From contig NZ_JAKWJQ010000004.1 of NCBI RefSeq assembly GCF_022761015.1, positions 248,001 through 312,000 of the forward strand: 64,000 nt of DNA, read 5' to 3'. The notes beneath the pieces are model-generated. The model made no database searches, was not told the DNA's origin, and saw only the letters and a program-made list of their open reading frames with translations. Shown in pieces: positions 1-64,000 of the stretch. The stretch comes from Humibacter sp. RRB41 (GTDB lineage Bacteria > Actinomycetota > Actinomycetes > Actinomycetales > Microbacteriaceae). The position numbers were made by a program, and so were the translations under genes. Position 1 is the first letter of the stretch, and each line of letters opens with the position of its first letter.

Positions 1-1
1 A

Positions 2-496
2 TTGACGTTCCCGCCGTTCTTGGCGATCGTGCCGTTGTTCAAGATCCTGCAGGGCATCGGACTGCTGAACACTTTGCCGGGGCTGATCCTCACGTACGTC
101 GCGTTCGCGCTGCCGTTCACCGTGTTCTTCCTGTACTCCTTCTTTCAGGGGTTGCCGGATGAGATCTACGAGGCAGCGCAGGTCGACGGCGCGAGCGAAT
201 GGCGCACCTTCTTCCAGGTGATGCTTCCGATGGCGACTCCCGGCATGGCCGCGGTTGCGATCTTCAACTTCCTCGGCTTGTGGAACCAGTTCCTCCTGCC
301 GGTGGCGTTGAACTCGAACCAGTCCAACTATGTGCTCACTCAGGGCATGGCGCAGTTCGCCTCTCAGGCGGGCTACTCGGTCGACTTCGGCGCGCTCTAC
401 GCCGCCGTGGTCATCACCGTCATCCCCGTGCTGATCGTCTACGTGTTCTTCCAGCGTCAGCTCCAGGGTTCGGTGAGTCAGGGAACCAACAAGTAA
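2..496 (+). CDS. Carbohydrate ABC transporter permease, 3' part only
   Basis: This is the C-terminal part (about 164 residues) of an inner-membrane permease of a binding-protein-dependent sugar importer of the MalG type. The EAA loop that docks onto the ATPase is visible (EAAQVDGASEWRTFF followed by an LP pair), with hydrophobic membrane segments on both sides. The frame is open to the window edge, so the real start lies upstream and the TTG at base 2 is not meant as a start. The partner permease and solute-binding protein should lie outside the window. The substrate cannot be read from this fragment. A strong terminator follows the stop. Confidence 0.9.
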   Translation: MTFPPFLAIVPLFKILQGIGLLNTLPGLILTYVAFALPFTVFFLYSFFQGLPDEIYEAAQVDGASEWRTFFQVMLPMATPGMAAVAIFNFLGLWNQFLLPVALNSNQSNYVLTQGMAQFASQAGYSVDFGALYAAVVITVIPVLIVYVFFQRQLQGSVSQGTNK

Positions 497-514
497 GGCG
501 CATCGACGGTGCGG

Positions 515-546
515 AAAGGGCGGTCGCCTCGGGGCGATCGCCCTTT
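515..546 (+). terminator. Intrinsic terminator after the permease gene
   Basis: A 14-bp stem (AAAGGGCGGTCGCC against GGCGATCGCCCTTT, one G-U pair) closes on the tetraloop TCGG. It sits 19 bases after the permease stop codon and separates that operon from eno. Confidence 0.8.
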
Positions 547-622
547 CGGTGCGCGGCTAGACTGAGCGCGCGGACCTCGGGTCCGCATTCCCAGGTCGGC
601 GGTGCTGCCGGCCACGCCCTGA

Positions 623-1927
<1,305 letters not shown>

Positions 1928-1966
1928 TTCGGTCGCGTCGGGGCGGTCGTGCGAGAAGCTTGAGCA

Positions 1967-2416
1967 ATGGCCGCCCCGAACCGCCGCGTGTCTGCGAAAT
2001 GGCTGCGCGGCATCCGATTCTCCTGGTTCAGCTTCGTGATGCTGGGCCTTGTCGTGATGGGCGTTCTCGTGATCGCGCCGACACTTCACCTGTACATCGA
2101 TCAGCAACACGAGATCGCGGGCCTCGAGAAGAGCAACGCCGATACGGCAGCGAAGGTCTCGGATCTGAAGAAACAGGAGTCCGATTGGAAGGACCCCGAC
2201 TACATCAGGGCGCAGGCCAGAGACCGACTGCTTTTCGTGATGCCGGGGGAGACCAGCTATCTTGTCATCGACGATCGCCCGCCGGCACCGAAGAAGGATG
2301 CCACCGAAGTGAGCACGAACATCCAGTCGACCAAGAGCGACTGGTTGGAGTCGCTGGCCGGGTCGTTCTTGACGGCGGGACTGACCGATCAGACCGCCGA
2401 TCAGCTCACGAAGTGA
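1967..2416 (+). CDS. ftsB: FtsB/DivIC-family septum formation initiator
   Basis: A bitopic division protein of 149 residues. A short basic cytoplasmic tail is followed by one membrane helix at about residues 20-40, a coiled coil at about 45-70 (QQHEIAGLEKSNADTAAKVS), and the conserved segment DPDYIRAQARDRLLFVMPGE. In the family this periplasm-facing protein joins FtsL and FtsQ in the divisome. It lies 39 bases after eno and four bases before the DUF501 gene, so it is probably co-transcribed with both. The C-terminal 50 residues after the conserved segment look disordered. Confidence 0.9.
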   Translation: MAAPNRRVSAKWLRGIRFSWFSFVMLGLVVMGVLVIAPTLHLYIDQQHEIAGLEKSNADTAAKVSDLKKQESDWKDPDYIRAQARDRLLFVMPGETSYLVIDDRPPAPKKDATEVSTNIQSTKSDWLESLAGSFLTAGLTDQTADQLTK

Positions 2417-2420
2417 CTCC

Positions 2421-2936
2421 ATGACAACACCACCGTTCGATCCGGTGTCGGAACGCGACATCGAGATCGTCTCTGCGCAGCTGGGGCGCCCGGCGCGCGG
2501 CGTGGTCGGAATCGCGGCGCGCTGCGTCTGCGGAGCCCCGACCGTCGTCGCGACGGCGCCCCGGCTCCCGCAAGGCACGCCGTTCCCCACGCTGTACTAC
2601 CTGAGCCACCCGGCTGCGACGGCGGCGATGTCGCGCCTGGAGGCATCCGGTGTCATGGCCGAGTTCACGCAGCTGCTCGACGACGACGAAGATGTGAGGG
2701 CGGCATACGACGTCGCCCATCACGCATACCTCGCCGATCGCGACCGCATCGATCATGTGGAAGAGATCGTCGGATTCTCCGCAGGCGGCATGCCCACCAG
2801 GGTGAAATGCCTGCACGCGCTCGCGGCGCATTCGCTGGCCGCAGGACCGGGCGTGAACCCGATCGGCGACCTGGCCCTGGCGCGCGCCGATTGGTCGCCG
2901 GATGCCTGTGAATGTGCTGACTACCTCGTGCGGTAG
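2421..2936 (+). CDS. DUF501 domain protein
   Basis: A 171-residue protein of the DUF501 family, whose biochemical function is not established. Recognisable family features are the start of the domain (SERDIEIVSAQLGRPARG), the CVCGAP cysteine pair, the PTLYYLSHP segment, and a CLHALAAHSLAAGPGVNPIGD motif near residue 135. It starts four bases after ftsB and keeps the actinobacterial eno-ftsB-DUF501 order. In many relatives an exopolyphosphatase (ppx) follows; here the NADH dehydrogenase comes instead. Confidence 0.88.
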   Translation: MTTPPFDPVSERDIEIVSAQLGRPARGVVGIAARCVCGAPTVVATAPRLPQGTPFPTLYYLSHPAATAAMSRLEASGVMAEFTQLLDDDEDVRAAYDVAHHAYLADRDRIDHVEEIVGFSAGGMPTRVKCLHALAAHSLAAGPGVNPIGDLALARADWSPDACECADYLVR

Positions 2937-2975
2937 ATTAGAACCATACTTTTCGTTTCAAGGAGACGCTGTACT

Positions 2976-4376
2976 GTGCCCAAAATCCTGATCGTCGGCG
3001 GCGGCTACGCCGGTTTCTACACCGCTTGGAAACTCGAGAAGTGGCTGCGCAAAGGCGAGGCAGAGGTCACGCTCGTCGACCCGCTGCCCTACATGACGTA
3101 CCAGCCGTTCCTTCCCGAGGTCGCCGCCGGTGAGATCGAGCCGCGTCACGCGGTCGTCGGCCACCGTCGTCACCTGAAGAAGACGAACATCATCTCGGCG
3201 AAGGTCACCTACGTGAACCACGCAGAGAAGAAGGCGACCATCACGCCGGCCATCGGCGAGCCGTGGGAATTCGAGTACGACCAGGTCGTCATCACCGCCG
3301 GTGCCGTCAGCCGCACGTTCCCGATTCCGGGCGTCGCCGACGAAGCCATCGGCCTGAAGAACATCGAAGAGGCGGTCGCCATCCGCGACCGTGTGCTCGG
3401 CAACTTCGACAAGGCTGCGGCTCTTCCCGCAGGTCCTGAGCGCGAGCGCTTGCTCACGTTCGTCGTCATCGGCGGCGGTTTCGCTGGCATCGAGATCTTC
3501 GCTGAGCTTCGTGCATTTGCGAGCGCACTGCTCGAGCAGTACCCGCAGATCACGTTCGAAGAGACGCACTTCCACCTCATCGAGGCCATGGGGCGCATCA
3601 TGCCCGAGGTTTCGCTGCCCACCAGCCACTGGGTGATCAAGAACCTCGCAGAGCGTGGCGCGGAGATCCATCTCGAGACGCAGCTCTCCAGCGCGGTCGA
3701 CGGACACATCGAGCTGTCCACCGGCGAGAGCTTCGACGCCGACCTGATCGTGTGGACCGCCGGCGTGATGGCGAACCCCGAGATCGTGCGTCACACCGAC
3801 TTGCCGATCGAGGAGCGCGGGCGGCTGCGGGTTCGTGCCGATCTGCGCGTCGGCACCGATGACGACGTCATCGCGGATGCCTGGGGCTGTGGTGACGTCG
3901 CGGCCGTTCCCGACCTCACGGGCATGGGCGTCGGCGGCTACTGCGTTCCGAACGCCCAGCACGCCGTTCGTCAGGCGAAGCTGCTCGCGAAGAACATCGT
4001 CGCGACGATGCGCGGCGAGGGCATCAAGGAGTACTTCCACAAGAGCCTCGGCGCTGTGGCGGGCCTCGGCCTCGGTATCGGCGTGTACCAGTACCGCAAG
4101 ATCGCGGTGAAGGGCTTGATCGCCTGGTTCATGCACCGCGGATACCACGGTCTGGCCATGCCGAGCTGGGAGCGCAAGTGGCGCGTGATCGGCGACTGGT
4201 GGCTGGACTTCTGGCTCGGTCGTGACAACGTGTCGCTCGCCGCGGTGCAGACTCCGCGCGCGGTGTTCGAGGAGTTCGCCTCGCGTCCGAAGCCGCAGGT
4301 CGAAGCCGCCGCGCCGAAGGCCGACGAGAAGCCGAAGGCTGATGAGAAGGCCGCGAAGGCATCCGTCGCGGGCTGA
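2976..4376 (+). CDS. ndh: Type II NADH dehydrogenase (NAD(P)/FAD-dependent oxidoreductase)
   Basis: A single-subunit, non-proton-pumping NADH:quinone oxidoreductase. The N-terminal FAD-binding Rossmann motif (IVGGGYAGFYTAWKLE) and a second dinucleotide fold (VVIGGGFAGIE, near residue 165) are clear, with the later FAD motif around WGCGDVAA. The C-terminal part is rich in Trp and aromatic residues (YHGLAMPSWERKWRVIGDWW), as expected for the membrane-binding region. A low-complexity tail with repeated KADEK follows, unusual for the family. The GTG start is preceded by AAGGAG at 2960-2965. A perfect 18-bp terminator follows. Confidence 0.93.
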   Translation: MPKILIVGGGYAGFYTAWKLEKWLRKGEAEVTLVDPLPYMTYQPFLPEVAAGEIEPRHAVVGHRRHLKKTNIISAKVTYVNHAEKKATITPAIGEPWEFEYDQVVITAGAVSRTFPIPGVADEAIGLKNIEEAVAIRDRVLGNFDKAAALPAGPERERLLTFVVIGGGFAGIEIFAELRAFASALLEQYPQITFEETHFHLIEAMGRIMPEVSLPTSHWVIKNLAERGAEIHLETQLSSAVDGHIELSTGESFDADLIVWTAGVMANPEIVRHTDLPIEERGRLRVRADLRVGTDDDVIADAWGCGDVAAVPDLTGMGVGGYCVPNAQHAVRQAKLLAKNIVATMRGEGIKEYFHKSLGAVAGLGLGIGVYQYRKIAVKGLIAWFMHRGYHGLAMPSWERKWRVIGDWWLDFWLGRDNVSLAAVQTPRAVFEEFASRPKPQVEAAAPKADEKPKADEKAAKASVAG

Positions 4377-4389
4377 GCATCGAGATCGT

Positions 4390-4431
4390 ACGAAACGACC
4401 GCGCGGGCACCGTCCCGCGCGGTCGTTTCGT
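4390..4431 (+). terminator. Strong intrinsic terminator after ndh
   Basis: A perfect 18-bp inverted repeat with arms at 4390-4407 and 4414-4431 encloses the six-base loop CACCGT. The right arm ends TCGTTTCGT and is followed by a short T-rich run. It closes the ndh transcript just before the tRNA gene. Confidence 0.9.
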
Positions 4432-4466
4432 TTCTGTGCTCGGCTAGCCTGAGTAATCGAACGGGA

Positions 4467-4540
4467 GCCCCCGTAGCCCAATCGGCAGAGGCAGGCGACT
4501 TAAAATCGCTTCAGTCTGGGTTCGAGTCCCAGCGGGGGCA
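4467..4540 (+). tRNA. Class I tRNA with anticodon UAA (nominally tRNA-Leu)
   Basis: The cloverleaf folds completely. The acceptor stem is 7 bp (GCCCCCG/CGGGGGC), the D stem G4476-C4478 with G4490-C4492, and the anticodon stem GGCGA/TCGCT around the loop CTTAAAA. The anticodon TAA is at 4501-4503, and the T arm is CTGGG/CCCAG with loop TTCGAGT. The discriminator is A4540 and CCA is not encoded. The variable region is only five bases (4511-4515), so this is a class I tRNA of 74 nt. Bacterial leucine tRNAs normally have a long class II variable arm, which makes the amino-acid identity uncertain. Acceptor stem and T arm resemble tRNA-Lys. Confidence 0.85.
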
Positions 4541-4593
4541 CGAGTTGAGCGGCGTGGCCGCGAGCACAGCGATTGAGCCGAGAGAAACGAATG

Positions 4594-5082
4594 TCAGGAG
4601 CCGCCGCGCTCCTGCAGCTCCGTGACCAGTTTCTGGATTCGCCTCGCGCGAGTGTCCGCGCCCTTGGCCTCCTCGATCACCCGCACCTGCTGGCGTCGCT
4701 GACCGACCGTCAACCGGTCGAAGGCCTCGCGCGCCGTGCCATCGGCATCCAGCGCGTCATGGAGTTCCTGCGGCTCGGTCACCGTCTGCGGCTCTGTGTC
4801 GAGTTCGAGCTCGACGACGACCACTTCACCGATCACGACACCGGATGCCTGCCGGTTCGCATTGCTCAGCCCGATGAGCTCGCGGCCGCTCATCAACGCC
4901 ACCCTGGTGCGCCACGAGTGCCCGTTGATCGTGACGATCACCCTCGGCCGCTTGCCGGCCCCAAGGGCTTCGACGGCCCCCGGCGCGATCTCCAGCCCCC
5001 TCATGGGCTCCTGGGGCTCCACCGTCGCCTGAAATTCCACGTCGCACCTCCACGTTGCGGGCACGCTCCCGGTGTTCTCCAT
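4594..5082 (-). CDS. DUF1905/YdeI-like protein
   Basis: A 162-residue protein with an N-terminal DUF1905 beta-barrel-like domain (residues about 10-95, including the RVIVTINGHSWRTRVALMSG stretch). After it comes a helical C-terminal segment like YdeI/OmdA (ELHDALDADGTAREAFDRLT near residue 105, then RRIQKLVTEL). In this family the C-terminal domain has been linked to resistance to bacteriocins or cationic peptides, but the molecular role is not known. It stands alone, on the same strand as the downstream-oriented dehydrogenase and 76 bases from it. Confidence 0.8.
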   Translation of the reverse strand: MENTGSVPATWRCDVEFQATVEPQEPMRGLEIAPGAVEALGAGKRPRVIVTINGHSWRTRVALMSGRELIGLSNANRQASGVVIGEVVVVELELDTEPQTVTEPQELHDALDADGTAREAFDRLTVGQRRQQVRVIEEAKGADTRARRIQKLVTELQERGGS

Positions 5083-5158
5083 GATGACAGGGATGCGACA
5101 GAGCGTGGTGCCTCGAGCCGGGCCGGGCAGCGGATGTCCGCCGCCCGCGGCTCACGCC

Positions 5159-5941
5159 TCACGCCCCTGCGCCGCCGTCGACCGGCAGAATCGCGCCCGT
5201 CACCATCGATGCGCGGTCGCTGAGCAGCCACGCAGCAGCCTCGGCGACCTCGCGGGGCTGAGCCATCCGACCGAGTGGAATGGCCGACTTCACCTGATCG
5301 AGGATGCCGGGAGTCGCGACCTCCCACGCGTCCATCATCTCCGTCGCGGTGCCGCCGGGCGTGATGCCGTTGACGCGAATGCCGTCTTTCGCCCAGCTCA
5401 CCGCTGCGGTCTCCGTGAGGCTGTTGAGTGCGCGCTTCATGGCGCCGTACGCCGGCAGTGCGGGGTTGGCGCGTCGGCTGCCGATGCTGGAGGTGTTGAC
5501 GATGGCTCCTCCTCCCGTGCGGCGCATGAGCGCGGCCTCTGCGGTCATGGCCGTCCAGTGCGCGCGGAAGTTCACGGCGAACTGCAGATCGATGTCGTCA
5601 TCGCTCGTCGCGTCGAGCGGTCCCGGCTGCTGGCCGGATGCTCCGTTGTTGAATGCTCCGTCGAGCCGTCCGTGCAACTCAGCGACGCGGTCCACTGCAC
5701 CACGGATGCTCGCCCGGTCGGCGAGGTCGAGTGCGAGGGATGCGGCGCTGCCGCCGTTGTCACGAATCTGCGTGGCGATCGCGTCGAGAGCATCCGTGCT
5801 GCGGGCGGCGAGCACGACGGTGGCGCCCTCTCTCGCGAAGAGACGAGCGGCGGCGGCGCCGATGCCCCGGCTGGCGCCGGTGATGAGAATCACCTTGTCG
5901 GTGAGAAGGCCGAGAGCGATTGAGTCGATGTCGTGTGTCAT
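5159..5941 (-). CDS. SDR-family oxidoreductase
   Basis: A short-chain dehydrogenase of 260 residues. The NAD(P)-binding motif is GASRGIGAAAA near residue 22, the catalytic segment has Ser in NTSSIGSRR and the YGAMK Tyr-Lys pair, and the protein ends in the usual GAILPVDGGAGA. The ATG at 5941 fits the family start, and reading further upstream gives no family sequence. It is divergent from an MmyB-type regulator gene 86 bases away. This pairing is frequent in actinobacteria and suggests that the regulator controls the enzyme. The substrate is unknown. Confidence 0.9.
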   Translation of the reverse strand: MTHDIDSIALGLLTDKVILITGASRGIGAAAARLFAREGATVVLAARSTDALDAIATQIRDNGGSAASLALDLADRASIRGAVDRVAELHGRLDGAFNNGASGQQPGPLDATSDDDIDLQFAVNFRAHWTAMTAEAALMRRTGGGAIVNTSSIGSRRANPALPAYGAMKRALNSLTETAAVSWAKDGIRVNGITPGGTATEMMDAWEVATPGILDQVKSAIPLGRMAQPREVAEAAAWLLSDRASMVTGAILPVDGGAGA

Positions 5942-6027
5942 GCAGACAGCGTGAACCCGACCGGGGCGCCGCATGCAGGCACAGACGGTACCAGGATGAA
6001 CGGCCGCGCCGCGCGCACACTTGGAGT

Positions 6028-6885
6028 ATGGACAAGCAGGAGCTCGGAGTGTTCCTCCGCACGCGGCGCGAACGGCTCCGGCCGGAGGATGTCGGTCTCT
6101 CTTCGGGTCCGCGGCGCAGGACACCGGGTCTTCGTCGTGAGGAGACCGCGGTGCTCGCGCACATCTCGACCGAGTACTACGTGCGCCTCGAGCAGGGGAG
6201 AGCACCCCGTCCGTCCGGCGAGGTCCTCGCCGGGATAGCGGCGGCGCTGCGCCTCACCGACGCGGAGTCCGATAACCTTCACCGCCTCGCAGGCACGGCG
6301 CCGAGCCGCACCGGGCTGCATCCGCGCGACGTGCGCCCGAGCATCCTCGCGGTTCTCGAGCGAATGCCGCAGACGGCCGCGATCGTGATGTCCGCTATCT
6401 TCGAGGTGCTGGCGTGGAACGATCTCGCGGCCGCCCTGATGACGGACTTCTCGGCTCTCGCTCCCGAGGAGCGCAACCTCGCCCGCCTCGCGTTCCTCGC
6501 ACCGCCGAGCTCAGGCAGCCCGCTGTTCGGGGTCTCCGACGCGACCGAGTTCCGGCAGCACGTTGTGATGGAGCTCGAGGGCGTCCTCGCCAGATACCCG
6601 GCCGACCCGGCCGTGGTCGGACTGATCGAGGAACTCCGGGAGGGGAGCGAGGAGTTCGCCCGGCTCTGGGAGCGACATGACGTGCAATCGGGCCCGACGC
6701 TCCGCAAGACGTTCACGAACACCGCGGTCGGAGACGTGACCGTCGACTGCGACGTGCTCGCACTCGCCGACCGCGATCAGCATCTCGTGCTGTACACGGC
6801 GCCGGTCGGTTCTCGTGACGCGGATGCCCTGGCACTCCTGAGCGTGCTCGGCACGCAGAGCATCGAGGCCGGCAGGCACTTCTGA
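6028..6885 (+). CDS. XRE-family regulator with MmyB-like ligand-binding domain
   Basis: A 285-residue transcription factor. The N-terminal helix-turn-helix of the XRE type spans about residues 5-75, with the typical RRTPGLRREETAVLAHISTE and YYVRLEQGRAPRPS stretches. The C-terminal half is the MmyB-like ligand-binding domain (for example ILERMP-like VLERMPQTAAIVMSAIFEVLA). It is divergent from the SDR gene, so a shared intergenic operator at 5942-6027 is likely. A -10-like CACACT ends exactly six bases before the ATG, which suggests a leaderless transcript. Confidence 0.9.
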   Translation: MDKQELGVFLRTRRERLRPEDVGLSSGPRRRTPGLRREETAVLAHISTEYYVRLEQGRAPRPSGEVLAGIAAALRLTDAESDNLHRLAGTAPSRTGLHPRDVRPSILAVLERMPQTAAIVMSAIFEVLAWNDLAAALMTDFSALAPEERNLARLAFLAPPSSGSPLFGVSDATEFRQHVVMELEGVLARYPADPAVVGLIEELREGSEEFARLWERHDVQSGPTLRKTFTNTAVGDVTVDCDVLALADRDQHLVLYTAPVGSRDADALALLSVLGTQSIEAGRHF

Positions 6886-6971
6886 CCGCCTGAGCGGCCT
6901 CCGTGGCCTCGTGGTCGGCTGGCGGAGGGTTCATCGTTGGCGTGCGGCTGGCTCCCATTTCGTGCATACTT

Positions 6972-6983
6972 GGTCAATTGACC
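6972..6983. promoter_or_regulatory. Palindrome, likely TetR operator
   Basis: GGTCAATTGACC is a perfect 12-bp palindrome and AT-rich for this genome. It lies just downstream of a CATACT hexamer (6965-6970) and upstream of the TetR-family gene that heads the operon at 7053-11612. Autorepression by that TetR protein is the natural inference. Confidence 0.55.
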
Positions 6984-7052
6984 CAGTTCCGCCCGATGGA
7001 GAGCAGAGCGACAGATGACCACGACCGAGTTCGCACCACCAGGTACGCGCCG

Positions 7053-7718
7053 ATGACGCGCATGTCGATCGCCGAGCGTCGCAGCGCGCTCGTCGCAGCA
7101 GCCCTTCGCGTCATCGCGGAGCAGGGCGTCCACGCAGCCACGACGCGGGCCATCTCGGCTGAGGCCGACATGCCACAGGCGTCGTTCCACTACGCGTTCG
7201 AATCCCGCGACGAACTGATGCGCGAGGTCGTGCGCCACGTCGTGGAGCGCGAGGAGAGCTCGATACTCCCGGCGATCGCTCCCCAATCCGCCCCCGAGAA
7301 CATGCGGGATGCCCTGCGCAGCGGACTTCGACACTACTTCGCCGGCGTCACGTCCGATCCGGATCACGAGCGCGCGATGTTCGAGCTCGCACTGTATTCG
7401 CAGCGCACGTCGGGGCCGGAGCGACTGGCCGCGCGGCAGTATGCGAGCTATTTCGAGCTCGCGGAGGCATCGTTGAGGTCCGCGGAGCAGCTGGTCGGCG
7501 CGCGCTGGACTGTGCCGATCGACGAGGTGGCGAAGGTGCTCGTCGGATTCACCGACGGGCTCACCACCACCTGGCTCGCCACTCACGACGACGAAGCAGC
7601 GCATCGTTTCATCGACGTCGCAGCGGATGCCGTCGCACGACTGAGCGAGCCCGTCTCGCCCTCCGAGACGACGCACGATGAGCCCTCGGCTTCGCTTGCG
7701 AGCGGGGCACGCGCATGA
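7053..7718 (+). CDS. TetR/AcrR-family transcriptional regulator
   Basis: A 221-residue repressor-type protein. The N-terminal helix-turn-helix is clear (ALRVIAEQGVHAATTRAISAEA, then FHYAFESRDELMREVV), followed by a helical ligand-binding domain. The ATG at 7053 gives the usual family N-terminus; an in-frame ATG at 6996 would add 19 residues. Its stop overlaps the start of the MFS gene by four bases (ATGA), so it heads an operon with the transporter, a PLP enzyme and an FAD oxidase. The inducer is probably the substrate of that pathway, which is not known. Confidence 0.9.
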   Translation: MTRMSIAERRSALVAAALRVIAEQGVHAATTRAISAEADMPQASFHYAFESRDELMREVVRHVVEREESSILPAIAPQSAPENMRDALRSGLRHYFAGVTSDPDHERAMFELALYSQRTSGPERLAARQYASYFELAEASLRSAEQLVGARWTVPIDEVAKVLVGFTDGLTTTWLATHDDEAAHRFIDVAADAVARLSEPVSPSETTHDEPSASLASGARA

Positions 7719-8992
7719 CCGCCGGGAACGCGGCGCTGCCGGGTGCGCCGCTCACCGTCGCCGTCTTCGCCGAGCCGGTCCGGCGCGTCGGCGGTCGCTG
7801 GATAGCTGCCTTCGCCCTCGCCTGGTTCGGGGTCTGGATGGCGCAGCTCACCCCCGTGCAGCTGCTGCTTCCGACACAGATCCAGGAGCAGCTGAGGACG
7901 GATGACTGGGTGCAGAACGTGGTCGCGTTCGGCATCATCTCGGGCATCTCCGCACTGTTCGCGATCGTCGCGTTCCCCGTGACCGGCGCTCTCTCAGACC
8001 GAACGACGAGCAGGTTCGGACGGCGTCGACCGTGGATTCTCGCCGGCGCTGTTCTGTTCGCCGTCGCCCTCCTCCTCCTCGGAGCACAGACGACCATGGT
8101 CGGCATCGGCGTCTTCTGGTGCCTCGCCCTGACCGGATTCTGCGTGCTCACAGCTGCTCTCACGGCCACGATCAGCGACCAGGTGCCGGTCGATCAACGC
8201 GGGTACGTCTCCGGATGGCTGTCCGCCCCGCAAGCGGTCGGAACCATCGCGGGCATCCTGCTCGTCACGATTCTCGCCCTGGGAACCTTCGCCGGCTACA
8301 CGGCGATGGCGGTGCTGCTCGTCGTCTTCGTCGTGCCGTTCCTCTTCATTCCGGATGCCGTGCTGCTGCCCTCCCAGCGCGCCCCGTGGTCCATGCGCGC
8401 CATGATCGACTCGCTCTGGATCAGTCCGAAGCGCTATCCGGACTTCGGCTGGACGCTGCTCAGCCGGGTGCTCGTCAACTTCGGCAACGCGTTCGGCACG
8501 AGCCTTCTGCTCTACTTCCTCGAGTTCGGCCTGCACGACAAACACGCCCAGGACGATCTCATCGTGCTCGTCCTGATCTACATGGTCTTCGTGATCATCG
8601 CGGCACTCGTGCTCGGCAAGCTCTCCGACGTGCTCGGCAGACGCAAGGCGTTCGTCTTCCTGTCGTCGGCACTCCAGGCGGTCGCCGCGATCATCCTCGC
8701 CTTCGTCCCCACATTCGGCGTCACCATGGTCGCCGCCGGTCTGCTCGGCCTCGGCTACGGATGCTTCCTCGCCGTCGACCAGGCTCTCGCGACTCAGGTG
8801 CTTCCCGACCCCGAGACCAGGGGCAAAGACCTCGGCATCATGAACATCGCCACGGCGGTTCCGCAGGCCGCTGCACCGCTGATCGGCGCATTCATGGTGT
8901 TCGCCACCGGATTCATGGGCCTGTTCATCATGGCTGCCGTGTTCGCGTTCGCGGGCGCGGTCGCCGTCTCTCGAGTGAAAGCGGTGCGCTGA
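7715..8992 (+). CDS. MFS transporter
   Basis: A 425-residue major facilitator with about twelve membrane helices. The loop 2-3 motif SDRTTSRFGRRRPWILAG resembles that of sugar-type (GPH or SLC45-like) carriers, and the matching loop 8-9 motif GKLSDVLGRRKAF is present. The ATG overlaps the TetR stop, and the TGA overlaps the next ATG, so translation is coupled across the operon. The neighbours suggest import or export of a polyol, sugar acid or amino-acid-like compound handled by the two downstream enzymes. Confidence 0.88.
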   Translation: MTAGNAALPGAPLTVAVFAEPVRRVGGRWIAAFALAWFGVWMAQLTPVQLLLPTQIQEQLRTDDWVQNVVAFGIISGISALFAIVAFPVTGALSDRTTSRFGRRRPWILAGAVLFAVALLLLGAQTTMVGIGVFWCLALTGFCVLTAALTATISDQVPVDQRGYVSGWLSAPQAVGTIAGILLVTILALGTFAGYTAMAVLLVVFVVPFLFIPDAVLLPSQRAPWSMRAMIDSLWISPKRYPDFGWTLLSRVLVNFGNAFGTSLLLYFLEFGLHDKHAQDDLIVLVLIYMVFVIIAALVLGKLSDVLGRRKAFVFLSSALQAVAAIILAFVPTFGVTMVAAGLLGLGYGCFLAVDQALATQVLPDPETRGKDLGIMNIATAVPQAAAPLIGAFMVFATGFMGLFIMAAVFAFAGAVAVSRVKAVR

Positions 8993-10284
8993 TGTCCACC
9001 GGAATGGCCGCAAGCGCGGCGAAGGCATCCACGATCGACCTCTCCCTGCCGCCCGAGGCATCCCGCAGGCGCTGGGGCAACGCGGCGCTGTACTGGCCGT
9101 CGCTGACTGCCGCGACCGCGCACCTCGACGCGCCGGTCGCCGTTCTCGAGCTCGACGCGTTGCGTGCCAATGCACACGACATGCTGCGCCGTGCGGCGGG
9201 CACGCCGATCAGGGTCGCGTCCAAGTCCGTGCGCGTGCGATCCGTGGTCGACGCCGTGCTGGCGCTGCCCGGCTATCACGGGGTGCTCGCTTATACGCTC
9301 GCCGAGGGCCTCTGGCTGGCAGAGGGCGACAAAGAGCACGCCCCGATCGAGGATGTCGTCATCGGCTATCCGACGGCCGACAAGTCCGCGCTTCGGCGTC
9401 TGGCATCCTCGCCCGAACTCGCCTCCCGCGTCACGCTGATGGTCGACTCGGTCGACCACCTCGACTTCATCGACCGCGTCGTCGCCCCCGACAAGCGCGA
9501 GACGATCCGCGTCGCCCTCGAGCTGGATGCCTCCTGGTACGGCCCGGTCGGACGCATCGGCGTGTTCCGCTCGCCCGTGCACTCCGCGGAGCAGGCCGCC
9601 ACGTTGGCCGCACGCATCGCCTCGCGCGCGGGCTTCTCGCTCGTCGGCATGATGGCCTACGAGGCTCAGATCGCCGGCCAAGGGGATGCCCCGGCCGGCC
9701 GGCCCGGGTACGCCGCGACAGTGCGTTGGATGCAGCGCAACTCGAAGGCGGAGCTGAAGGAGCGCAGGGCGGCCGCGGTCGAGGCGGTACGTGGAATCGC
9801 CGACCTCCAGTTCGTGAACGGCGGCGGCACCGGCTCGCTCGAGTACACCTCGTCCGACTCTTCGGTCACGGAGATCGCCGCAGGCAGCGGTCTGCTCGGT
9901 GGCCACCTCTTCGACAACTACCGTTCGTTCGCTCCCGCGCCCGCAGCGGCGTTCGCGCTCGACGTGGTACGCAAGGCCGAGCCCGGAAACGCGACGATCC
10001 TCGGTGCGGGGTGGGTGGCATCCGGCCCGCCCGCCGTCGACAGACTGCCCCGCATCACCTGGCCGACCGGGTTGCGCATGGCGCCGAGAGAGATGGCGGG
10101 CGAGGTGCAGACGCCGGTCACCGGACCGAATGCCGCCGGGCTGCGGCTCAGCGATCGGGTGTGGTTCCGGCACACCAAGTCGGGCGAGCTCAGCGAGCAC
10201 GTGAACGAGTTCGTGCTCGTCGAGGGCGCAGCGGTGGTCGGTTCGACACCGACCTACCGCGGCGACGGCAAGGCGTTCCTGTGA
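8992..10284 (+). CDS. PLP-dependent amino acid deaminase/aldolase (D-threonine aldolase-like fold)
   Basis: A 430-residue fold-type III PLP enzyme related to alanine racemase N-terminal domains and D-threonine aldolase or D-serine dehydratase. The PLP lysine is probably Lys78 in TPIRVASKSVR. A later FVNGGGTGSLEY segment fits the phosphate-binding loop, and the C-terminal part contains metal-binding-type residues near the end (HTKSGELSEHVNEF). The ATG overlaps the MFS stop. The family uses D-amino or hydroxy-amino acids, but the substrate here cannot be deduced. It is translationally coupled to the FAD oxidase by a GTGA overlap. Confidence 0.85.
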   Translation: MSTGMAASAAKASTIDLSLPPEASRRRWGNAALYWPSLTAATAHLDAPVAVLELDALRANAHDMLRRAAGTPIRVASKSVRVRSVVDAVLALPGYHGVLAYTLAEGLWLAEGDKEHAPIEDVVIGYPTADKSALRRLASSPELASRVTLMVDSVDHLDFIDRVVAPDKRETIRVALELDASWYGPVGRIGVFRSPVHSAEQAATLAARIASRAGFSLVGMMAYEAQIAGQGDAPAGRPGYAATVRWMQRNSKAELKERRAAAVEAVRGIADLQFVNGGGTGSLEYTSSDSSVTEIAAGSGLLGGHLFDNYRSFAPAPAAAFALDVVRKAEPGNATILGAGWVASGPPAVDRLPRITWPTGLRMAPREMAGEVQTPVTGPNAAGLRLSDRVWFRHTKSGELSEHVNEFVLVEGAAVVGSTPTYRGDGKAFL

Positions 10285-11612
10285 CCGCGACCGGCGCCAA
10301 GTGGCGTAACTGGGGCCGCAGTCAGAAGATCAGGCCGGCGCACGTCGAGCGGCCGAAGGACACCGCCGCCGTGCAGCGCGCCGTCTCCTCGGCGGCCGAC
10401 CGCGGCCTGCACGTCAAGCCGGTCGGCGCTGGACACAGCTTCTCGGGCATCGCCGTCGCTCCCGGTGTGCTGCTCGACCTCTACGAGCTGAGCGGCGTCG
10501 TCGCGGTGGACGAGGCATCCGGTCGCGTCACCCTCGGTGCGGGAACGAACCTCTTCAGGCTGCCAGAGCTGCTTGCCCCGTACGGGCTCGCGCTGGAGAA
10601 CATGGGCGACATCGACCGGCAGACGATCGCCGGCGCCACGTCGACGGGGACCCACGGCACCGGCGGTCGCTTCGGCGGACTCGCCACCCAGATCGTCGCA
10701 GCGACCCTGGTCATCGGTGACGGATCCGTGCTGCACGTCAGCGAGACCGAGAACGCAGAGCTGCTGCCTGCTGTGCGTCTCGGCCTCGGTGCGTTGGGCG
10801 TGCTCGTCGACATCACCGTGCAGTGCGTTCCGGCGTTCCTTCTGCACGCGGTGGAGGCATCCGAGCCTCGCGAGGCGGTTCTGGATGCCTACCTCGACCG
10901 CTCCGCGAACGAGGACCATTTCGAGTTCTACTGGTTCCCGCACACGGATGTCGCCGTCACGAAGACCAACACCAGGCTGCCCATCGACGAGGCGCGGCAC
11001 CCGCGTGGCAGGTTCAGCGCCTGGGTCGAAGACGAGCTGCTTGCGAACGGCGCCTACCGCGGAATCTGTGCGATCGGCTCCGTCGTGCCCGCGATCGTTC
11101 CGCCCGTCAACCGCCTGGCCGGCAGGCTGATGGGCAACGGCGAGTTCACCGACCTCTCGCCTCGGGTGTTCGTGACCGATCGCGGCGTACGGTTCCGTGA
11201 GATGGAGTACGCGTTGCCTCGCGAGGCCGTGCCGGCAGCGCTTCGCGAAGTCGACGCCCTCATCCGTGATCGCGGCTGGCGCATCTCGTTCCCCGTCGAG
11301 GTGCGATCCGCCGCGGCAGACGGGAACTGGATGTCGACTGCTCACGGTCGTGACACCGGTTACATCGCCGTCCACAGGTACTTTCGCGAGGACCCGACCG
11401 AATACTTCGCCGCCGTCGAGGCGATCATGCGCGCCAACGAAGGACGCCCGCACTGGGGGAAGATGCACACCCGCACGATCGAAGACCTGCGGCCCGTCTA
11501 TCCGCGGTTCGACGACTTCGTCGCGGTGCGCGATCGGCTCGACCCGGCCGGCGTCTTCGAGAACGGCTACCTCCGAAGCGTTCTCGGTCCGGTGCGCGTT
11601 ACTGCGACGTGA
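10281..11612 (+). CDS. FAD-linked D-arabinono-1,4-lactone/alditol oxidase family protein
   Basis: A 443-residue VAO-type flavoprotein. The FAD-binding domain contains PVGAGHSFSG, in which His52 occupies the position of the covalently flavinylated His in alditol oxidases. A STGTHGTGG loop follows near residue 117. The C-terminal ALO domain ends with PHWGKMHT, the substrate-binding HWxK motif. The expected reaction is oxidation of an alditol or aldonolactone with oxygen, releasing hydrogen peroxide. The GTG overlaps the upstream stop by four bases. It is the last gene of the TetR-MFS-PLP enzyme operon. Confidence 0.9.
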   Translation: MTATGAKWRNWGRSQKIRPAHVERPKDTAAVQRAVSSAADRGLHVKPVGAGHSFSGIAVAPGVLLDLYELSGVVAVDEASGRVTLGAGTNLFRLPELLAPYGLALENMGDIDRQTIAGATSTGTHGTGGRFGGLATQIVAATLVIGDGSVLHVSETENAELLPAVRLGLGALGVLVDITVQCVPAFLLHAVEASEPREAVLDAYLDRSANEDHFEFYWFPHTDVAVTKTNTRLPIDEARHPRGRFSAWVEDELLANGAYRGICAIGSVVPAIVPPVNRLAGRLMGNGEFTDLSPRVFVTDRGVRFREMEYALPREAVPAALREVDALIRDRGWRISFPVEVRSAAADGNWMSTAHGRDTGYIAVHRYFREDPTEYFAAVEAIMRANEGRPHWGKMHTRTIEDLRPVYPRFDDFVAVRDRLDPAGVFENGYLRSVLGPVRVTAT

Positions 11613-11786
11613 GCCGAGCGAGCATCTTTCGGCCGCACGGAGGGCATCCAGCGTTCACCACGACAGGGCTCGGCTGACCCCTAGCTTCGAGTGTCGTGGG
11701 AACGGCCCGACCGCTGAGCGACGGCCGGTAGGATGGCCCGGTATCGTCCCCCGACACGCCCGCCGGTCCCCAAGGAGTTGCCTGCC

Positions 11787-12353
11787 ATGGAATGGCTGAT
11801 CCCCGTCATCATCATCGTCGTGATTCTGGTGATCATCGGCATCTACTTCTGGGCGACCTACAACTCGCTGGTCACGCTCAATGTGCGGGTCGACGAGGCG
11901 TGGAGCGACATCACGGTGCAGCTCAAGCGCCGTGCCGACCTCATCCCAAACCTCATCGAGACGGTCAAGGGCTACGCCGCCCACGAGAAGAACGTGTTCG
12001 AAGACGTCACGAAGGCTCGTGCGGAGACGCTGTCGGCGCAGGGCCCGGCCGAGGCATCCGCTGCAGAGAATCACATCCAGTCGGCGCTGAAGAGCATCTT
12101 CGCCGTTGCCGAGGCGTACCCGCAATTGCAGGCGAGTCAGAACTTCCTGCGCCTGCAGTCCGACCTGGTCGACACAGAAGACAAGATCCAGGCTGCGCGT
12201 CGCTTCTACAACGGCGGAGTGCGCGAGTTCAACACGAAGATCAAGGTCTTCCCGAACAACATCTTCGCCAAGCGTCTCGGGTTCTCTGCGCGCGATTTCT
12301 TCGAGGTCGCGGATGCGAACGCGATCGCCGAGCCGCCGCGCGTGCAGTTCTAG
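11787..12353 (+). CDS. LemA family protein
   Basis: A 188-residue membrane-anchored helical protein. One N-terminal membrane helix (residues 1-24, very Ile/Val-rich) is followed by the conserved LemA segments YNSLVTLNVRVDEAWSD and RADLIPNLIETVKGYAAHE. The C-terminal ARRFYNGGVREFNTKI motif is also present. The ATG at 11787 is chosen because AAGGAG lies at 11772-11777. In many bacteria lemA sits beside htpX, as here (69 bases apart), and the two are thought to act in membrane protein quality control. The exact role is unsettled. Confidence 0.93.
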   Translation: MEWLIPVIIIVVILVIIGIYFWATYNSLVTLNVRVDEAWSDITVQLKRRADLIPNLIETVKGYAAHEKNVFEDVTKARAETLSAQGPAEASAAENHIQSALKSIFAVAEAYPQLQASQNFLRLQSDLVDTEDKIQAARRFYNGGVREFNTKIKVFPNNIFAKRLGFSARDFFEVADANAIAEPPRVQF

Positions 12354-12422
12354 TCGGCACCGAATCGATCGACAGCACGACAGCCGAACGCAGGGCATCC
12401 GTGGAGCACAGGGGACCCGTCT

Positions 12423-13328
12423 ATGTATAGGGCCATCGCCGCGAACAAGCGGAACACCGTCTTCATCATCATCATCTTCCTGATCATCATCGGGCTGATC
12501 GGATGGCTCGCAAGCTGGCTCTTCAACAGCTGGGCGATCCTGATCATCGTGATGGTCGTCGCCGTGCTGTACGCGCTGATCCAGTACTTCTCGGCGTCCG
12601 GTCAAGCCGTCGCGGCATCCGGCGCGGTGGAGATCCAGAAATCCGACAACCCTCGGCTGTGGAACGCGGTCGAGAACCTCTCCATCACCACGGGCACGCC
12701 GATGCCGAAGGTGTACATCATCAACGACCCGGCCCCGAACGCCTTCGCCACAGGCCGCGACCCGCAGCACGCCGTGGTCGCCGCGACCACCGGTCTGCTG
12801 GACATCATGGACGACCGTGAACTGCAGGGCGTCATGGCACACGAGATGGGACACGTTCGCAACTACGACATCCGGGTGTCGATGATCGTGTTCGGGCTGA
12901 CCGTCGCCATCGGCCTCATCGCGGACATCCTGCTTCGCATCAGCATCTTCGGTGGCTTCGCGGGTGGCAACCGCAACAACAACAACGGTGGTGGCGGCGG
13001 CGGAAACCCGGTCCTGCTGATCATCGGCATCGTCGCACTCGTGCTCGCGCCGATCATGGCGTCGCTCGTGCAGTTGGCGGTGTCGCGCCAGCGCGAATAC
13101 CTGGCCGATGCCACCAGCGCCATCACAACGCGCGACCCTGAGGAACTCATCAGCGCCCTGCAGAAACTCGAGCAGTACGGCCGCCCGATGCGCAAGCAGA
13201 ACACGTCCATGGCGCATCTCTGGATCTCCAGCCCGCTCAAGCCGACGTTCATGAGCCGCCTCTTCTCCACCCACCCGCCCATCGAGCAGCGCATCGCGCG
13301 ACTGCAGAAGATGGGGTCGCAGTTCTGA
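12423..13328 (+). CDS. htpX: M48 family metalloprotease HtpX
   Basis: A 301-residue integral membrane zinc protease for membrane protein quality control. Two N-terminal helices (about residues 12-56) precede the catalytic motif HEMGH (His140, Glu141, His144); a third zinc ligand is expected in QREYLADATSA. A Gly/Asn-rich loop (FAGGNRNNNNGGGGGG, about residue 180) lies between the membrane segments, as in actinobacterial homologues. It is co-directional with lemA and probably co-transcribed. Two GC-rich hairpins follow the stop codon. Confidence 0.95.
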   Translation: MYRAIAANKRNTVFIIIIFLIIIGLIGWLASWLFNSWAILIIVMVVAVLYALIQYFSASGQAVAASGAVEIQKSDNPRLWNAVENLSITTGTPMPKVYIINDPAPNAFATGRDPQHAVVAATTGLLDIMDDRELQGVMAHEMGHVRNYDIRVSMIVFGLTVAIGLIADILLRISIFGGFAGGNRNNNNGGGGGGNPVLLIIGIVALVLAPIMASLVQLAVSRQREYLADATSAITTRDPEELISALQKLEQYGRPMRKQNTSMAHLWISSPLKPTFMSRLFSTHPPIEQRIARLQKMGSQF

Positions 13329-13340
13329 GTTGTCTTGCGA

Positions 13341-13457
13341 GCCCGTCCCTGCCGGGCGCGCCGCTGTCGGCTTTGTGAGGTGGCTGGGATCGGCGGCGTA
13401 CACGCCGCCGCCTTGTAGGGCGGGTTGCGTTGGGTGGGTGGCGCCCGTCCCTGCCGG
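13341..13457 (+). repeat. Pair of 15-bp direct repeats in the htpX 3' region
   Basis: GCCCGTCCCTGCCGG occurs at 13341-13355 and again at 13443-13457. Each copy can form the left part of a hairpin with the sequence after it. The stretch between them is G/T-rich and unlike the surrounding coding sequence, and it also holds a GGCGGCGT/ACGCCGCC inverted repeat at 13392-13409. No credible gene is seen from 13329 to 13619. Confidence 0.6.
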
Positions 13458-13487
13458 ACGTCGTGCTTGTTGGTCCGGCGGGCGTTT
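13443..13487 (+). terminator. Probable terminator downstream of htpX
   Basis: GCCGGAC (13453-13459) pairs with GTCCGGC (13473-13479). The outer CGCCC and GGGCG extend the stem past a five-base bulge, and GTTTTC follows directly. The arrangement is terminator-like, although the loop and bulge are long. Confidence 0.45.
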
Positions 13488-13619
13488 TCAGGGGTGGGGG
13501 CTTGACCCGGGCTGATCGCCGGGTGAAAGGTTAGGTCTGCGTTCGGCCCCTGAACAGGGGTGGTGATGCTCGCACCCCTGGTGCGGTACTCCGTTTCGAA
13601 ACAGGCCAAGGAGACAAAG

Positions 13620-13943
13620 GTGTCTGACCCTGATATCCCCACGCGCGGACCGGCGAGGCCCGGACCGTACGTGATTTCGGGCATCCTGATCGCTATCGCG
13701 ATCGTCATGCCGTTGATCGTGCCCCTCTACGCGTTCACCGAACCGACATTCTGGGGTATGCCGTTCTTCTACTGGTACCAGCTGCTGTGGGTCTTCATCG
13801 CGGCCGGCCTGCTGGGCATCGCCTACCTGATCATGCGCAAGGAAGACCGTCGTCGTCGCGCAGTGGTGCGCGGCCGGGCGAGCACGCCTGCGTCGAACGA
13901 CGTGCGCGACTCGTCCACCGACGACGAGGAGGATGTTCGATGA
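13620..13943 (+). CDS. DUF3311 small membrane protein
   Basis: A 107-residue protein with two membrane helices (about residues 16-38 and 50-72, the second running from FFYWYQLLWVFIAAGLLG to YLIM) and a basic then acidic C-terminal tail. DUF3311 proteins are the small partners of sodium:solute symporters of the MctP/PanF type. The GTG at 13620 is chosen because AAGGAG lies at 13608-13613. Its stop overlaps the symporter ATG (ATGA), so the two are translated together. A role in assembly or function of the transporter is inferred from this pairing. Confidence 0.85.
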   Translation: MSDPDIPTRGPARPGPYVISGILIAIAIVMPLIVPLYAFTEPTFWGMPFFYWYQLLWVFIAAGLLGIAYLIMRKEDRRRRAVVRGRASTPASNDVRDSSTDDEEDVR

Positions 13944-15664
13944 TCGTGCATCTTCTTCCCCTCGTCGCCGCGACCGGACCGGATGCCCACGGCAACCGCC
14001 CCGTCAACTGGGTGGCGCTGATCGTCGTGATCGTGCTCTTCGTCGTCGTGGCGGTGATCGGCTTCCTCGCATCCCGATGGCGAACCGACCGGTCTGCACG
14101 AGGCCTCAACACGCTCGACGAGTGGGGTCTCGGCGGCAGAGGATTCGGCACCTGGATCACGTGGTTCCTGCTCGGCGGTGATCTGTACACGGCGTACACG
14201 TTCGTGGCCGTGCCGGCTGCGATGTGGGCATCCGGTGCCGTCAGCGGTTTCTTCGCCGTTCCGTACACGATCGTGCTGTACCCGATCGTGTTCCTGCTGA
14301 TGAGCAGACTGTGGTCCGTCTCGCACAGACACGGCTATGTGACACCCGCGGACTTCGTCGGTGGACGCTACGGGTCGAGGTGGCTGTCGGTCGCGGTTGC
14401 CGTGACGGGCATCGTCGCAACCATGCCGTACATCGCGCTGCAGCTGGTGGGCATCAAGTCGGTGCTCACGGTGCTGGGCCTCGGGTCGAACACCAACCCG
14501 TTCATGGCGGATCTGCCGCTCATCATCGCGTTCATCGTGCTCGCGGCCTACACCTACATGGGCGGCCTGCGGGCTCCCGCGCTGATCGCGATCGTGAAAG
14601 ACATCCTCATCTACATCGCGATCATCGTCGCGATCGCCTACCTGCCGGCGCACTTCGGCGGCTGGGAGGGCATCTTCGGGGCGGCGGACAAGAAGCTCAG
14701 CGCTACGAACCCCGCGACGGGTGCTCCTTTCGGTGCGGTCATCCCCGGCGCGGCCAGCTTCAATGCCTACTGGACGCTCGCGCTCGGCAGTGCGATGGCG
14801 CTCTTCATGTACCCCCACTCGGTCACCGGGGTGCTGGCGACGAAGAGCCGCAACACCATTCGCCGCAACGCGATGGTGCTCCCGCTGTACTCGCTGATGC
14901 TGGGCTTTCTCGCGCTGCTCGGCTACGTGGCGATCAAGGCCGGCACCCAGCCGATCGACACGAACGGCGCCATCAACGCCCAGCTCGTCGTGCCCCAGCT
15001 GTTCCTCGACTCGTTCCCGTCCTGGTTCAGCGGCATCGCGCTCGCCGCCATCGCGATCGGCGCCTTGGTGCCGGCAGCCATCATGTCGATCGCCGCGTCG
15101 AACCTGTTCACCCGCAACATCTACAAGGATCTCTTCAAGAAGAACGCCACGCCGAAGCACCAGGCGAATGTGTCGAAGCTGGTCTCGCTCATCGTCAAGG
15201 TGGGCGCGCTGGTGTTCGTGCTCGGCATGGATCAGTCCTCTGCGATCAACCTGCAGCTGCTCGGCGGCATCTGGATTCTGCAGACCTTTCCGTCGATCGT
15301 CGCCGGTCTGTACACCAGGTGGTTCAACAAGTGGGCCCTGTTCGCGGGGTGGGCCGTCGGCATCCTGTACGGCACGATCGCGGCGTACAACGTCGTCAAT
15401 CCGGCGACGCACGCGCACTTCGGTGGATCGATCGCCGCGTTCCCGTTCACGTCGATCACCGTGTACATCGGCATCTCGGCGTTCGTGCTCAACGCGGTGG
15501 TCGCGGTCGTCGTCACACTCGTGCTGCGGCTGTTCAAGGTGAAGGACACGACGGATACGACGAGGCCGTCGGACTACGGCGCCGACGAGAACGACCCCAA
15601 GGTCGTCGCGGAGGAGCAGGTGCAGCCTCCGCTGCACCCGGAGTTCGACGGCTCGGCTCCCTGA
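13940..15664 (+). CDS. Sodium:solute symporter, monocarboxylate uptake permease MctP-like
   Basis: A 574-residue SSS-family transporter with about thirteen membrane helices. Characteristic stretches include LNTLDEWGLGGRGFGTWITW with GGDLYTAYTFVAVPAAMW, and HRHGYVTPADFVGGRYGSR. The family that pairs with DUF3311 proteins carries monocarboxylates such as lactate, pyruvate or acetate. The start overlaps the DUF3311 stop. The C-terminal tail is acidic and charged. Transport specificity is inferred from the family only. Confidence 0.9.
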   Translation: MIVHLLPLVAATGPDAHGNRPVNWVALIVVIVLFVVVAVIGFLASRWRTDRSARGLNTLDEWGLGGRGFGTWITWFLLGGDLYTAYTFVAVPAAMWASGAVSGFFAVPYTIVLYPIVFLLMSRLWSVSHRHGYVTPADFVGGRYGSRWLSVAVAVTGIVATMPYIALQLVGIKSVLTVLGLGSNTNPFMADLPLIIAFIVLAAYTYMGGLRAPALIAIVKDILIYIAIIVAIAYLPAHFGGWEGIFGAADKKLSATNPATGAPFGAVIPGAASFNAYWTLALGSAMALFMYPHSVTGVLATKSRNTIRRNAMVLPLYSLMLGFLALLGYVAIKAGTQPIDTNGAINAQLVVPQLFLDSFPSWFSGIALAAIAIGALVPAAIMSIAASNLFTRNIYKDLFKKNATPKHQANVSKLVSLIVKVGALVFVLGMDQSSAINLQLLGGIWILQTFPSIVAGLYTRWFNKWALFAGWAVGILYGTIAAYNVVNPATHAHFGGSIAAFPFTSITVYIGISAFVLNAVVAVVVTLVLRLFKVKDTTDTTRPSDYGADENDPKVVAEEQVQPPLHPEFDGSAP

Positions 15665-15689
15665 GCGAGACGAGAGATCGGACGACTTC

Positions 15690-15786
15690 AGCTCCCTGCG
15701 CGAGCCGTCAGCCGAGTCGAAGGGTCGGCGACGCCCTTCGACTCGCTGCGCTCGCTCAGGGAACTGATTCGCTCGCTCAGGGGGCT
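15690..15786. repeat. Dispersed intergenic repeat, copy 1 (inverted pair)
   Basis: Two opposed copies of a roughly 33-bp element lie here. The left arm, 15690-15724, runs AGCTCCCTG to GAGTCGAAGGG. The right arm, 15734-15765, runs CCCTTCGACTCGCTGCGCTC to AGGGAACT. A third partial piece (GCTCGCTCAGGGGGCT) reaches 15786 and supplies the stop codon of the neighbouring minus-strand gene. The same element recurs at 19582-19617 and 55831-55866. Confidence 0.85.
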
Positions 15787-17003
15787 GAGGAGACCGCGTC
15801 CGCGAGCCGACCGGCGAGCGTGCCGCGGTCTCGCACCTCGATGGCCGACAGCCCCTGCCATTGTGCGGCCTCGCGGAGGAGAGCTGCGAGTCGGTCGGGG
15901 GTGTCGGCATCCGCCGTCGGCTGCTCCCACGCCGACTGCACGATGAGCACTCCGGCCTTGCGGTCGCTTTTCAGATCCACCCTGCCGACGATCCGGTCGT
16001 CTTGCAGCACGGGGAGCACGTAGTAGCCGTACACGCGCCGGTCCGCCGGCGTGTAGATCTCGATGCGGTAGTCGAGGTCGAACATCCGCAATGCCCGCGC
16101 ACGCTCCCAGACCACCGGGTCGAAGGGAGACAGCAGAGCGGATGCCCGCACCGCCCGCGGCATCTTCGCACCCGTCGCCAGCCAGGTCGGGGCGGGCCGT
16201 CCCGACCGTTCCCAGCCCGCCACGCTGACCTGTTGCACCTCGCCGGCGTCTTCGAGTTCGCGCAGGGCGATGGCTGTCGGCGCGTTCTTCAGCCGGTAGT
16301 AGTCGGCGACGTCGCCGAGCGTCCCGATTCCGAGGGCGCGAACGGATCTGAGAACGAGCTCGCGCACGGCATCCTGAACAGGGACGACCCGATCGAGCAC
16401 CGCGGAGGGGAACACTTGATGGGGGAGCGCGTAACGGCGCTCGAACCGGTTGCGTCCGGCGATCACGACGTCTCCGAAGCGAAATAACAGCTCCAGCGTG
16501 TGTTTCACTTCCGACCAACCCCACCACGGACCCTTGCGCACGTTCTCCTCGTGCTCGATCTCGCTTGCCGCGAGAGGTCCGCGGTCCGCGAGTTCGTCGA
16601 GCAGCCAGCGTGCAGTGGCTCCGTTCCGCTGTTCCCAGTCGTCACCGGCATACCGCTCGCGCATCGCGCGCTTGCGCCAGTCGAAAAGCGGCAGGTCGTC
16701 GCGCCGCAGGAATGCAGCCTCGTGTGCGACGTACTCGGTGTAGGGAGAGCGGGTGCGCAGCGTGAGCGCATCGAGCAACGACTTGTCATACGACCCGAGC
16801 CGTGCGAACACCGGCAGGTAGTGGCTGCGTTCGAACACGTTGACCGAGTCGATCTGCAGCAGCCGCAGACGGTCGATCAGACCGTTCAGCTGCCTGGTTC
16901 CCACCGCGCTCGCGGTGCCGGTGCGACCGAATCCCTGCGCGGCGAGAGCGGTGCGCCTGGCCTGGGCTGCGGAGATCGTGGGAGTGTGCGTCGACGGTGC
17001 CAT
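15777..17003 (-). CDS. Winged-helix DNA glycosylase of the YcaQ/AlkX (HTH_42) family
   Basis: A 408-residue protein of the HTH_42 superfamily, whose members unhook DNA interstrand crosslinks. The catalytic QxD motif of the YcaQ branch is visible near residue 51 in LRLLQIDSVNVFERSHYLP, and the family segments YTEYVAHEAAFLRRDDLPLF and GWSEVKHTLELLFRFGD follow. The ATG at 17003 is chosen because a TAACCT hexamer ends seven bases upstream; an ATG at 17033 is possible. The stop codon lies inside a copy of the dispersed repeat. It is divergent from the AI-2E-type transporter. Confidence 0.88.
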   Translation of the reverse strand: MAPSTHTPTISAAQARRTALAAQGFGRTGTASAVGTRQLNGLIDRLRLLQIDSVNVFERSHYLPVFARLGSYDKSLLDALTLRTRSPYTEYVAHEAAFLRRDDLPLFDWRKRAMRERYAGDDWEQRNGATARWLLDELADRGPLAASEIEHEENVRKGPWWGWSEVKHTLELLFRFGDVVIAGRNRFERRYALPHQVFPSAVLDRVVPVQDAVRELVLRSVRALGIGTLGDVADYYRLKNAPTAIALRELEDAGEVQQVSVAGWERSGRPAPTWLATGAKMPRAVRASALLSPFDPVVWERARALRMFDLDYRIEIYTPADRRVYGYYVLPVLQDDRIVGRVDLKSDRKAGVLIVQSAWEQPTADADTPDRLAALLREAAQWQGLSAIEVRDRGTLAGRLADAVSSAP

Positions 17004-17010
17004 CCGCTCG

Positions 17011-17044
17011 AGGTTAGCGCTCGCCTCCGACATAGACTGAGCCG
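17011..17044. promoter_or_regulatory. Divergent leaderless promoters
   Basis: AGGTTA at 17011-17016 is a minus-strand -10 (TAACCT) that ends seven bases before the ATG of the YcaQ-like gene. TAGACT at 17033-17038 is a plus-strand -10 that ends six bases before the ATG at 17045. Neither gene has room for a ribosome binding site, so both transcripts are probably leaderless. Confidence 0.6.
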
Positions 17045-18250
17045 ATGGCGCAACCACCGGAACCCGGCAGGACACCAAATCCGAGCGAACGCGAAAGCGT
17101 CGATGAATCGCTGCCTCGGGGCATCCGTATCGCGGGCGCGTGGTCGTGGCGGCTTCTGCTGATCGGCGCGGTGATCGCGGTCGTCGTCTTTCTGATCATC
17201 GAACTGCGATTGATCGTGATTCCGGTCCTCGTCGCCGTGCTGCTGTCGGCATTGCTCGTTCCCCTTGTGCAGCTCATGGTGAAGCACCGGTGGCCGCGCT
17301 GGCTGGCGATCGTGCTCGCGTTCGTCGTCGTCGCCGTGATCATCGCAGGGCTCGTGCTGCTCGTCGTCCTGCAGATCAAGGGAGAATCGCACGCGCTGCA
17401 GACCAGGAGCGTCGACGCCTACGACGCGTTCCGGGACTGGCTGCGCGGCCCGCCGCTCGAGCTGACCGACAAACAGATCAACGGCTGGCTGACCCAGGGT
17501 CTGGCCGCGCTGCAGCAGGACAGTCAGGTGCTGATCTCCGGGGCGCTCTCGATCGGCTCGACCCTCGGCCACGTGCTCACCGGTGTACTGCTCACCGCCT
17601 TCAGTACCCTGTTCATCCTGATCGACGGCAAGGGCATCTGGGGCTGGATCGTGCGCATCTTCCCGCGCCGTGCCAGGGCGGCCGTCGACGGCGCGGGTCG
17701 CGCAGGATGGGTCACGCTCACCAACTTCGCCAGGGTGCAGGTGCTCGTCGCCTCGATCGACGCGGTGGGCATCGGCCTCGTCGCGTTCTTCCTCGGGTTG
17801 CCGTTGGTGATTCCGATCGCCGTGCTCGTGTTCCTCGGCTCGTTCATCCCCATCGTCGGCGCCGTCATCACCGGTGCCCTGGCCGTCGTCGTGGCCCTCG
17901 TCTACAACGGGTGGGTTGCTGCGATCATCATGCTCATCGGCGTTCTGGCCGTGCAGCAGCTGGAGGGACACGTTCTGCAGCCGCTCATCATGGGGTCGGC
18001 GGTCAAGGTGCACCCGCTCGCGGTCGTGCTCGTCGTGGCGACGGGATCGCTGCTGGCCGGCATCCCTGGAGCCTTGTTCGCGGTGCCGTTCGCCGCGGTG
18101 CTCAACGTGATGGTGCGCTATGTTTCGGGCGGCTCATGGAGATCGGGCGCGGATGCCGCGTACACGGGTCCGCCCGACGCCTTGTGGCAGACGGTGCCGA
18201 GGCCCCGCAGGCTGCGTACCGCCAAGACCACCGATGGCGACGAGAGCTGA
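17045..18250 (+). CDS. AI-2E family transporter (PerM-like)
   Basis: A 401-residue membrane protein of the AI-2E exporter/PerM family, with paired N-terminal helices (about 34-60 and 76-110), a soluble linker, and a C-terminal helix cluster. The segment GSFIPIVGAVITGALAVVVAL and the later AVQQLEGHVLQPLIMGSAVK with HPLAVVL are family signatures. Members export small molecules or ions; the substrate here is unknown. It is divergent from the YcaQ-like gene and appears to be read from a leaderless promoter. Confidence 0.92.
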   Translation: MAQPPEPGRTPNPSERESVDESLPRGIRIAGAWSWRLLLIGAVIAVVVFLIIELRLIVIPVLVAVLLSALLVPLVQLMVKHRWPRWLAIVLAFVVVAVIIAGLVLLVVLQIKGESHALQTRSVDAYDAFRDWLRGPPLELTDKQINGWLTQGLAALQQDSQVLISGALSIGSTLGHVLTGVLLTAFSTLFILIDGKGIWGWIVRIFPRRARAAVDGAGRAGWVTLTNFARVQVLVASIDAVGIGLVAFFLGLPLVIPIAVLVFLGSFIPIVGAVITGALAVVVALVYNGWVAAIIMLIGVLAVQQLEGHVLQPLIMGSAVKVHPLAVVLVVATGSLLAGIPGALFAVPFAAVLNVMVRYVSGGSWRSGADAAYTGPPDALWQTVPRPRRLRTAKTTDGDES

Positions 18251-18287
18251 CGCCCGCGTCATTCCGGGTCGGGTATACGCCCGAACG

Positions 18288-18302
18288 TAAACTGTGCGGG
18301 TG
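18288..18302 (+). promoter_or_regulatory. Leaderless promoter of ilvA
   Basis: TAAACT at 18288-18293 is a good -10 hexamer. It is followed by six bases and then the GTG start at 18300, where transcription would be expected to begin. Confidence 0.6.
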
Positions 18303-19565
18303 ACCGCTGTGAGTGCAACTCCCCGTCCTTCCGCTGTCGGACCGAGCCTGGACGAGATCGAGGATGCCCACGCCGTGGTCGGTCGAGTGGCGAAACACAC
18401 GCCCGTCGAGACGTCGACCTATCTGACCGAGCTTCTCGGCTCGCAGGTGCTCCTCAAGTGCGAGAACCTGCAGCGCACCGGCTCCTACAAGATCCGCGGC
18501 GCGTACTACATGATGTCCAAGCTCAGCGCTGACGAGCGCGCTCGCGGCGTCGTCGCGGCCTCAGCGGGCAATCATGCGCAAGGCGTCGCCTTCGCGGCTC
18601 GGGAGCTCGGTGTGAAGTCCACCATCTTCATGCCGCTCGGCGTCGCCCTTCCCAAGCTTCAGGCAACCCGCGACTACGGAGCCCACGTCGTGCTCGGCGG
18701 CGCCACCGTCGACGAGCCGTTGCGGGCGGCCGCTGCGTTCGCCCGCGACACCGGCGCGGTCTTCGTTCCGCCGTTCGATCATCCGGACGTCGTCACGGGA
18801 CAGGCCGCCCTCGGCCTCGACATCCTCGATGACGTGCCAGACGTCGAGACGGTCATCGTGCCGATCGGCGGCGGCGGCCTGATCGCCGGCGTCGCGGCTG
18901 CCGTGAAGCAGCGCGCGCGCGGCGAGGGCCGGGACATCCGGGTGATCGGCGTGCAAGCCGAGAATGCCGCATCGTATCCGGTGTCGCTGAGCGCCGGGAT
19001 CCCGACAGAGATCGCGATCGGCTCGACCATCGCCGACGGTATCGCGGTGAGCAAGCCGGGCGTCCTTAACTTCGAGATCGTGAAGGATCTCGTCGACGAC
19101 GTCATCACGGTCAGCGACGACGACACCGCGCGGGCGATTCTGGTGCTGCTCGAGCGCTCGAAGCTCGTCGTCGAACCGGCCGGAGCCGTTGGCGTGGCCG
19201 CCATCCTTTCCGGCGCGGTGCAGGCGCTGGGCGCCGACCTCGGACGAACCGTCGTGATCCTGTCGGGTGGCAACATCGACCCGCTGCTCATGCAGCGGGT
19301 GGTCGCCGCCGGGCTGGAGATCTCGGACCGCTACCTGAATCTCAGGCTCATGCTTCCGGACCGACCCGGTCAGCTCGCGCGCACGTCGGAGCTGATCGCT
19401 GCGGCGAACGCCAATGTCGTCGAGGTGCTGCACACCAGGAGCGGGCATGGTCTCGAGATCAACCAGGTGGAGTTGCAGGTCAGCGTCGAGACGCGTGGAC
19501 CCGACCACAAGGCCGAGGTCGTGCGCATCCTGCGCGAAGCGGGCTACGACCCGATCGTCGACTGA
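18300..19565 (+). CDS. ilvA: Threonine ammonia-lyase
   Basis: Converts threonine to 2-oxobutanoate and ammonia, the first step towards isoleucine. The 421 residues hold a PLP domain with Lys64 in the GSYKIRGA motif, the SAGNHAQGVAFAA loop and the GGGGLIAG phosphate-binding loop. One ACT-like domain follows at the C-terminus (from about residue 345, LRLMLPDRPGQLARTSELI). A single short ACT-like domain is usual for the shorter threonine deaminases. GTG at 18300 fits a leaderless start; GTG at 18309 is an alternative. It converges on greA. Confidence 0.95.
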   Translation: MTAVSATPRPSAVGPSLDEIEDAHAVVGRVAKHTPVETSTYLTELLGSQVLLKCENLQRTGSYKIRGAYYMMSKLSADERARGVVAASAGNHAQGVAFAARELGVKSTIFMPLGVALPKLQATRDYGAHVVLGGATVDEPLRAAAAFARDTGAVFVPPFDHPDVVTGQAALGLDILDDVPDVETVIVPIGGGGLIAGVAAAVKQRARGEGRDIRVIGVQAENAASYPVSLSAGIPTEIAIGSTIADGIAVSKPGVLNFEIVKDLVDDVITVSDDDTARAILVLLERSKLVVEPAGAVGVAAILSGAVQALGADLGRTVVILSGGNIDPLLMQRVVAAGLEISDRYLNLRLMLPDRPGQLARTSELIAAANANVVEVLHTRSGHGLEINQVELQVSVETRGPDHKAEVVRILREAGYDPIVD

Positions 19566-19581
19566 CGGCTGCGGGCTGGGC

Positions 19582-19617
19582 GCCCTTCGACTCGCTGCGC
19601 TCGCTCAGGGAGCTGGA
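19582..19617 (+). repeat. Dispersed intergenic repeat, copy 2
   Basis: A single copy, CCCTTCGACTCGCTGCGCTC through CTCAGGGAGCTGGAG, lies between the convergent ilvA and greA genes. It has the same sequence as the right arm at 15734-15765 apart from one A/G difference near the end. Confidence 0.85.
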
Positions 19618-19621
19618 GGGG

Positions 19622-20113
19622 TCACTGACCGGTCCACGTCTCCACATTCGTGACCTTGACGGCGATCTCGCGCCCGTTCGGTGCGGTGTACGAGGTGGAC
19701 TCGCCGACCTTCAGGCCGAGGATGGCCGAGCCGAGAGGGCTTGCCTCGCTGTAGACGGACAGCTCGCTGCCGTCGCCGATCTCGCGATTGCCGATGATGA
19801 ACGAGTCTTCGTCGCCACCGATGACGGCGGTGACCACCGTGCCGGGCTCGACGACGCCCGTGCTCTCCGGCACGGTGCCGACCTTGGCGTGACGCAGCAG
19901 ATCGGTGAGCTGCACGATGCGCGCTTCCTGAACACCCTGGGCGTCCTTGGCAGCGTGGTACCCGCCGTTCTCCTTGAGGTCGCCCTCTTCGCGAGCCGCT
20001 TCGATGCGCTTGGCGATCTCGGAGCGACCGACCGTGCTGAGTTGCTCGAGTTCACCGGCAAGACGGTCGTACGCCTCCTGGGTCAGGAAAGTGACCTGCG
20101 TGTCCTGCGACAT
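19622..20113 (-). CDS. greA: Transcription elongation factor GreA
   Basis: A 163-residue GreA that rescues backtracked RNA polymerase by stimulating transcript cleavage. The N-terminal coiled coil carries the acidic tip (ARIEEARE-type KRIEAAREEGDLKENGGYH), and the C-terminal FKBP-like domain includes SPLGSAILGLKVGE. The ATG at 20113 has GAGGAG-like purines upstream. A TAGAAT hexamer on the minus strand (20192-20197) would give a leader of about 75 bases. The order greA-DUF4307-mca is typical of actinobacteria. Confidence 0.96.
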   Translation of the reverse strand: MSQDTQVTFLTQEAYDRLAGELEQLSTVGRSEIAKRIEAAREEGDLKENGGYHAAKDAQGVQEARIVQLTDLLRHAKVGTVPESTGVVEPGTVVTAVIGGDEDSFIIGNREIGDGSELSVYSEASPLGSAILGLKVGESTSYTAPNGREIAVKVTNVETWTGQ

Positions 20114-20199
20114 GTGAACTCCTCGGGGGCTGACGAAAAACGGGCTTACGTACATCGACGCCCCGACGTGTCCGTCAGGGCGTATCAGAGCATTCTAGG

Positions 20200-20658
20200 T
20201 CAGCGAGTGGCTGATGGCCAGCAGGAGTCCAGGGATCCGGAGACGCTGGGCTCCGTCGTGCGCACCGTCGTCGTGAAGGATCGTGTGGTCTTCGACGACT
20301 TCGGAAGCTGCACGATCTTCCAGCCCGTGACGGCGAATTCCACGTTCTGCGCCTCGATGGCACAGGCCACGGAGGCACCGGCATCCGACGAGACGGTGAA
20401 CGAAACCTTGACGTGCTGCGCATCCACGACCTGGTCGGCGCCCGAATCCGCGTTGACGCCCGTGCCGTTCACCTGGTCGAGGCCCGCCCACACCGTCCAG
20501 CACGCCATCACGACGACGATGAACGCGCCGAGACCGATCAGCAGCCAGCGATCCCGTCGCTTGCGGGCGGCGGTGCGCCCGTAACGCGCACCGATGCCCG
20601 CCGAGGCGGCCGAAGCATCCTGAGCAGTCACGGGCGCGGATGCCGTGGGTTCGGGCAC
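20200..20658 (-). CDS. DUF4307 membrane protein
   Basis: A 152-residue protein: basic cytoplasmic N-terminus (RYGRTAARKRRDRW), one membrane helix at about residues 39-60, then an extracytoplasmic beta-rich domain with DAQHVKVSFTVSSD. It belongs to DUF4307, a family found in actinobacteria between greA and mca, with no assigned function. The start is a GTG at 20658. The gene is divergent from mca and lies upstream of greA on the same strand. Confidence 0.85.
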   Translation of the reverse strand: MPEPTASAPVTAQDASAASAGIGARYGRTAARKRRDRWLLIGLGAFIVVVMACWTVWAGLDQVNGTGVNADSGADQVVDAQHVKVSFTVSSDAGASVACAIEAQNVEFAVTGWKIVQLPKSSKTTRSFTTTVRTTEPSVSGSLDSCWPSATR

Positions 20659-20684
20659 GAGACGACCTCCGCAGATCGAACGAT

Positions 20685-20705
20685 TAGGCTTTCACTGCAA
20701 GCCTA
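20685..20705. promoter_or_regulatory. Inverted repeat between DUF4307 gene and mca
   Basis: TAGGCTT (20685-20691) and AAGCCTA (20699-20705) are perfect inverted repeats around a seven-base spacer, in the 107-bp divergent promoter region. Each arm also resembles a -10 hexamer on its strand. It could be a regulator site or simply two facing promoters. Confidence 0.4.
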
Positions 20706-20765
20706 CGTGCTTGAACTGAACGCCCCTTCACGCACAACTCGCCCAAAGATTGACGGTGACCCTTC

Positions 20766-21629
20766 GTGACACTTCGTCTGCTCGCTGTGCACGCGCATCC
20801 CGACGACGAGTCGAGCAAGGGTGCAGCGACGTACGCCTACTACGTGAGCCGCGGCGTCGAAGTGATGGTGGTGAGCTGCACGGGCGGCGAGCGTGGAGAC
20901 ATCCTGAACGAGGGGCTCGAAGCGAGGTCGATGGCCGAGCGCGACCTGCCGGGGCTGCGTCGTATCGAGATGGATGCGGCGGCGCGGGTTCTCGGCATCC
21001 GTCACCGCTGGCTGGGCTACGTCGACTCCGGTATGCCGAGCGACGACGGCAGCGTGCCACCGAACTCCTTCGCAGCGATTCCGCTGGAGATCTCGGCCGA
21101 GCCTCTTGTCACCGTGATCAGGGACTTCAAACCGCAGGTGCTGATCACCTACGACGAGAACGGCGGGTACCCGCATCCCGACCACATCAGGTGCCACGAC
21201 GTCTCGGTCGCCGCCTACGAGTGGGCGGCGGATGCCGACAGGTACCCGGCAGCGGGGGAGCCGTGGCAGATCGGCAAGCTCTACTACGAGCGCACGTTCA
21301 ACGCGAAGCGTTTCACGAGCGTCTTCGAGCAGGTGCGAGCCGATGACCCGGAATCACCGCTTCTCGAGCACTTCGAGGGCATGCTCGAGCGCTTCGCCGA
21401 CGCTCCCGAACTGACCCTGACGAGCGTGCCGGCAGCCGACTTCTTCGACGCACGGGATGCCGCTCTGCGCGCGCACGCGAGCCAGGTGTCGCCGGAGAGC
21501 TCGTTCTTCTTCTGGCCGAACGACGTGCAGCGCAAGGCGTGGCCGTACGAAGACTTCCAGCTCATCGACTCGAAGGTTCCGTCCACGGTGCCCGAAAGCG
21601 ACCTCTTCACCGGAATCGAGGACGCGTAA
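20766..21629 (+). CDS. mca: Mycothiol S-conjugate amidase
   Basis: Cleaves mycothiol S-conjugates of toxins and antibiotics so that the mercapturic acid can be exported. The 287 residues carry the metal-binding HPDDE motif at residues 11-15 and the second site GYPHPDHIRCHD near 134-145, typical of the LmbE/PIG-L fold. Length and the C-terminal FFFWPNDVQRKAWPYEDF segment fit Mca rather than MshB. The GTG start gives the family N-terminus. A small membrane-protein gene follows without a gap. The presence of this gene supports an actinobacterial source. Confidence 0.95.
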   Translation: MTLRLLAVHAHPDDESSKGAATYAYYVSRGVEVMVVSCTGGERGDILNEGLEARSMAERDLPGLRRIEMDAAARVLGIRHRWLGYVDSGMPSDDGSVPPNSFAAIPLEISAEPLVTVIRDFKPQVLITYDENGGYPHPDHIRCHDVSVAAYEWAADADRYPAAGEPWQIGKLYYERTFNAKRFTSVFEQVRADDPESPLLEHFEGMLERFADAPELTLTSVPAADFFDARDAALRAHASQVSPESSFFFWPNDVQRKAWPYEDFQLIDSKVPSTVPESDLFTGIEDA

Positions 21630-21908
21630 GTGCTCTCCCAGCTCGTGCTTGCGGCAGCAACGCCGTCCCCGTCGCCGAAGGTACCGAACGCCGATACGGT
21701 CACGCCCGGGGTGTGGGGATTCGTCATCACGTTCCTCATCGCGGTGGCGGTGATCCTCCTCATCATCGACATGATGCGGCGGGTGCGGCGTGTGCGGTAC
21801 CGGGCAGAGGTGAACGCAAAGCTCGACGCCGAGCAGGCCGCCGCCGATGCTGCAGGCCGCACGGACATCGAGGTCGATCATCGCGGCGACCGACCGTCCG
21901 ATTCCTGA
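21630..21908 (+). CDS. Small single-helix membrane protein downstream of mca
   Basis: A 92-residue hypothetical protein. A short N-terminal hydrophobic stretch and a Pro/Ser-rich linker (ATPSPSPKVPNADT) precede one membrane helix at about residues 28-50. An Arg-rich turn (MMRRVRRVRYRAE) and an acidic Ala-rich tail follow. The GTG begins directly after the mca stop, so it is almost surely translated from the same message. I do not know a function. The fixed position after mca suggests a helper in the same process. Confidence 0.75.
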   Translation: MLSQLVLAAATPSPSPKVPNADTVTPGVWGFVITFLIAVAVILLIIDMMRRVRRVRYRAEVNAKLDAEQAAADAAGRTDIEVDHRGDRPSDS

Positions 21909-21932
21909 CGCCGAGTCCTTTCCGGCACGAGC

Positions 21933-23093
21933 ATGCGGAGCCTGATCTTCGGCCTCGCGCTGCTCGCGGCGGGAGGTGTCGCGATCCTGGTCGGCGAGTT
22001 TCCGGCGCAGGATGGCTTGACGCTCCTCGACCGCGTCTGGCCGGTTCTGCTGTTCGTGGTGGCCATCACGATCGTGGCGGAACTCGCTGCCGCTGCCGGC
22101 CTGTTCGACATCATCGCTGCGTGGACCACGCGGGTCGCACGAGGCAGCTCCTGGCTGCTGTGGCTGCTCACGGTCGCGGTGGCGGTCGTCAGTACCGTCT
22201 TCTTGTCGCTGGACACGACAGCGGTGCTGCTCACGCCGATCGTGATCACGATGGCCCGGCAGGTGCGGGTGAACCCCATGCCGTTCGCCCTGACCACCGT
22301 GATGCTCGCGAACTGCGCGTCGTTGCTGCTGCCGGTGTCGAATCTCACGAACCTGCTCGCCGAGCAACGGCTCGGAGACGTCGGCACGGCGGGGTTCCTT
22401 GCACTGAGCTGGGCGCCCGCTATCGTGGCGGTGCTCGTTCCGATCGGCGTGATCGCGTTCATCGGGCGACACACGCTCGCCCTTCGTTACGAGACCACCG
22501 AGTGTGTCGAGGTCCTCGATCGCCGGCTCGTGATCTGGACGACCGTCGTGGTGATCGCGTTGCTCCCAGCGCTGGTGTCGGGCGTCCCGGTGTGGATTCC
22601 GGCCTGCACTGCCGCGGCCGTGCTGTTGGCGGTGTTCCTCGTGATTCGGCGCGACGCCGTGCGACCTGCGCTCGTGCCTTGGCAGACCCTTGTGCTGGCT
22701 GTCGGCCTCTTCGTCGCGATGGGGGCGGTCAACGCTCTCGGCCTGACCGAAGTGCTCCGCGGCCTCGCCGGAACGGGGACCGGCTCGGGAGCCGCGGAGC
22801 TCTTCCGCACCTCGGCGTTGGGACTCCTCGGTGCGAACGCGGCGAACAACCTGCCCGCGTATCTGGCGCTGGAGCCTGTGGCGCAGCATCCGTTGCACTT
22901 GATGGCGTTGTTGATCGGCGTCAATGCCGGATCGCTGGTCACGCCGTGGGCATCACTGGCGACTCTGCTCTGGCACGGCAGGCTCGCGCGCCTGGGCGTC
23001 GAGGTTCCGTGGGGCAGATACATGCTGATCGGGCTCGTCGTGGCACCGGTGACGGTGGCCGCGGCGACCGGTGTGCTCGTGCTGCTGGGCTGA
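21933..23093 (+). CDS. SLC13/ArsB-type permease
   Basis: A 386-residue protein with about eleven membrane helices. The segment VSTVFLSLDTTAVLLTPIVI and the C-terminal half-repeat GANAANNLPAYLALEP are the paired re-entrant motifs of the ion-transporter superfamily that includes ArsB, NhaD and SLC13 carriers. The ligand could be an oxyanion or a dicarboxylate; there is no arsenic gene nearby to favour arsenite. It starts 24 bases after the mca operon and may be read from it. Confidence 0.8.
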   Translation: MRSLIFGLALLAAGGVAILVGEFPAQDGLTLLDRVWPVLLFVVAITIVAELAAAAGLFDIIAAWTTRVARGSSWLLWLLTVAVAVVSTVFLSLDTTAVLLTPIVITMARQVRVNPMPFALTTVMLANCASLLLPVSNLTNLLAEQRLGDVGTAGFLALSWAPAIVAVLVPIGVIAFIGRHTLALRYETTECVEVLDRRLVIWTTVVVIALLPALVSGVPVWIPACTAAAVLLAVFLVIRRDAVRPALVPWQTLVLAVGLFVAMGAVNALGLTEVLRGLAGTGTGSGAAELFRTSALGLLGANAANNLPAYLALEPVAQHPLHLMALLIGVNAGSLVTPWASLATLLWHGRLARLGVEVPWGRYMLIGLVVAPVTVAAATGVLVLLG

Positions 23094-23127
23094 GACGCCA
23101 GACGGATGCCGGTAGGCCGACCCGCGA

Positions 23128-23931
23128 TCAGCCTGCGTGGTACGCGGGGTGAAGTGCGATCAGCAAGACGGCCGCCCAGTGGCACAGGAAGGCCAGCACG
23201 GTCAGCGTGTGGAAGATCTCGTGGAAGCCGAATCTGCCGGGGAACGGATTGGGCCGCTTGAACCCGTACGCCAGAGCACCGAGCGTGTAGAGGCCGCCGC
23301 CGATGAACACGAGCACCATCATCGCGGCATTCGCGCTCACCAGGGGGACGACGTACATCAGCGCTGCCCAGCCGAGCAGCAGGTAGAGCGGAACGTAGAG
23401 CCAGCGCGGCGCCATGATCCAGAACACCCGGAACGCAATGCCCAGCAGCGCTCCGCCCCACACGATGGAGAGCAGGATGACGCCCTCCTGCGTCGGCAGC
23501 GCGAGCACGCCGAGCGGAGTGTAGGTTCCCGCGATCAGCAAGAAGATGTTGGCGTGGTCGATGCGCTTCAGCACGACCTTGGTGCGCGGCTTCCAGTTGA
23601 AGCGGTGGTACAGCGCCGAGTTGCCGAACAGCAGCATCGAGGTGAGCATGAAGACGGCACAGGCCCACTTCGCCGGAGCTCCCTGCGCCAGGCAGATCAG
23701 CACGATGCCGGCGGCGATCGCGACCGGGAACGTCCCGGCATGGATCCATCCGCGCCAGGTGGGCTTGATGTCCGCGGGGTTCGCCGCCGAGGCATCCACC
23801 AGGGGCAGATTGGGGATGTTCCCCTCACGCTCGTCGTCGGCCTTCACGGCTGCGTCGGCGGCCGACAGCGACTCGGCCGGCTGATCGAGCTGTGCGCCGA
23901 CGTCGACATAGTCGCGAGGAGTGCGAGACAT
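23128..23931 (-). CDS. trhA: PAQR family membrane homeostasis protein TrhA (hemolysin III)
   Basis: A 267-residue seven-helix protein with the PAQR/HlyIII metal-site motifs: NSALYHR near residue 105, RIDHANIFLLIAGTYTP near 122, and HEIFHTLTVLAFLCHW near 245. About 60 N-terminal residues are charged and probably disordered, longer than in many homologues. The family affects membrane fluidity and zinc-dependent hydrolase activity has been proposed. A TAGGCT hexamer ends six bases before the ATG, so the message is probably leaderless. It is divergent from uppS. Confidence 0.92.
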   Translation of the reverse strand: MSRTPRDYVDVGAQLDQPAESLSAADAAVKADDEREGNIPNLPLVDASAANPADIKPTWRGWIHAGTFPVAIAAGIVLICLAQGAPAKWACAVFMLTSMLLFGNSALYHRFNWKPRTKVVLKRIDHANIFLLIAGTYTPLGVLALPTQEGVILLSIVWGGALLGIAFRVFWIMAPRWLYVPLYLLLGWAALMYVVPLVSANAAMMVLVFIGGGLYTLGALAYGFKRPNPFPGRFGFHEIFHTLTVLAFLCHWAAVLLIALHPAYHAG

Positions 23932-23937
23932 GCGGCA

Positions 23938-23998
23938 AGCCTAAGCGAGCGCCGTGAGAGTCTGGCTGGGAGTCCGTGCGCGCTAACGTATCCACGTG
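23938..23998. promoter_or_regulatory. Divergent leaderless promoters of trhA and uppS
   Basis: AGCCTA at 23938-23943 (TAGGCT on the minus strand) ends six bases before the trhA ATG. TAACGT at 23984-23989 ends six bases before the uppS GTG at 23996. The two promoters face away from each other with 40 bases between their -10 elements. Confidence 0.6.
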
Positions 23999-24784
23999 AC
24001 GTCTCGCAGGATCCCGCGCCCAGGCCCGGGCTTCCTCTACGGGCTGTACCAGAACCGCCTGAGGCGCAGCATCGACGTCGACGCCGTGCCGCAGCACGTC
24101 GCCATGATCATCGACGGCAACAGGCGATGGGCGAGGCAGCTCGGCCTGGAGACGGTCGCGCACGGGCATCGAGCGGGCGCAGACAAGATGCGGGAGTTCC
24201 TGCGCTGGTGCGACGAGCTCGGGGTCAGGGTCGTGACGCTCTACCTGCTCTCGTCGGACAACCTGACGAACCGCGACAGCGGCGAACTGGCCGACCTGAT
24301 CGAGATCATCGCCGACCTGGCGCACGAAGTCTCGGTGCAGGGGGAGTGGCGCGTGCAGCACGTCGGAACGACGGTCGGTCTGCCCAAGCGTCTGGTCAAG
24401 GCGCTCGCCGATGCAGAGTCGAGCACCGCTGGCCACAAGGGCATGCACGTCAACCTCGCGGTCGGCTACGGAGGCCGCAAGGAGATCACGGATGCCATGC
24501 GCAGCATCGTCGCCGAACATCACGCTGACGGGCGAAGCCTGGAAGATCTCGCCGAGCGGCTGACGCCCGACCTGATCGGTGCACACCTCTACACCGGTGG
24601 ACAGCCCGACCCGGACCTCGTCATCCGTACGTCGGGCGAGCAACGGCTGAGTGACTTCATGCTGTGGCAGAGCGCGCACAGCGAGTTCTACTTCGTCGAG
24701 GCCCTCGGGCCCGACCTGCGTGAGGTCGACTTCCTTCGTGCGGTACGCGATTACTCGCGCAGGCACCGCCGCTACGGTGGATGA
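23996..24784 (+). CDS. uppS: Isoprenyl (polyprenyl diphosphate) transferase, UppS family
   Basis: A cis-prenyltransferase that condenses isopentenyl diphosphate units to make the lipid carrier precursor for cell wall synthesis. The 262 residues contain HVAMIIDGNRRWARQLG with catalytic Asp40, the TLYLLSSDNLTNRDS segment, and the C-terminal IRTSGEQRLSDFMLWQSAHS and SEFYFVE motifs. Actinobacteria may use such enzymes for short (Z) or long chains; the product length cannot be told from sequence here. It is divergent from trhA, a frequent arrangement. Confidence 0.95.
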   Translation: MTSRRIPRPGPGFLYGLYQNRLRRSIDVDAVPQHVAMIIDGNRRWARQLGLETVAHGHRAGADKMREFLRWCDELGVRVVTLYLLSSDNLTNRDSGELADLIEIIADLAHEVSVQGEWRVQHVGTTVGLPKRLVKALADAESSTAGHKGMHVNLAVGYGGRKEITDAMRSIVAEHHADGRSLEDLAERLTPDLIGAHLYTGGQPDPDLVIRTSGEQRLSDFMLWQSAHSEFYFVEALGPDLREVDFLRAVRDYSRRHRRYGG

Positions 24785-24842
24785 GCACGTTCCCCCTGCT
24801 GTACGCCCCCGCGACAGCAGCAGAATGGATCTGGGAGGTCGA

Positions 24843-25955
24843 GTGACAACAGTCGACGAATTCGCCGAGGGTTTCCTGGAAGAACCCGGTTATCTTGATT
24901 TCGCGCGCGTCGGCCCGCTCTCGGCGTCCGTCATCGCAGAGGTGCACGGCGTCGACGAGGTGCTCTCGAAGGCGCGTTTCGGATCGCTGGACGCGCTGCG
25001 CGCCGAGGACGAGCGGATGCGCGTCGCCGCCTCCGAACTCACCGGATTCCCGCCAGACCAGATCGTGTTTCAGCCGAACGTGGGCAGCGGCCTGATGCAC
25101 GCCATGTTCGGCCTCACCGGGGGCGTGCTGCTCTCCCGTGCCGAGTTCCCCTCGATCACCTTCGCCGCCGCGCGTGCCGCCGAGGCGCTCCACGTCGCGG
25201 AACCGACCTGGCTCGACACCGACCACGGTCGCGTGACGCCCGGATCCATGCGCGACCAGCTGTCGGCATCCGTGTCGGCGGTCGCCGTCAGCCTGGTGGA
25301 CTCGCGCACCGGATGGGTGGCCGACATCGACGGCATCCGCCAGGTCATCGACGACCGCCTGCTGGTCGTCGACGCCGTGCAGGGGTTCGGCGTCGTCGAC
25401 GCTCCCTACGAGGTGGCCGACGTGGTGGTCGTCGGAGGCGAGAAGTGGTTGCGCGCCGGATGGGGTGCCGGGTTCATGGCGCTGTCGGAGCGAGCGATCG
25501 ACAACCTCACGCCGGTGTGGAGCGGTCATACCGGCTCGGGTGTGATCGATCCGTTCGACGAGGTGCTGCCGCCGATGCCGGGTGCGGGTGCGTTCTCGGT
25601 CGCGAGGCCGGACAGCGTCGCCGAAGCGCGATTGTCCGCCGCACTCGAAGAGGTCGCATCCGTGGGCGTCGATGTGATCGAGGCTGCCGTCGCCGACCGT
25701 GTCGACCGCATCATCGATCTGGCGGACGAGTTCGCCGTACCCGTGGCGTCGGCGCGTGAGACCCCGGAGCGCGCGGGCATCGTCGTACTCGAGCCGCCGC
25801 AGGAACAACTCACCGTGCTCAGTGCGGCGCTCTTCAACCACGGCATCACAGCGACCTCACGTGCCGGGAACGTGCGAGTCAGCGCGCACGTCTCCTGCGG
25901 CGACGAGACGCTGGAGATGGTCCGCGCGGCATTCACGTCGTACGCGACGGCGTAA
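24843..25955 (+). CDS. Class V aminotransferase-fold protein
   Basis: A 370-residue PLP-fold I protein. The segment VDAVQGFGVVDAPYEVADVVVVGGEKWLRAGWG carries the likely PLP lysine in GGEKWL. The C-terminal small domain ends with NHGITATSRAGNVRVSAHV. It resembles class V aminotransferases and kynureninase/isopenicillin N epimerase-like enzymes, but the reaction is not known. GGGAGG at 24833-24838 precedes the GTG at 24843; an in-frame ATG at 24825 would add six residues. It stands alone, downstream of uppS. Confidence 0.82.
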   Translation: MTTVDEFAEGFLEEPGYLDFARVGPLSASVIAEVHGVDEVLSKARFGSLDALRAEDERMRVAASELTGFPPDQIVFQPNVGSGLMHAMFGLTGGVLLSRAEFPSITFAAARAAEALHVAEPTWLDTDHGRVTPGSMRDQLSASVSAVAVSLVDSRTGWVADIDGIRQVIDDRLLVVDAVQGFGVVDAPYEVADVVVVGGEKWLRAGWGAGFMALSERAIDNLTPVWSGHTGSGVIDPFDEVLPPMPGAGAFSVARPDSVAEARLSAALEEVASVGVDVIEAAVADRVDRIIDLADEFAVPVASARETPERAGIVVLEPPQEQLTVLSAALFNHGITATSRAGNVRVSAHVSCGDETLEMVRAAFTSYATA

Positions 25956-26083
25956 CCGACCGTCGAGCGGGCCGTCGAGCCGGACACGCCCGACGTTGTG
26001 GGTCGCAGAGTTCACCGGCCGGTAACACTGCGCGGCGCGTGTCCTCCGAGCGGATGTCTGCCGCCAGGCCTAGCGTCAGCCTT

Positions 26084-26102
26084 GTCGGGCACATCGCCCG
26101 AC
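26084..26102 (+). other. Hairpin in the leader of the PhoH gene
   Basis: GTCGGGC and GCCCGAC form a perfect 7-bp stem around ACATC, roughly 95 bases before the PhoH start. The 241-base gap from 25956 to 26196 holds no gene that I can recognise. The hairpin may belong to a long 5' leader. Confidence 0.4.
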
Positions 26103-26196
26103 CGAGACGGCCGAGATGATCGTCTTGCAACGTGCGGCCGCCTCGTCGACAAGATCCGCGCAGTGCCTTGATGGGCCGCGTGGGGTGGGAGTGGTT

Positions 26197-27591
26197 GTGA
26201 CCGCGATGCAAACCCGTGAACCGATGTCGGCGGCTTCGGCCCTGGTTTCGGACGAGCCCGCACTCGATCGCCAATCGGACGGGAAGGAGTCGACGAACCA
26301 GGCGGAGCGCACCTATGTACTCGACACGTCGGTGCTTCTGTCGGACCCCAGGGCGGTGTTCCGGTTCGCCGAGCACTCCGTGGTGATCCCGGTCGTCGTG
26401 ATCAGCGAGCTCGAGGGCAAGCGCAACGATCCTGAACTCGGGTATTTCGCTCGTCAATCGCTGCGGTTCCTCGACGAGATGAGAGTGCGCCACGGGCGAC
26501 TCGACTTCCCTGTCCCGGTCGGCGATGGCGGCTCCCTCCGAGTCGAACTCAACCACTCCAACATGTCTGTTCTTCCGAGCGGGCTGCAGCTCGGTGACAA
26601 CGACTCGCGCATCCTCGCGGTAGCCCAGAACCTCTCGAACGACGGGCTCGCTGTCACGGTGGTGTCCAAGGACCTGCCGCTTCGCGTGAAGGCAGCCTCC
26701 ATCGGGCTGACCGCCGAGGAGTATCGGGCGGAGCTCGCGCCGGAGTCCGGATGGACGGGCGTTGCGGATGTCGACCTCGGGTCGAACGACATGGCGAAGC
26801 TCTACGAGCACGAGGAGCTCACCACCGACGTCGTCGCCGACCTGCCCGTGAACACGGGGCTGATCGTGCACTCCGACCGAGGTTCCGCCCTCGGCCGTGT
26901 CGTCGGTGACAACAGGTTCAAGCTGGTGCGTGGAGACCGCGACGTGTTCGGCCTGCACGGTCGCTCGGCCGAGCAGCGGCTCGCGATCGAGATGCTCCTC
27001 GACCCGGAGATCGGCATCCTGTCGCTGGGCGGCAGGGCAGGAACCGGCAAGTCGGCGCTCGCGCTCTGCGCAGGACTCGAATCGGTGCTCGAGCGGCAGC
27101 AGCACAAGAAGATCATGGTGTTCCGCCCCCTCTACGCGGTGGGCGGTCAGGAGCTCGGCTACCTGCCGGGCGACCAGGGCGAGAAGATGACGCCGTGGGG
27201 GCAAGCGGTGTTCGACACGCTCGGCGCTGTGGTCTCACCGAACGTGATCGAGGAGGTGCTGGAGCGCGGCATCCTCGAAGTGCTGCCGCTCACGCACATC
27301 CGCGGCCGCTCCCTGCATGACGCGTTCGTGATCGTCGACGAGGCGCAGTCGCTGGAGCGCAACGTGCTGCTCACGGTGCTCAGCCGCATCGGGCAGAACT
27401 CGAAGGTCGTACTCACACACGACGTCGCGCAGCGCGACAACCTGCGTGTTGGACGACACGACGGCGTGGCATCCGTGATCGAGACGCTCAAGGGGCATCC
27501 GTTGTTCGGGCACGTGACCCTGACCCGTTCCGAGCGCTCGGCGATCGCGGCGCTCGTGACCGAGTTGCTCGAGTTCGGCGAGATCGGGTAA
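26197..27591 (+). CDS. PIN-domain PhoH-family ATPase (PhoH2-like)
   Basis: A protein of about 464 residues that joins an N-terminal PIN ribonuclease domain ([40 protein letters not shown] acidic residues) to a C-terminal PhoH ATPase domain. Walker A is [13 protein letters not shown] and the Walker B-type [10 protein letters not shown] segment follows. In mycobacteria related PhoH2 proteins are RNA helicase/ribonucleases. The start is uncertain: GTG at 26197 has GGGAG upstream, and ATG at 26206 is also possible. A perfect terminator follows the stop. Confidence 0.9.
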
Positions 27592-27625
27592 GACTCGCCA
27601 GCAGGCCCTGCATCCGACCGCAGGC

Positions 27626-27659
27626 AGCCGCGCACCGGGATCCGTTCCGGTGCGCGGCT
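27626..27659 (+). terminator. Intrinsic terminator after the PhoH gene
   Basis: A perfect 13-bp stem, AGCCGCGCACCGG with CCGGTGCGCGGCT, encloses the eight-base loop GATCCGTT and is followed by CTTCGTCG. Confidence 0.8.
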
Positions 27660-27750
27660 CTTCGTCGTGCGGGACCCACGTCGTGTGGCGGCCAACGTTC
27701 CTGTGGACAGTCGCAGCACGGATGCCCGCTCGGTCGCTAGGGTCTGGGTC

Positions 27751-28323
27751 GTGTCGCTCTCCCTCGGTCGTCCACCTCGCCTGGCCGGCTCCACGACTGT
27801 CGGACGTCGGATTGCGTGGCAGCTGCCGCTCGCCGTTGCGCTCGGTGCACTGAGCATCGCCGCGGTCGGGGTGCGTTTCGAGCTGGCAGGATGCCTGTAC
27901 CTCGCGCTCGCCACACCCGAACTGTGCCGCGTCGACATCGCCGAGCATCGCCTGCCCAACCGGCTCGTCGTCCCCGGACTCGCCGTGGCAGTGCTCGGTG
28001 TGGCGTTCGGCGGCCTCGCCGACGGACACGTGCCGGCAGGAGCCGCGCTCGCCGCGGTAGCCGTCGGCGTATTCTTCGCGTTGCTCGCCCTGGCCGGAGG
28101 GGTCGGTATGGGCGACGTCAAGCTGTCCGTCGTGCTCGCCACGGCAGGCGGGGGAGTCTCCGCCGTGATCGTGGTCGGCACGGTCGTCCTGGGATTTCTG
28201 GCCGCAGGAGTCGCGGCCATCACCGCGCTCGTCGCGCGCGGGACGGGCGGGAGCATTGCGTTCGGGCCGTACCTGCTCGGCGGATTCTGGGCATCCGTCG
28301 CCGCAGTGCCGTTCTTCGTCTGA
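27751..28323 (+). CDS. A24 family prepilin-type peptidase
   Basis: A 190-residue polytopic membrane protease of the type IV prepilin peptidase family, without the N-terminal methylase domain. The two catalytic aspartates lie in CRVDIAEHRLPNRLV (near residue 68) and GGVGMGDVKLSVV (near 130), the latter being the GxGD motif. Cleavage of pilin-like Tad or Flp precursors is expected, but no pilin genes are nearby. A TAGGGT hexamer ends seven bases before the GTG, which suggests a leaderless message and supports this start. Confidence 0.85.
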   Translation: MSLSLGRPPRLAGSTTVGRRIAWQLPLAVALGALSIAAVGVRFELAGCLYLALATPELCRVDIAEHRLPNRLVVPGLAVAVLGVAFGGLADGHVPAGAALAAVAVGVFFALLALAGGVGMGDVKLSVVLATAGGGVSAVIVVGTVVLGFLAAGVAAITALVARGTGGSIAFGPYLLGGFWASVAAVPFFV

Positions 28324-28346
28324 GCTCGGAATCGCGTGCGGAGACG

Positions 28347-28394
28347 ACGACGCCCGCCTGCACAACTCGATGATGGCGGGCGGGCGGGCGTCGT
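28347..28394. terminator. Bidirectional terminator between the peptidase gene and fumC
   Basis: ACGACGCCCGCC (28347-28358) and GGCGGGCGTCGT (28383-28394) form a perfect 12-bp stem around a 24-base loop, between two convergent genes. An alternative inner pairing of the GC-rich arms is also possible. Confidence 0.7.
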
Positions 28395-28403
28395 GTGAGG
28401 TGT

Positions 28404-29825
28404 CTACTTCGCGCTCGGCGGCGTGGTCATGCTGAGAACGTCGAGAGCCGCGTCGAGCTGCTCGATGGTGATCTCGCCGCGCTCCACGAAGCCGAGGTCG
28501 ATGACGGCGTCGCGTACCGTGATGCCGTCGGCGACGGAGTGCTTCGCGATCTTCGCGGCGGCCTCGTAGCCGATGATCTTGTTCAACGGGGTCACGATCG
28601 ACGGCGACGACTCGGCCAGGGCCCTGGCGCGCTCGATGTTCGCCTCGAGTCCGCGAACCGTCTTGTCTGCGAGCACGCGCGTCACGTTGGAAAGCAGCCG
28701 GATCGACTCCAACAGCGCGGTGCCCATCACGGGGATCGCCACGTTCAGTTCGAACGCGCCGGACGCACCGCTCCAGGCGATCGTCGCGTCGTTGCCGATC
28801 ACGCGAGCGGCGACCATGAGCGTCGCCTCGGGGATGACAGGGTTGACCTTGCCCGGCATGATCGACGAACCCGGCTGCAGATCGGGGATGTGCAGCTCTC
28901 CAAGGCCGGTGTTCGGGCCCGAACCCATCCAGCGCAGGTCGTTGCTGATCTTGGTCAGGCTCACCGCGATGGTTCGCAGGGCGCCGGATGCCTCGACCAG
29001 GCCGTCGCGGTTGGCCTGCGCCTCGAAGTGGTTGCGCGCTTCGGTGATGGGCAGCTCGGTCTCGGCGGTGAGCAGTTCGATGACCAGCTGAGGGAATCCG
29101 GCAGGTGTGTTGATGCCGGTGCCGACGGCCGTTCCGCCGAGCGGAACCTCCGCAACGCGGGGAAGAGCCGACTGCACCCGCTCGATGCCGATGCGCATCT
29201 GCGCCGCGTAGCCGCCGAATTCCTGCCCGAGCGTGACCGGTGTGGCATCCATCAAGTGGGTACGGCCGGACTTGACGGCATCCTTCCAGAGCTCCGCCTT
29301 CTCTTCGAACGCCACGGCCAAGTGGTCGAGCGCAGGGATGAGCTCGTCGATGAGCGCCCCGGTGACGGCGATGTGCACGGAGGTGGGGAAGACGTCGTTC
29401 GACGACTGCGACGCGTTCACGTGGTCGTTCGGATGCACCGGGCGGCCGAGACGGCGCGTCGCCAGCGTGGCGAGCACCTCGTTCATGTTCATGTTCGACG
29501 ACGTGCCGCTGCCGGTCTGGTACACGTCGATCGGGAACTCGGCGTCGTAGGCGCCGGAGGTCACGTCGTCGGCGCTCGCCGCGATCGCGTCGGCGATGTC
29601 GCCGTCGAGAACGCCGAGCTGCTTGTTCGCCAGGGCTGCGGACTTCTTGATGCGGGCGAGCGCTGCGATCTGGGCCGACTCCAGCGTCGATCCGGAGATC
29701 GGGAAGTTCTCCACCGCGCGCTGCGTCTGCGCGCCGTACAGCGCGTCACGGGGAACCCTCACCTCACCCATCGTGTCGTGCTCGATGCGGTAGTCGGTCG
29801 CAGCGTCGGGATGGTGGCTGTCCAT
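28404..29825 (-). CDS. fumC: Class II fumarate hydratase
   Basis: Interconverts fumarate and malate in the TCA cycle, without an iron-sulfur cluster. The 473 residues match the family. The signature [15 protein letters not shown] near residue 325 contains the catalytic loop, and [14 protein letters not shown] and the [14 protein letters not shown] segment are also present. A GAGGAAC ribosome binding site lies upstream of the ATG. It is followed on the same strand side by a carbonic anhydrase gene 58 bases upstream of its start region, and converges with the peptidase gene. Confidence 0.97.
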
Positions 29826-29883
29826 GGTTTCAGTTCCTCGTTCTGATCTGATCGGGATGGCGTCTGATGTGGTCTCGGGTCGC

Positions 29884-30510
29884 CTAAGCGTTCCCGACCA
29901 CGAGGTCGGGAACGACCGTGCCGTCGCTCAGCCGGTAGTTGGCGCCGACGATGGCAAGCTCGCCGTCGGCGACGGCCTGTGCCGTGAGCTCGCTGCGTCG
30001 GAGGAGTTCGCCCACGGTGTCGTGAAGGTGCTCACGGCCGACCTCGCCGGCGTCGACCTGAGCCGGGTCGGCAGACTCGCCTGCGACGCGGCGCACGGCA
30101 GGCAGGATCGGTGCGATCAGGTCGGCGATGTGCGGCGGCAGGCGGTCGGAGTCGGGAGCCGTCGCGTCGATGGCGGCGCGCACCGCACCGCAGCGGTCGT
30201 GTCCCAGCACGAGGAGCAGCGGAACGTGCAGCACGGCGACGGCGTACTCGATCGAGCCGAGCACCGACTCGGAGATCACCTGACCGGCGTTGCGGATCAC
30301 GAACGCGTCGCCGAGGCCGAGATCGAAGATGATCTCGGCGGCCAGGCGCGAGTCGCTGCATCCGAAGATGGCGGCGACCGGTGCCTGCGTGGTTTCCGTC
30401 TCTGCGCGACGTTCGGCATCCTGTCTCGGATGCTGCGGAGTGCCCTCGATGAACCGCCTGTTGCCTGCCTGGAGCTGGCTCCACGCATCCGCCGGTGATT
30501 TGTCGATCAT
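29884..30510 (-). CDS. Beta-class carbonic anhydrase
   Basis: A zinc enzyme of 208 residues that interconverts carbon dioxide and bicarbonate. The zinc site and dyad are complete: Cys51, Asp53 and Arg55 in CSDSR, and His104 with Cys107 in GHDRCGAV. The ATG at 30510 overlaps the stop of the DUF4245 gene, so the two are translationally coupled. Bicarbonate supply for carboxylases is the usual role in a heterotroph. Confidence 0.94.
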
Positions 30511-31160
30511 CGACCTGCCTTCGAATCCGAGACGAGTTGTTTGCTCACAGAGTCCGCCAGTTCCTTGAAGTCGTCGTTCGACGCCGTGCCGTAGAGCACG
30601 ACCGTGCTGGCACCCTGCTTCGTGACCAGGGCGTACTTCGCGTCGCCGACGTCGCGGCTGGTGTCGCGGTTGTCGTAGATGTTCCACGTGATGCCGTCGA
30701 GCGTCGCGGTTCCGACCGAATGCGTGTTCGCGACCTGGGTGGCGAGCCAGGTCGCGTTCGCATCGAACCCCTGCAACACACCGATGTACTGCTGCGAGGG
30801 TGTGATCAGGCCGATGTACCACGCGTCGACATGATCGTCGGTCTCCTGCCGCAACTGAGCGGAGTTCGAGGTCCAGGTCTTCGGAACGCTCGGCACGAGC
30901 AACGGGTCTGGTTCGACCCCCGAGCCCTGCTTCGCGATCTGGGCGTAGTCGACGCTCTTCGTCGGAGCGGGGGAGGCTCTCGGCACCATGAGCACGATCA
31001 CGACGACCAGCGCGACGGTGGCCAGCAGCGAATACACCAGGTTGTTGACGGTCTGGTGCCGCCTGTGGTCTGCGGATGCCTGTGCCTTGCGGCTGGCCGT
31101 CTCCCGCGCGGTCTCCGGCCGCCCTAGCTCGGCGACGACCGGGTGCTCAATCCTCGCCAT
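30507..31160 (-). CDS. DUF4245 membrane-anchored protein
   Basis: A 217-residue protein with a charged N-terminus, one membrane helix at about residues 40-60 (SLLATVALVVVIVLMV), and an extracytoplasmic domain. The domain matches DUF4245, for example in WYIGLITPSQQYIGVLQGFDAN. Its function is not known. It lies three bases after xseB on the same strand and overlaps the carbonic anhydrase gene, so it is part of a message that begins at xseB or xseA. The same clustering with exonuclease VII genes is seen in other actinobacteria. Confidence 0.85.
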   Translation of the reverse strand: MARIEHPVVAELGRPETARETASRKAQASADHRRHQTVNNLVYSLLATVALVVVIVLMVPRASPAPTKSVDYAQIAKQGSGVEPDPLLVPSVPKTWTSNSAQLRQETDDHVDAWYIGLITPSQQYIGVLQGFDANATWLATQVANTHSVGTATLDGITWNIYDNRDTSRDVGDAKYALVTKQGASTVVLYGTASNDDFKELADSVSKQLVSDSKAGR

Positions 31161-31163
31161 CGG

Positions 31164-31436
31164 TCAGGCCGCGCTCCCTTGCGGGTCGTCGTCGCCTGCG
31201 CCGGAGGCTCGGTCGACACCCGCGCGCGCGGCATCGAGTCGCGCCTTCGCGCCGATCAGCCATTCCTCGCAGCGACGGGCGAGCGCCTCGCCCCGTTCCC
31301 ACAGTGCGAGCGACTCCTCGAGCGTCGGTGTGCCCTGCTCGAGCCGCGAGACGACGCTGATCAGCTCGTCGCGCGCCTGCTCATAACTGAGGTCGGCGAG
31401 GCTCGGCTCAGCGGAACTGACGAGGTCGGGGGGCAT
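31164..31436 (-). CDS. xseB: Exodeoxyribonuclease VII small subunit
   Basis: A 90-residue helical subunit of exonuclease VII. The conserved core is YEQARDELISVVSRLEQGTP with TLEESLALWERGEAL and the C-terminal CEEWLIGAKARLD. The ATG at 31436 is chosen because a TAGAAT hexamer on the minus strand (31444-31449) ends seven bases upstream, so a nearer ATG at 31445 would overlap the -10 element. It follows xseA on the same strand after a 42-base gap. Confidence 0.93.
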   Translation of the reverse strand: MPPDLVSSAEPSLADLSYEQARDELISVVSRLEQGTPTLEESLALWERGEALARRCEEWLIGAKARLDAARAGVDRASGAGDDDPQGSAA

Positions 31437-31478
31437 GCCATCCATTCTATGGTCGAGGCTCGATGGTCGGCTGGGCGT

Positions 31479-32711
31479 TCACGCCCCTGGGGAGGACCCG
31501 CCAACGTGGGGGCCTGTGGAGAGGGCATCGATGGCGCCGTCGGCGACCGTGACGAGCAGGCGGGTGTCGGCCGGAGCATCCGCCGCCGCACGCACGATGC
31601 CGTTCGGTCCCTGCACGATGGAGTAGCCGCGGTCGAGCGTGCTCTGCGGGGAGAGACTGCGAAGACGAACGGCCAGCTCACGGGTCGCGGTGTCCGCCCG
31701 TTCCAGGCCGCGTTCTACGAGTTCGGCGCCGCGTGCGACGAACCGGGTCAGCTCCTCTGCGCGGGAGTCGACGATCCAACCGTGCGAGGCGAGCGCGGGC
31801 CGCGAGCGCAGTTGGGCGATGCGGTCGATCTCGTGGCCGAGCAGGTTCGTGACGCGAGCGCTCATGCGGATGGATGCCTGCTGCACGCGCAGCAGCTCCT
31901 CCGCGACGTCGGGAACGACGCGTTTGGCGGCATCCGTCGGAGTGGAGGCGCGCAGATCGGCGACGTCGTCGAGGATCGGCCGGTCGTTCTCATGGCCGAT
32001 CGCGCTGACCAGCGGGGTCGAGCACGCCGCGGCCGTGCGTACGAGGTTCTCGTCGCTGAACGGCAGGAGGTTCTGGAAGTCACCGCCGCCCCTGGCGACG
32101 ATGATGACATCGACCTCGGGGTCTGCATCGAGTTCGCGGACGCCGGACGCCACGTCGCCCGCCGACCGATCGCCCTGCACTGCGGCGTGCCGCACCTTGA
32201 ATCGCACAGCGGGCCAGCGCAACTGGGCATTGCGCAGCACGTCTTTCTCGGCGTCGGAGTCCTTGCCGGTCACGAGCCCGATGCAGTGCGGAAGGAATGG
32301 GAGCGCCTTCTTGCGCGATGCGTCGAACAGGCCCTCCTGACGGAGCTGTGCGCGGAGGCGTTCGAGGCGTTCGAGCAGGTCGCCGATGCCGACGTGGCGC
32401 ATGTCGTAGACCTGCATCGACAGCGTGCCGCCCTTGAACCAGTAGTTCGGCTTGATCAGGGCGACGACGCGGTCGCCCTGCTTCAGATCGGCGGGGATCT
32501 TCGCCCTGGTCGACGACCAGATCGTGAACGAAATGGTCGCGTCGGCCGAGAGGTCCTTCAGCTTGCCGTAGACGTTGCCGGCGCTGGCGCCCCACTGCGT
32601 GATCTCACCCTCGACCCACACCGTTCCGAGCCGGTCGATGTAGTCGCGCAGCTTGCCGGCGAGGATCGCTACCGGCCACGGCGTCTCCACGGTGGGCAGG
32701 GCATCCGTCAC
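31479..32711 (-). CDS. xseA: Exodeoxyribonuclease VII large subunit
   Basis: The catalytic subunit of exonuclease VII, which degrades single-stranded DNA from both ends. The 410 residues comprise an N-terminal OB-fold (VWVEGEITQWGASAGNVYGK), the catalytic domain with VDVIIVARGGGDFQNLLPFS and SAIGHENDRPILDDVADLRA, then a coiled-coil region. The start is a GTG with AAGGGA upstream. It is divergent from ispH, an arrangement common in actinobacteria. Confidence 0.96.
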   Translation of the reverse strand: MTDALPTVETPWPVAILAGKLRDYIDRLGTVWVEGEITQWGASAGNVYGKLKDLSADATISFTIWSSTRAKIPADLKQGDRVVALIKPNYWFKGGTLSMQVYDMRHVGIGDLLERLERLRAQLRQEGLFDASRKKALPFLPHCIGLVTGKDSDAEKDVLRNAQLRWPAVRFKVRHAAVQGDRSAGDVASGVRELDADPEVDVIIVARGGGDFQNLLPFSDENLVRTAAACSTPLVSAIGHENDRPILDDVADLRASTPTDAAKRVVPDVAEELLRVQQASIRMSARVTNLLGHEIDRIAQLRSRPALASHGWIVDSRAEELTRFVARGAELVERGLERADTATRELAVRLRSLSPQSTLDRGYSIVQGPNGIVRAAADAPADTRLLVTVADGAIDALSTGPHVGGSSPGA

Positions 32712-32737
32712 GCTCAGTTCCCTTCAGGCGCTCAAAC

Positions 32738-32752
32738 TAGTATCGGCATGTG
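32738..32752 (+). promoter_or_regulatory. Leaderless promoter of ispH
   Basis: TAGTAT at 32738-32743 ends six bases before the GTG at 32750. The 38-bp gap to the divergent xseA leaves no space for a leader. Confidence 0.6.
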
Positions 32753-33805
32753 AGCGACACGATCGATCTGGCGATGCCGCGCGTGCCCAGCGTAAGAGGC
32801 AGGCTCAAGGATATCCCGGGGGTCGGACCCAAACGGGTGCTGCTCGCCGCACCCCGTGGATACTGCGCGGGTGTGGATAGAGCTGTCGTCGCCGTCGAGA
32901 AAGCCCTGGAGCGCTACGGCGCGCCGGTGTACGTGCGCAAGCAGATCGTGCACAACATCCACGTGGTGTCGACGCTCGAGAAGCGCGGCGCGATCTTCGT
33001 CGACGAGGTCGACGAGGTGCCGGAGGGCTCCCATGTCGTCTTCAGCGCGCACGGCGTGGCCCCCTCGGTCGTGCAGGCCGCGTCCGACCGTGGACTGCTG
33101 GCGATCGACGCCACCTGCCCGTTGGTGACCAAGGTGCACCGCGAGGCGGTGCGGTTCGCCAGGGACGACTACGAGATTCTGCTGATCGGTCACGCCGGGC
33201 ACGAAGAAGTCGAAGGCACTGCCGGCGAGGCGCCGGGGCACGTCACGTTGGTGAACGGCCCGGACGACGTCGACCGCATCGAGGTGCGCGACCCGGAGCG
33301 CGTCGTATGGCTCTCGCAGACCACGCTGTCGGTCGACGAGACCATGGAGACCGTGCGCCTGCTGCGGGAGCGCTTCCCGAAGCTTGCCGATCCGCCCAGC
33401 GACGACATCTGCTACGCGACGCAGAACCGCCAAGTGGCGATCAAGAAGGTAGCGCAGGACGCCGACCTCGTGATCGTCGTCGGCTCGTCCAACTCGTCCA
33501 ATTCGGTGCGCCTCGTGGAGGTCGCGCTGGAGAACGGGGCGAAGGCCGCCCACCGCGTGGACTACGCGAGTGAAGTGAAACAGGAGTGGCTCGACGACGT
33601 GAGCACGATCGGCGTGACGAGTGGGGCATCCGTGCCCGAGGTTCTCGTGCAGGAACTCCTCGGAGACCTCGCGGATGCCGGCTACGGCGACGTCGAGATC
33701 GTCGAGACGGCCGAGGAGGACCTGGTGTTCTCGCTGCCGAAAGAGCTGCGTCACGACGAGTCCGGCGCTCAGGATGCCCGCGCCCTCGGCGGGAGGGCGC
33801 GATGA
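32750..33805 (+). CDS. ispH: 4-hydroxy-3-methylbut-2-enyl diphosphate reductase
   Basis: The last enzyme of the MEP isoprenoid pathway, a [4Fe-4S] reductase that yields isopentenyl and dimethylallyl diphosphates. The three cluster cysteines are visible in [22 protein letters not shown] and [10 protein letters not shown]. The proton-donor Glu lies in the [12 protein letters not shown]-type [11 protein letters not shown] region. The 351 residues include an N-terminal extension of about 25 residues before the core. The stop overlaps the start of the DUF6264 gene. Its product feeds the UppS enzyme encoded at 23996-24784. Confidence 0.96.
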
Positions 33806-34422
33806 GCGACCAGCATTCGCGGCCCCGTCCGCAGTACGGCGAATACGCCACTCCCGACGAGCAGCGTGCAGCGATCAAGACGCCAGAGGCGAACCCGCAT
33901 TATGCGCCGCCTGCAGAGCATCCTCAGGCCGCTTCGGAGCAGCAGACGGATGTCGGACAGCAGCACCCGCCCTACCCGGGTCGCACACAGTTCCCGTCGC
34001 ACCCGGCGCAGGGTGGACCGGCGCAGGGGGTGCCAGGGGCGTCGCCGTTCCTTCGGCATCCGTTCGACCGGGTGGTCACGATCGCCCTGCTGGTGCTCGG
34101 GCTCTACAACGTGATCACCGGCTTCGCCGGCCGCAGCCAGATCGCCGGCCAGATCGATGAGGCATACCGCAGTCTCGGCCTGACGGGCGACTACACCGCG
34201 ACCTCGCTGACGTCGACCGTCGCCGATGTGATCGCCTTCACATTCCTGGTGCTGTGGGTCGTCGCAGCAGCGCTGGCGACCTGGATGATCATTCGCGGGC
34301 ACATCGCCTTCTGGATTCCCCTGGTCGCAGGAATACTCGCAAGCGTTCTGAGCGGCGTGGGCTACCTGATCCTGTTCCTCCACGACCCGACGTTCGTGCA
34401 GTACATGAATCATCTCGGCTGA
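33802..34422 (+). CDS. DUF6264 membrane protein
   Basis: A 206-residue protein. About 85 residues of Pro/Gln/His-rich, probably disordered sequence precede three or four membrane helices, which start at [18 protein letters not shown]. The ATG overlaps the ispH stop (ATGA), so it is translated with ispH. I recognise it as DUF6264, a family I associate with Microbacteriaceae; no function is known. Confidence 0.75.
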
Positions 34423-34448
34423 CCGGGCGACGTCGTCATAGCCGTCCG

Positions 34449-34524
34449 CAGCACGATTCAGGCACAGCGAGCGCTCGAAGACCGGGAACCCCGAGCTTCG
34501 GGCCGTTCTGCCTGAATCGTGCTG
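34449..34524. repeat. 16-bp inverted repeat between convergent genes
   Basis: CAGCACGATTCAGGCA (34449-34464) is the exact inverse of TGCCTGAATCGTGCTG (34509-34524), around a 44-base loop that can itself fold weakly. TGAATCGTGC is then echoed directly by TGAATTGTGC. It lies between DUF6264 and fbaA and may terminate both transcripts or be the remnant of a small mobile element. Confidence 0.6.
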
Positions 34525-34554
34525 AATTGTGCGTCGCCGGGTGGCGGAAGGCGA

Positions 34555-35583
34555 CTACTTGCCGGACTGGCCGGCCGAGCCGAGCTGCTGCGTCGCCTCG
34601 ATCACGCGCTGCGCCATCGCCGTCTCCGCGACCTTGCCCCACGCGCGCGGGTCGTACGCCTTCTTGTTTCCGACCTCGCCGTCGATCTTGAGCACACCGT
34701 CGTAGTTCTCGAACATGTACCCGGCCACTGATCGGGTGAACGCGTATTGCGTGTCGGTGTCGATGTTCATCTTGACGACACCGTTGGAGACCGCCTCGGC
34801 GATCTCGGCAGCAGAGGAACCCGATCCGCCGTGGAACACGAGGTCGAGCGGCTTCGCGGCGGTGCCGAATTTCTCGGCGATGCCCGCCTGGATCTCTCCG
34901 AGGAGTTCGGGGCGCAGCTTCACACCGCCCGGCTTGTAGACGCCGTGCACGTTGCCGAATGTGAGAGCGGCGATGTAGCGGCCGTTCTCGCCGAGACCGA
35001 GCGCCTCGACGGCCTTCGTGACGTCGCCGACGGTCGTGTAGAGCGCCTCGTTCGTGCCCTCGTGCTTCACGCCGTCTTCTTCGCCGCCGACGACGCCGAT
35101 CTCCACCTCGAGGATCGCGTGGATGGCCTTCATGCGCTTCAGGATGTCCTGGGCGATCTCGAGATTCTCGTCGAGCGGCACGGCCGACCCGTCCCACATG
35201 TGGGACTGGAAGATCGGGTTGCGTCCGGCCTTGACCTCTTCCTCGGATGCTGCGAGGAGCGGCAGGAGAAAATCGTCGAGCGCCGGCTTCGGGCAGTGGT
35301 CGGTGTGCAGTGCGACGGTGATCGGGTAGCTCTTTGCAACCTCGGTGGCGAACCGGGCGAAGGCGAGGGCGCCGGTCGCGCGAGCCTTCACGCTCTGGCC
35401 GGCGAAGTAGTCGGCTCCGCCGGTGGTCACCTGGATGATGCCGTCCGAGCCGGCTTCGGTCAGGCCCTGCAGGATCGCGTTGATCGACTGCGATGATGCG
35501 GCGTTGATCGCGGGGTAGGCGAAGCCGCCCTTCTTCGCGCGGTCGAGCATGTCTGCGTACTGTTCGGGGGTCGCGATGGGCAT
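34555..35583 (-). CDS. fbaA: Class II fructose-bisphosphate aldolase
   Basis: Cleaves fructose 1,6-bisphosphate in glycolysis and runs in reverse in gluconeogenesis. The 342 residues contain the zinc site LHTDHCPK near residue 97, the EVEIGVVGGEEDGV segment and the GGSGSS phosphate loop followed by VKMNIDTDTQYAFT. The ATG at 35583 has GGAG upstream. It is divergent from glpX, the opposing gluconeogenic phosphatase. Confidence 0.97.
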   Translation of the reverse strand: MPIATPEQYADMLDRAKKGGFAYPAINAASSQSINAILQGLTEAGSDGIIQVTTGGADYFAGQSVKARATGALAFARFATEVAKSYPITVALHTDHCPKPALDDFLLPLLAASEEEVKAGRNPIFQSHMWDGSAVPLDENLEIAQDILKRMKAIHAILEVEIGVVGGEEDGVKHEGTNEALYTTVGDVTKAVEALGLGENGRYIAALTFGNVHGVYKPGGVKLRPELLGEIQAGIAEKFGTAAKPLDLVFHGGSGSSAAEIAEAVSNGVVKMNIDTDTQYAFTRSVAGYMFENYDGVLKIDGEVGNKKAYDPRAWGKVAETAMAQRVIEATQQLGSAGQSGK

Positions 35584-35620
35584 GACTTCTCCAAGAAAGA
35601 CGTAGGCGGGAATCAGCACG

Positions 35621-35648
35621 AGTCTAGCCAGCGGATGCCGGTGGTCAG
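35621..35648 (-). promoter_or_regulatory. Probable fbaA promoter with overlapping inverted repeat
   Basis: On the minus strand CTGACC (rc of 35643-35648) and TAGACT (rc of 35621-35626) are separated by 16 bases. The -35 region lies inside a near-palindrome, GGTCAGG CAT CCTGAACC (35643-35660), in the 177-bp divergent region shared with glpX. Confidence 0.45.
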
Positions 35649-35760
35649 GCATCCTGAACCGGCCACCGCGGTTGCGCTGACTTCACGCGCTGTGAAGAAT
35701 CCCAGAACTTCTGACGGCGCTCGGCGAGAAGAATCGGCCCGATCGGCGGAGGGTTGGAGT

Positions 35761-36801
35761 GTGACCATCATCAGCACCGCCCCGTCCGCTGCACAACCGT
35801 CGCGCTTCGAGCGCCAGGAGGTTCCGATTCGGGATGCCGGCGTCCTGAATCCCGACCGCAACCTCGCTCTTGAATTGGTGCGGGCGACCGAGGCCGCCGC
35901 TATCAGGGCGACTCCGTGGATCGGAAAGGGCCGCAAGAACGACGCCGACGGCGCGGCCGTGGATGCCATGCGCGCGTTCCTCGCGACAGTGGACTTCGAC
36001 GGCGTGGTCGTCATCGGCGAGGGGGAGAAGGACAAGGCGCCGATGCTCTTCAACGGGGAGCACGTCGGCACGGGCAGAGGGCCGGCCTGCGATATCGCGG
36101 TCGATCCGATCGACGGCACCTCGCTCACGGCTGCCGGTCGGCAGAACGCGCTGTCTGTGATCGCGGTGAGCGACCGCGGAAGCATGCTGGATGCCTCGGG
36201 CGTGTTCTACATGGACAAGATCGTGACGGGGCCAGAGGGGCATGGCGTTGTGGACATCCGACGTCCGATCGGCGAGAACCTCAGAGCGCTCGCTGCGGCG
36301 ACGGGCAAGGATGTCGGCGACCTGCGCGTCGCTGTGCTGGATCGCCCGAGGCACACCGAGCTGATCGACCAGATTCGCGCGGCGGGTGCGGGCACCAGGC
36401 TGCTGCTGGACGGGGATGTCGCCGGCGGCATCAACGCCGCGCGGCACGGCACCCGCATCGACGTGTGCGTCGGCGTCGGTGGCAGCCCGGAGGGCATCAC
36501 GACAGCGTGCGCGATCAAGGCGCTCGGCGGATTCATGCAGGCGGTCATCGCACCGCGCGACGACGAGGAGGCCGCACGCGCAGCGGATTCGGGACTCGAG
36601 TTGGGGCGGGTGTACGAGCTCGACGACCTCGTCGCGGGCGACAACACACTGTTCGTCGCGACCGGTGTGACCGACGGCGGCCTCGTGGATGGGGTGCGGC
36701 GCGACGGCCCGATCATCCACACCAGCAGCATCGTGCTGCGGTCGAAGTCGGGCACCGTGCGCCGCGTCTCGGCCGAGCACCTCGTGTCGAAGTGGTGGTG
36801 A
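35761..36801 (+). CDS. glpX: Class II fructose-1,6-bisphosphatase
   Basis: Removes the 1-phosphate of fructose 1,6-bisphosphate in gluconeogenesis. The 346 residues show the metal-binding segments DGVVVIGEGEKDKAPM and DIAVDPIDGTSLTAAG, and a GGSPEG loop near residue 240. GTG at 35761 is chosen because GGAGGG at 35748-35753 is correctly spaced. It is divergent from fbaA, so the shared region can balance the two directions of carbon flow. Confidence 0.95.
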   Translation: MTIISTAPSAAQPSRFERQEVPIRDAGVLNPDRNLALELVRATEAAAIRATPWIGKGRKNDADGAAVDAMRAFLATVDFDGVVVIGEGEKDKAPMLFNGEHVGTGRGPACDIAVDPIDGTSLTAAGRQNALSVIAVSDRGSMLDASGVFYMDKIVTGPEGHGVVDIRRPIGENLRALAAATGKDVGDLRVAVLDRPRHTELIDQIRAAGAGTRLLLDGDVAGGINAARHGTRIDVCVGVGGSPEGITTACAIKALGGFMQAVIAPRDDEEAARAADSGLELGRVYELDDLVAGDNTLFVATGVTDGGLVDGVRRDGPIIHTSSIVLRSKSGTVRRVSAEHLVSKWW

Positions 36802-36834
36802 GCGGCCTCGCCGGGCCGGCGGCGCTGCGCCGAC

Positions 36835-38190
36835 TCAGCGCCGGTGATCGCCGATCGCGATCGGCTCCATCGGCGCCTCGTCGGCTTCCGAGTCGGCGTC
36901 GAGCGCCCCGACGAGCTCGAACGCGGTGAGCTCGCGCGGCGACTCCTCGATGCCCCCGAGCGGCGGGATGACCTTGGACTCGTCGAGCGCGTTCAGCTTG
37001 CGCGCCGACGGCAGCACCTGACGCTCGAGCGACCCGACGAACTTGTTGTAGTCGTTCACCGTGCCCTTGATCGCGCGTCCGAGCTTGTCGATGTGCGAGG
37101 CGGTGGTCGCCAGGCGGGAGTAGAGCTCACGGCTGAGGTCGAACAGCAGCTTCGCATCCTGCGTCAGCACGTCTTGCTGCCAGCTGAACGCGACGGTCTT
37201 CAGCACCGACCAGAGCGTCACGGGGGAGGCGAGCGCCACGCGCTTGCCGAACGCGAACTCCATGATCGTGGGGTCGGCCTCCATCGCGGCGGACACCAGG
37301 GACTCGCTCGGAATGAACGCGATCACCATCTCGGGTGAGGCATCCAGGCCCTCCCAATACGTCTTGCTGCCCAGCGTGGTGATGTGGTCGCGCACGGCCT
37401 TCACGTGCTGCTTGAGCAGTGATTCGCGCTTGATGGCCTCCTCGCCGGAGGCGGTGGCGGGAATACGACTGGCCTCGAGGAACGCATTGAACGGCGCCTT
37501 CGCGTCGACAGCGATGTTCTTGCCGCCGGGGAGGTGCACGACCATATCGGGTCGTCCGGCGCCTGCGTCGGTGGTGATGCTCGACTGCACGTCGAAGTCG
37601 ACGCGCTCGATGAGTCCCGCAGCCTCGACGACACTACGCAGCTGTGTCTCGCCCCAGACGCCGCGCGTGCTGTTGGAACGCAACGCGGATGCCAGCGATT
37701 CCGCCGTTCCGCGCAGTCGCTCCTCCGACTCGGTGGCCGACTTGAGCTGCTGCGTGAGCTCGCCGTGCTGCCTGCTGCGCTGCTCCTCGAGCTGCGCGAC
37801 CTTCTGCTGCATGCCGGTGAGCGACTCCCTCACGGGTGCGAGAGCCTGCAGCACCTTGCTCTCCGCCTGCTCGCGCTCGCGCTGCGCCGCGATCTCGGCG
37901 CGCTGTCGGTCGGCGAGTTCCTCGAATTGCTGCTGCTGTCGCTCGATGCGTTCGCGAAGACCCTGCGAGGTGGCCGACACCGCGGCGAGCTGCTCGCGAA
38001 GGGATGCCTGCGCCGACTGCTCCTGCGCCCTGACCTCGGCCAGTTCGATCGCGTGCTCTGCCGCTATCACGGCCGGATCGACGCCGGGCTCCACGGTCTC
38101 GGTGGTGCGGCGGCGCGCCAGGGTGAGACCGCCGAGCACGCCGGCGATGGCGCCGACGACGAGACCGATGATGAGCAGCAGAACGTCCAT
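36835..38190 (-). CDS. rmuC: DNA recombination protein RmuC
   Basis: A 451-residue protein with one N-terminal membrane helix (residues 3-25) and a long Gln/Glu-rich coiled coil (about 45-170, with IERQQQQFEELADRQRAEIA). The RmuC nuclease-like domain follows from about 175 (TRGVWGETQLRSVVEAAGL, then VDAKAPFNAFLEA). RmuC limits inversions at short inverted repeats and belongs to the PD-(D/E)XK fold group. It is convergent with glpX and 111 bases downstream of the exonuclease gene. Confidence 0.95.
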   Translation of the reverse strand: MDVLLLIIGLVVGAIAGVLGGLTLARRRTTETVEPGVDPAVIAAEHAIELAEVRAQEQSAQASLREQLAAVSATSQGLRERIERQQQQFEELADRQRAEIAAQREREQAESKVLQALAPVRESLTGMQQKVAQLEEQRSRQHGELTQQLKSATESEERLRGTAESLASALRSNSTRGVWGETQLRSVVEAAGLIERVDFDVQSSITTDAGAGRPDMVVHLPGGKNIAVDAKAPFNAFLEASRIPATASGEEAIKRESLLKQHVKAVRDHITTLGSKTYWEGLDASPEMVIAFIPSESLVSAAMEADPTIMEFAFGKRVALASPVTLWSVLKTVAFSWQQDVLTQDAKLLFDLSRELYSRLATTASHIDKLGRAIKGTVNDYNKFVGSLERQVLPSARKLNALDESKVIPPLGGIEESPRELTAFELVGALDADSEADEAPMEPIAIGDHRR

Positions 38191-38301
38191 GGCTTCATGG
38201 TCGCAGTGGCCGCCGACATCCGGTGCATGCCCCGCCAGCGCAGCGCGACACCGTCGGCGTCGGATTCGCCAGACCGAGAGCCGGTGACGTCGGGCGTGAA
38301 C

Positions 38302-38895
38302 TCAGGCAGCCTGGGCCACGTCGCCGATGTGCCCGACGCGCACCGGCACGGCCGCGGCGAGCTCGGCGATGGAGCCGGCGCCGTGCCGCTTCGCGGCGTG
38401 CACGATGATGGCGGCGCAGGCCTCGGCATCCGCCAGCGCCTCGTGATGGTTGAATCCCTCGAAGCCTGCGGCCATCGCGGCGACGGGCAGTCGGTACGAG
38501 TCGAGCGTGTACGTCTTGCGCGCCACCTGAAGGCTGCACAGGTAGTCGTACGACGGGCAGCGGATGCCGGTGGCCGCGCACGCCCCGCGGATCACGCCCA
38601 TGTCGAAGCCGGCGTTGTGAGCCACCAGTGCGTCTTCGCCGGCGAACGCCATCAGGTCATCGAGCTGCTCGACCCAGCCGGCGGCATGAGTCACGTCACT
38701 CGCGTGGATGCCATGGATTCGGATATTCCATTCCAGGAATGCGTCGTGCCCGTACGGCGGCCTGATCAGCCAGCCCGCCGTGTCGATCACGCGACCGGCT
38801 CGCACCTTCACCAGTCCCACGGAGCACGCGGACGCGCTACTGGAGTTCGCGGTTTCGAAGTCGATGGCAGTGAAGTCCAGTGGCACGGAATTCAT
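38302..38895 (-). CDS. DEDDh 3'-5' exonuclease (DNA polymerase III epsilon-like)
   Basis: A 197-residue exonuclease. The first catalytic motif is FTAIDFETANSS (Asp-Glu near residues 11-13), the second is VAHNAGFDMGVI, and the third is HHEALADAEACA with the DEDDh His. The C-terminal tail lacks a BRCT domain. The ATG at 38895 has GGGAG upstream. It is a stand-alone proofreading-type nuclease, of DnaQ fold, divergent from a methyltransferase gene and upstream of rmuC on the same strand. Confidence 0.92.
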   Translation of the reverse strand: MNSVPLDFTAIDFETANSSSASACSVGLVKVRAGRVIDTAGWLIRPPYGHDAFLEWNIRIHGIHASDVTHAAGWVEQLDDLMAFAGEDALVAHNAGFDMGVIRGACAATGIRCPSYDYLCSLQVARKTYTLDSYRLPVAAMAAGFEGFNHHEALADAEACAAIIVHAAKRHGAGSIAELAAAVPVRVGHIGDVAQAA

Positions 38896-38962
38896 GCTGG
38901 CACGCGCTCCCGACGCCACGTCGAGGCGACTCGGCGTGGCACGAGTTCGGCGGTCGGCGGCC

Positions 38963-38977
38963 TAACGTTGAGGCATG
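38963..38977 (+). promoter_or_regulatory. Leaderless promoter of the methyltransferase gene
   Basis: TAACGT at 38963-38968 ends six bases before the ATG at 38975, the same layout as at uppS. Confidence 0.55.
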
Positions 38978-39721
38978 CAGTCGCGCAACCAGAAACTCGA
39001 GCACGCACTCTCGTTCGGCGGTGTCGCCGACGTGTACGAGGCATCCCGACCCGGGTACCCGGCGGAGGCCGTCGCCTGGCTGGTGCGCGAGGACGAAGCT
39101 CACGTCGTCGACGTCGGCGCTGGAACGGGCAAGCTGACGCGAGCACTGGCATCCGCGGGCCATGAGGTGGTCGCCGTCGACCCCTCGCCGGACATGCTCG
39201 AGGTGCTCCGTAAGACGGTGCAGGGGGTCGAGACGCTGGTCGGCACGGGGGAGCGGATGCCGTTGCCCGACGAGTCGGCCGACGCCGTCACCTTCGCACA
39301 GGCCTGGCACTGGGTCGAGGCGTCGAAGGCGTCGGAGGAGGTCGGTCGCGTGCTCAAGCCGGGTGGCCACCTCGGACTGATCTGGAACTCCAGGGACGAC
39401 CGGGTCGATTGGGTGAGCGAGCTCAGCGTCGCGATGCACGCAGACGGCGATCAATACACCGATGGCATGGACGACCCACACGTTCACGCGCCCTTCGGCG
39501 AGCCCGAACGCACCCAGTTCGAATGGTCTCAGCCGTATACGCGCGAAGGGATGCTCGACCTCGTCAGGTCACGCAGCTACTACGCGGTGATGACGCCCGA
39601 ACAGCAGCGAGAGACGCTCGACCGCGTGCGCAGACTGCTCGACACGCATGAGAAGACGGCCGGCTCGGAGACCATCGCACTGCCCTATGTGACGATGGCG
39701 TTCCGCTACACCAGGCCCTGA
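38975..39721 (+). CDS. Class I SAM-dependent methyltransferase
   Basis: A 248-residue methyltransferase of the UbiE/Methyltransf_11 type. The SAM-binding motif I is VVDVGAGTGKLTRAL near residue 43. Post-motif residues VAVDPSPDML and the FAQAWHWVEA segment follow. The substrate is unknown. It is divergent from the exonuclease gene and appears leaderless. Confidence 0.88.
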   Translation: MQSRNQKLEHALSFGGVADVYEASRPGYPAEAVAWLVREDEAHVVDVGAGTGKLTRALASAGHEVVAVDPSPDMLEVLRKTVQGVETLVGTGERMPLPDESADAVTFAQAWHWVEASKASEEVGRVLKPGGHLGLIWNSRDDRVDWVSELSVAMHADGDQYTDGMDDPHVHAPFGEPERTQFEWSQPYTREGMLDLVRSRSYYAVMTPEQQRETLDRVRRLLDTHEKTAGSETIALPYVTMAFRYTRP

Positions 39722-39800
39722 CCGCAGTCTCGACACCCTCGGTGCGGACGGCGTCGACCCTGTGCGGGATGCTCAGTCGAGCGGGTCGCGAAATGTGGTC

Positions 39801-39829
39801 TTGCTCAATCGTAAAACGCGATATATCGT
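39801..39829 (+). promoter_or_regulatory. Promoter with palindromic operator upstream of the ABC exporter
   Basis: TTGCTC (39801-39806) and TATCGT (39824-39829) are spaced 17 bases apart. The -10 overlaps the perfect palindrome CGATATATCG (39819-39828), which is flanked by the near repeats CGTAAAACG and CGTGAAACG. A PadR- or TetR-type repressor site is likely, but no regulator gene is adjacent. Confidence 0.6.
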
Positions 39830-39912
39830 GAAACGGCCGAGGCGCTCATCCGTGCCAACGACGATGTCGGTGGTGGACGCAAGGATGACCGTCGTCGCTC
39901 TGTGCTTCAGGC

Positions 39913-39944
39913 TCAAGGCACCCACATTCAAGGCACCCCACACT
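39913..39944 (+). repeat. Short tandem direct repeat in the exporter leader
   Basis: TCAAGGCACCC occurs at 39913-39923 and 39928-39938 with a 15-base period, just before the ribosome binding site GGAG (39950-39953). The 239-base gap 39722-39960 contains this, the promoter/operator, and no recognisable gene. Confidence 0.5.
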
Positions 39945-39960
39945 CAAACGGAGTATTCCC

Positions 39961-41694
39961 GTGCTGTTCAAACTGCTCGTCCGCTATCTCAAGCCCTACG
40001 GCTGGTTACTTGCCGGAGTCCTCGTCTTCCAATTCGCGTCGGCGCTGGCAAGTCTGTTCCTGCCCAGCCTCAACGCCGACATCATCGACAACGGCGTCTC
40101 CAAGGGTGACACCGACTACATCTGGCACACCGGCACGATCATGCTGATCATCTCGTTCGGCCAGATCGTCGCCTCTATCATCGCCACCTTCTTCGCGGCC
40201 AGGGCCGCGATGCAACTGGGCCGCGACATCCGAGATGACGTGTTCGAGCGCGTCTCCGGCTTCTCGGAACGCGAAGTGACCTCGTTCGGCGCCGGCTCCT
40301 TGATCACCCGCAACACGAACGACGTGCAGCAGGTGCAGATGCTCACCATGATGGCTGCGACGTTCCTCGTCTCGGCTCCGCTCCTGGCCATCGGGGGCAT
40401 CATCCTCGCCGTGCGCCAGAGCGTCAGCCTGTCCTGGCTGATCGCCGTCGCCGTCCCCGCCCTGCTCATCGTGGCCGCCCTCATCATCGGTCGCATGGTG
40501 CCGCTCTTCCGCAGCTACCAGGAGCGCCTCGACGGGGTGAACCGGGTGATGCGCGAGCAGCTCACAGGCATCCGCGTCATCCGCGCATTCGTGCGCGAGC
40601 CGATCGAGGAGGAGCGGTTCCGCGACGCGAACACCGGCATCATGGTGGTGGGAAGGCGAGTGGGCTCGCTCTTCGTTCTGCTCTTCCCGATCGTCATGCT
40701 CATCCTCAACGTGACGGTGATCGGAGTCATCTGGTTCGGCGGCATGAAGGTCGATTCAGGAGACGTGCAGATCGGCACGCTGTTCGCCTTCATGCAGTAC
40801 GTGATGATCATCCTTTCCGGCGTGTTGATGGCCAGCTTCATGACGATGATGATCCCGAGGGCCGCCGTGTCGGCCGACCGCATCGGCGAGGTGCTCGCCG
40901 CCGACGCGTCGTTGAAGCGCGCCGACCGGCCGGTGACACAGTTCCCGTCGGAGGGCGCCGTCGAGTTCGTGGAAGCGACCTTCAGCTATCCAGGAGCAGA
41001 GCATCCTGTGCTCTCCGGCATCAGCTTCTCGGCGGCCAAGGGCGAGACCGTCGCGATCGTCGGCTCGACAGGCGCGGGCAAGACGACCCTAGTCTCGCTC
41101 ATTCCTCGCTTGTTCGACGTCACAGGCGGTTCGGTGATGGTCGGCGGCGTCGACGTGCGCGACGCCGACCTCGACGCGCTCTGGCGCACGATCGGACTGG
41201 TGCCGCAGCGGCCGTTCCTGTTCACGGGCACCGTGGCATCCAACCTGCGGTTCGGACGCGAAGAGTCCACAGACGCCGAGCTGTGGCATGCACTCGAGAT
41301 CGCGCAGGGCAGCGACTTCGTCGCCCAGATGGAGGGCGGCCTCGATGCCCGCATCTCGCAGGGCGGCACGAACGTCTCCGGTGGACAGCGCCAGCGTCTT
41401 GCGATCGCCAGGGCGATCGTGCACAACCCGCAGATCCTCGTCTTCGACGACTCGTTCTCGGCTCTCGACCTGTCGACGGATGCCCGGCTGCGGCAAGCGC
41501 TCTGGCGCGAGCTCCCCGAGGTGACCAAGATCGTCGTCGCCCAGCGCGTCTCGACCATCACCGACGCCGACCGCATCGTCGTGCTCGACGACGGCAAGGT
41601 GGTGGGGCTCGGCACGCACGATCAGCTGCTGGAGACGAACGACACCTACCGCGAGATCGTGGAATCCCAGCTCGGAGTGGAGGCGGGCCGATGA
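39961..41694 (+). CDS. ABC exporter half-transporter A (degenerate ATP site)
   Basis: A 577-residue permease-ATPase fusion of the type IV (MDR-like) exporters. Six membrane helices occupy about residues 10-310. The ATPase domain has Walker A GSTGAGKTT near residue 365 and an intact signature NVSGGQRQR. The Walker B sequence is ILVFDDSFSALD, so the catalytic Glu is replaced by Asp, which is typical of the degenerate subunit of heterodimers. GGAG at 39950-39953 supports the GTG start. Its stop overlaps the start of the partner gene. Confidence 0.93.
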   Translation: MLFKLLVRYLKPYGWLLAGVLVFQFASALASLFLPSLNADIIDNGVSKGDTDYIWHTGTIMLIISFGQIVASIIATFFAARAAMQLGRDIRDDVFERVSGFSEREVTSFGAGSLITRNTNDVQQVQMLTMMAATFLVSAPLLAIGGIILAVRQSVSLSWLIAVAVPALLIVAALIIGRMVPLFRSYQERLDGVNRVMREQLTGIRVIRAFVREPIEEERFRDANTGIMVVGRRVGSLFVLLFPIVMLILNVTVIGVIWFGGMKVDSGDVQIGTLFAFMQYVMIILSGVLMASFMTMMIPRAAVSADRIGEVLAADASLKRADRPVTQFPSEGAVEFVEATFSYPGAEHPVLSGISFSAAKGETVAIVGSTGAGKTTLVSLIPRLFDVTGGSVMVGGVDVRDADLDALWRTIGLVPQRPFLFTGTVASNLRFGREESTDAELWHALEIAQGSDFVAQMEGGLDARISQGGTNVSGGQRQRLAIARAIVHNPQILVFDDSFSALDLSTDARLRQALWRELPEVTKIVVAQRVSTITDADRIVVLDDGKVVGLGTHDQLLETNDTYREIVESQLGVEAGR

Positions 41695-43838
41695 GCGCCG
41701 AGAAAACGAACGCAGAAAAGACCGGCGCCGCGAAGACGCGCAGGAAGAGGAACGGCGCAGCGAACGGCACGACGGCCGAGCTGAGCGCCGAGGAGAAGCT
41801 CGAACTCGAGCTCGCCGAGCAGGCCAGGCTTTCCGCCGACGACTGGAGCGGAGGCGTCGCTCCCGGCAAAGCCGCGAACTTCGGGCCGTCGTTCCGCCGG
41901 CTGATCGGACTGCTGAAGCCGAACGCGCTGGCGTTCGTGTTCGTGTCGATCCTCGGCGCCATCGGCGTCGTGCTCACGGTGCTCGCGCCCAAAGTGCTCG
42001 GCCAGGCCACGAACGTCCTGTTCGAGGGCGTCGTGTCGAAGCAGCTGCCGGCCGGCACCACGAAGCAGCAGGTGATCGACCAGCTGAACCAGTCCGGTCA
42101 GCACGATCTGGCGAACATCATCGGGGCGTTCCAGAACCTTGTGCCGGGCGCGGGCGTCGACTTCGTGGCGCTCAGCCAGATTCTCATGATCGTGCTGGCG
42201 CTGTACGTGGCGTCGTCGGTGCTGACATGGCTGCAGGGCTACGTCATCAACATCATCATGGTGCGCACCATGTGGCGCCTGCGAGAGCAGGTCGAGGCCA
42301 AGATCAACCGGCTTCCGCTCAGCTACTTCGACCGGGTGCAGCGCGGAGAGCTCATCTCCCGCGTGACCAACGACATCGACAACATCACGCAGATGATGCA
42401 GCAGTCGCTGTCGCAGGCACTCGTGAGCGTGCTCACGGTGGTCGGCGTTCTCATCATGATGTTCTCGATCTCGTGGCAGCTCTCGCTGGTCGCGCTCGTT
42501 ACGCTGCCGCTGATGGGCATCATCTTCGGCGTGATCGGGCCGCGCTCGCAGAAGGCGTTCGGCATCCAGTGGCGCAAGGTCGGCCGCCTGAACGCGCGCG
42601 TCGAGGAGTCGTTCTCTGGGCACGCACTCGTGAAGGTGTTCGGTCGGGAGAAGAGCTCGCGCGACGCGTTCCGCGAGGAGAATCAGGAGCTCTACCGGGC
42701 ATCCTTCAAGGCGCAGTTCCTGTCGAACACGATGATGCCGGCCATGATGTTCGTCGGAAATCTCAGCTACGTCGGGATCGCGGTGCTCGGCGGGCTGATG
42801 GTGGCGAGTGGACAACTGCGACTCGGTGACGTGCAGGCGTTCATCCAGTACTCGCAGCAGTTCACCCAGCCGCTCTCCGAGCTCGGTGGCATGGCCGCCG
42901 TTGTGCAGTCGGGCACGGCGTCAGCCGAGCGGGTGTTCGAGCTGCTGGATCAGTCCGAGCAGGAGCCGGATGCGGTCGATGCACCGGCCCCGGTGCAGGG
43001 CGACGGGACCATCGAGTTCGACCACGTGTCGTTCTCGTACTCCAAGGAGCGGCCGCTCATCACCGACCTCTCCTTCAGTGTCGAGCCCGGGCAGACCGTC
43101 GCGATCGTCGGACCGACGGGCGCAGGCAAAACGACCCTCGTCAACCTGATCATGCGGTTCTACGAGCTCGACGGCGGGCGCATCCTGCTGAACGGGCAGA
43201 ACATCGCCGATCTCACCAGGCGCGACGTTCGGGCCAAGACGGGCATGGTCCTGCAGGACCCGTGGCTCTTCGCCGGAACCATTCGTGACAACATCCGATA
43301 CGGCAACGCGGACGCCTCCGACGAACAGCTCCTCGAGGCGGCGAAGGCCACGTACGTCGACCGGTTCGTGCACTCGCTGCCCGACGGCTACGACACCGTG
43401 CTCGACGAGGACGCCTCGAACATCTCGGCGGGCGAGAAACAGCTGATCACGATCGCGCGAGCGTTCGTCGCCCGGCCGTCGGTGCTCATTCTCGATGAGG
43501 CGACCAGCTCCGTCGACACACGCACCGAGCTGCTCCTCCAGCACGCCATGGCCGCGCTGCGTGAGGGACGCACGTCGTTCGTCATCGCTCACCGGCTCTC
43601 GACCATTCGCGACGCGCACCTGATCCTCGTGATGGAGCACGGCGACATCGTCGAGAAGGGCACGCACCCCGAGCTCATCGCGGCGAAGGGCGCGTACTAC
43701 CGGCTGTACAACGCGCAGTTCGAGCAGGCTGCGACGGACCTCGACGAGGAGTTCGCCGCGGTGCAGGGCGACGAACTCGCCAAAGAGGCCGAAGAGATCG
43801 CCGAGCGCGACGAGCCCGATCCCGCTGTCATCGACTGA
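41691..43838 (+). CDS. ABC exporter half-transporter B (catalytic ATP site)
   Basis: A 715-residue partner of the preceding gene product. About 80 N-terminal residues are Lys/Ala/Glu-rich and probably cytoplasmic. Six membrane helices follow with a long first external loop. The ATPase domain has Walker A GPTGAGKTT and Walker B VLILDEATSSVD with an intact catalytic Glu, but its signature is NISAGEKQ instead of SGGQ. Combining this Walker B with the partner signature gives one active site. The C-terminal tail is acidic. Drug or lipid export is the family role. Confidence 0.93.
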   Translation: MSAEKTNAEKTGAAKTRRKRNGAANGTTAELSAEEKLELELAEQARLSADDWSGGVAPGKAANFGPSFRRLIGLLKPNALAFVFVSILGAIGVVLTVLAPKVLGQATNVLFEGVVSKQLPAGTTKQQVIDQLNQSGQHDLANIIGAFQNLVPGAGVDFVALSQILMIVLALYVASSVLTWLQGYVINIIMVRTMWRLREQVEAKINRLPLSYFDRVQRGELISRVTNDIDNITQMMQQSLSQALVSVLTVVGVLIMMFSISWQLSLVALVTLPLMGIIFGVIGPRSQKAFGIQWRKVGRLNARVEESFSGHALVKVFGREKSSRDAFREENQELYRASFKAQFLSNTMMPAMMFVGNLSYVGIAVLGGLMVASGQLRLGDVQAFIQYSQQFTQPLSELGGMAAVVQSGTASAERVFELLDQSEQEPDAVDAPAPVQGDGTIEFDHVSFSYSKERPLITDLSFSVEPGQTVAIVGPTGAGKTTLVNLIMRFYELDGGRILLNGQNIADLTRRDVRAKTGMVLQDPWLFAGTIRDNIRYGNADASDEQLLEAAKATYVDRFVHSLPDGYDTVLDEDASNISAGEKQLITIARAFVARPSVLILDEATSSVDTRTELLLQHAMAALREGRTSFVIAHRLSTIRDAHLILVMEHGDIVEKGTHPELIAAKGAYYRLYNAQFEQAATDLDEEFAAVQGDELAKEAEEIAERDEPDPAVID

Positions 43839-43874
43839 CGTCGACGGGGCGCGGAGTCTGGTCCGACCCCTTCC

Positions 43875-43914
43875 GTATCCGGCGGCGCCGGGACCTCCCG
43901 TCGCCGCCGGATAC
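43875..43914. terminator. Large hairpin after the ABC operon, overlapping the ychF -10
   Basis: GTATCCGGCGGCG (43875-43887) pairs perfectly with CGCCGCCGGATAC (43902-43914), and the loop adds a CGGG/CCCG stem. There is no T-run. The 3' arm runs into TACGAT (43912-43917), the presumed -10 of ychF, so termination and promoter use may compete. Confidence 0.5.
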
Positions 43915-43925
43915 GATGGGTGCCC

Positions 43926-44999
43926 GTGGCTCTCACTATCGGCATCGTCGGCCTGCCCAACGTCGGCAAGTCCACCCTCTTCAACGCTCTGACCAAGAAT
44001 CAGGTGCTCGCGGCGAACTATCCGTTCGCCACCATCGAGCCCAACGTCGGCGTGGTGAACCTGCCCGATCCGAGGCTGACGACGCTCTCCGACCTCTTCC
44101 ATTCGGAGCGCATCGTGCCGGCCACGGTGAGCTTCGTCGACATCGCCGGCATCGTCCGTGGCGCCTCGACCGGCGAGGGGCTCGGCAACCAGTTCCTCGC
44201 GAACATCCGTGAAGCGGATGCCATCGCGCAGGTCGTGCGCGGATTCGCCGACTCCGACGTCGTGCACGTCGAAGGCGAGGTCAACCCGGCGAACGACCTG
44301 GAGACGATCGGCGCGGAGCTCATGCTCGCCGACCTTCAGACGCTCGAGAAGGCGATCACGCGCTACGAGAAGGAGGTGCGCGGTCGCAAGCTCGACGGCG
44401 CCGTGCTCGAGGCCGCCGTCGCCGCGAAGGACTCGCTGGAGCGGGGCGTGCTGCTGTCGGCATCCGGCCTCGAACTGGAGTCCATCGATGAGCTCGGACT
44501 GCTCACCTCGAAGCCGTTCATCTTCGTGTTCAACGTTGACGAGGCCGTGTTGACGGATGCCTCGCGCAAGGCCGAACTCGCCGCTCTCGTCGCGCCCGCC
44601 CAGGCCGTGTTCCTCGACGCGAAGATCGAGTCGGAGTTGATCGACCTCGACCCGGAGGATGCCGCGGAGCTGCTCGCATCAACCGGCCAAGACGAGAGCG
44701 GACTCGACCAGCTCGCCCGCATCGGCTTCGACACGCTCGGTCTGCAGACCTTCCTCACCGCAGGTCCGAAGGAGTCCCGTGCCTGGACGATCCACAAGGG
44801 GTGGAAGGCGCCGCAGGCGGCCGGTGTGATCCACACCGACTTCGAGAAGGGCTTCATCAAGGCCGAGGTCATCTCGTTCGAGGATCTCGTCGAGCTCGGC
44901 TCCGTGCACGAGGCGCGCGCGAAGGGCAAGGCGCGGCTCGAGGGCAAGGACTACGTCATGCGAGACGGCGACGTGGTGGAATTCAGGTTCAACGTTTAG
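43926..44999 (+). CDS. ychF: Redox-regulated ATPase YchF (Obg-like)
   Basis: A 357-residue ribosome-associated P-loop ATPase of the Obg family. The family N-terminus ALTIGIVGLPNVGKSTLFNAL, the DIAGIVRGASTGEGLGNQFL segment and a C-terminal TGS domain (KAPQAAGVIHTDFEKGFIKA) are present. GTG at 43926 is chosen because the family begins at this residue; an upstream GTG at 43920 would add two residues. A TACGAT hexamer ends eight bases before the start. Confidence 0.96.
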   Translation: MALTIGIVGLPNVGKSTLFNALTKNQVLAANYPFATIEPNVGVVNLPDPRLTTLSDLFHSERIVPATVSFVDIAGIVRGASTGEGLGNQFLANIREADAIAQVVRGFADSDVVHVEGEVNPANDLETIGAELMLADLQTLEKAITRYEKEVRGRKLDGAVLEAAVAAKDSLERGVLLSASGLELESIDELGLLTSKPFIFVFNVDEAVLTDASRKAELAALVAPAQAVFLDAKIESELIDLDPEDAAELLASTGQDESGLDQLARIGFDTLGLQTFLTAGPKESRAWTIHKGWKAPQAAGVIHTDFEKGFIKAEVISFEDLVELGSVHEARAKGKARLEGKDYVMRDGDVVEFRFNV

Positions 45000-45014
45000 T
45001 CGACCCTCACGTCG

Positions 45015-45455
45015 TCAGTCGGACCCTGGTCGCCTGCGAGCGTTCTTGATCTCTGCGCGGCGGTGTTTCGCTTCGAGTCGCCGCCTCCGTGCGCCATTCG
45101 TCACACGAGTCGCTCGCCGCGTGGTGGGCGGCACGACAGCGTCGCGCAGGATGCCCGCGAGCCGTAGCCTCGCTGCCGTGCGGTTCATCCTCTGCGACCG
45201 ATGTTCGGCAGCGCTGATGGTGAGCACCGTGCCGGAGAGCCGCCCGGCGAGCCGCTTCAGCGCTCGCTCGCGTTGCACATCGTCGAGCGCCGTCGTCGTC
45301 CTCAGATCGAGGCTCAGCTGCACGCGTGAATCGGCAGTGTTGACGCCCTGACCTCCTGGTCCTGATGCGTGCGAGAACTGCTCGACGAGCTCGTTCGCCG
45401 GTACACGCATCCCGCGAGGGGAACCGGGGCCAGGTCGCACATGCAGATCGTCCAC
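45015..45455 (-). CDS. arfB: Alternative ribosome-rescue peptidyl-tRNA hydrolase ArfB
   Basis: A 146-residue release-factor-like protein that frees peptides from stalled ribosomes. The catalytic GGQ is at residues 34-36 in SHASGPGGQGVNT. The C-terminal tail is strongly basic (RVTNGARRRRLEAKHRRAE), the part that enters the empty mRNA channel. The GTG start lies two bases after the stop of the LysR-like gene, so the pair is probably co-transcribed. It converges on ychF. Confidence 0.94.
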   Translation of the reverse strand: MDDLHVRPGPGSPRGMRVPANELVEQFSHASGPGGQGVNTADSRVQLSLDLRTTTALDDVQRERALKRLAGRLSGTVLTISAAEHRSQRMNRTAARLRLAGILRDAVVPPTTRRATRVTNGARRRRLEAKHRRAEIKNARRRPGSD

Positions 45456-45457
45456 CG

Positions 45458-45799
45458 TCAGCGGCCCTGGCGCTTCTTGTATGGCTTCGGCTGCCCTTTT
45501 ACGACGGGCGCGCGCCCCTTGCCCTTGGATGCCTTCGCCTTGCCGCCCGCATTCACCGGCTTCTTCGCCGGTGCGGGTGAAGCCGCGAGCTCCTTCTTCG
45601 CTTCAGGCAGCAGCATCTCTCCTACTGCGGTCAGCCGAGTCTCGCCGCCGCGCGAGAAGAGCGGAGCCCCGACTTCGGTTTCGAGCTTCTCGATCGAGGA
45701 GTACAGCGACGCGAGTGGGATGCCGAGGGAATCCGCCGCACGAGGGAAGTGCAACTCCTCGGCGACAGCGACGAAACGTTGAAGCAGTGTGACGTTCAC
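45458..45799 (-). CDS. LysR-type HTH miniprotein with basic tail
   Basis: A 113-residue protein. Residues 1-65 form a complete LysR-type helix-turn-helix (LLQRFVAVAEELHFPRAADS, then SIEKLETEVGAPLFSRGG). The effector-binding domain of LysR proteins is absent. A tail of about 40 residues rich in Lys, Ala and Pro takes its place (AKASKGKGRAPVVKGQPKPY). The GTG start at 45799 fits the domain start. It may act as a nucleoid-like or auxiliary DNA-binding protein, but this is inference. It is paired with arfB. Confidence 0.78.
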   Translation of the reverse strand: MNVTLLQRFVAVAEELHFPRAADSLGIPLASLYSSIEKLETEVGAPLFSRGGETRLTAVGEMLLPEAKKELAASPAPAKKPVNAGGKAKASKGKGRAPVVKGQPKPYKKRQGR

Positions 45800-45848
45800 G
45801 GGCTGCCCTTCGTCTGTCCGCGGGGATCGCGGTCCGTAGCCAGCCACG

Positions 45849-46490
45849 CTACCCGTCGGCGCGGTCGCCGAAGCTCCGATCCAGCGCAGCGCTCGGGATG
45901 TGCCACTTGAAACGCAGCGAGAGCACCCGGAATGCGAAGACCAGAGCGGCGATGAGCACCTCGGCGAGGGGGCCGTACCAACCGGCAACCCACAGCGCAG
46001 TGATCGATGCCGCCCCCAGCATGGCGGGTACCGCGTAAAGATCCCTCGGGTTGAACAGTTGGGGATCCCTGTTCGCCACCACGTCACGCAGCAGCCCTCC
46101 GCCGACTCCGGTCATGACTCCCAACAGCGCAGCGGCGACGGGATTCATGCCGAGTTCCAGTGCCTTGACTGCTCCTGTGGTGCAGAACAGTGCCAAGCCT
46201 GCGGCGTCGAAGACGAGCAGCAGCCGTGGGAACCGCTCAACGGGACGCACGAAGAAGAACACCAGAACAGCCGCGGCAAGCGGGGGGATCAAATAGATGG
46301 GTTGTGCGAACGCCGTCGGCGTCACGCCGAGCACCAGATCGCGCATCACGCCGCCGCCGAGACCCGTCAGCGATCCCAGCAGAAGCGAGCCCACGATGTC
46401 GAATCCTCGACGGGCGGCCAGCAGACTCCCTGAGACGGCGAAGAAGAAGGTGCCGAGCAGATCGAGGATGAGCGACCAGGTGACATCCAC
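45849..46490 (-). CDS. TRIC/UPF0126 family membrane protein
   Basis: A 213-residue protein with seven hydrophobic segments and an internal duplication. The two repeats each carry a glycine-rich, Arg-containing turn: SLTGLGGGVMRDLVLG near residue 45 and GVMTGVGGGLLRDVVANRDP near residue 130. It belongs to the trimeric intracellular cation channel-like family of prokaryotes. A GTG start with GGAGG close upstream is assumed. It lies 49 bases upstream of the LysR-like gene on the same strand. Confidence 0.9.
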   Translation of the reverse strand: MDVTWSLILDLLGTFFFAVSGSLLAARRGFDIVGSLLLGSLTGLGGGVMRDLVLGVTPTAFAQPIYLIPPLAAAVLVFFFVRPVERFPRLLLVFDAAGLALFCTTGAVKALELGMNPVAAALLGVMTGVGGGLLRDVVANRDPQLFNPRDLYAVPAMLGAASITALWVAGWYGPLAEVLIAALVFAFRVLSLRFKWHIPSAALDRSFGDRADG

Positions 46491-46587
46491 AGCCCTCCGC
46501 CTCCGCCCTCCGCCAGCGCCCTACAGACTAACGCCCGCTGGAGCCGTCATCGTTCGGGACCGGCATGCAGTGGGGGCGTCACCCGAT

Positions 46588-47295
46588 TCACCACGCGACG
46601 ATTTGACCTCGAAAGTCGAGGAACTGCAGCCCGCCGCGACCGCGTTGGGCGTCGATGACCTTCACAAGCTTCGGAATGCTGTCCTCGATCGCGAGCGGCG
46701 CAGCATCGCCGCCGACACCGGTGCCCCGAATCCAGCCCGGTGCAAGGAGCAGGAGCGTGCGCGGATCGTCGACGTGGCGAGCGGCGTAGCTGCGCATCAA
46801 TTGATTGAGTGCCGACTTGCTGGCGCGATAGATCTCGAACCCACCGCGTTCATTGTTCGCGATGCTTCCCTGCCCGGACGACATGATCGCGATGGTGCCG
46901 GTGTCGGGGACGAGATCGTGAAAGACCTCGACGACGCGCATCGGGCTGAGCGCGTTCGTCACCATGAGTCTGGAGAACTCGTCGGTGCCGACATCCGCAA
47001 CCGTCTCCTCTGCTCCGTTGGCGACGCCCGCGTTGACGAAGAGCAGGTCGAAGCTGCGAGTGTTCAGCCGGCCGTGAAGCGCTGCGATCTCCTCTTGCTC
47101 AGTGATGTCGATCGTCTCGATCTCGAGCGTGTCCGCATAGTGGTCGACGAGGTCGTGCAGCGCTGTGCGCCGCGGCCCTCTCACGGTGGCGACGACGGTG
47201 GCTCCTGCCCTGAGATATTCCTCGGCGAGCGCGAGGCCGAGTCCGCGTGAGGCTCCGATCAGCAGGATGGACCCGTCCGAAGTGGCTGAGGTCAT
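46588..47295 (-). CDS. SDR-family NAD(P)-dependent oxidoreductase
   Basis: A 235-residue short-chain dehydrogenase. The cofactor loop is LLIGASRGLGLALAEEY near residue 11, and the NAG motif of VNAGVANG and the catalytic YRASKSALNQLMRS follow. It resembles the csgA/C-factor-like branch more than beta-ketoacyl reductases. The ATG at 47295 has AAGGGA upstream. The substrate is unknown. It is divergent from the Fpg/Nei gene. Confidence 0.88.
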   Translation of the reverse strand: MTSATSDGSILLIGASRGLGLALAEEYLRAGATVVATVRGPRRTALHDLVDHYADTLEIETIDITEQEEIAALHGRLNTRSFDLLFVNAGVANGAEETVADVGTDEFSRLMVTNALSPMRVVEVFHDLVPDTGTIAIMSSGQGSIANNERGGFEIYRASKSALNQLMRSYAARHVDDPRTLLLLAPGWIRGTGVGGDAAPLAIEDSIPKLVKVIDAQRGRGGLQFLDFRGQIVAW

Positions 47296-47385
47296 GAGAT
47301 GTGGTTGTCCCTTCGTGGCCGAGATCGTGTCGATCCGACGATAGGGCGCGGTGCCCGATCTGCGCCCACCGTCGCCGGCCCGTGG

Positions 47386-47400
47386 CATGATCGCCTCATG
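47386..47400 (+). promoter_or_regulatory. Possible leaderless promoter of the Fpg/Nei gene
   Basis: CATGAT at 47386-47391 ends six bases before the ATG at 47398. The hexamer is weak but the same sequence and spacing occur at the PPOX gene (minus strand, 49948-49953). Confidence 0.4.
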
Positions 47401-48255
47401 CCCGAGTCTCCCGAGGTGCAGGCGCTTGTCGAGTTCGTCGCAGAACGCGCGGTGGGTCGCGACATCGCCGGTTTCGAGGTGCTCGATTATCCGGAGTACA
47501 AGACGCGGGCGGTCATGCCCTCGGTGCTCGCCGGATGCCGCATCGTCGCGGTGAGCAGGCACGGCAAGTACGTCGACATCGATGCAGGTGAACACCACCT
47601 CGTGATCAGTTTCGGCAGGGGTGGCTGGCTGGTCTGGCACGACGACGGCGAGACGGATGCCCATGGTGGCGACGCCGAAGAGGCCGCGGGAGCAATCGTG
47701 GACGCTCCCGCCGTCGCCAGCGTGGCACTCTCCGGCGGATCGGGGTTCGATGTCATCGATACCGGCGGCTACCGCAGCGTCGGTCTGTGGATCGTGGATC
47801 GCCCCACCGAGGTTCCCGGCGTCGCCAAACTCGGGCCGGACCCCGTCGATCCGGCGTTCTCCCGCGAGTCGTTCGATCGACCGATCGTCGGCCGGCGCAA
47901 ACAGTTGAAGGCGGTGCTCCAGGAGCAGACGTCGTTCGCCGGCATCGGGAACGCGTACTCCGACGAGATCCTGTTCGTCGCACGGCTCTCGCCGGTGATT
48001 CACGCATCCGAGCTGTCGGAGGAGGATCGTGATCGTCTGTTCGACGCGCTGCGCACCGTGCCGCGGAGCGCGATCGACGCGCGACGGGGCATTCCTCTGG
48101 ACCGGCTGAAGCAGGCGAAGATCGACGCCATGCTGGTGCACGGCCGCGCCGGCGAACCCTGCCCGAACGGCGACGGCACCGTGCACGACTTCACGTTCGC
48201 CGGGGCATCCGCTCAGTACTGTCCGGAGTGTCAGACCGGCGGCGTGATCCTGTGA
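47398..48255 (+). CDS. Fpg/Nei family DNA glycosylase
   Basis: A bifunctional base-excision glycosylase of 285 residues. The catalytic N-terminus PES (Pro2, Glu3 after Met removal) is intact, and the helix-two-turn-helix segment EQTSFAGIGNAYSDEILF is present. The C-terminal zinc finger is odd: the usual first CxxC pair is reduced to a single Cys in EPCPNGDG, while the second pair YCPECQ is kept. The stop overlaps the GTG of the next gene. Whether it acts on oxidised purines or pyrimidines cannot be told here. Confidence 0.9.
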   Translation: MPESPEVQALVEFVAERAVGRDIAGFEVLDYPEYKTRAVMPSVLAGCRIVAVSRHGKYVDIDAGEHHLVISFGRGGWLVWHDDGETDAHGGDAEEAAGAIVDAPAVASVALSGGSGFDVIDTGGYRSVGLWIVDRPTEVPGVAKLGPDPVDPAFSRESFDRPIVGRRKQLKAVLQEQTSFAGIGNAYSDEILFVARLSPVIHASELSEEDRDRLFDALRTVPRSAIDARRGIPLDRLKQAKIDAMLVHGRAGEPCPNGDGTVHDFTFAGASAQYCPECQTGGVIL

Positions 48256-48755
48256 CCGCGACGGGCCGAGCCGACACGATGCGCCGGCTGGTCTTGTCCG
48301 AAGAGGCCATCTACGGGCTGATCCTGGTCACCGGCATGATCGTCGTGAGCAACACCCTCACCGGCGCCTCCCTGAACGCGCTGATCACCGTTGTCGTCAC
48401 GGTCGTGGTGTTCTTCGCTGCGCACGTCTACGCCGGGACCATCTCGCACCTGAGCACGAATCGTGGTCACGGCGATCTGAGGCTCAGCTTGACGGCGGCG
48501 ATTCAGCACTCGATCGGCATGCTGGCCGCATCGGTCATTCCGATCGTGATCCTGCTGCTCGGCGTCAGCCACGTCGTCGACGATGAGATCGCGATCTGGG
48601 CAGCGCTCATCGTGGACACGGTGCTGCTGGGTGTGCTCGGGTGGTTCGCCGTCGCCAGGTGGTCTCCGCACTTCTGGGTGCGCATCACGAGCGCCCTGAT
48701 CACGGCAGCGTTCGGCGGCATCATCGCGTTGCTCAAGGCGCTCGTACACCACTGA
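48252..48755 (+). CDS. Four-helix membrane protein of unknown function
   Basis: A 167-residue protein with four hydrophobic segments (about 15-35, 38-60, 85-105 and 112-135), then an amphipathic end. A short Asn/His/Gly loop (ISHLSTNRGHGDLRLS) lies between helices 2 and 3. The GTG overlaps the stop of the glycosylase gene, so translation is coupled. I do not recognise the family. Confidence 0.75.
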   Translation: MTATGRADTMRRLVLSEEAIYGLILVTGMIVVSNTLTGASLNALITVVVTVVVFFAAHVYAGTISHLSTNRGHGDLRLSLTAAIQHSIGMLAASVIPIVILLLGVSHVVDDEIAIWAALIVDTVLLGVLGWFAVARWSPHFWVRITSALITAAFGGIIALLKALVHH

Positions 48756-48804
48756 GTCCGTGCTGCCCTGGTGGCGCCCCGGCGGGCGCTGCCACACTGG
48801 ACGG

Positions 48805-49527
48805 ATGCCCGACGCCTTGTTCGACGACCCCCGCTTCGCCAGGCTCTACGATCCCCTCGATCCCGACCGCAGTGATCTGGATGCCTACCTCGCGATGGCC
48901 GCGGAGTTCGACGCGCACACCGTGCTCGATGTGGGCTCCGGCACCGGCACGTTCGCCTGCCTTCTCGCCGAGCATGGCTACCAGGTGGTCGGGGTCGACC
49001 CTGCCGGCGCATCCATCGACGTCGCCAAGACGAAGGCGCACGCCGACGACGTGCGTTGGATCCACGGCGATGCCACCGAGCTGCCGGAGCTCTCCGTCGA
49101 CATCGCGTTCATGACGGGGAACGTCGCGCAGGTGTTCCTGACGGACGAGGACTGGCATGCGACGCTGCGCGGTATCCGCGAGGCCCTTCGCGACGGCGGT
49201 CGTTTCGTGTTCGAGACCCGTGATCCCTCGAAGGAGTCCTGGCGAAGCTGGGTCAAGGATGCGACATACATCGACACCGAGATCGATGGAGTCGGAAGGG
49301 TGCGCACGTGGACCGACCTGGTGGCAGACGAGCTTCCGTTCGTCACGTTCGAGGACACGCTGATCCTGCCGGACGGCGACACGCTCCACTCGACGTCGAC
49401 ACTGAGGTTCCACACAAGGCACGAGGTGGAGGCGTCGCTCGCTCTCACCGGATTCGTGGTGGACGAGGTGCGGGATGCGCCGGACCGTCCCGGCAGGGAG
49501 TTCGTGTTCGTCGCTCGCCGAGTCTGA
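48805..49527 (+). CDS. Class I SAM-dependent methyltransferase
   Basis: A 240-residue methyltransferase. Motif I is VLDVGSGTGTFACLLAEHG near residue 39, with the acidic residue of motif II in VVGVDPAGAS and then WIHGDATELP. The C-terminal part resembles small-molecule methyltransferases. A CACACT hexamer ends six bases before the ATG. The substrate is unknown. It converges on the PPOX gene. Confidence 0.85.
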   Translation: MPDALFDDPRFARLYDPLDPDRSDLDAYLAMAAEFDAHTVLDVGSGTGTFACLLAEHGYQVVGVDPAGASIDVAKTKAHADDVRWIHGDATELPELSVDIAFMTGNVAQVFLTDEDWHATLRGIREALRDGGRFVFETRDPSKESWRSWVKDATYIDTEIDGVGRVRTWTDLVADELPFVTFEDTLILPDGDTLHSTSTLRFHTRHEVEASLALTGFVVDEVRDAPDRPGREFVFVARRV

Positions 49528-49542
49528 CGCCCGGCGGGCGCC

Positions 49543-49941
49543 TCAGTTCGTTCCGGCGTGCTCCACGCTCATCACGAGGATGACCCGGTCGGCGCGGTCT
49601 GCAGGGGGCTCCACGTCCGTGTCGCCGTAGCGGCGCCCCAGCCGCACGTAGAACTCGCCATCAGGGTCGGGACGCGTCTCGATCAGACGGCCGCGCACCT
49701 CGAGGTAGCGGTAGAAGCTGCCGTCACGCACCACGGCGAGGCTCATCGACGGATTGTGCTGCAGGTTGCGGTACTTCTGCCGCTTCGTGGTGTGCGTGAA
49801 CAGGATGTTCTCGCCGTCGAACTCGAACCACATCGGGTTCACCTGCACCGTGTCGTCCGGGCGAATGGTGCCGAGAAAGCCGAAGTTCGGCTCGACGAGC
49901 AGGGGCAGCAGCTGGGTGGGGATGATGTCGGATGCCGTCAT
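49543..49941 (-). CDS. PPOX-class flavin-type oxidoreductase, probably F420-dependent
   Basis: A 132-residue split-barrel protein of the pyridoxamine 5'-phosphate oxidase-like fold. The segment FGFLGTIRPDDTVQVNPMWFEFDGENILFTHT and the later RKYRNLQHNPSMSLAVV-type NLQHNPSMSLAVV are typical of the F420-binding branch of actinobacteria. The ATG at 49941 is preceded by CATGAT six bases upstream. The substrate is unknown. Confidence 0.82.
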   Translation of the reverse strand: MTASDIIPTQLLPLLVEPNFGFLGTIRPDDTVQVNPMWFEFDGENILFTHTTKRQKYRNLQHNPSMSLAVVRDGSFYRYLEVRGRLIETRPDPDGEFYVRLGRRYGDTDVEPPADRADRVILVMSVEHAGTN

Positions 49942-49981
49942 GCATCCATCATGGCGGGGATGCGCCGACGTCGCCCGCGGT

Positions 49982-50743
49982 TCAGGGCGCCGGTCTCCGT
50001 GCAACGACGACCAGGCCGATGCCGCCGGGAACGTGCCGCTGCATCCACACGAACGGCGCTGTCGCGGTGGTCGCGACGGCGGACTTCCATGACCGCCGAC
50101 CGAACTGGAACGTTCGCCCGCTCGCCTTGGTCATGTCTTCGACCGACAGACCCTCTGCACGCTTCAGCTTGCGGGCGTCGATAGGATTCCGCACCGCCTC
50201 CAGCGCGTATCCGAGCGGCGATCCGTAAAGCGTCGCCCGCACGTCGACGAGTCCCGCTGCCAGCACGGCGGCCGTGATCGACTCGGGCGAGTACCGCCGG
50301 AAGTGTCCGGCGTACTCGTCCATCGGCCCGTAGCGATCGGGATTCGCCGGCACCGACAACAGAAGATGGCCCCCTGGGTTGATGTGCGAGACCCAGTCGA
50401 CAAGAGCGCCCGCGTCATCCTCGATGTGCTCCAGCACCTCGAAGGCGCAGACGAGGTCGGCGGAGTCCGACCAGACCTCGCTGAGCATCCCGTTGTAGAC
50501 CGAGCCGCCGAACGGGGCGATGTTGACCAGCGCTTGTTCGTAGGACTGGCGATCGATCTCGACGCCCACGTAGGTGTGCGTCATGGACGCGATGCGCGCA
50601 CCGACCGCGCCCTGGCCGACACCGACCTCGATGACGGATGTCGGTGCGAGCTCTTCGACGATCGGACCCACGATGCCCCAACGCAGTTGGGCACGGATGG
50701 CGAGCGGGGGAAACGGTGCCGGCTCGCGGGGGGCATCTACCAT
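49982..50743 (-). CDS. Class I SAM-dependent methyltransferase
   Basis: A 253-residue methyltransferase of the Methyltransf_23/UbiG-like type. Motif I is VIEVGVGQGAVGARIA near residue 38, followed by VGVEIDRQSYEQA and DLVCAFEVLEHIEDD. The HFRRYSPESI segment is typical of this branch. TAGGCT on the minus strand (50751-50756) ends seven bases before the ATG, so it is probably transcribed separately from the nad operon upstream. The substrate is unknown. Confidence 0.85.
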   Translation of the reverse strand: MVDAPREPAPFPPLAIRAQLRWGIVGPIVEELAPTSVIEVGVGQGAVGARIASMTHTYVGVEIDRQSYEQALVNIAPFGGSVYNGMLSEVWSDSADLVCAFEVLEHIEDDAGALVDWVSHINPGGHLLLSVPANPDRYGPMDEYAGHFRRYSPESITAAVLAAGLVDVRATLYGSPLGYALEAVRNPIDARKLKRAEGLSVEDMTKASGRTFQFGRRSWKSAVATTATAPFVWMQRHVPGGIGLVVVARRPAP

Positions 50744-50813
50744 GCGGCAGAGCCTAGTGACGGCGCGATGACGCGGTCACCCCTTCGGGTGGATCTCTGC
50801 GGTCGTCAGGCGA

Positions 50814-51968
50814 TCAAAGCGAGCGCACCGCGGCGACCGATTCGGTCAGCGCAGCGACTGCCCGCTCGAGTTCTGCCGAAGAGGCATCCGTCCAGCTGAA
50901 ACGGATCGCGGTCGTGGCGAGCTCGTCGGGCAGACCGATCGCCGTGAGCACGTGCGAGGGATCCGTGCGCCCAGCTGCGCACGCCGAGCCGCTGGAGGCG
51001 ATCACGCCGCGACGTTCCAACTCGAGCAGGACCGTCTCGCCATTCACGCCATCGACCACGAACGACGCGTGCCCGGCGATGCGCTCGAGCGGATGTCCCG
51101 TGAGCCGTGCCCCATTCACACGAGCAAGCACGTGCGAGACGAACTCGTCGCGCGCAGCCACGTCGTCGCGGTCGGCAGCGTGCGCGGCTCTCGCCCGCTC
51201 TGTGACGTCCAGCGCGGTCGCGAGCGCCACCGCGAACGCGACGTTCTCGGTGCCCGAGCGCCTGCCGCGCTCCTGTCCTCCGCCGTGCAGCACGGGCTCG
51301 AGGGCCAGGCTGCCGCGGAGATACGCGGCACCCGACCCCTTGGGAGCGCCGACCTTGTGCCCGGAGAACGAGAGCGCATCGACACCGAGGCCCCGCACCG
51401 TCAAGGGGAGTCGTCCGGCCGCCTGCACGGCATCCGTGTGGAACCGGGCGCCGACCTCGTGCGCCGCTTCGGCGAGCGCGGCGATGGGCTGCACGGTGCC
51501 GATCTCATTGTTGACGTAGGCGATGGAGACGATCGTGGTGTCCGATCGCAACACGGAGCGCAGAGCATCCGCCGTGACGCGGCCATACTCGTCCAGCGGC
51601 ACGAAGTCCACCTCGAAGCCGTGCACCCGACGCAGAAAGTCCACCGATTCGAGCACTGCATCGTGCTCGGTCGCGATCGTGACGATATGACGTCCGCGCG
51701 GTGCGCCGAGCGCGATGCTCTTGATCGCGAGGTTGTCGCCCTCCGTTCCACCGGAGGTGAAGACCACCTCGGACGCACGGCAGCCGAGGTGCGCTGCGAC
51801 GCGGGCACGGGCATCCGTCAGCGCGTCGGCGGCACGTCGCCCGTATTCGTGCGTGCTCGACGGGTTGCCGAAATCGCCCGTCAGGTACGGCCACGCGGCC
51901 TCGAGCGCCTCGCGGCGTACCGGCGTGGTCGCTGCGGCGTCGAGATAGAGCACCGGATCCGGGGTCAT
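50814..51968 (-). CDS. Cysteine desulfurase (NifS/IscS type)
   Basis: A 384-residue PLP enzyme that takes sulfur from cysteine for iron-sulfur clusters. The PLP lysine is in FSGHKVGAPKGSGA, the N-terminal YLDAAATTPVRREALEAA is typical, and the persulfide Cys is in SSGSACAAGRTDPSHVL. The ATG overlaps the nadC stop (ATGA). Its place at the end of the nad operon suggests it serves the oxygen-sensitive [4Fe-4S] cluster of NadA. Confidence 0.93.
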   Translation of the reverse strand: MTPDPVLYLDAAATTPVRREALEAAWPYLTGDFGNPSSTHEYGRRAADALTDARARVAAHLGCRASEVVFTSGGTEGDNLAIKSIALGAPRGRHIVTIATEHDAVLESVDFLRRVHGFEVDFVPLDEYGRVTADALRSVLRSDTTIVSIAYVNNEIGTVQPIAALAEAAHEVGARFHTDAVQAAGRLPLTVRGLGVDALSFSGHKVGAPKGSGAAYLRGSLALEPVLHGGGQERGRRSGTENVAFAVALATALDVTERARAAHAADRDDVAARDEFVSHVLARVNGARLTGHPLERIAGHASFVVDGVNGETVLLELERRGVIASSGSACAAGRTDPSHVLTAIGLPDELATTAIRFSWTDASSAELERAVAALTESVAAVRSL

Positions 51969-52816
51969 TCGATCGTCACGTCGAGTCCGATGTCGAGCGA
52001 ACTCACGCTGTGCGTGAGGGCGCCCACCGAGATGACGTCGACGCCGGTGGCGGCGATCGCCGCGACCGTATCGAGGTTGACGTTGCCGCTCGCCTCGATG
52101 ATCGCTCTGCCCGCCACCAGGGCGACGCCCTCACGCAGCTGGTCGATCGTGAAGTTGTCGAGCATGATCGTGTCCACTCCGCCGGCCAGCACGGGCTCGA
52201 TCTGGTCGACGCGGTCCACCTCGACCTCGAGGTGCGTGGTGTGACCGAGTCGATCGTGCACCGAACGGATCGCATCCGTCAGGGACAGACCCCCCGCGGT
52301 GAGCACGGCGAGGTGGTTGTCCTTGGCCATCACGGCGTCCGAGAGCGAGTTGCGGTGGTTGCGCCCGCCGCCGCAGACCACGGCATGGCGTTCCAGCGCC
52401 CGCAGGCCGGGCGTTGTCTTGCGGGTGTCGACGATGCGGGCCTCCGTTCCGGCAGTCAGCGCCACGTACTTCGCCGTGAGCGTTGCGATGCCGCTCATGC
52501 GCTGCACGAGGTTGAGTGCGACTCGCTCGCCGCGCAGGATGCCCCGCGCCGGCCCCGTCACCGTCCCCAGCGTGCTCCCCGCGTCGAAGTGATCTCCGTC
52601 GGCGATCGTCAGCTCGACCGCGATGCGGTCATCGACAGCGTGCATCGTGCGGCGCACCACCTCGCCGCCCGCGAACACGCCCGGCTCACGAGCGACCAGC
52701 CGAGCGGATGCCGTCGCCTCCGCAGGAATGAACAGCTCGCTCGTCACGTCGCCCCACGGGGCGTCTTCGTCGAGGGCCATCTGCACGACGCGGTCGATGA
52801 TCTGTGTGGTCAGCAC
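51965..52816 (-). CDS. nadC: Nicotinate-nucleotide pyrophosphorylase (carboxylating)
   Basis: Converts quinolinate and PRPP to nicotinate mononucleotide. The 283 residues show the N-terminal domain (ALDEDAPWGDVTSELFI), the core motif ARIVDTRKTTPGLRALERHA near residue 135, and the barrel segment VDTIMLDNFTIDQLREGV. The GTG start overlaps the end of nadB by seven bases. It is the third gene in the nadA-nadB-nadC order. Confidence 0.96.
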   Translation of the reverse strand: MLTTQIIDRVVQMALDEDAPWGDVTSELFIPAEATASARLVAREPGVFAGGEVVRRTMHAVDDRIAVELTIADGDHFDAGSTLGTVTGPARGILRGERVALNLVQRMSGIATLTAKYVALTAGTEARIVDTRKTTPGLRALERHAVVCGGGRNHRNSLSDAVMAKDNHLAVLTAGGLSLTDAIRSVHDRLGHTTHLEVEVDRVDQIEPVLAGGVDTIMLDNFTIDQLREGVALVAGRAIIEASGNVNLDTVAAIAATGVDVISVGALTHSVSSLDIGLDVTIE

Positions 52817-54459
52817 GCGGCGACCGCCTTTCCGGCAAAGCCCTCCCGGGCGAAGATCTGGTCGTCGTCGCTCGGTGCGACGAGGGTCGGCACGAGGAGG
52901 TTCAGCGCGACGACACTGTGAACGGCCGTCTCGGCCGTGTCGGGATAGTCGCTGCGGTAGTGCGCACCACGCGACTCCCGACGGGCGAGCGCGCTGCGCG
53001 TGACGAGGATGCCCAGCGTGAGCAGGTTGCGATCCTCGTGCTCCTGGAGCGTGGTCGGCGCGGGAGCCGAAAGCCCAAGAGCCTCCAGACGTTCGAGGGC
53101 CGACCGCAGTCCGTCGCCGTCGCGTTGAACGCCGACGTGCCGCCACATCGTTTCGCGCACGAGATCCCCGAGATCGCGGCCGGCCGATCGAACCTCGGGC
53201 AGGACGCCGCGGCCGTCACCCGGCGAGGCCGGTCCGGCCCCCACAGCACCGTCGTCAGCGCCGGAGCGCACGAGATCCGCGACCCGCAGGGCGTCGACAG
53301 CGCGTGCGGCGAAGACGAGGCCCTCGAGAAGCGAGTTGGACGCCAGGCGATTGGCACCCTGGGCTCCTGTGCACGCCACCTCCCCGACGGCGTACAGGCC
53401 GGGCAGGCTGGTGCGGGCCCACGCATCCGTCTTCACGCCGCCCATCCAATAGTGCGCAGCCGGCGTGACGGGGATCGCTTCGCGCGCCCAGTCGAACCCT
53501 GCAGCGCGTGTCGCGGCCTGGATGGTCGGGAACCGCTTGGCGAGGAACCCGCGGCCGAGGTGCGTGGCGTCCAGCAGCGCGGGGGACCCGCCCTGCCCGG
53601 CCATGGTCGCGGCGATCGCACTCGCCACGACGTCGCGTGGCGCCAGCTCGGCATCGGGGTGCACGCGGGTCATGAAGCGTTCACCTGTGGCATCCAGAAG
53701 CACCGCGCCCTCGCCGCGCACAGCCTCGGAGACGAGCGTGCCTCCCGGGATCGCGAGCGCCGTCGGGTGGAACTGGTAGAACTCCAGATCGGCCAGCTCG
53801 GCGCCTGCCCGCCATGCCGCCGCGACACCGTCGCCGGTCGCGACCGCGGGGTTCGTCGTGTGCGCATAGAGCCTGCCGGCACCGCCGGTGGCAAGGATCA
53901 CGGCCTCGGCTGCCAGGGTCGTGAACACGCGACCGTCGAAGGCGCGCACCCCGGTCACCCGGTCGCCGTCCGTCACCAGATCGGTGAGCATCGCGTGCTC
54001 GATCACCCGAACTCCGGATGCCTTCAGCCGCGCCGCCAGCGCGAGCTCGATCGCGCGGCCTGTGGCATCCCCGCCGGCATGCAGCACGCGGGCGCGCGAG
54101 TGGGCGGCCTCGAGCCCGCGCGCGAGTTGTCGCCCCTCGCGGTCGAACGGCACCCCGAACCCGATCAGCTCGCGCACGAGCCCCGGACCTTCGGTGCAGA
54201 GGATGCGCACGGCATCCTCGTCGCTCAGACCCGCACCGGCGCGGACCGTGTCGGCGACGTGCAGCTCGGCGCTGTCGTCGTCGAACACGGCCGCGGCGAT
54301 GCCGCCTTGGGCATACAACGTGTTGCTCTCGGGCAGCGCGGCCTTCGTCACGACGGTGACGTCGGCGAACCTGCTCGCCCGCAGCGCGGCCGTGAGCCCT
54401 GCGATGCCGCTGCCCACCACGATCACACGTGGTCGCTCGACGCCCGTGAGCCCGGCCAT
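52810..54459 (-). CDS. nadB: L-aspartate oxidase
   Basis: Oxidises L-aspartate to iminoaspartate, the first step of NAD synthesis. The 549 residues contain the FAD motif VIVVGSGIAGLTAALRAS near residue 11, the TLYAQGGIAAAVFDDDS segment, and a fumarate reductase-type succinate-binding region (FHPTAL, AVRGEGAVLLDATGERFM). The ATG lies two bases after the nadA stop. Aspartate oxidases of actinobacteria are usually this long. Confidence 0.96.
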   Translation of the reverse strand: MAGLTGVERPRVIVVGSGIAGLTAALRASRFADVTVVTKAALPESNTLYAQGGIAAAVFDDDSAELHVADTVRAGAGLSDEDAVRILCTEGPGLVRELIGFGVPFDREGRQLARGLEAAHSRARVLHAGGDATGRAIELALAARLKASGVRVIEHAMLTDLVTDGDRVTGVRAFDGRVFTTLAAEAVILATGGAGRLYAHTTNPAVATGDGVAAAWRAGAELADLEFYQFHPTALAIPGGTLVSEAVRGEGAVLLDATGERFMTRVHPDAELAPRDVVASAIAATMAGQGGSPALLDATHLGRGFLAKRFPTIQAATRAAGFDWAREAIPVTPAAHYWMGGVKTDAWARTSLPGLYAVGEVACTGAQGANRLASNSLLEGLVFAARAVDALRVADLVRSGADDGAVGAGPASPGDGRGVLPEVRSAGRDLGDLVRETMWRHVGVQRDGDGLRSALERLEALGLSAPAPTTLQEHEDRNLLTLGILVTRSALARRESRGAHYRSDYPDTAETAVHSVVALNLLVPTLVAPSDDDQIFAREGFAGKAVAAC

Positions 54460-54461
54460 GC

Positions 54462-55784
54462 TCAGGCGGCCATCGTCGTGTCGGGGCGGGCGGCGAGCAT
54501 CCGCTCGAGGGCGATCTTGGCGTCGGCGGCGACCTCTGCCGAGACGCTCACCTGGTTGACGACGTCGCCTGCCACGAACGATTCGAGCACCCACGCGAGG
54601 TATCCAGGGTGGATGCGATACATCGTCGAGCATGGGCACACCACCGAGTCGAGGCAGAAGATCGTGTGCTGCGGGTACTCGGCTGCCAGCCGCTGCACCA
54701 GATTGATCTCGGTGCCGATCGCGAACGTCGATCCGGCGGGAGCCGCCTCGATGGCCTTGACGATGTAATCGGTCGACCCGTATTCGTCTGCGGCGTCGAC
54801 GACCTCCATCGAGCACTCGGGGTGCACGATCACGCGCACGCCGGGGTGCTCCGTCCGCGCCGTACTGATCTGCGACACCGAGAACCGCTTGTGCACGGAG
54901 CAGAATCCCTGCCAGAGGATCACCTTCGCCGCGGTCAGCGACTCGGCGTCATTGCCGCCGAGACTCTTGCGCGGATTCCACATCGGCATCAGCTCGACGG
55001 GGATGCCCATCGCCTTCGCTGTGTTGCGTCCGAGGTGCTGGTCGGGGAAGAACAGCACCCGCTTGCCGCGCTCGAACGCCCAGCGCAGCACGGTCGCCGC
55101 GTTCGACGACGTGCAGACGATGCCGCCGTGGCGACCGCAGAACGCCTTCAGCGCCGCCGAGGAGTTCATATAGGTGACGGGGATCACGGATGCCGTGCCG
55201 TCGGCATCCGCCTCGCCACGCTGCTCATCGGCGTAGACCTCCATGAGCTGCTCCCACGCCTCTTCGACGGAGTCGATGTCTGCCATGTCGGCCATCGAGC
55301 AGCCTGCGGCCAGGTTCGGGAGAATCACACTCTGCTCGGCGGAGGTCAGGATGTCGGCCGTCTCCGCCATGAAGTGCACGCCGCAGAACACGATCGCCTC
55401 GGCTTCGGCATGCGCCTTGGCGGCATTGGCCAGCTGGAACGAGTCGCCGACGAAGTCGGCGTACTGCACCACCTCGTCGCGCTGGTAGAAGTGTCCGAGC
55501 ACCATGACCCGCGACCCCAGCGTCTCCTTGGCGACACGGATGCGCTCGGCCAGCTCGTCTGCGGACGCGTCGCGATAGCGCTGCGGCAACTCGCCCTGGC
55601 GCGGGGCGTCCGCCGGAATCGGGTCGGCCATCGATGCGCCGGGACCGTAACCCGGCGCTGAGCCGGGCATCCCGAGATCGAAGGTCCACGGCGCTTCGAC
55701 GAGGTCGGGCGTGCAGATCTCACCGGATTCCTCACCCGTCTCGATGAGGCGGATGGTGCGGTCGACCGAGGCGACGAGTGTCAT
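54462..55784 (-). CDS. nadA: Quinolinate synthase
   Basis: Condenses iminoaspartate with dihydroxyacetone phosphate on a [4Fe-4S] cluster. The 440 residues are long for the family, with about 90 extra N-terminal residues as in actinobacteria. Cluster and active-site segments are VFCGVHFMAETADIL, PNLAAGCSMADMADI, VHPECSMEVV and CLDSVVCPCSTMYRIHPGYL. AGAAGG lies upstream of the ATG. A copy of the dispersed repeat sits in the 98-bp gap to nrtR. Confidence 0.96.
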   Translation of the reverse strand: MTLVASVDRTIRLIETGEESGEICTPDLVEAPWTFDLGMPGSAPGYGPGASMADPIPADAPRQGELPQRYRDASADELAERIRVAKETLGSRVMVLGHFYQRDEVVQYADFVGDSFQLANAAKAHAEAEAIVFCGVHFMAETADILTSAEQSVILPNLAAGCSMADMADIDSVEEAWEQLMEVYADEQRGEADADGTASVIPVTYMNSSAALKAFCGRHGGIVCTSSNAATVLRWAFERGKRVLFFPDQHLGRNTAKAMGIPVELMPMWNPRKSLGGNDAESLTAAKVILWQGFCSVHKRFSVSQISTARTEHPGVRVIVHPECSMEVVDAADEYGSTDYIVKAIEAAPAGSTFAIGTEINLVQRLAAEYPQHTIFCLDSVVCPCSTMYRIHPGYLAWVLESFVAGDVVNQVSVSAEVAADAKIALERMLAARPDTTMAA

Positions 55785-55830
55785 GTTCGATGCCTTCTCT
55801 TCTTTCGTGATTCGATTTCCAGTGCGACGC

Positions 55831-55866
55831 CTCCAGCTCCCTGAGCGAGCGGCGCGAGTCGAAGGG
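55831..55866 (-). repeat. Dispersed intergenic repeat, copy 3
   Basis: CTCCAGCTCCCTGAGCGAGC followed by GGCGCGAGTCGAAGGG is the reverse complement of the copy at 19582-19617 with two adjacent base differences (GC for CA). It lies inside the nrtR-nadA gap, so it would be transcribed with the nad operon. Confidence 0.85.
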
Positions 55867-55882
55867 TCAGGCCCAACCGCGG

Positions 55883-56662
55883 TCACGGATGCGGCAGCGG
55901 CCCGTTGTCCGCGAGATCGACGGATGCGTCGTAGCGGTAGAGCTTCGGCGGCCGGTTCCTGGCACCGGTGACGAATTCGCCGGTGTCGACGATGGAGTCA
56001 GAGCCCTCGACCGCACGACGGAAGTTGGCAGGATCGAGTCGCTTGCCGAGCACGGCCTCGTGCACCTCGCGTAGCTGCGCGAGTGTGAAGGTCTCGCCGA
56101 GAAGGGCGTGTGCGATGCGGGAGTACTCCATCTTCGTGCGCAGCCGCCACAGCGCGTAGTCGACGATCAGGTTGTGGTCGAAGGCCAGCTCGGGCAACTC
56201 GTCGGCGGGGAACCAGCGCACGTTCTGCCCGACCGTCGCGCGGGCGGCCTCGTCGGACCGAACGAGCGCCCAGTAGACGACGGAGACCATGCGGCCGGCG
56301 GGGGAGCGGTCGACGTCGCCGAAGGCGTAGAGCTGCTCCAGGTAGCGCGGCGCCAGCCCGGTCGTCTCGCCGAGGGTGCGACGGGCGGCGTCGGCGAGTC
56401 CCTCCGTCATGCCCAGCGGCCCGCCGGGAAGAGCCCATCTGCCGTCGAACGGATCCCGGATGCGTCGCACCAACGGCAACCACAGAGTGGGTGCGACTCC
56501 TTGCGCGCCGAACCGGTCGTCTGCGCGGAGAGCGAAGATGACAGTCGACACGGCAAGGCCGATCGCTTCGGCGTCGGGCGATGTGCGGGCATCCGTGTCG
56601 GCGGCCGCCGGATCGCTTTCGGCTGCCGCGGTCGTGCCCTCGGGTGTCGTATCGTCTGTCAT
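55883..56662 (-). CDS. nrtR: NrtR family NAD biosynthesis regulator (Nudix plus winged helix)
   Basis: A 259-residue repressor that senses ADP-ribose-type ligands. An acidic, disordered N-terminus of about 35 residues precedes a Nudix domain. Its Nudix box is degenerate (GPLGMTEGLADAARRTLGET: RT for RE and ET for EE), consistent with binding without hydrolysis. The C-terminal winged helix follows from about residue 165 (FTLAQLREVHEAVLGKRLDP, then FRRAVEGSD). It is the first gene of the nad operon and its promoter carries a likely operator. Confidence 0.92.
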   Translation of the reverse strand: MTDDTTPEGTTAAAESDPAAADTDARTSPDAEAIGLAVSTVIFALRADDRFGAQGVAPTLWLPLVRRIRDPFDGRWALPGGPLGMTEGLADAARRTLGETTGLAPRYLEQLYAFGDVDRSPAGRMVSVVYWALVRSDEAARATVGQNVRWFPADELPELAFDHNLIVDYALWRLRTKMEYSRIAHALLGETFTLAQLREVHEAVLGKRLDPANFRRAVEGSDSIVDTGEFVTGARNRPPKLYRYDASVDLADNGPLPHP

Positions 56663-56691
56663 AAGAGTAAAGGTTGTTCTGACCTGAACTC

Positions 56692-56719
56692 ATAGTACAC
56701 CTTAAGGTGCGAGTGACCA
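56692..56719 (-). promoter_or_regulatory. nrtR-nad operon promoter with palindromic operator
   Basis: On the minus strand TGGTCA (rc of 56714-56719) and TACTAT (rc of 56692-56697) are spaced by 16 bases. The spacer begins beside the -10 with the perfect palindrome CACCTTAAGGTG (56698-56709). A repressor bound there would block RNA polymerase; NrtR itself is the best candidate. Confidence 0.7.
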
Positions 56720-56842
56720 GAATCCATCTGACTCCACGTAGAGGCATTTCCGGGCGCATGCCCGGCGGCAAGGCGACCGAGAACCGTTTTTCGCGACCGA
56801 CGCAGGCCCGACCCATCAGCGCTCAGCAACCTCGGTGCACGG

Positions 56843-56848
56843 TAGGCT
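56843..56848 (+). promoter_or_regulatory. Possible -10 of the gcv operon
   Basis: TAGGCT lies about 33 bases before the first glycine aptamer. No convincing -35 is visible at the right distance. Confidence 0.4.
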
Positions 56849-56869
56849 GAACGCACAACTGAAGACTGG

Positions 56870-57170
56870 GCCACACGGTCGATGCGGGAGAGTCCGCGCG
56901 GGAACCCGCACACGGACACCGAAGGAGCAATCCTCCCCGACAATCTCTCAGGTATCCCTACCGCATCGAACTGGCCACTCTGGAGAGCAGCCCGCGGCGC
57001 AGGTCGTGGTCTCGCCCAAGGTGAAAGCGCCGGCAGTGCCGGAGCGAATCTCTCAGGCCTTCATGACAGAGGGGGAGTTCTTGCGGCCACGTCACGTGTG
57101 CGGCCTCTCGACCGGCCCGTAGATACCTCCAGGAAGTTTTGCGGGTCGCGAAGCAGATCGGAGAACTCCC
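56870..57170 (+). ncRNA. Tandem glycine riboswitch with expression platform
   Basis: Two glycine aptamers lie in series upstream of gcvT. The first (about 56881-56967) is closed by GATGCGG/CCGCATC and has GGGAGAG, CCGAAGGAGCAA and CTCTCAGG. The second (about 56976-57074) has CTGGAGAGC, CCAAGGTGAAAGCGCC and CTCTCAGGCC, closed by CTCTG/CAGAG. Right after it GGGAGTTCT (57073-57081) can pair with AGAACTCCC (57162-57170), which lies between the Shine-Dalgarno purines and the gcvT ATG. Glycine would be expected to free the start site and turn the operon on. Together with the operator this explains the 508-base gap 56663-57170. Confidence 0.9.
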
Positions 57171-58331
57171 ATGGCTCAGCTCTCGCCGCTGAACGACGCT
57201 CACGTGGCGGCAGGCGCAAGCTTCACCGACTTCGCGGGCTGGCAGATGCCCGTTCGGTACTCGAGCGATCTCGCCGAGCACCATGCGGTGCGCACCGCGG
57301 CCGGGCTCTTCGACCTCTCGCACATGGGCGAGATCGTCGTACTCGGGCCACAGGCAGCCGATGCCCTCGACCATGCGCTCGCCGGACGGCTCTCGGCACT
57401 CGAACAGGGTCAGGCGAAGTACACGCTTCTGCTGAACGAGACCGGCGGCATCCTCGACGACCTCGTGGTGTACCGCACAGGCGCAGACAGGTATTTCGTG
57501 GTTGCGAACGCGGCCAACCGGCTGACGGTGGCTGACGCGATCACGCAGCGGACGGCATCCTTCGACGCGGATGTCTACGACGAGTCGGACGACATCGCGC
57601 TGATCGCGATCCAGGGCCCTCGCGCTCTCGAGATCCTGCAGAACGTCGAGGAGCTCGGCATCGAGGCCGGCGATGAGCGGCCGGAGGATCGCGAGGAGCC
57701 CGACATCGAGAACGCGCTCGCCGGGCTCAAGTACTACCGGTCGCTGTCCGGCACGTTCCAGGACCACCCCGTGCTGATCGCCCGCACCGGGTACACCGGG
57801 GAAGACGGCTTCGAACTCTATGTCGCCCCCGACGATGCGCCGGCGCTCTGGGATGCTCTGCTCGAAACGGGCGCGGGCGCGGGCCTCGCGCCGGCCGGGC
57901 TCGCCAGCCGCGACACGCTACGGCTCGAGGCGGGCATGCCGCTTTACGGTCACGAGCTCTCCGATCACACCTTTCCCTCGCAGGCTGGGCTCGGGCGCGT
58001 CGTCGCGCTCGAGAAGCCGGCCGACTTCGTAGGCCGCGCCGCGATCGAGGCAGGTCCGCCGGCGGATGCCCGCGTGCTCGTCGGTCTCGCCGGTGACGGC
58101 AAGCGAGCTGCGCGCGCCGACTACCTCATCTTCGCCCGCGGCAGCGACGGCGAGCCGGTCGGCCGCGTGACGTCGGGTGCGCTGTCGCCCACGCTGGGGC
58201 ATCCGATCGCCATGGCCTTCGTCGATGCCGATCTCAGCACACCGGGTACCGAACTCGATGTGGACGTGCGCGGAACACGCGTCGCGTTCACCGTCACCAA
58301 CCTGCCCTTCTACCGCAGAAAGAAGAACTGA
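57171..58331 (+). CDS. gcvT: Glycine cleavage system T protein (aminomethyltransferase)
   Basis: Transfers the methylene group from the lipoyl arm of GcvH to tetrahydrofolate. The 386 residues show the N-terminal [13 protein letters not shown] segment, [12 protein letters not shown], the folate-binding [20 protein letters not shown] and the C-terminal [20 protein letters not shown]. It is under control of the glycine riboswitch directly upstream and is followed by gcvH after one base. Confidence 0.97.
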
Positions 58332-58332
58332 C

Positions 58333-58719
58333 ATGGCACTGCCTTCGGACCGCCGTTACACCGCAGAGCACGAGTGGGTGCTTCTCGACGGCGACATCGC
58401 AACTGTCGGCATCACCGACTACGCAGCGGAGAAGCTCGGCGACGTCGTGTTCGTCGACCTTCCGGCCGTCGGCAGCGACGCAGCAGAGGGCGCAGTGGTC
58501 GGCGAGATCGAGTCGACGAAGTCGGTCGGCGAGCTGTTCGCGCCCGTCAGCGGCGAGGTCGTCGAGATCAACGACGCCGTGGTCGACTCGCCCGAGCTGG
58601 TCAACACCGATCCGTTCGGCGCCGGCTGGCTGGTGAAGGTGCGCGTCTCCGACGTCGCGCTCCTCGAAGATCTGCTGGATGCCACGGCCTACGCGGCACT
58701 CACGGGCGTCGGCGCGTGA
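58333..58719 (+). CDS. gcvH: Glycine cleavage system H protein
   Basis: The 128-residue lipoyl carrier of the glycine cleavage complex. The lipoylation site is Lys63 in [20 protein letters not shown]. The flanking [20 protein letters not shown] and the [16 protein letters not shown] segment are conserved. Its stop overlaps the GTG start of gcvP by four bases. Confidence 0.97.
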
Positions 58720-61688
58720 CCGCCGCCCCGCATGAGCACGGTGGCGTGACCGGCATCACGAGCGCGGGGAGCCTGCGCGCAGGGTTCGCCGACCGGCACA
58801 TCGGGCCGGATGCCGACGCGACAGCGCACATGCTGGCCACGCTCGGTTTCGATTCCGTCGACGAGCTCGTGCGCACGGCGGTGCCGGAGGGTATCCAGTT
58901 GCCGGCCGACGTGGAGTTGCCGGGTCGCACCCTGCCGCGCGAGGGTGTGAGCGAGCGCGAGGCACTGCGCGAGCTGCGGCAGCTGGCATCCCGTAACAGC
59001 GTCGGCACGTCGTTCATCGGGCAGGGCTACTACGGCACGCTCACGCCGGCGGTCATCCAGCGCAATGTGCTCGAGAACCCCAGCTGGTACACGGCCTACA
59101 CGCCGTACCAGCCCGAGATCTCGCAAGGGCGCCTTGAAGCGCTCATCAACTTCCAGCAGATGGTGTGCGACTTCACGGGGCTCGACATCGCCAACGCGTC
59201 GATGCTCGACGAGGGCACCGCCGTCGCCGAGGGGATGCTCCTGGCGCGCCGGGCGTCCCGCGCGAAGTCGAATGTGTTCCTCGTCGACACGGATGCCTTT
59301 CTGCAAACCCTCGCGATCCTGCGCGGCCGCGCTGCCGCTGTCGGCATCGAGCTGATCGAGCTCGATCTCGCCGCGGCCGATCCGGCGACGCTGCCCGAGG
59401 CGTTCGGCGCCTTCCTGCAGTACCCGTCGGCCTCCGGTCGCGTGTGGGATCCGACTGAGATCATCGCCGCCGTGCACTCCGGGGGCGGCCTCGCTGTGAC
59501 CGCGGCAGACCTGCTCGCGCTCGCACTCCTCAAAGAACCCGGCGCACTCGGCGCCGACATCGCGGTGGGCACCACGCAGCGCTTCGGCGTTCCGATGGGC
59601 TTCGGCGGTCCGCACGCCGGCTACATGGCAGTGCGCAGCGGCCTGGAGCGCCAGCTCCCTGGACGTCTGGTCGGCGTCAGCCAGGATGCCGCAGGCAAGC
59701 CCGCCTATCGCCTCACGCTGCAGACGCGCGAACAGCACATCCGCCGCGAGAAGGCCACTTCGAACATCTGCACCGCCCAGGTGCTGCTCGCTGTCATGGC
59801 GTCGATGTACGCCGTGTACCACGGGCCACGCGGCATCCGTGCGATCGCACAGAGCGTGCACGCGGATGCCGTTCTTCTCGCGGATCTCATCGCACAGCGC
59901 GGCGGCCACGTGCTCCCAGACGCCTATTTCGACACGCTCCGGGTGCGGGTGGACGACGCCCGTGACATAGCCGATCGACTGCACGAGGCGGGAGTCCTGG
60001 CGCTCGTGATCGACGACACGACGCTCTCGTTCAGCGTCGACGAAGCCAACGGCGGACTCGGCCTTCTCACCCGCATCGCAGAAATCGTCACCGCCGTCGC
60101 CGGCCCGATCGGAGAGCTCGGCGACGACTTCTTCGAGCCGGAGTCGGGCGGCTGGGTCGCCGTCCATCCCATGGCGGTCAGGCGCTTCCCGGAACAGCTC
60201 ACCCGTACGACCGAGTTCCTCACGCATCCCGTCTTCTCGTCGTACCACTCCGAGACGGCCATGATGCGCTACCTCAAGCAGCTGGCCGATCGCGACTACG
60301 CGCTCGACCGGGGCATGATCCCGCTCGGGTCGTGCACCATGAAGCTCAACGCCGCCACCGAGATGGCAGCGGTCACGTGGCCCGAGTTCGCGCAGCTGCA
60401 TCCGTTCGCCCCGGCCGAGGATGTCGCCGGTTACCTCGACCTGATCGCCCAGCTCGAGACCTGGCTCGCGGAGCTCACCGGTTACGACACCGTGTCTCTG
60501 CAACCCAACGCCGGCAGCCAGGGCGAGCTCGCGGGGCTGCTCGCCATCCGCGGCTACCACGATGCCAACGGGGACACGCATCGCACCGTCTGCCTCATCC
60601 CGCAGTCCGCACACGGCACGAACGCCGCATCGGCGGTCCTCGCCGGAATGCGTGTCGTCGTGGTCGCGACGGATGCCTCAGGCAACGTCGACCTCGACGA
60701 TCTGCGCGCCAAGGTGGCCGAGCACGCTTCAGAGCTGGCAGCACTGATGATCACGTATCCGTCGACGCACGGCGTCTACGAGCACGAGGTCGTCGCGGTG
60801 ATCGACGCCGTGCACGAGGCAGGCGGACAGGTCTACATCGACGGCGCGAACCTCAACGCGCTGCTCGGCTTCGCCCGGTTCGGCGACTTCGGCGGCGATG
60901 TGTCGCACCTCAACCTGCACAAGACGTTCTGCATCCCACATGGCGGCGGTGGACCGGGCGTCGGTCCCGTCGCGGCGAAGGCGCACCTCGCGCCGTATCT
61001 GCCGGGGCATCCGCTCATGCAGGTCAACGATCACGTCGGCTATGCGCACGAGGGCGCGCCCGTCTCCGCCGCGCCGTACGGGAGCCCGAGCATCCTGCCG
61101 ATCTCGTGGGCGTACGTGCGCATGATGGGAGCCGATGGTCTCGCACGTGCGACGGGTGTCGCCGTGCTCTCGGCCAACTACGTGGCATCGCGCCTCAGGG
61201 ACCACTACCCGGTGCTCTACGCGGGCGAACGAGGGCTGGTGGCGCACGAGTGCATCCTCGACATCCGACCGCTCACGGATGCCACGGGCGTCACGGTCGA
61301 CGATGTCGCCAAGCGCCTCATCGACTACGGCTTCCACGCCCCGACGATGAGCTTTCCCGTTGCGGGGACTCTCATGGTGGAGCCCACCGAGAGCGAGGAT
61401 CTCGCTGAACTCGACCGCTTCGTCGAGGCGATGATCTCGATCAGGGCAGAAGCGGATGCCGTCGGCGCCGGCACCTTCCCCGTCGACGACAACCCGTTGC
61501 GCGGCGCGCCCCACACGGCGGAGTCGATCGTGGGTGAGTGGTCCCATCCCTACTCGCGCGAGCAGGCCGTGTACCCGGTGCCAGGGTTGGTCCGCACGAA
61601 GTACTGGCCCCCCGTGCGTCGCATCGATCAGGCCTGGGGCGACCGCAACCTCTTCTGCGCCTGCCCACCGCCCGAGGCGTTCGCCTAG
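58716..61688 (+). CDS. gcvP: Glycine dehydrogenase (decarboxylating), P protein
   Basis: The 990-residue single-chain P protein, which decarboxylates glycine with PLP and loads the aminomethyl group on GcvH. The N-terminal half has the [14 protein letters not shown] and [18 protein letters not shown] segments. The C-terminal half carries the PLP lysine Lys736 in [20 protein letters not shown]. The GTG start overlaps the gcvH stop. It is the last gene of the operon; no lpd (L protein) gene lies in the window. Confidence 0.97.
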
Positions 61689-61730
61689 CGCCGCTCGCCG
61701 CACAGCGTCCCACCGTGGCACCACCGCGCT

Positions 61731-61801
61731 CGCGAGACTGCACGCCCGCCCCGAGACAGTGGGCATTACCCGCACTCTTGTCGTGGGTGTGCAGTCTCGC
61801 G
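61731..61801. repeat. Hairpin element, copy A
   Basis: CGCGAGACTGCACGCCC (61731-61747) pairs with GGGTGTGCAGTCTCGCG (61785-61801), 16 of 17 positions plus one G-U. The loop contains a smaller hairpin, GTGGG CATTA CCCGC. A closely related element occurs at 62940-63010, on the other side of the pseudogene. It may also terminate gcvP transcription. Confidence 0.8.
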
Positions 61802-61811
61802 GGCTGGGCGG

Positions 61812-62936
61812 TCACTCGGTGCGTCCCAACAGCAGAGCGCGCATGCCGGTGATGCGTGCGCTGTCGGGCGGCGAGACCTGGCTCAGACCGACGTTCAGCA
61901 GAGCGTCCCGAAGCGGCCAGCATTCGACGGCGTCGCGCCAACCCCAGTGGACGATCCCCGAAGCATGACGCTGCAGACGCCGATCCCGTTCCTTCTCCTT
62001 CCGGAACGCGGTCGCCGGCTTCACGCCGAGAGTCCCGTCGTACTTCAGGTCGCCGTCCGCTTCGCCGACAACGCTTTCTTTCCCCCACCACATGTCGACG
62101 CGGTCGACGGACCCGAACTCCGTCGGGAACGCGACCTGCAGCCGCGGCGGCCTAAAGCCGAGCCACATGATGCCCGCACGGCTGACAGACTCCAGCGGCG
62201 TCTCGGCGGCGGCGGATGCCTGTTCCAGCGGCCACCGCGCATGGCGCCGGCCGCGTGTGCTGGCGCGCTGCGCATTCTCAATCGCAAGGTCTTCGATGCC
62301 GACCTCGACGAATCGCCGCAGAGCGGCATCGGCCACGGTGAGTCCGACGACATGGTGCCGCGACCGTGCCATATCGACCACGGTCGCGGCCTTTCCTGTC
62401 ACGCGGACGCCACCGAGCTCGACGATGTCCTGCCTGCGGCGCGCTGAGTGTGTGCGGATCCCGTCGTGGAGTCGTGACGTCGCTTCGGCGTCGCCCAGCA
62501 GGTGCACCACGATCGGGTCGCCGAACACCGGCAGACCCCACAGCGCGACGGCTGATTCGTAGCAGAACACGGCATGTGGATGCGTGAGCGCAACCGCATG
62601 CACTCTGGCCGTGTACCGATCCCACGGCTTCTGTTCAGCCCAACTCGTAGCATCCGCGTAGACGCCTCAAGAGACGCGGACCAGGACTCCCTCTCGCAGT
62701 CGCCGCTCGACATGATTCAGTTCGCCGACCCGGAGCAGTGCGATCGGCGAGGAGATCAACGATGCGAGCTTCGGTCGCGTGTCCGCGGCCACATCATGAG
62801 TGAGCACGGCGCGCCCTTCGGTTCGGATCTGGTACGTGTGCGAGACAGCCTGCACGCCGTGGCCAGGCATCCACGGTACGTAGCGCCCTTCTGTGGACAC
62901 GGGTCGAGCTGTGGACAGCGTGCCCCACGCGATCAC
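61812..62936 (-). pseudogene. AbiEi-antitoxin/DUF559-like protein gene with an in-frame stop
   Basis: Two pieces of one frame are separated by a single TGA at 62667-62669. Upstream, the piece ends ERRLREGVLVRVS; downstream it continues GVYADATSWAEQKPWDRYTA and AVFCYESAVALWGLPVFGD. Together these match the layout of actinobacterial proteins with an N-terminal AbiEi-antitoxin-like winged helix and a C-terminal nuclease-like region (DMWWGKESVVGEADGDLKYD). A CGA to TGA change would explain the stop. Translation could restart at 62603, giving 263 residues without the DNA-binding domain. The start of the intact form is uncertain. Copies of a hairpin element flank the gene. Confidence 0.75.
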
Positions 62937-62939
62937 TCA

Positions 62940-63010
62940 GGCGAGCCTGCACGCCCGCGGCGAGCAGGCGGGTATTACCCGCTGCCGTGGCGCGGGCGTG
63001 CAGTCTCGCC
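62940..63010. repeat. Hairpin element, copy B
   Basis: GGCGAGCCTGCACGCCCGCG (62940-62959) pairs with CGCGGGCGTGCAGTCTCGCC (62991-63010), 19 of 20 positions. The loop holds the nested palindrome GCGGGTATTACCCGC. Arms, inner hairpin and overall length match copy A at 61731-61801. Confidence 0.8.
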
Positions 63011-63034
63011 CGAACCGGCAGGCTCGGCGGCGCA

Positions 63035-63865
63035 TCACCCCTTCGGGGCGGGGCCGAAGATGCCCGGCCAGAGGGCGGCGGCGAGCGGATAGCCCACGAA
63101 CGACACGATGTCGAGCAGGCTGTGCGCCACGACGAGTGGCGCCGTTCGACCCCAACGCCGATAGCACCAGCCGAAGACGACGCCCATGATGGCGTTCCCG
63201 AAAAACGGCCCGATGCCCTGGTAGAGGTGGTAGCTGCCGCGCACGAGCGCCGACGCGATGATGATCCACCACGAGTTCCAGCCGAGCTGCTTGAGCCGCG
63301 TGAAGAGGTAACCGATCATGATCACTTCTTCTTGCAGAGCGGCTCGCACGGCAGAGAGCACCAGCACCGGCACGGTCCACCAGTACGTGTCGAGAGGGGA
63401 TGCCTGCACATCAACCGTGATACCGACGGCCCGCCCGATCGCGTACAGCGCGAGCCCGGGAACGCCGATCACGAGGAACAGCAGCGTACCGTTGCCGAGA
63501 TCGCGCCACGGCCTGCTCCAGTCGAGCCCTATGCGGCGGAATCCGCTGCGCGCCGGCTGCCAGAGCAGGTAGATCACCAGCGCGACGGCCATGAGAGAGA
63601 ACACGACGTCGAGAAGCTGGTACGTCAGATCCAGCCACGGCGTCGAGGACTGCGACGCATTGAGTTGCGCGCTCTGGTCCTTGAGCGGCGTCGGTGCGGC
63701 GAGCCTCTGGATGATCGTCAGGATCGAATAGATCGCCGACTGCCCGAGCGAGAGCCCGAGGACGATACCGATCTCCCACCACAGGCGGGTGCGTTCTCGT
63801 TTCGGGACGGGCCGTTCCCGAGATGCGGATGCCCGAGCTGGCGTCGGCCCCGGCTCTCCCGTCAT
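63035..63865 (-). CDS. CPBP-family intramembrane glutamic endopeptidase-like protein
   Basis: A 276-residue membrane protein with about eight helices after a basic N-terminus. The CPBP (Abi/Rce1-like) core is visible: ALQEEVIMIGYLFTRLKQLG as motif 1, LVRGSYHLYQG as motif 2, and APLVVAHSLLDI as motif 3. Motif 1 normally reads EExxxR, but here the Arg position is Ile. GAAAGGA lies upstream of the ATG. Prenyl-protein protease-like or bacteriocin-immunity roles are known for the family; none can be assigned here. Confidence 0.85.
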   Translation of the reverse strand: MTGEPGPTPARASASRERPVPKRERTRLWWEIGIVLGLSLGQSAIYSILTIIQRLAAPTPLKDQSAQLNASQSSTPWLDLTYQLLDVVFSLMAVALVIYLLWQPARSGFRRIGLDWSRPWRDLGNGTLLFLVIGVPGLALYAIGRAVGITVDVQASPLDTYWWTVPVLVLSAVRAALQEEVIMIGYLFTRLKQLGWNSWWIIIASALVRGSYHLYQGIGPFFGNAIMGVVFGWCYRRWGRTAPLVVAHSLLDIVSFVGYPLAAALWPGIFGPAPKG

Positions 63866-63951
63866 GCAGACATCCTTTCACCGATCGCCCATACGGCGGG
63901 GCCGCCGAGACGCATCATGTGTGACGCGGAAGAGGTTAAGTGAGGAATCAT

Positions 63952-63975
63952 CAACATTGCTCAAATGTTGCAATG
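63952..63975. repeat. Overlapping AT-rich inverted repeats at the window end
   Basis: CAACATT/AATGTTG (63952-63958 and 63964-63970) and CATTGC/GCAATG (63955-63960 and 63970-63975) overlap, so two alternative hairpins or an operator are possible. The stretch is much richer in A+T than the rest of the window and may belong to the promoter of a gene beyond the edge. Confidence 0.5.
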
Positions 63976-64000
63976 GGCGCTGGAATCACGCACGGGAGTA

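Follow-up and report, generated by a model that had tools for sequence, protein, structure and literature searches.

A short-loop, class I tRNA-Leu(UAA) as the only UUA decoder of a Humibacter genome

The 64,000-nt stretch of Humibacter DNA analysed here (hereafter the window) carries at 4467–4540 (+) a class I tRNA-Leu(UAA) gene with a five-base variable loop, and this tRNA is the genome's only UUA decoder. We consider it very likely that this is a working housekeeping tRNALeu, which reads UUA and receives leucine from the only LeuRS of the cell despite its class I (5-nt) variable loop, as a member of a coherent family of short leucine tRNAs. Direct support exists for the gene and its shape, for its being the one UUA decoder, for its conservation and for the finding that its body goes only with leucine anticodons (among the matches listed). 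The initial annotation had offered several readings of this gene, one of them a UUA decoder of unusual origin; that reading has gained support, since no second UUA decoder was found in the genome and conservation of the short form extends across the class.

The gene, its fold and its conservation

ARAGORN finds a single tRNA in the window, tRNA-Leu(taa) at 4467–4541, and Rfam model RF00005 matches 4467–4540 on the + strand (58.6 bits, E = 4.4e-10). The gene, which comprises tRNA positions 1–73 and does not encode CCA, reads GCCCCCG-TA-GCCCAATCGGCAGAGGC-A-GGCGA-CTTAAAA-TCGCT-TCAGT-CTGGG-TTCGAGT-CCCAG-CGGGGGC-A, and its assignment draws on both programs and on covariation in 26 relatives. All of its parts lie on the + strand. 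As read from the sequence, the acceptor stem joins 4467–4473 to 4533–4539; the D arm (GCCCAATCGGCAGAGGC, positions 10–25) spans 4476–4492 and carries A14, A15, G18G19, A20a, G21 and A22; and the anticodon arm lies at 4494–4510, with the loop CTTAAAA (sequence reading, and ARAGORN position 35) and the anticodon UAA at 4501–4503. The variable loop TCAGT (positions 44–48, at 4511–4515) includes A46-G47-U48, all three invariant in the 26 relatives, as is the discriminator A73 at 4540, and every pair of the T arm (4516–4532) is preserved in the covariation alignment. The variable region thus has 5 nt, as against the 10 nt or more of a class II arm, and the anticodon is a leucine one. The D stem has three regular pairs (10-25, 11-24 and 12-23) and a C13/A22 mismatch, with G21-A22 following A20a; by its letters, this D arm is of the leucine type, unlike the 4-bp arm of the Lys type. 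ARAGORN, RF00005 and direct reading therefore bear out the four intact arms, UAA anticodon and five-base variable region first described for this gene, with the D stem now refined to three pairs plus C13/A22. The single-sequence minimum free energy fold is a rearranged, non-cloverleaf structure; we prefer the cloverleaf because covariation backs it. A sigma-70 promoter scan upstream of the gene returned no match. Elsewhere in the window, tandem glycine riboswitch aptamers occur at 56875–57076 (+) (RF00504, 62.1 and 38.4 bits).

A homologue is found in 39/39 relatives searched and, with the tRNA's own genome, in 40/40 genomes. Thirty loci were read from end to end, and each is a Leu(taa) with a short loop and a length typical of class I (73–74 nt without CCA), so that alignment to the tRNAs of related genomes, proposed at the outset as a check, returns short-loop Leu(UAA) and not standard class II leucine tRNAs. 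Across 26 aligned relatives, 99.8% of cloverleaf cells are paired, and changes on both sides of a pair affect 11 pairs and 61 cells, compared to 5.2 and 14.1 expected from shuffles. Covariation so far above the shuffles places the cloverleaf beyond chance and indicates a tRNA gene that has not decayed. Upstream, and outside the tRNA, an ndh-like gene at 2976–4376 (+), encoding a pyridine nucleotide-disulphide oxidoreductase of the NADH dehydrogenase type (Pfam PF07992), serves as a syntenic marker; a homologue of it lies within 1.5 kb of the tRNA in 20/30 loci, the window's own locus counted. Conservation, compensated stems and ndh-like synteny together argue for an old, vertically inherited, functional gene. 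The downstream ORF at 4594–5082 (−) encodes OmdA/YdeI and DUF1905 domains, and has no homologue in the flanks of the relatives' tRNA.

Leucine identity and UUA decoding

We searched viral contigs and genome contigs with the short body, leaving the anticodon free; the figures are those of samples. Among the matches listed, 80/80 from viral contigs have leucine anticodons (UAA 66, CAA 6, UAG 4, CAG 2, AAG 1, GAG 1), as do 80/80 from genome contigs (UAA 67, CAA 10, UAG 2, GAG 1). As a control, a standard class I body was used as the query; its 97 matches bear 18 anticodons that specify 10 amino acids, none of them leucine. The short body is thus leucine-specific among the 160 matches listed.

The bacterial leucine identity elements A73, A14, A15-U48, G18G19 and A20a are all present and are invariant in the 26 relatives. 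The joint signature (A14, A15-U48, GG-N-A20a-G21-A22 and A73) occurs in 35/49 class II leucine tRNAs, in none of about 1,090 non-leucine tRNAs examined, and in 331/396 class I leucine tRNAs, the last figure not being independent, as the pattern by which these were fetched selects for A14, A15, A20a, G21 and A22. The fair comparison is therefore that between class II leucine and non-leucine tRNAs, together with the 30 relatives found by BLAST. The shared A73, A15-U48, G18G19 and A20a agree with known leucine identity in E. coli, where these elements matter and variants without a variable arm are still charged (PMC9976931). The initial annotation took LeuRS to need the long variable arm, a premise that fails for E. 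coli (PMC9976931).

The tRNA inventory of the genome (3.89 Mb in 14 contigs) was gathered by Rfam search and reading of regions, and holds 45 tRNAs. Its Leu CAA, TAG, GAG and CAG are all ordinary class II, Lys(CTT) and Lys(TTT) are both present, and there is no second UAA anticodon; a separate class II tRNA-Leu(UAA), for which the initial annotation had advised a check, is not among the 45, and the short tRNA alone reads UUA. The genome encodes one LeuRS above the curated cut-off, with an intact leucyl editing domain and an anticodon-binding domain. MiaA is also found, and nothing in the genome exceeds the curated cut-off for TrmL.

LeuRS may recognise the short tRNA by the determinants that it has in common with class II tRNALeu, namely A73, A14, the A15-U48 Levitt pair, G18G19, A20a and the leucine-type D arm. 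Charging would proceed by way of the D-loop corner, the A15-U48 core and A73, with no part played by a long variable arm, and the ribosome would use the product at UUA codons. Charging by LeuRS, expression and i6A37 modification of this tRNA are all probable. The family would likewise act as the UUA (often also CUA/UUG) reader in most Actinomycetes, and many phages carry members of it. UUA makes up only 1/15,470 codons in the 45 coding-like ORFs of the window, the lone instance being codon 198 of the ORF at 15777–17078 (−), which makes the codon read by this tRNA a very rare one. With so few UUA codons there could be little selection to decode them accurately, which counts against the housekeeping explanation that we favor, as do the lack of a TrmL above the cut-off and a body more similar overall to Lys(CTT) than to any Leu of the genome.

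Spread, origin and competing readings

Short Leu(UAA) is present in 86 of 118 genomes of the class (54 by a strict pattern and 32 more by covariance model with anticodon reading), another 18, among them the Streptomyces-like family with its bldA-like sequence, match a pattern for class II Leu(UAA), and 14 were assigned to neither. No genome among the 118 was detected with both class I and class II Leu(UAA); as the patterns are not fully sensitive, this sets only a minimum for the overlap. Many genomes of the class have a short Leu(CAA) in addition, and a short Leu(UAG) occurs in some. In the Streptomyces-like family (L114–L120), some genomes combine a short class I tRNA-Leu(CAA) with the class II bldA-like UAA tRNA. 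For M. tuberculosis, tRNALeu-2, -3 and -5 are named as those with long variable loops (PMC11541572), and the two remaining leucine tRNAs are probably short, which fits that account. Short tRNA-Leu also occurs in phages of Pseudomonas, Lactobacillus, Prochlorococcus, Myxococcus, Mycobacterium, Gordonia and Streptomyces, and in phage contigs whose retrieval did not depend on leucine, 8/26 leucine tRNAs are class I. Lactobacillus phage Bacchae has three short tRNA-Leu genes (UAG, UAA and CAA) in one cluster (L107, 262–960).

The existence of this family contradicts the earlier premise that every leucine tRNA of bacteria falls into class II. We put at about even odds the broader proposal that a separate class I tRNALeu lineage, able to bear all leucine anticodons and shared by the phages and chromosomes of many hosts, has displaced class II UUR isoacceptors across Actinomycetes. 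If true, a major phylum departs from the universal rule that assigns bacterial tRNALeu to class II, and its LeuRS has to handle tRNAs of two different architectures.

As to where the short body came from, with its function as in our preferred explanation, descent from a class II tRNALeu that lost its variable arm has perhaps an equal chance of being right or wrong. Class II leucine is the nearest isotype group to the short family by mean distance (0.428, versus 0.457 for Thr and 0.461 for Lys), and the two have the leucine D arm in common. A viral tRNA-Leu(UAA) (L426), whose D arm (GGCAGAGAA) is of the class I type and whose variable region has 13 nt, may be an intermediate. Moreover, a Rokuibacteriota MAG (L276, 1–4673), in which lgt (Lgt) and rtcB (RtcB) are chromosomal neighbours, has a Gly(GCC)-Cys(GCA)-Leu(UAA) cluster in the same order as E. 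coli glyW-cysT-leuZ, with a short class I Leu(UAA) in place of the class II, 87-nt leuZ. The viral tRNA and this cluster hint at arm loss. The core of the short family argues the other way, with A9, C12 and C13 where class II has G9, G12 and G/A13, and a tree built on 70 columns from about 160 tRNAs lacks the resolution to decide on arm loss, the short leucine tRNAs forming one loose cluster across anticodons and hosts with weak support.

That same core and the general class I look of the body keep in play a recruitment scenario, in which a class I tRNA of another isotype gained leucine determinants and a leucine anticodon and was partly spread by phages; we regard this origin as a tentative second choice. 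A9, the class I-like body overall and the frequency of the short family in phages all favor it. Recruitment demands, however, that the leucine D arm arose by convergence, and none of the 160 matches listed has a non-leucine anticodon on the short body.

Neither origin alters the reading as a UUA decoder, and departures from that reading fare far worse. Use of the tRNA chiefly outside translation (in regulation, as an amino acid donor, or as an integration site for phages or mobile elements) had been raised in general terms by the initial annotation, and would suit the near absence of UUA from the window's genes. We think it very improbable: no other tRNA can read UUA, short Leu(UAA) is conserved across the class at one locus, and the only alternative to it in sister lineages is the class II form. 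The single copy, the compensated stems and a body with leucine anticodons only (among the matches listed) speak against it as well.

The least probable reading is a copy of tRNA-Lys, or of another class I tRNA, with a mutated anticodon, either decayed or mischarging Lys at UUA. A resemblance to tRNA-Lys had been seen in this gene, and it holds in that Lys(CTT) is, of all tRNAs in the genome, the one whose body is most similar overall (53, versus 48 for the best Leu) and also has A73; it does not extend to the acceptor stem, which is identical to that of Arg(TCT). The anticodon is UAA and not UUU/CUU, and there is an extra base after G19 and a C13/A22 mismatch instead of a 4-bp D stem; none of the 65 class I Lys examined has this leucine-type D arm, which is one base longer than that of Lys. 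E. coli LysRS reads anticodon bases U35/U36, and both positions are A here, which argues against Lys charging. Mischarging finds no support in a single-copy gene that is conserved in all relatives with compensatory changes, and whose body has leucine anticodons in 160/160 of the matches listed, none of them with a Lys anticodon. A decayed tRNA-Lys pseudogene was considered and rejected in view of the single copy, conservation, compensated stems and leucine-only body (among the matches listed); pairing and conservation are both retained (99.8% of cells paired, 40/40 genomes).

Significance and comparison with known systems

Single genes of this kind are routinely annotated as tRNA-Leu, and a short-loop tRNALeu(TAG) is known from mycobacterial clusters (PMC6582537). 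The family itself is widespread and apparently undescribed: we found no description of it, or of its standard UUA role, in the open-licence literature, and subscription journals may hold one. Textbooks, class rules and annotation filters treat an arm-less leucine tRNA as a misassignment or pseudogene (see PMC8450103); against that habit, a short tRNALeu is the sole UUA reader in most Actinomycetes sampled, and is common in phages. Through this family one can study, in a natural case, how LeuRS singles out leucine tRNAs when there is no long arm to go by, and how discrimination by SerRS and TyrRS, arm-binding modification enzymes and tRNA-targeting toxins deal with a short tRNALeu. Streptomyces offers a contrast, as its UUA tRNA (bldA) belongs to class II and has a regulatory role.

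Like the class II bacterial tRNALeu(UAA) represented by E. coli leuZ and Streptomyces bldA, the short tRNA has the UAA anticodon, A73, A14, A15-U48, G18G19 and the A20a-G21-A22 D arm, and is the sole isoacceptor decoding UUA; it differs in its variable region of 5 nt (11–17 nt in the class II Leu examined), its A9, C12, C13 core and its A46-G47-U48. The mycobacterial tRNALeu(TAG) is likewise actinobacterial with a short variable loop, but is a single accessory cluster gene, and neither a family, nor a housekeeping UUA role, nor this range is part of that report (PMC6582537). Class I tRNA-Lys has A73, the class I layout and similar D-loop letters, yet differs in its 4-bp D stem, its D arm without the inserted base and its U35/U36 anticodon. 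A tRNA-Met derivative with a Leu anticodon also has a body without the long arm; it is thought to be silenced, whereas the 4467–4540 tRNA is conserved and has leucine determinants. Finally, metazoan mitochondrial tRNALeu(UUR), including the human one, lacks the long arm and is recognised mainly by A73 and A14 (PMC9976931), but is organellar, structurally loose and of separate origin.
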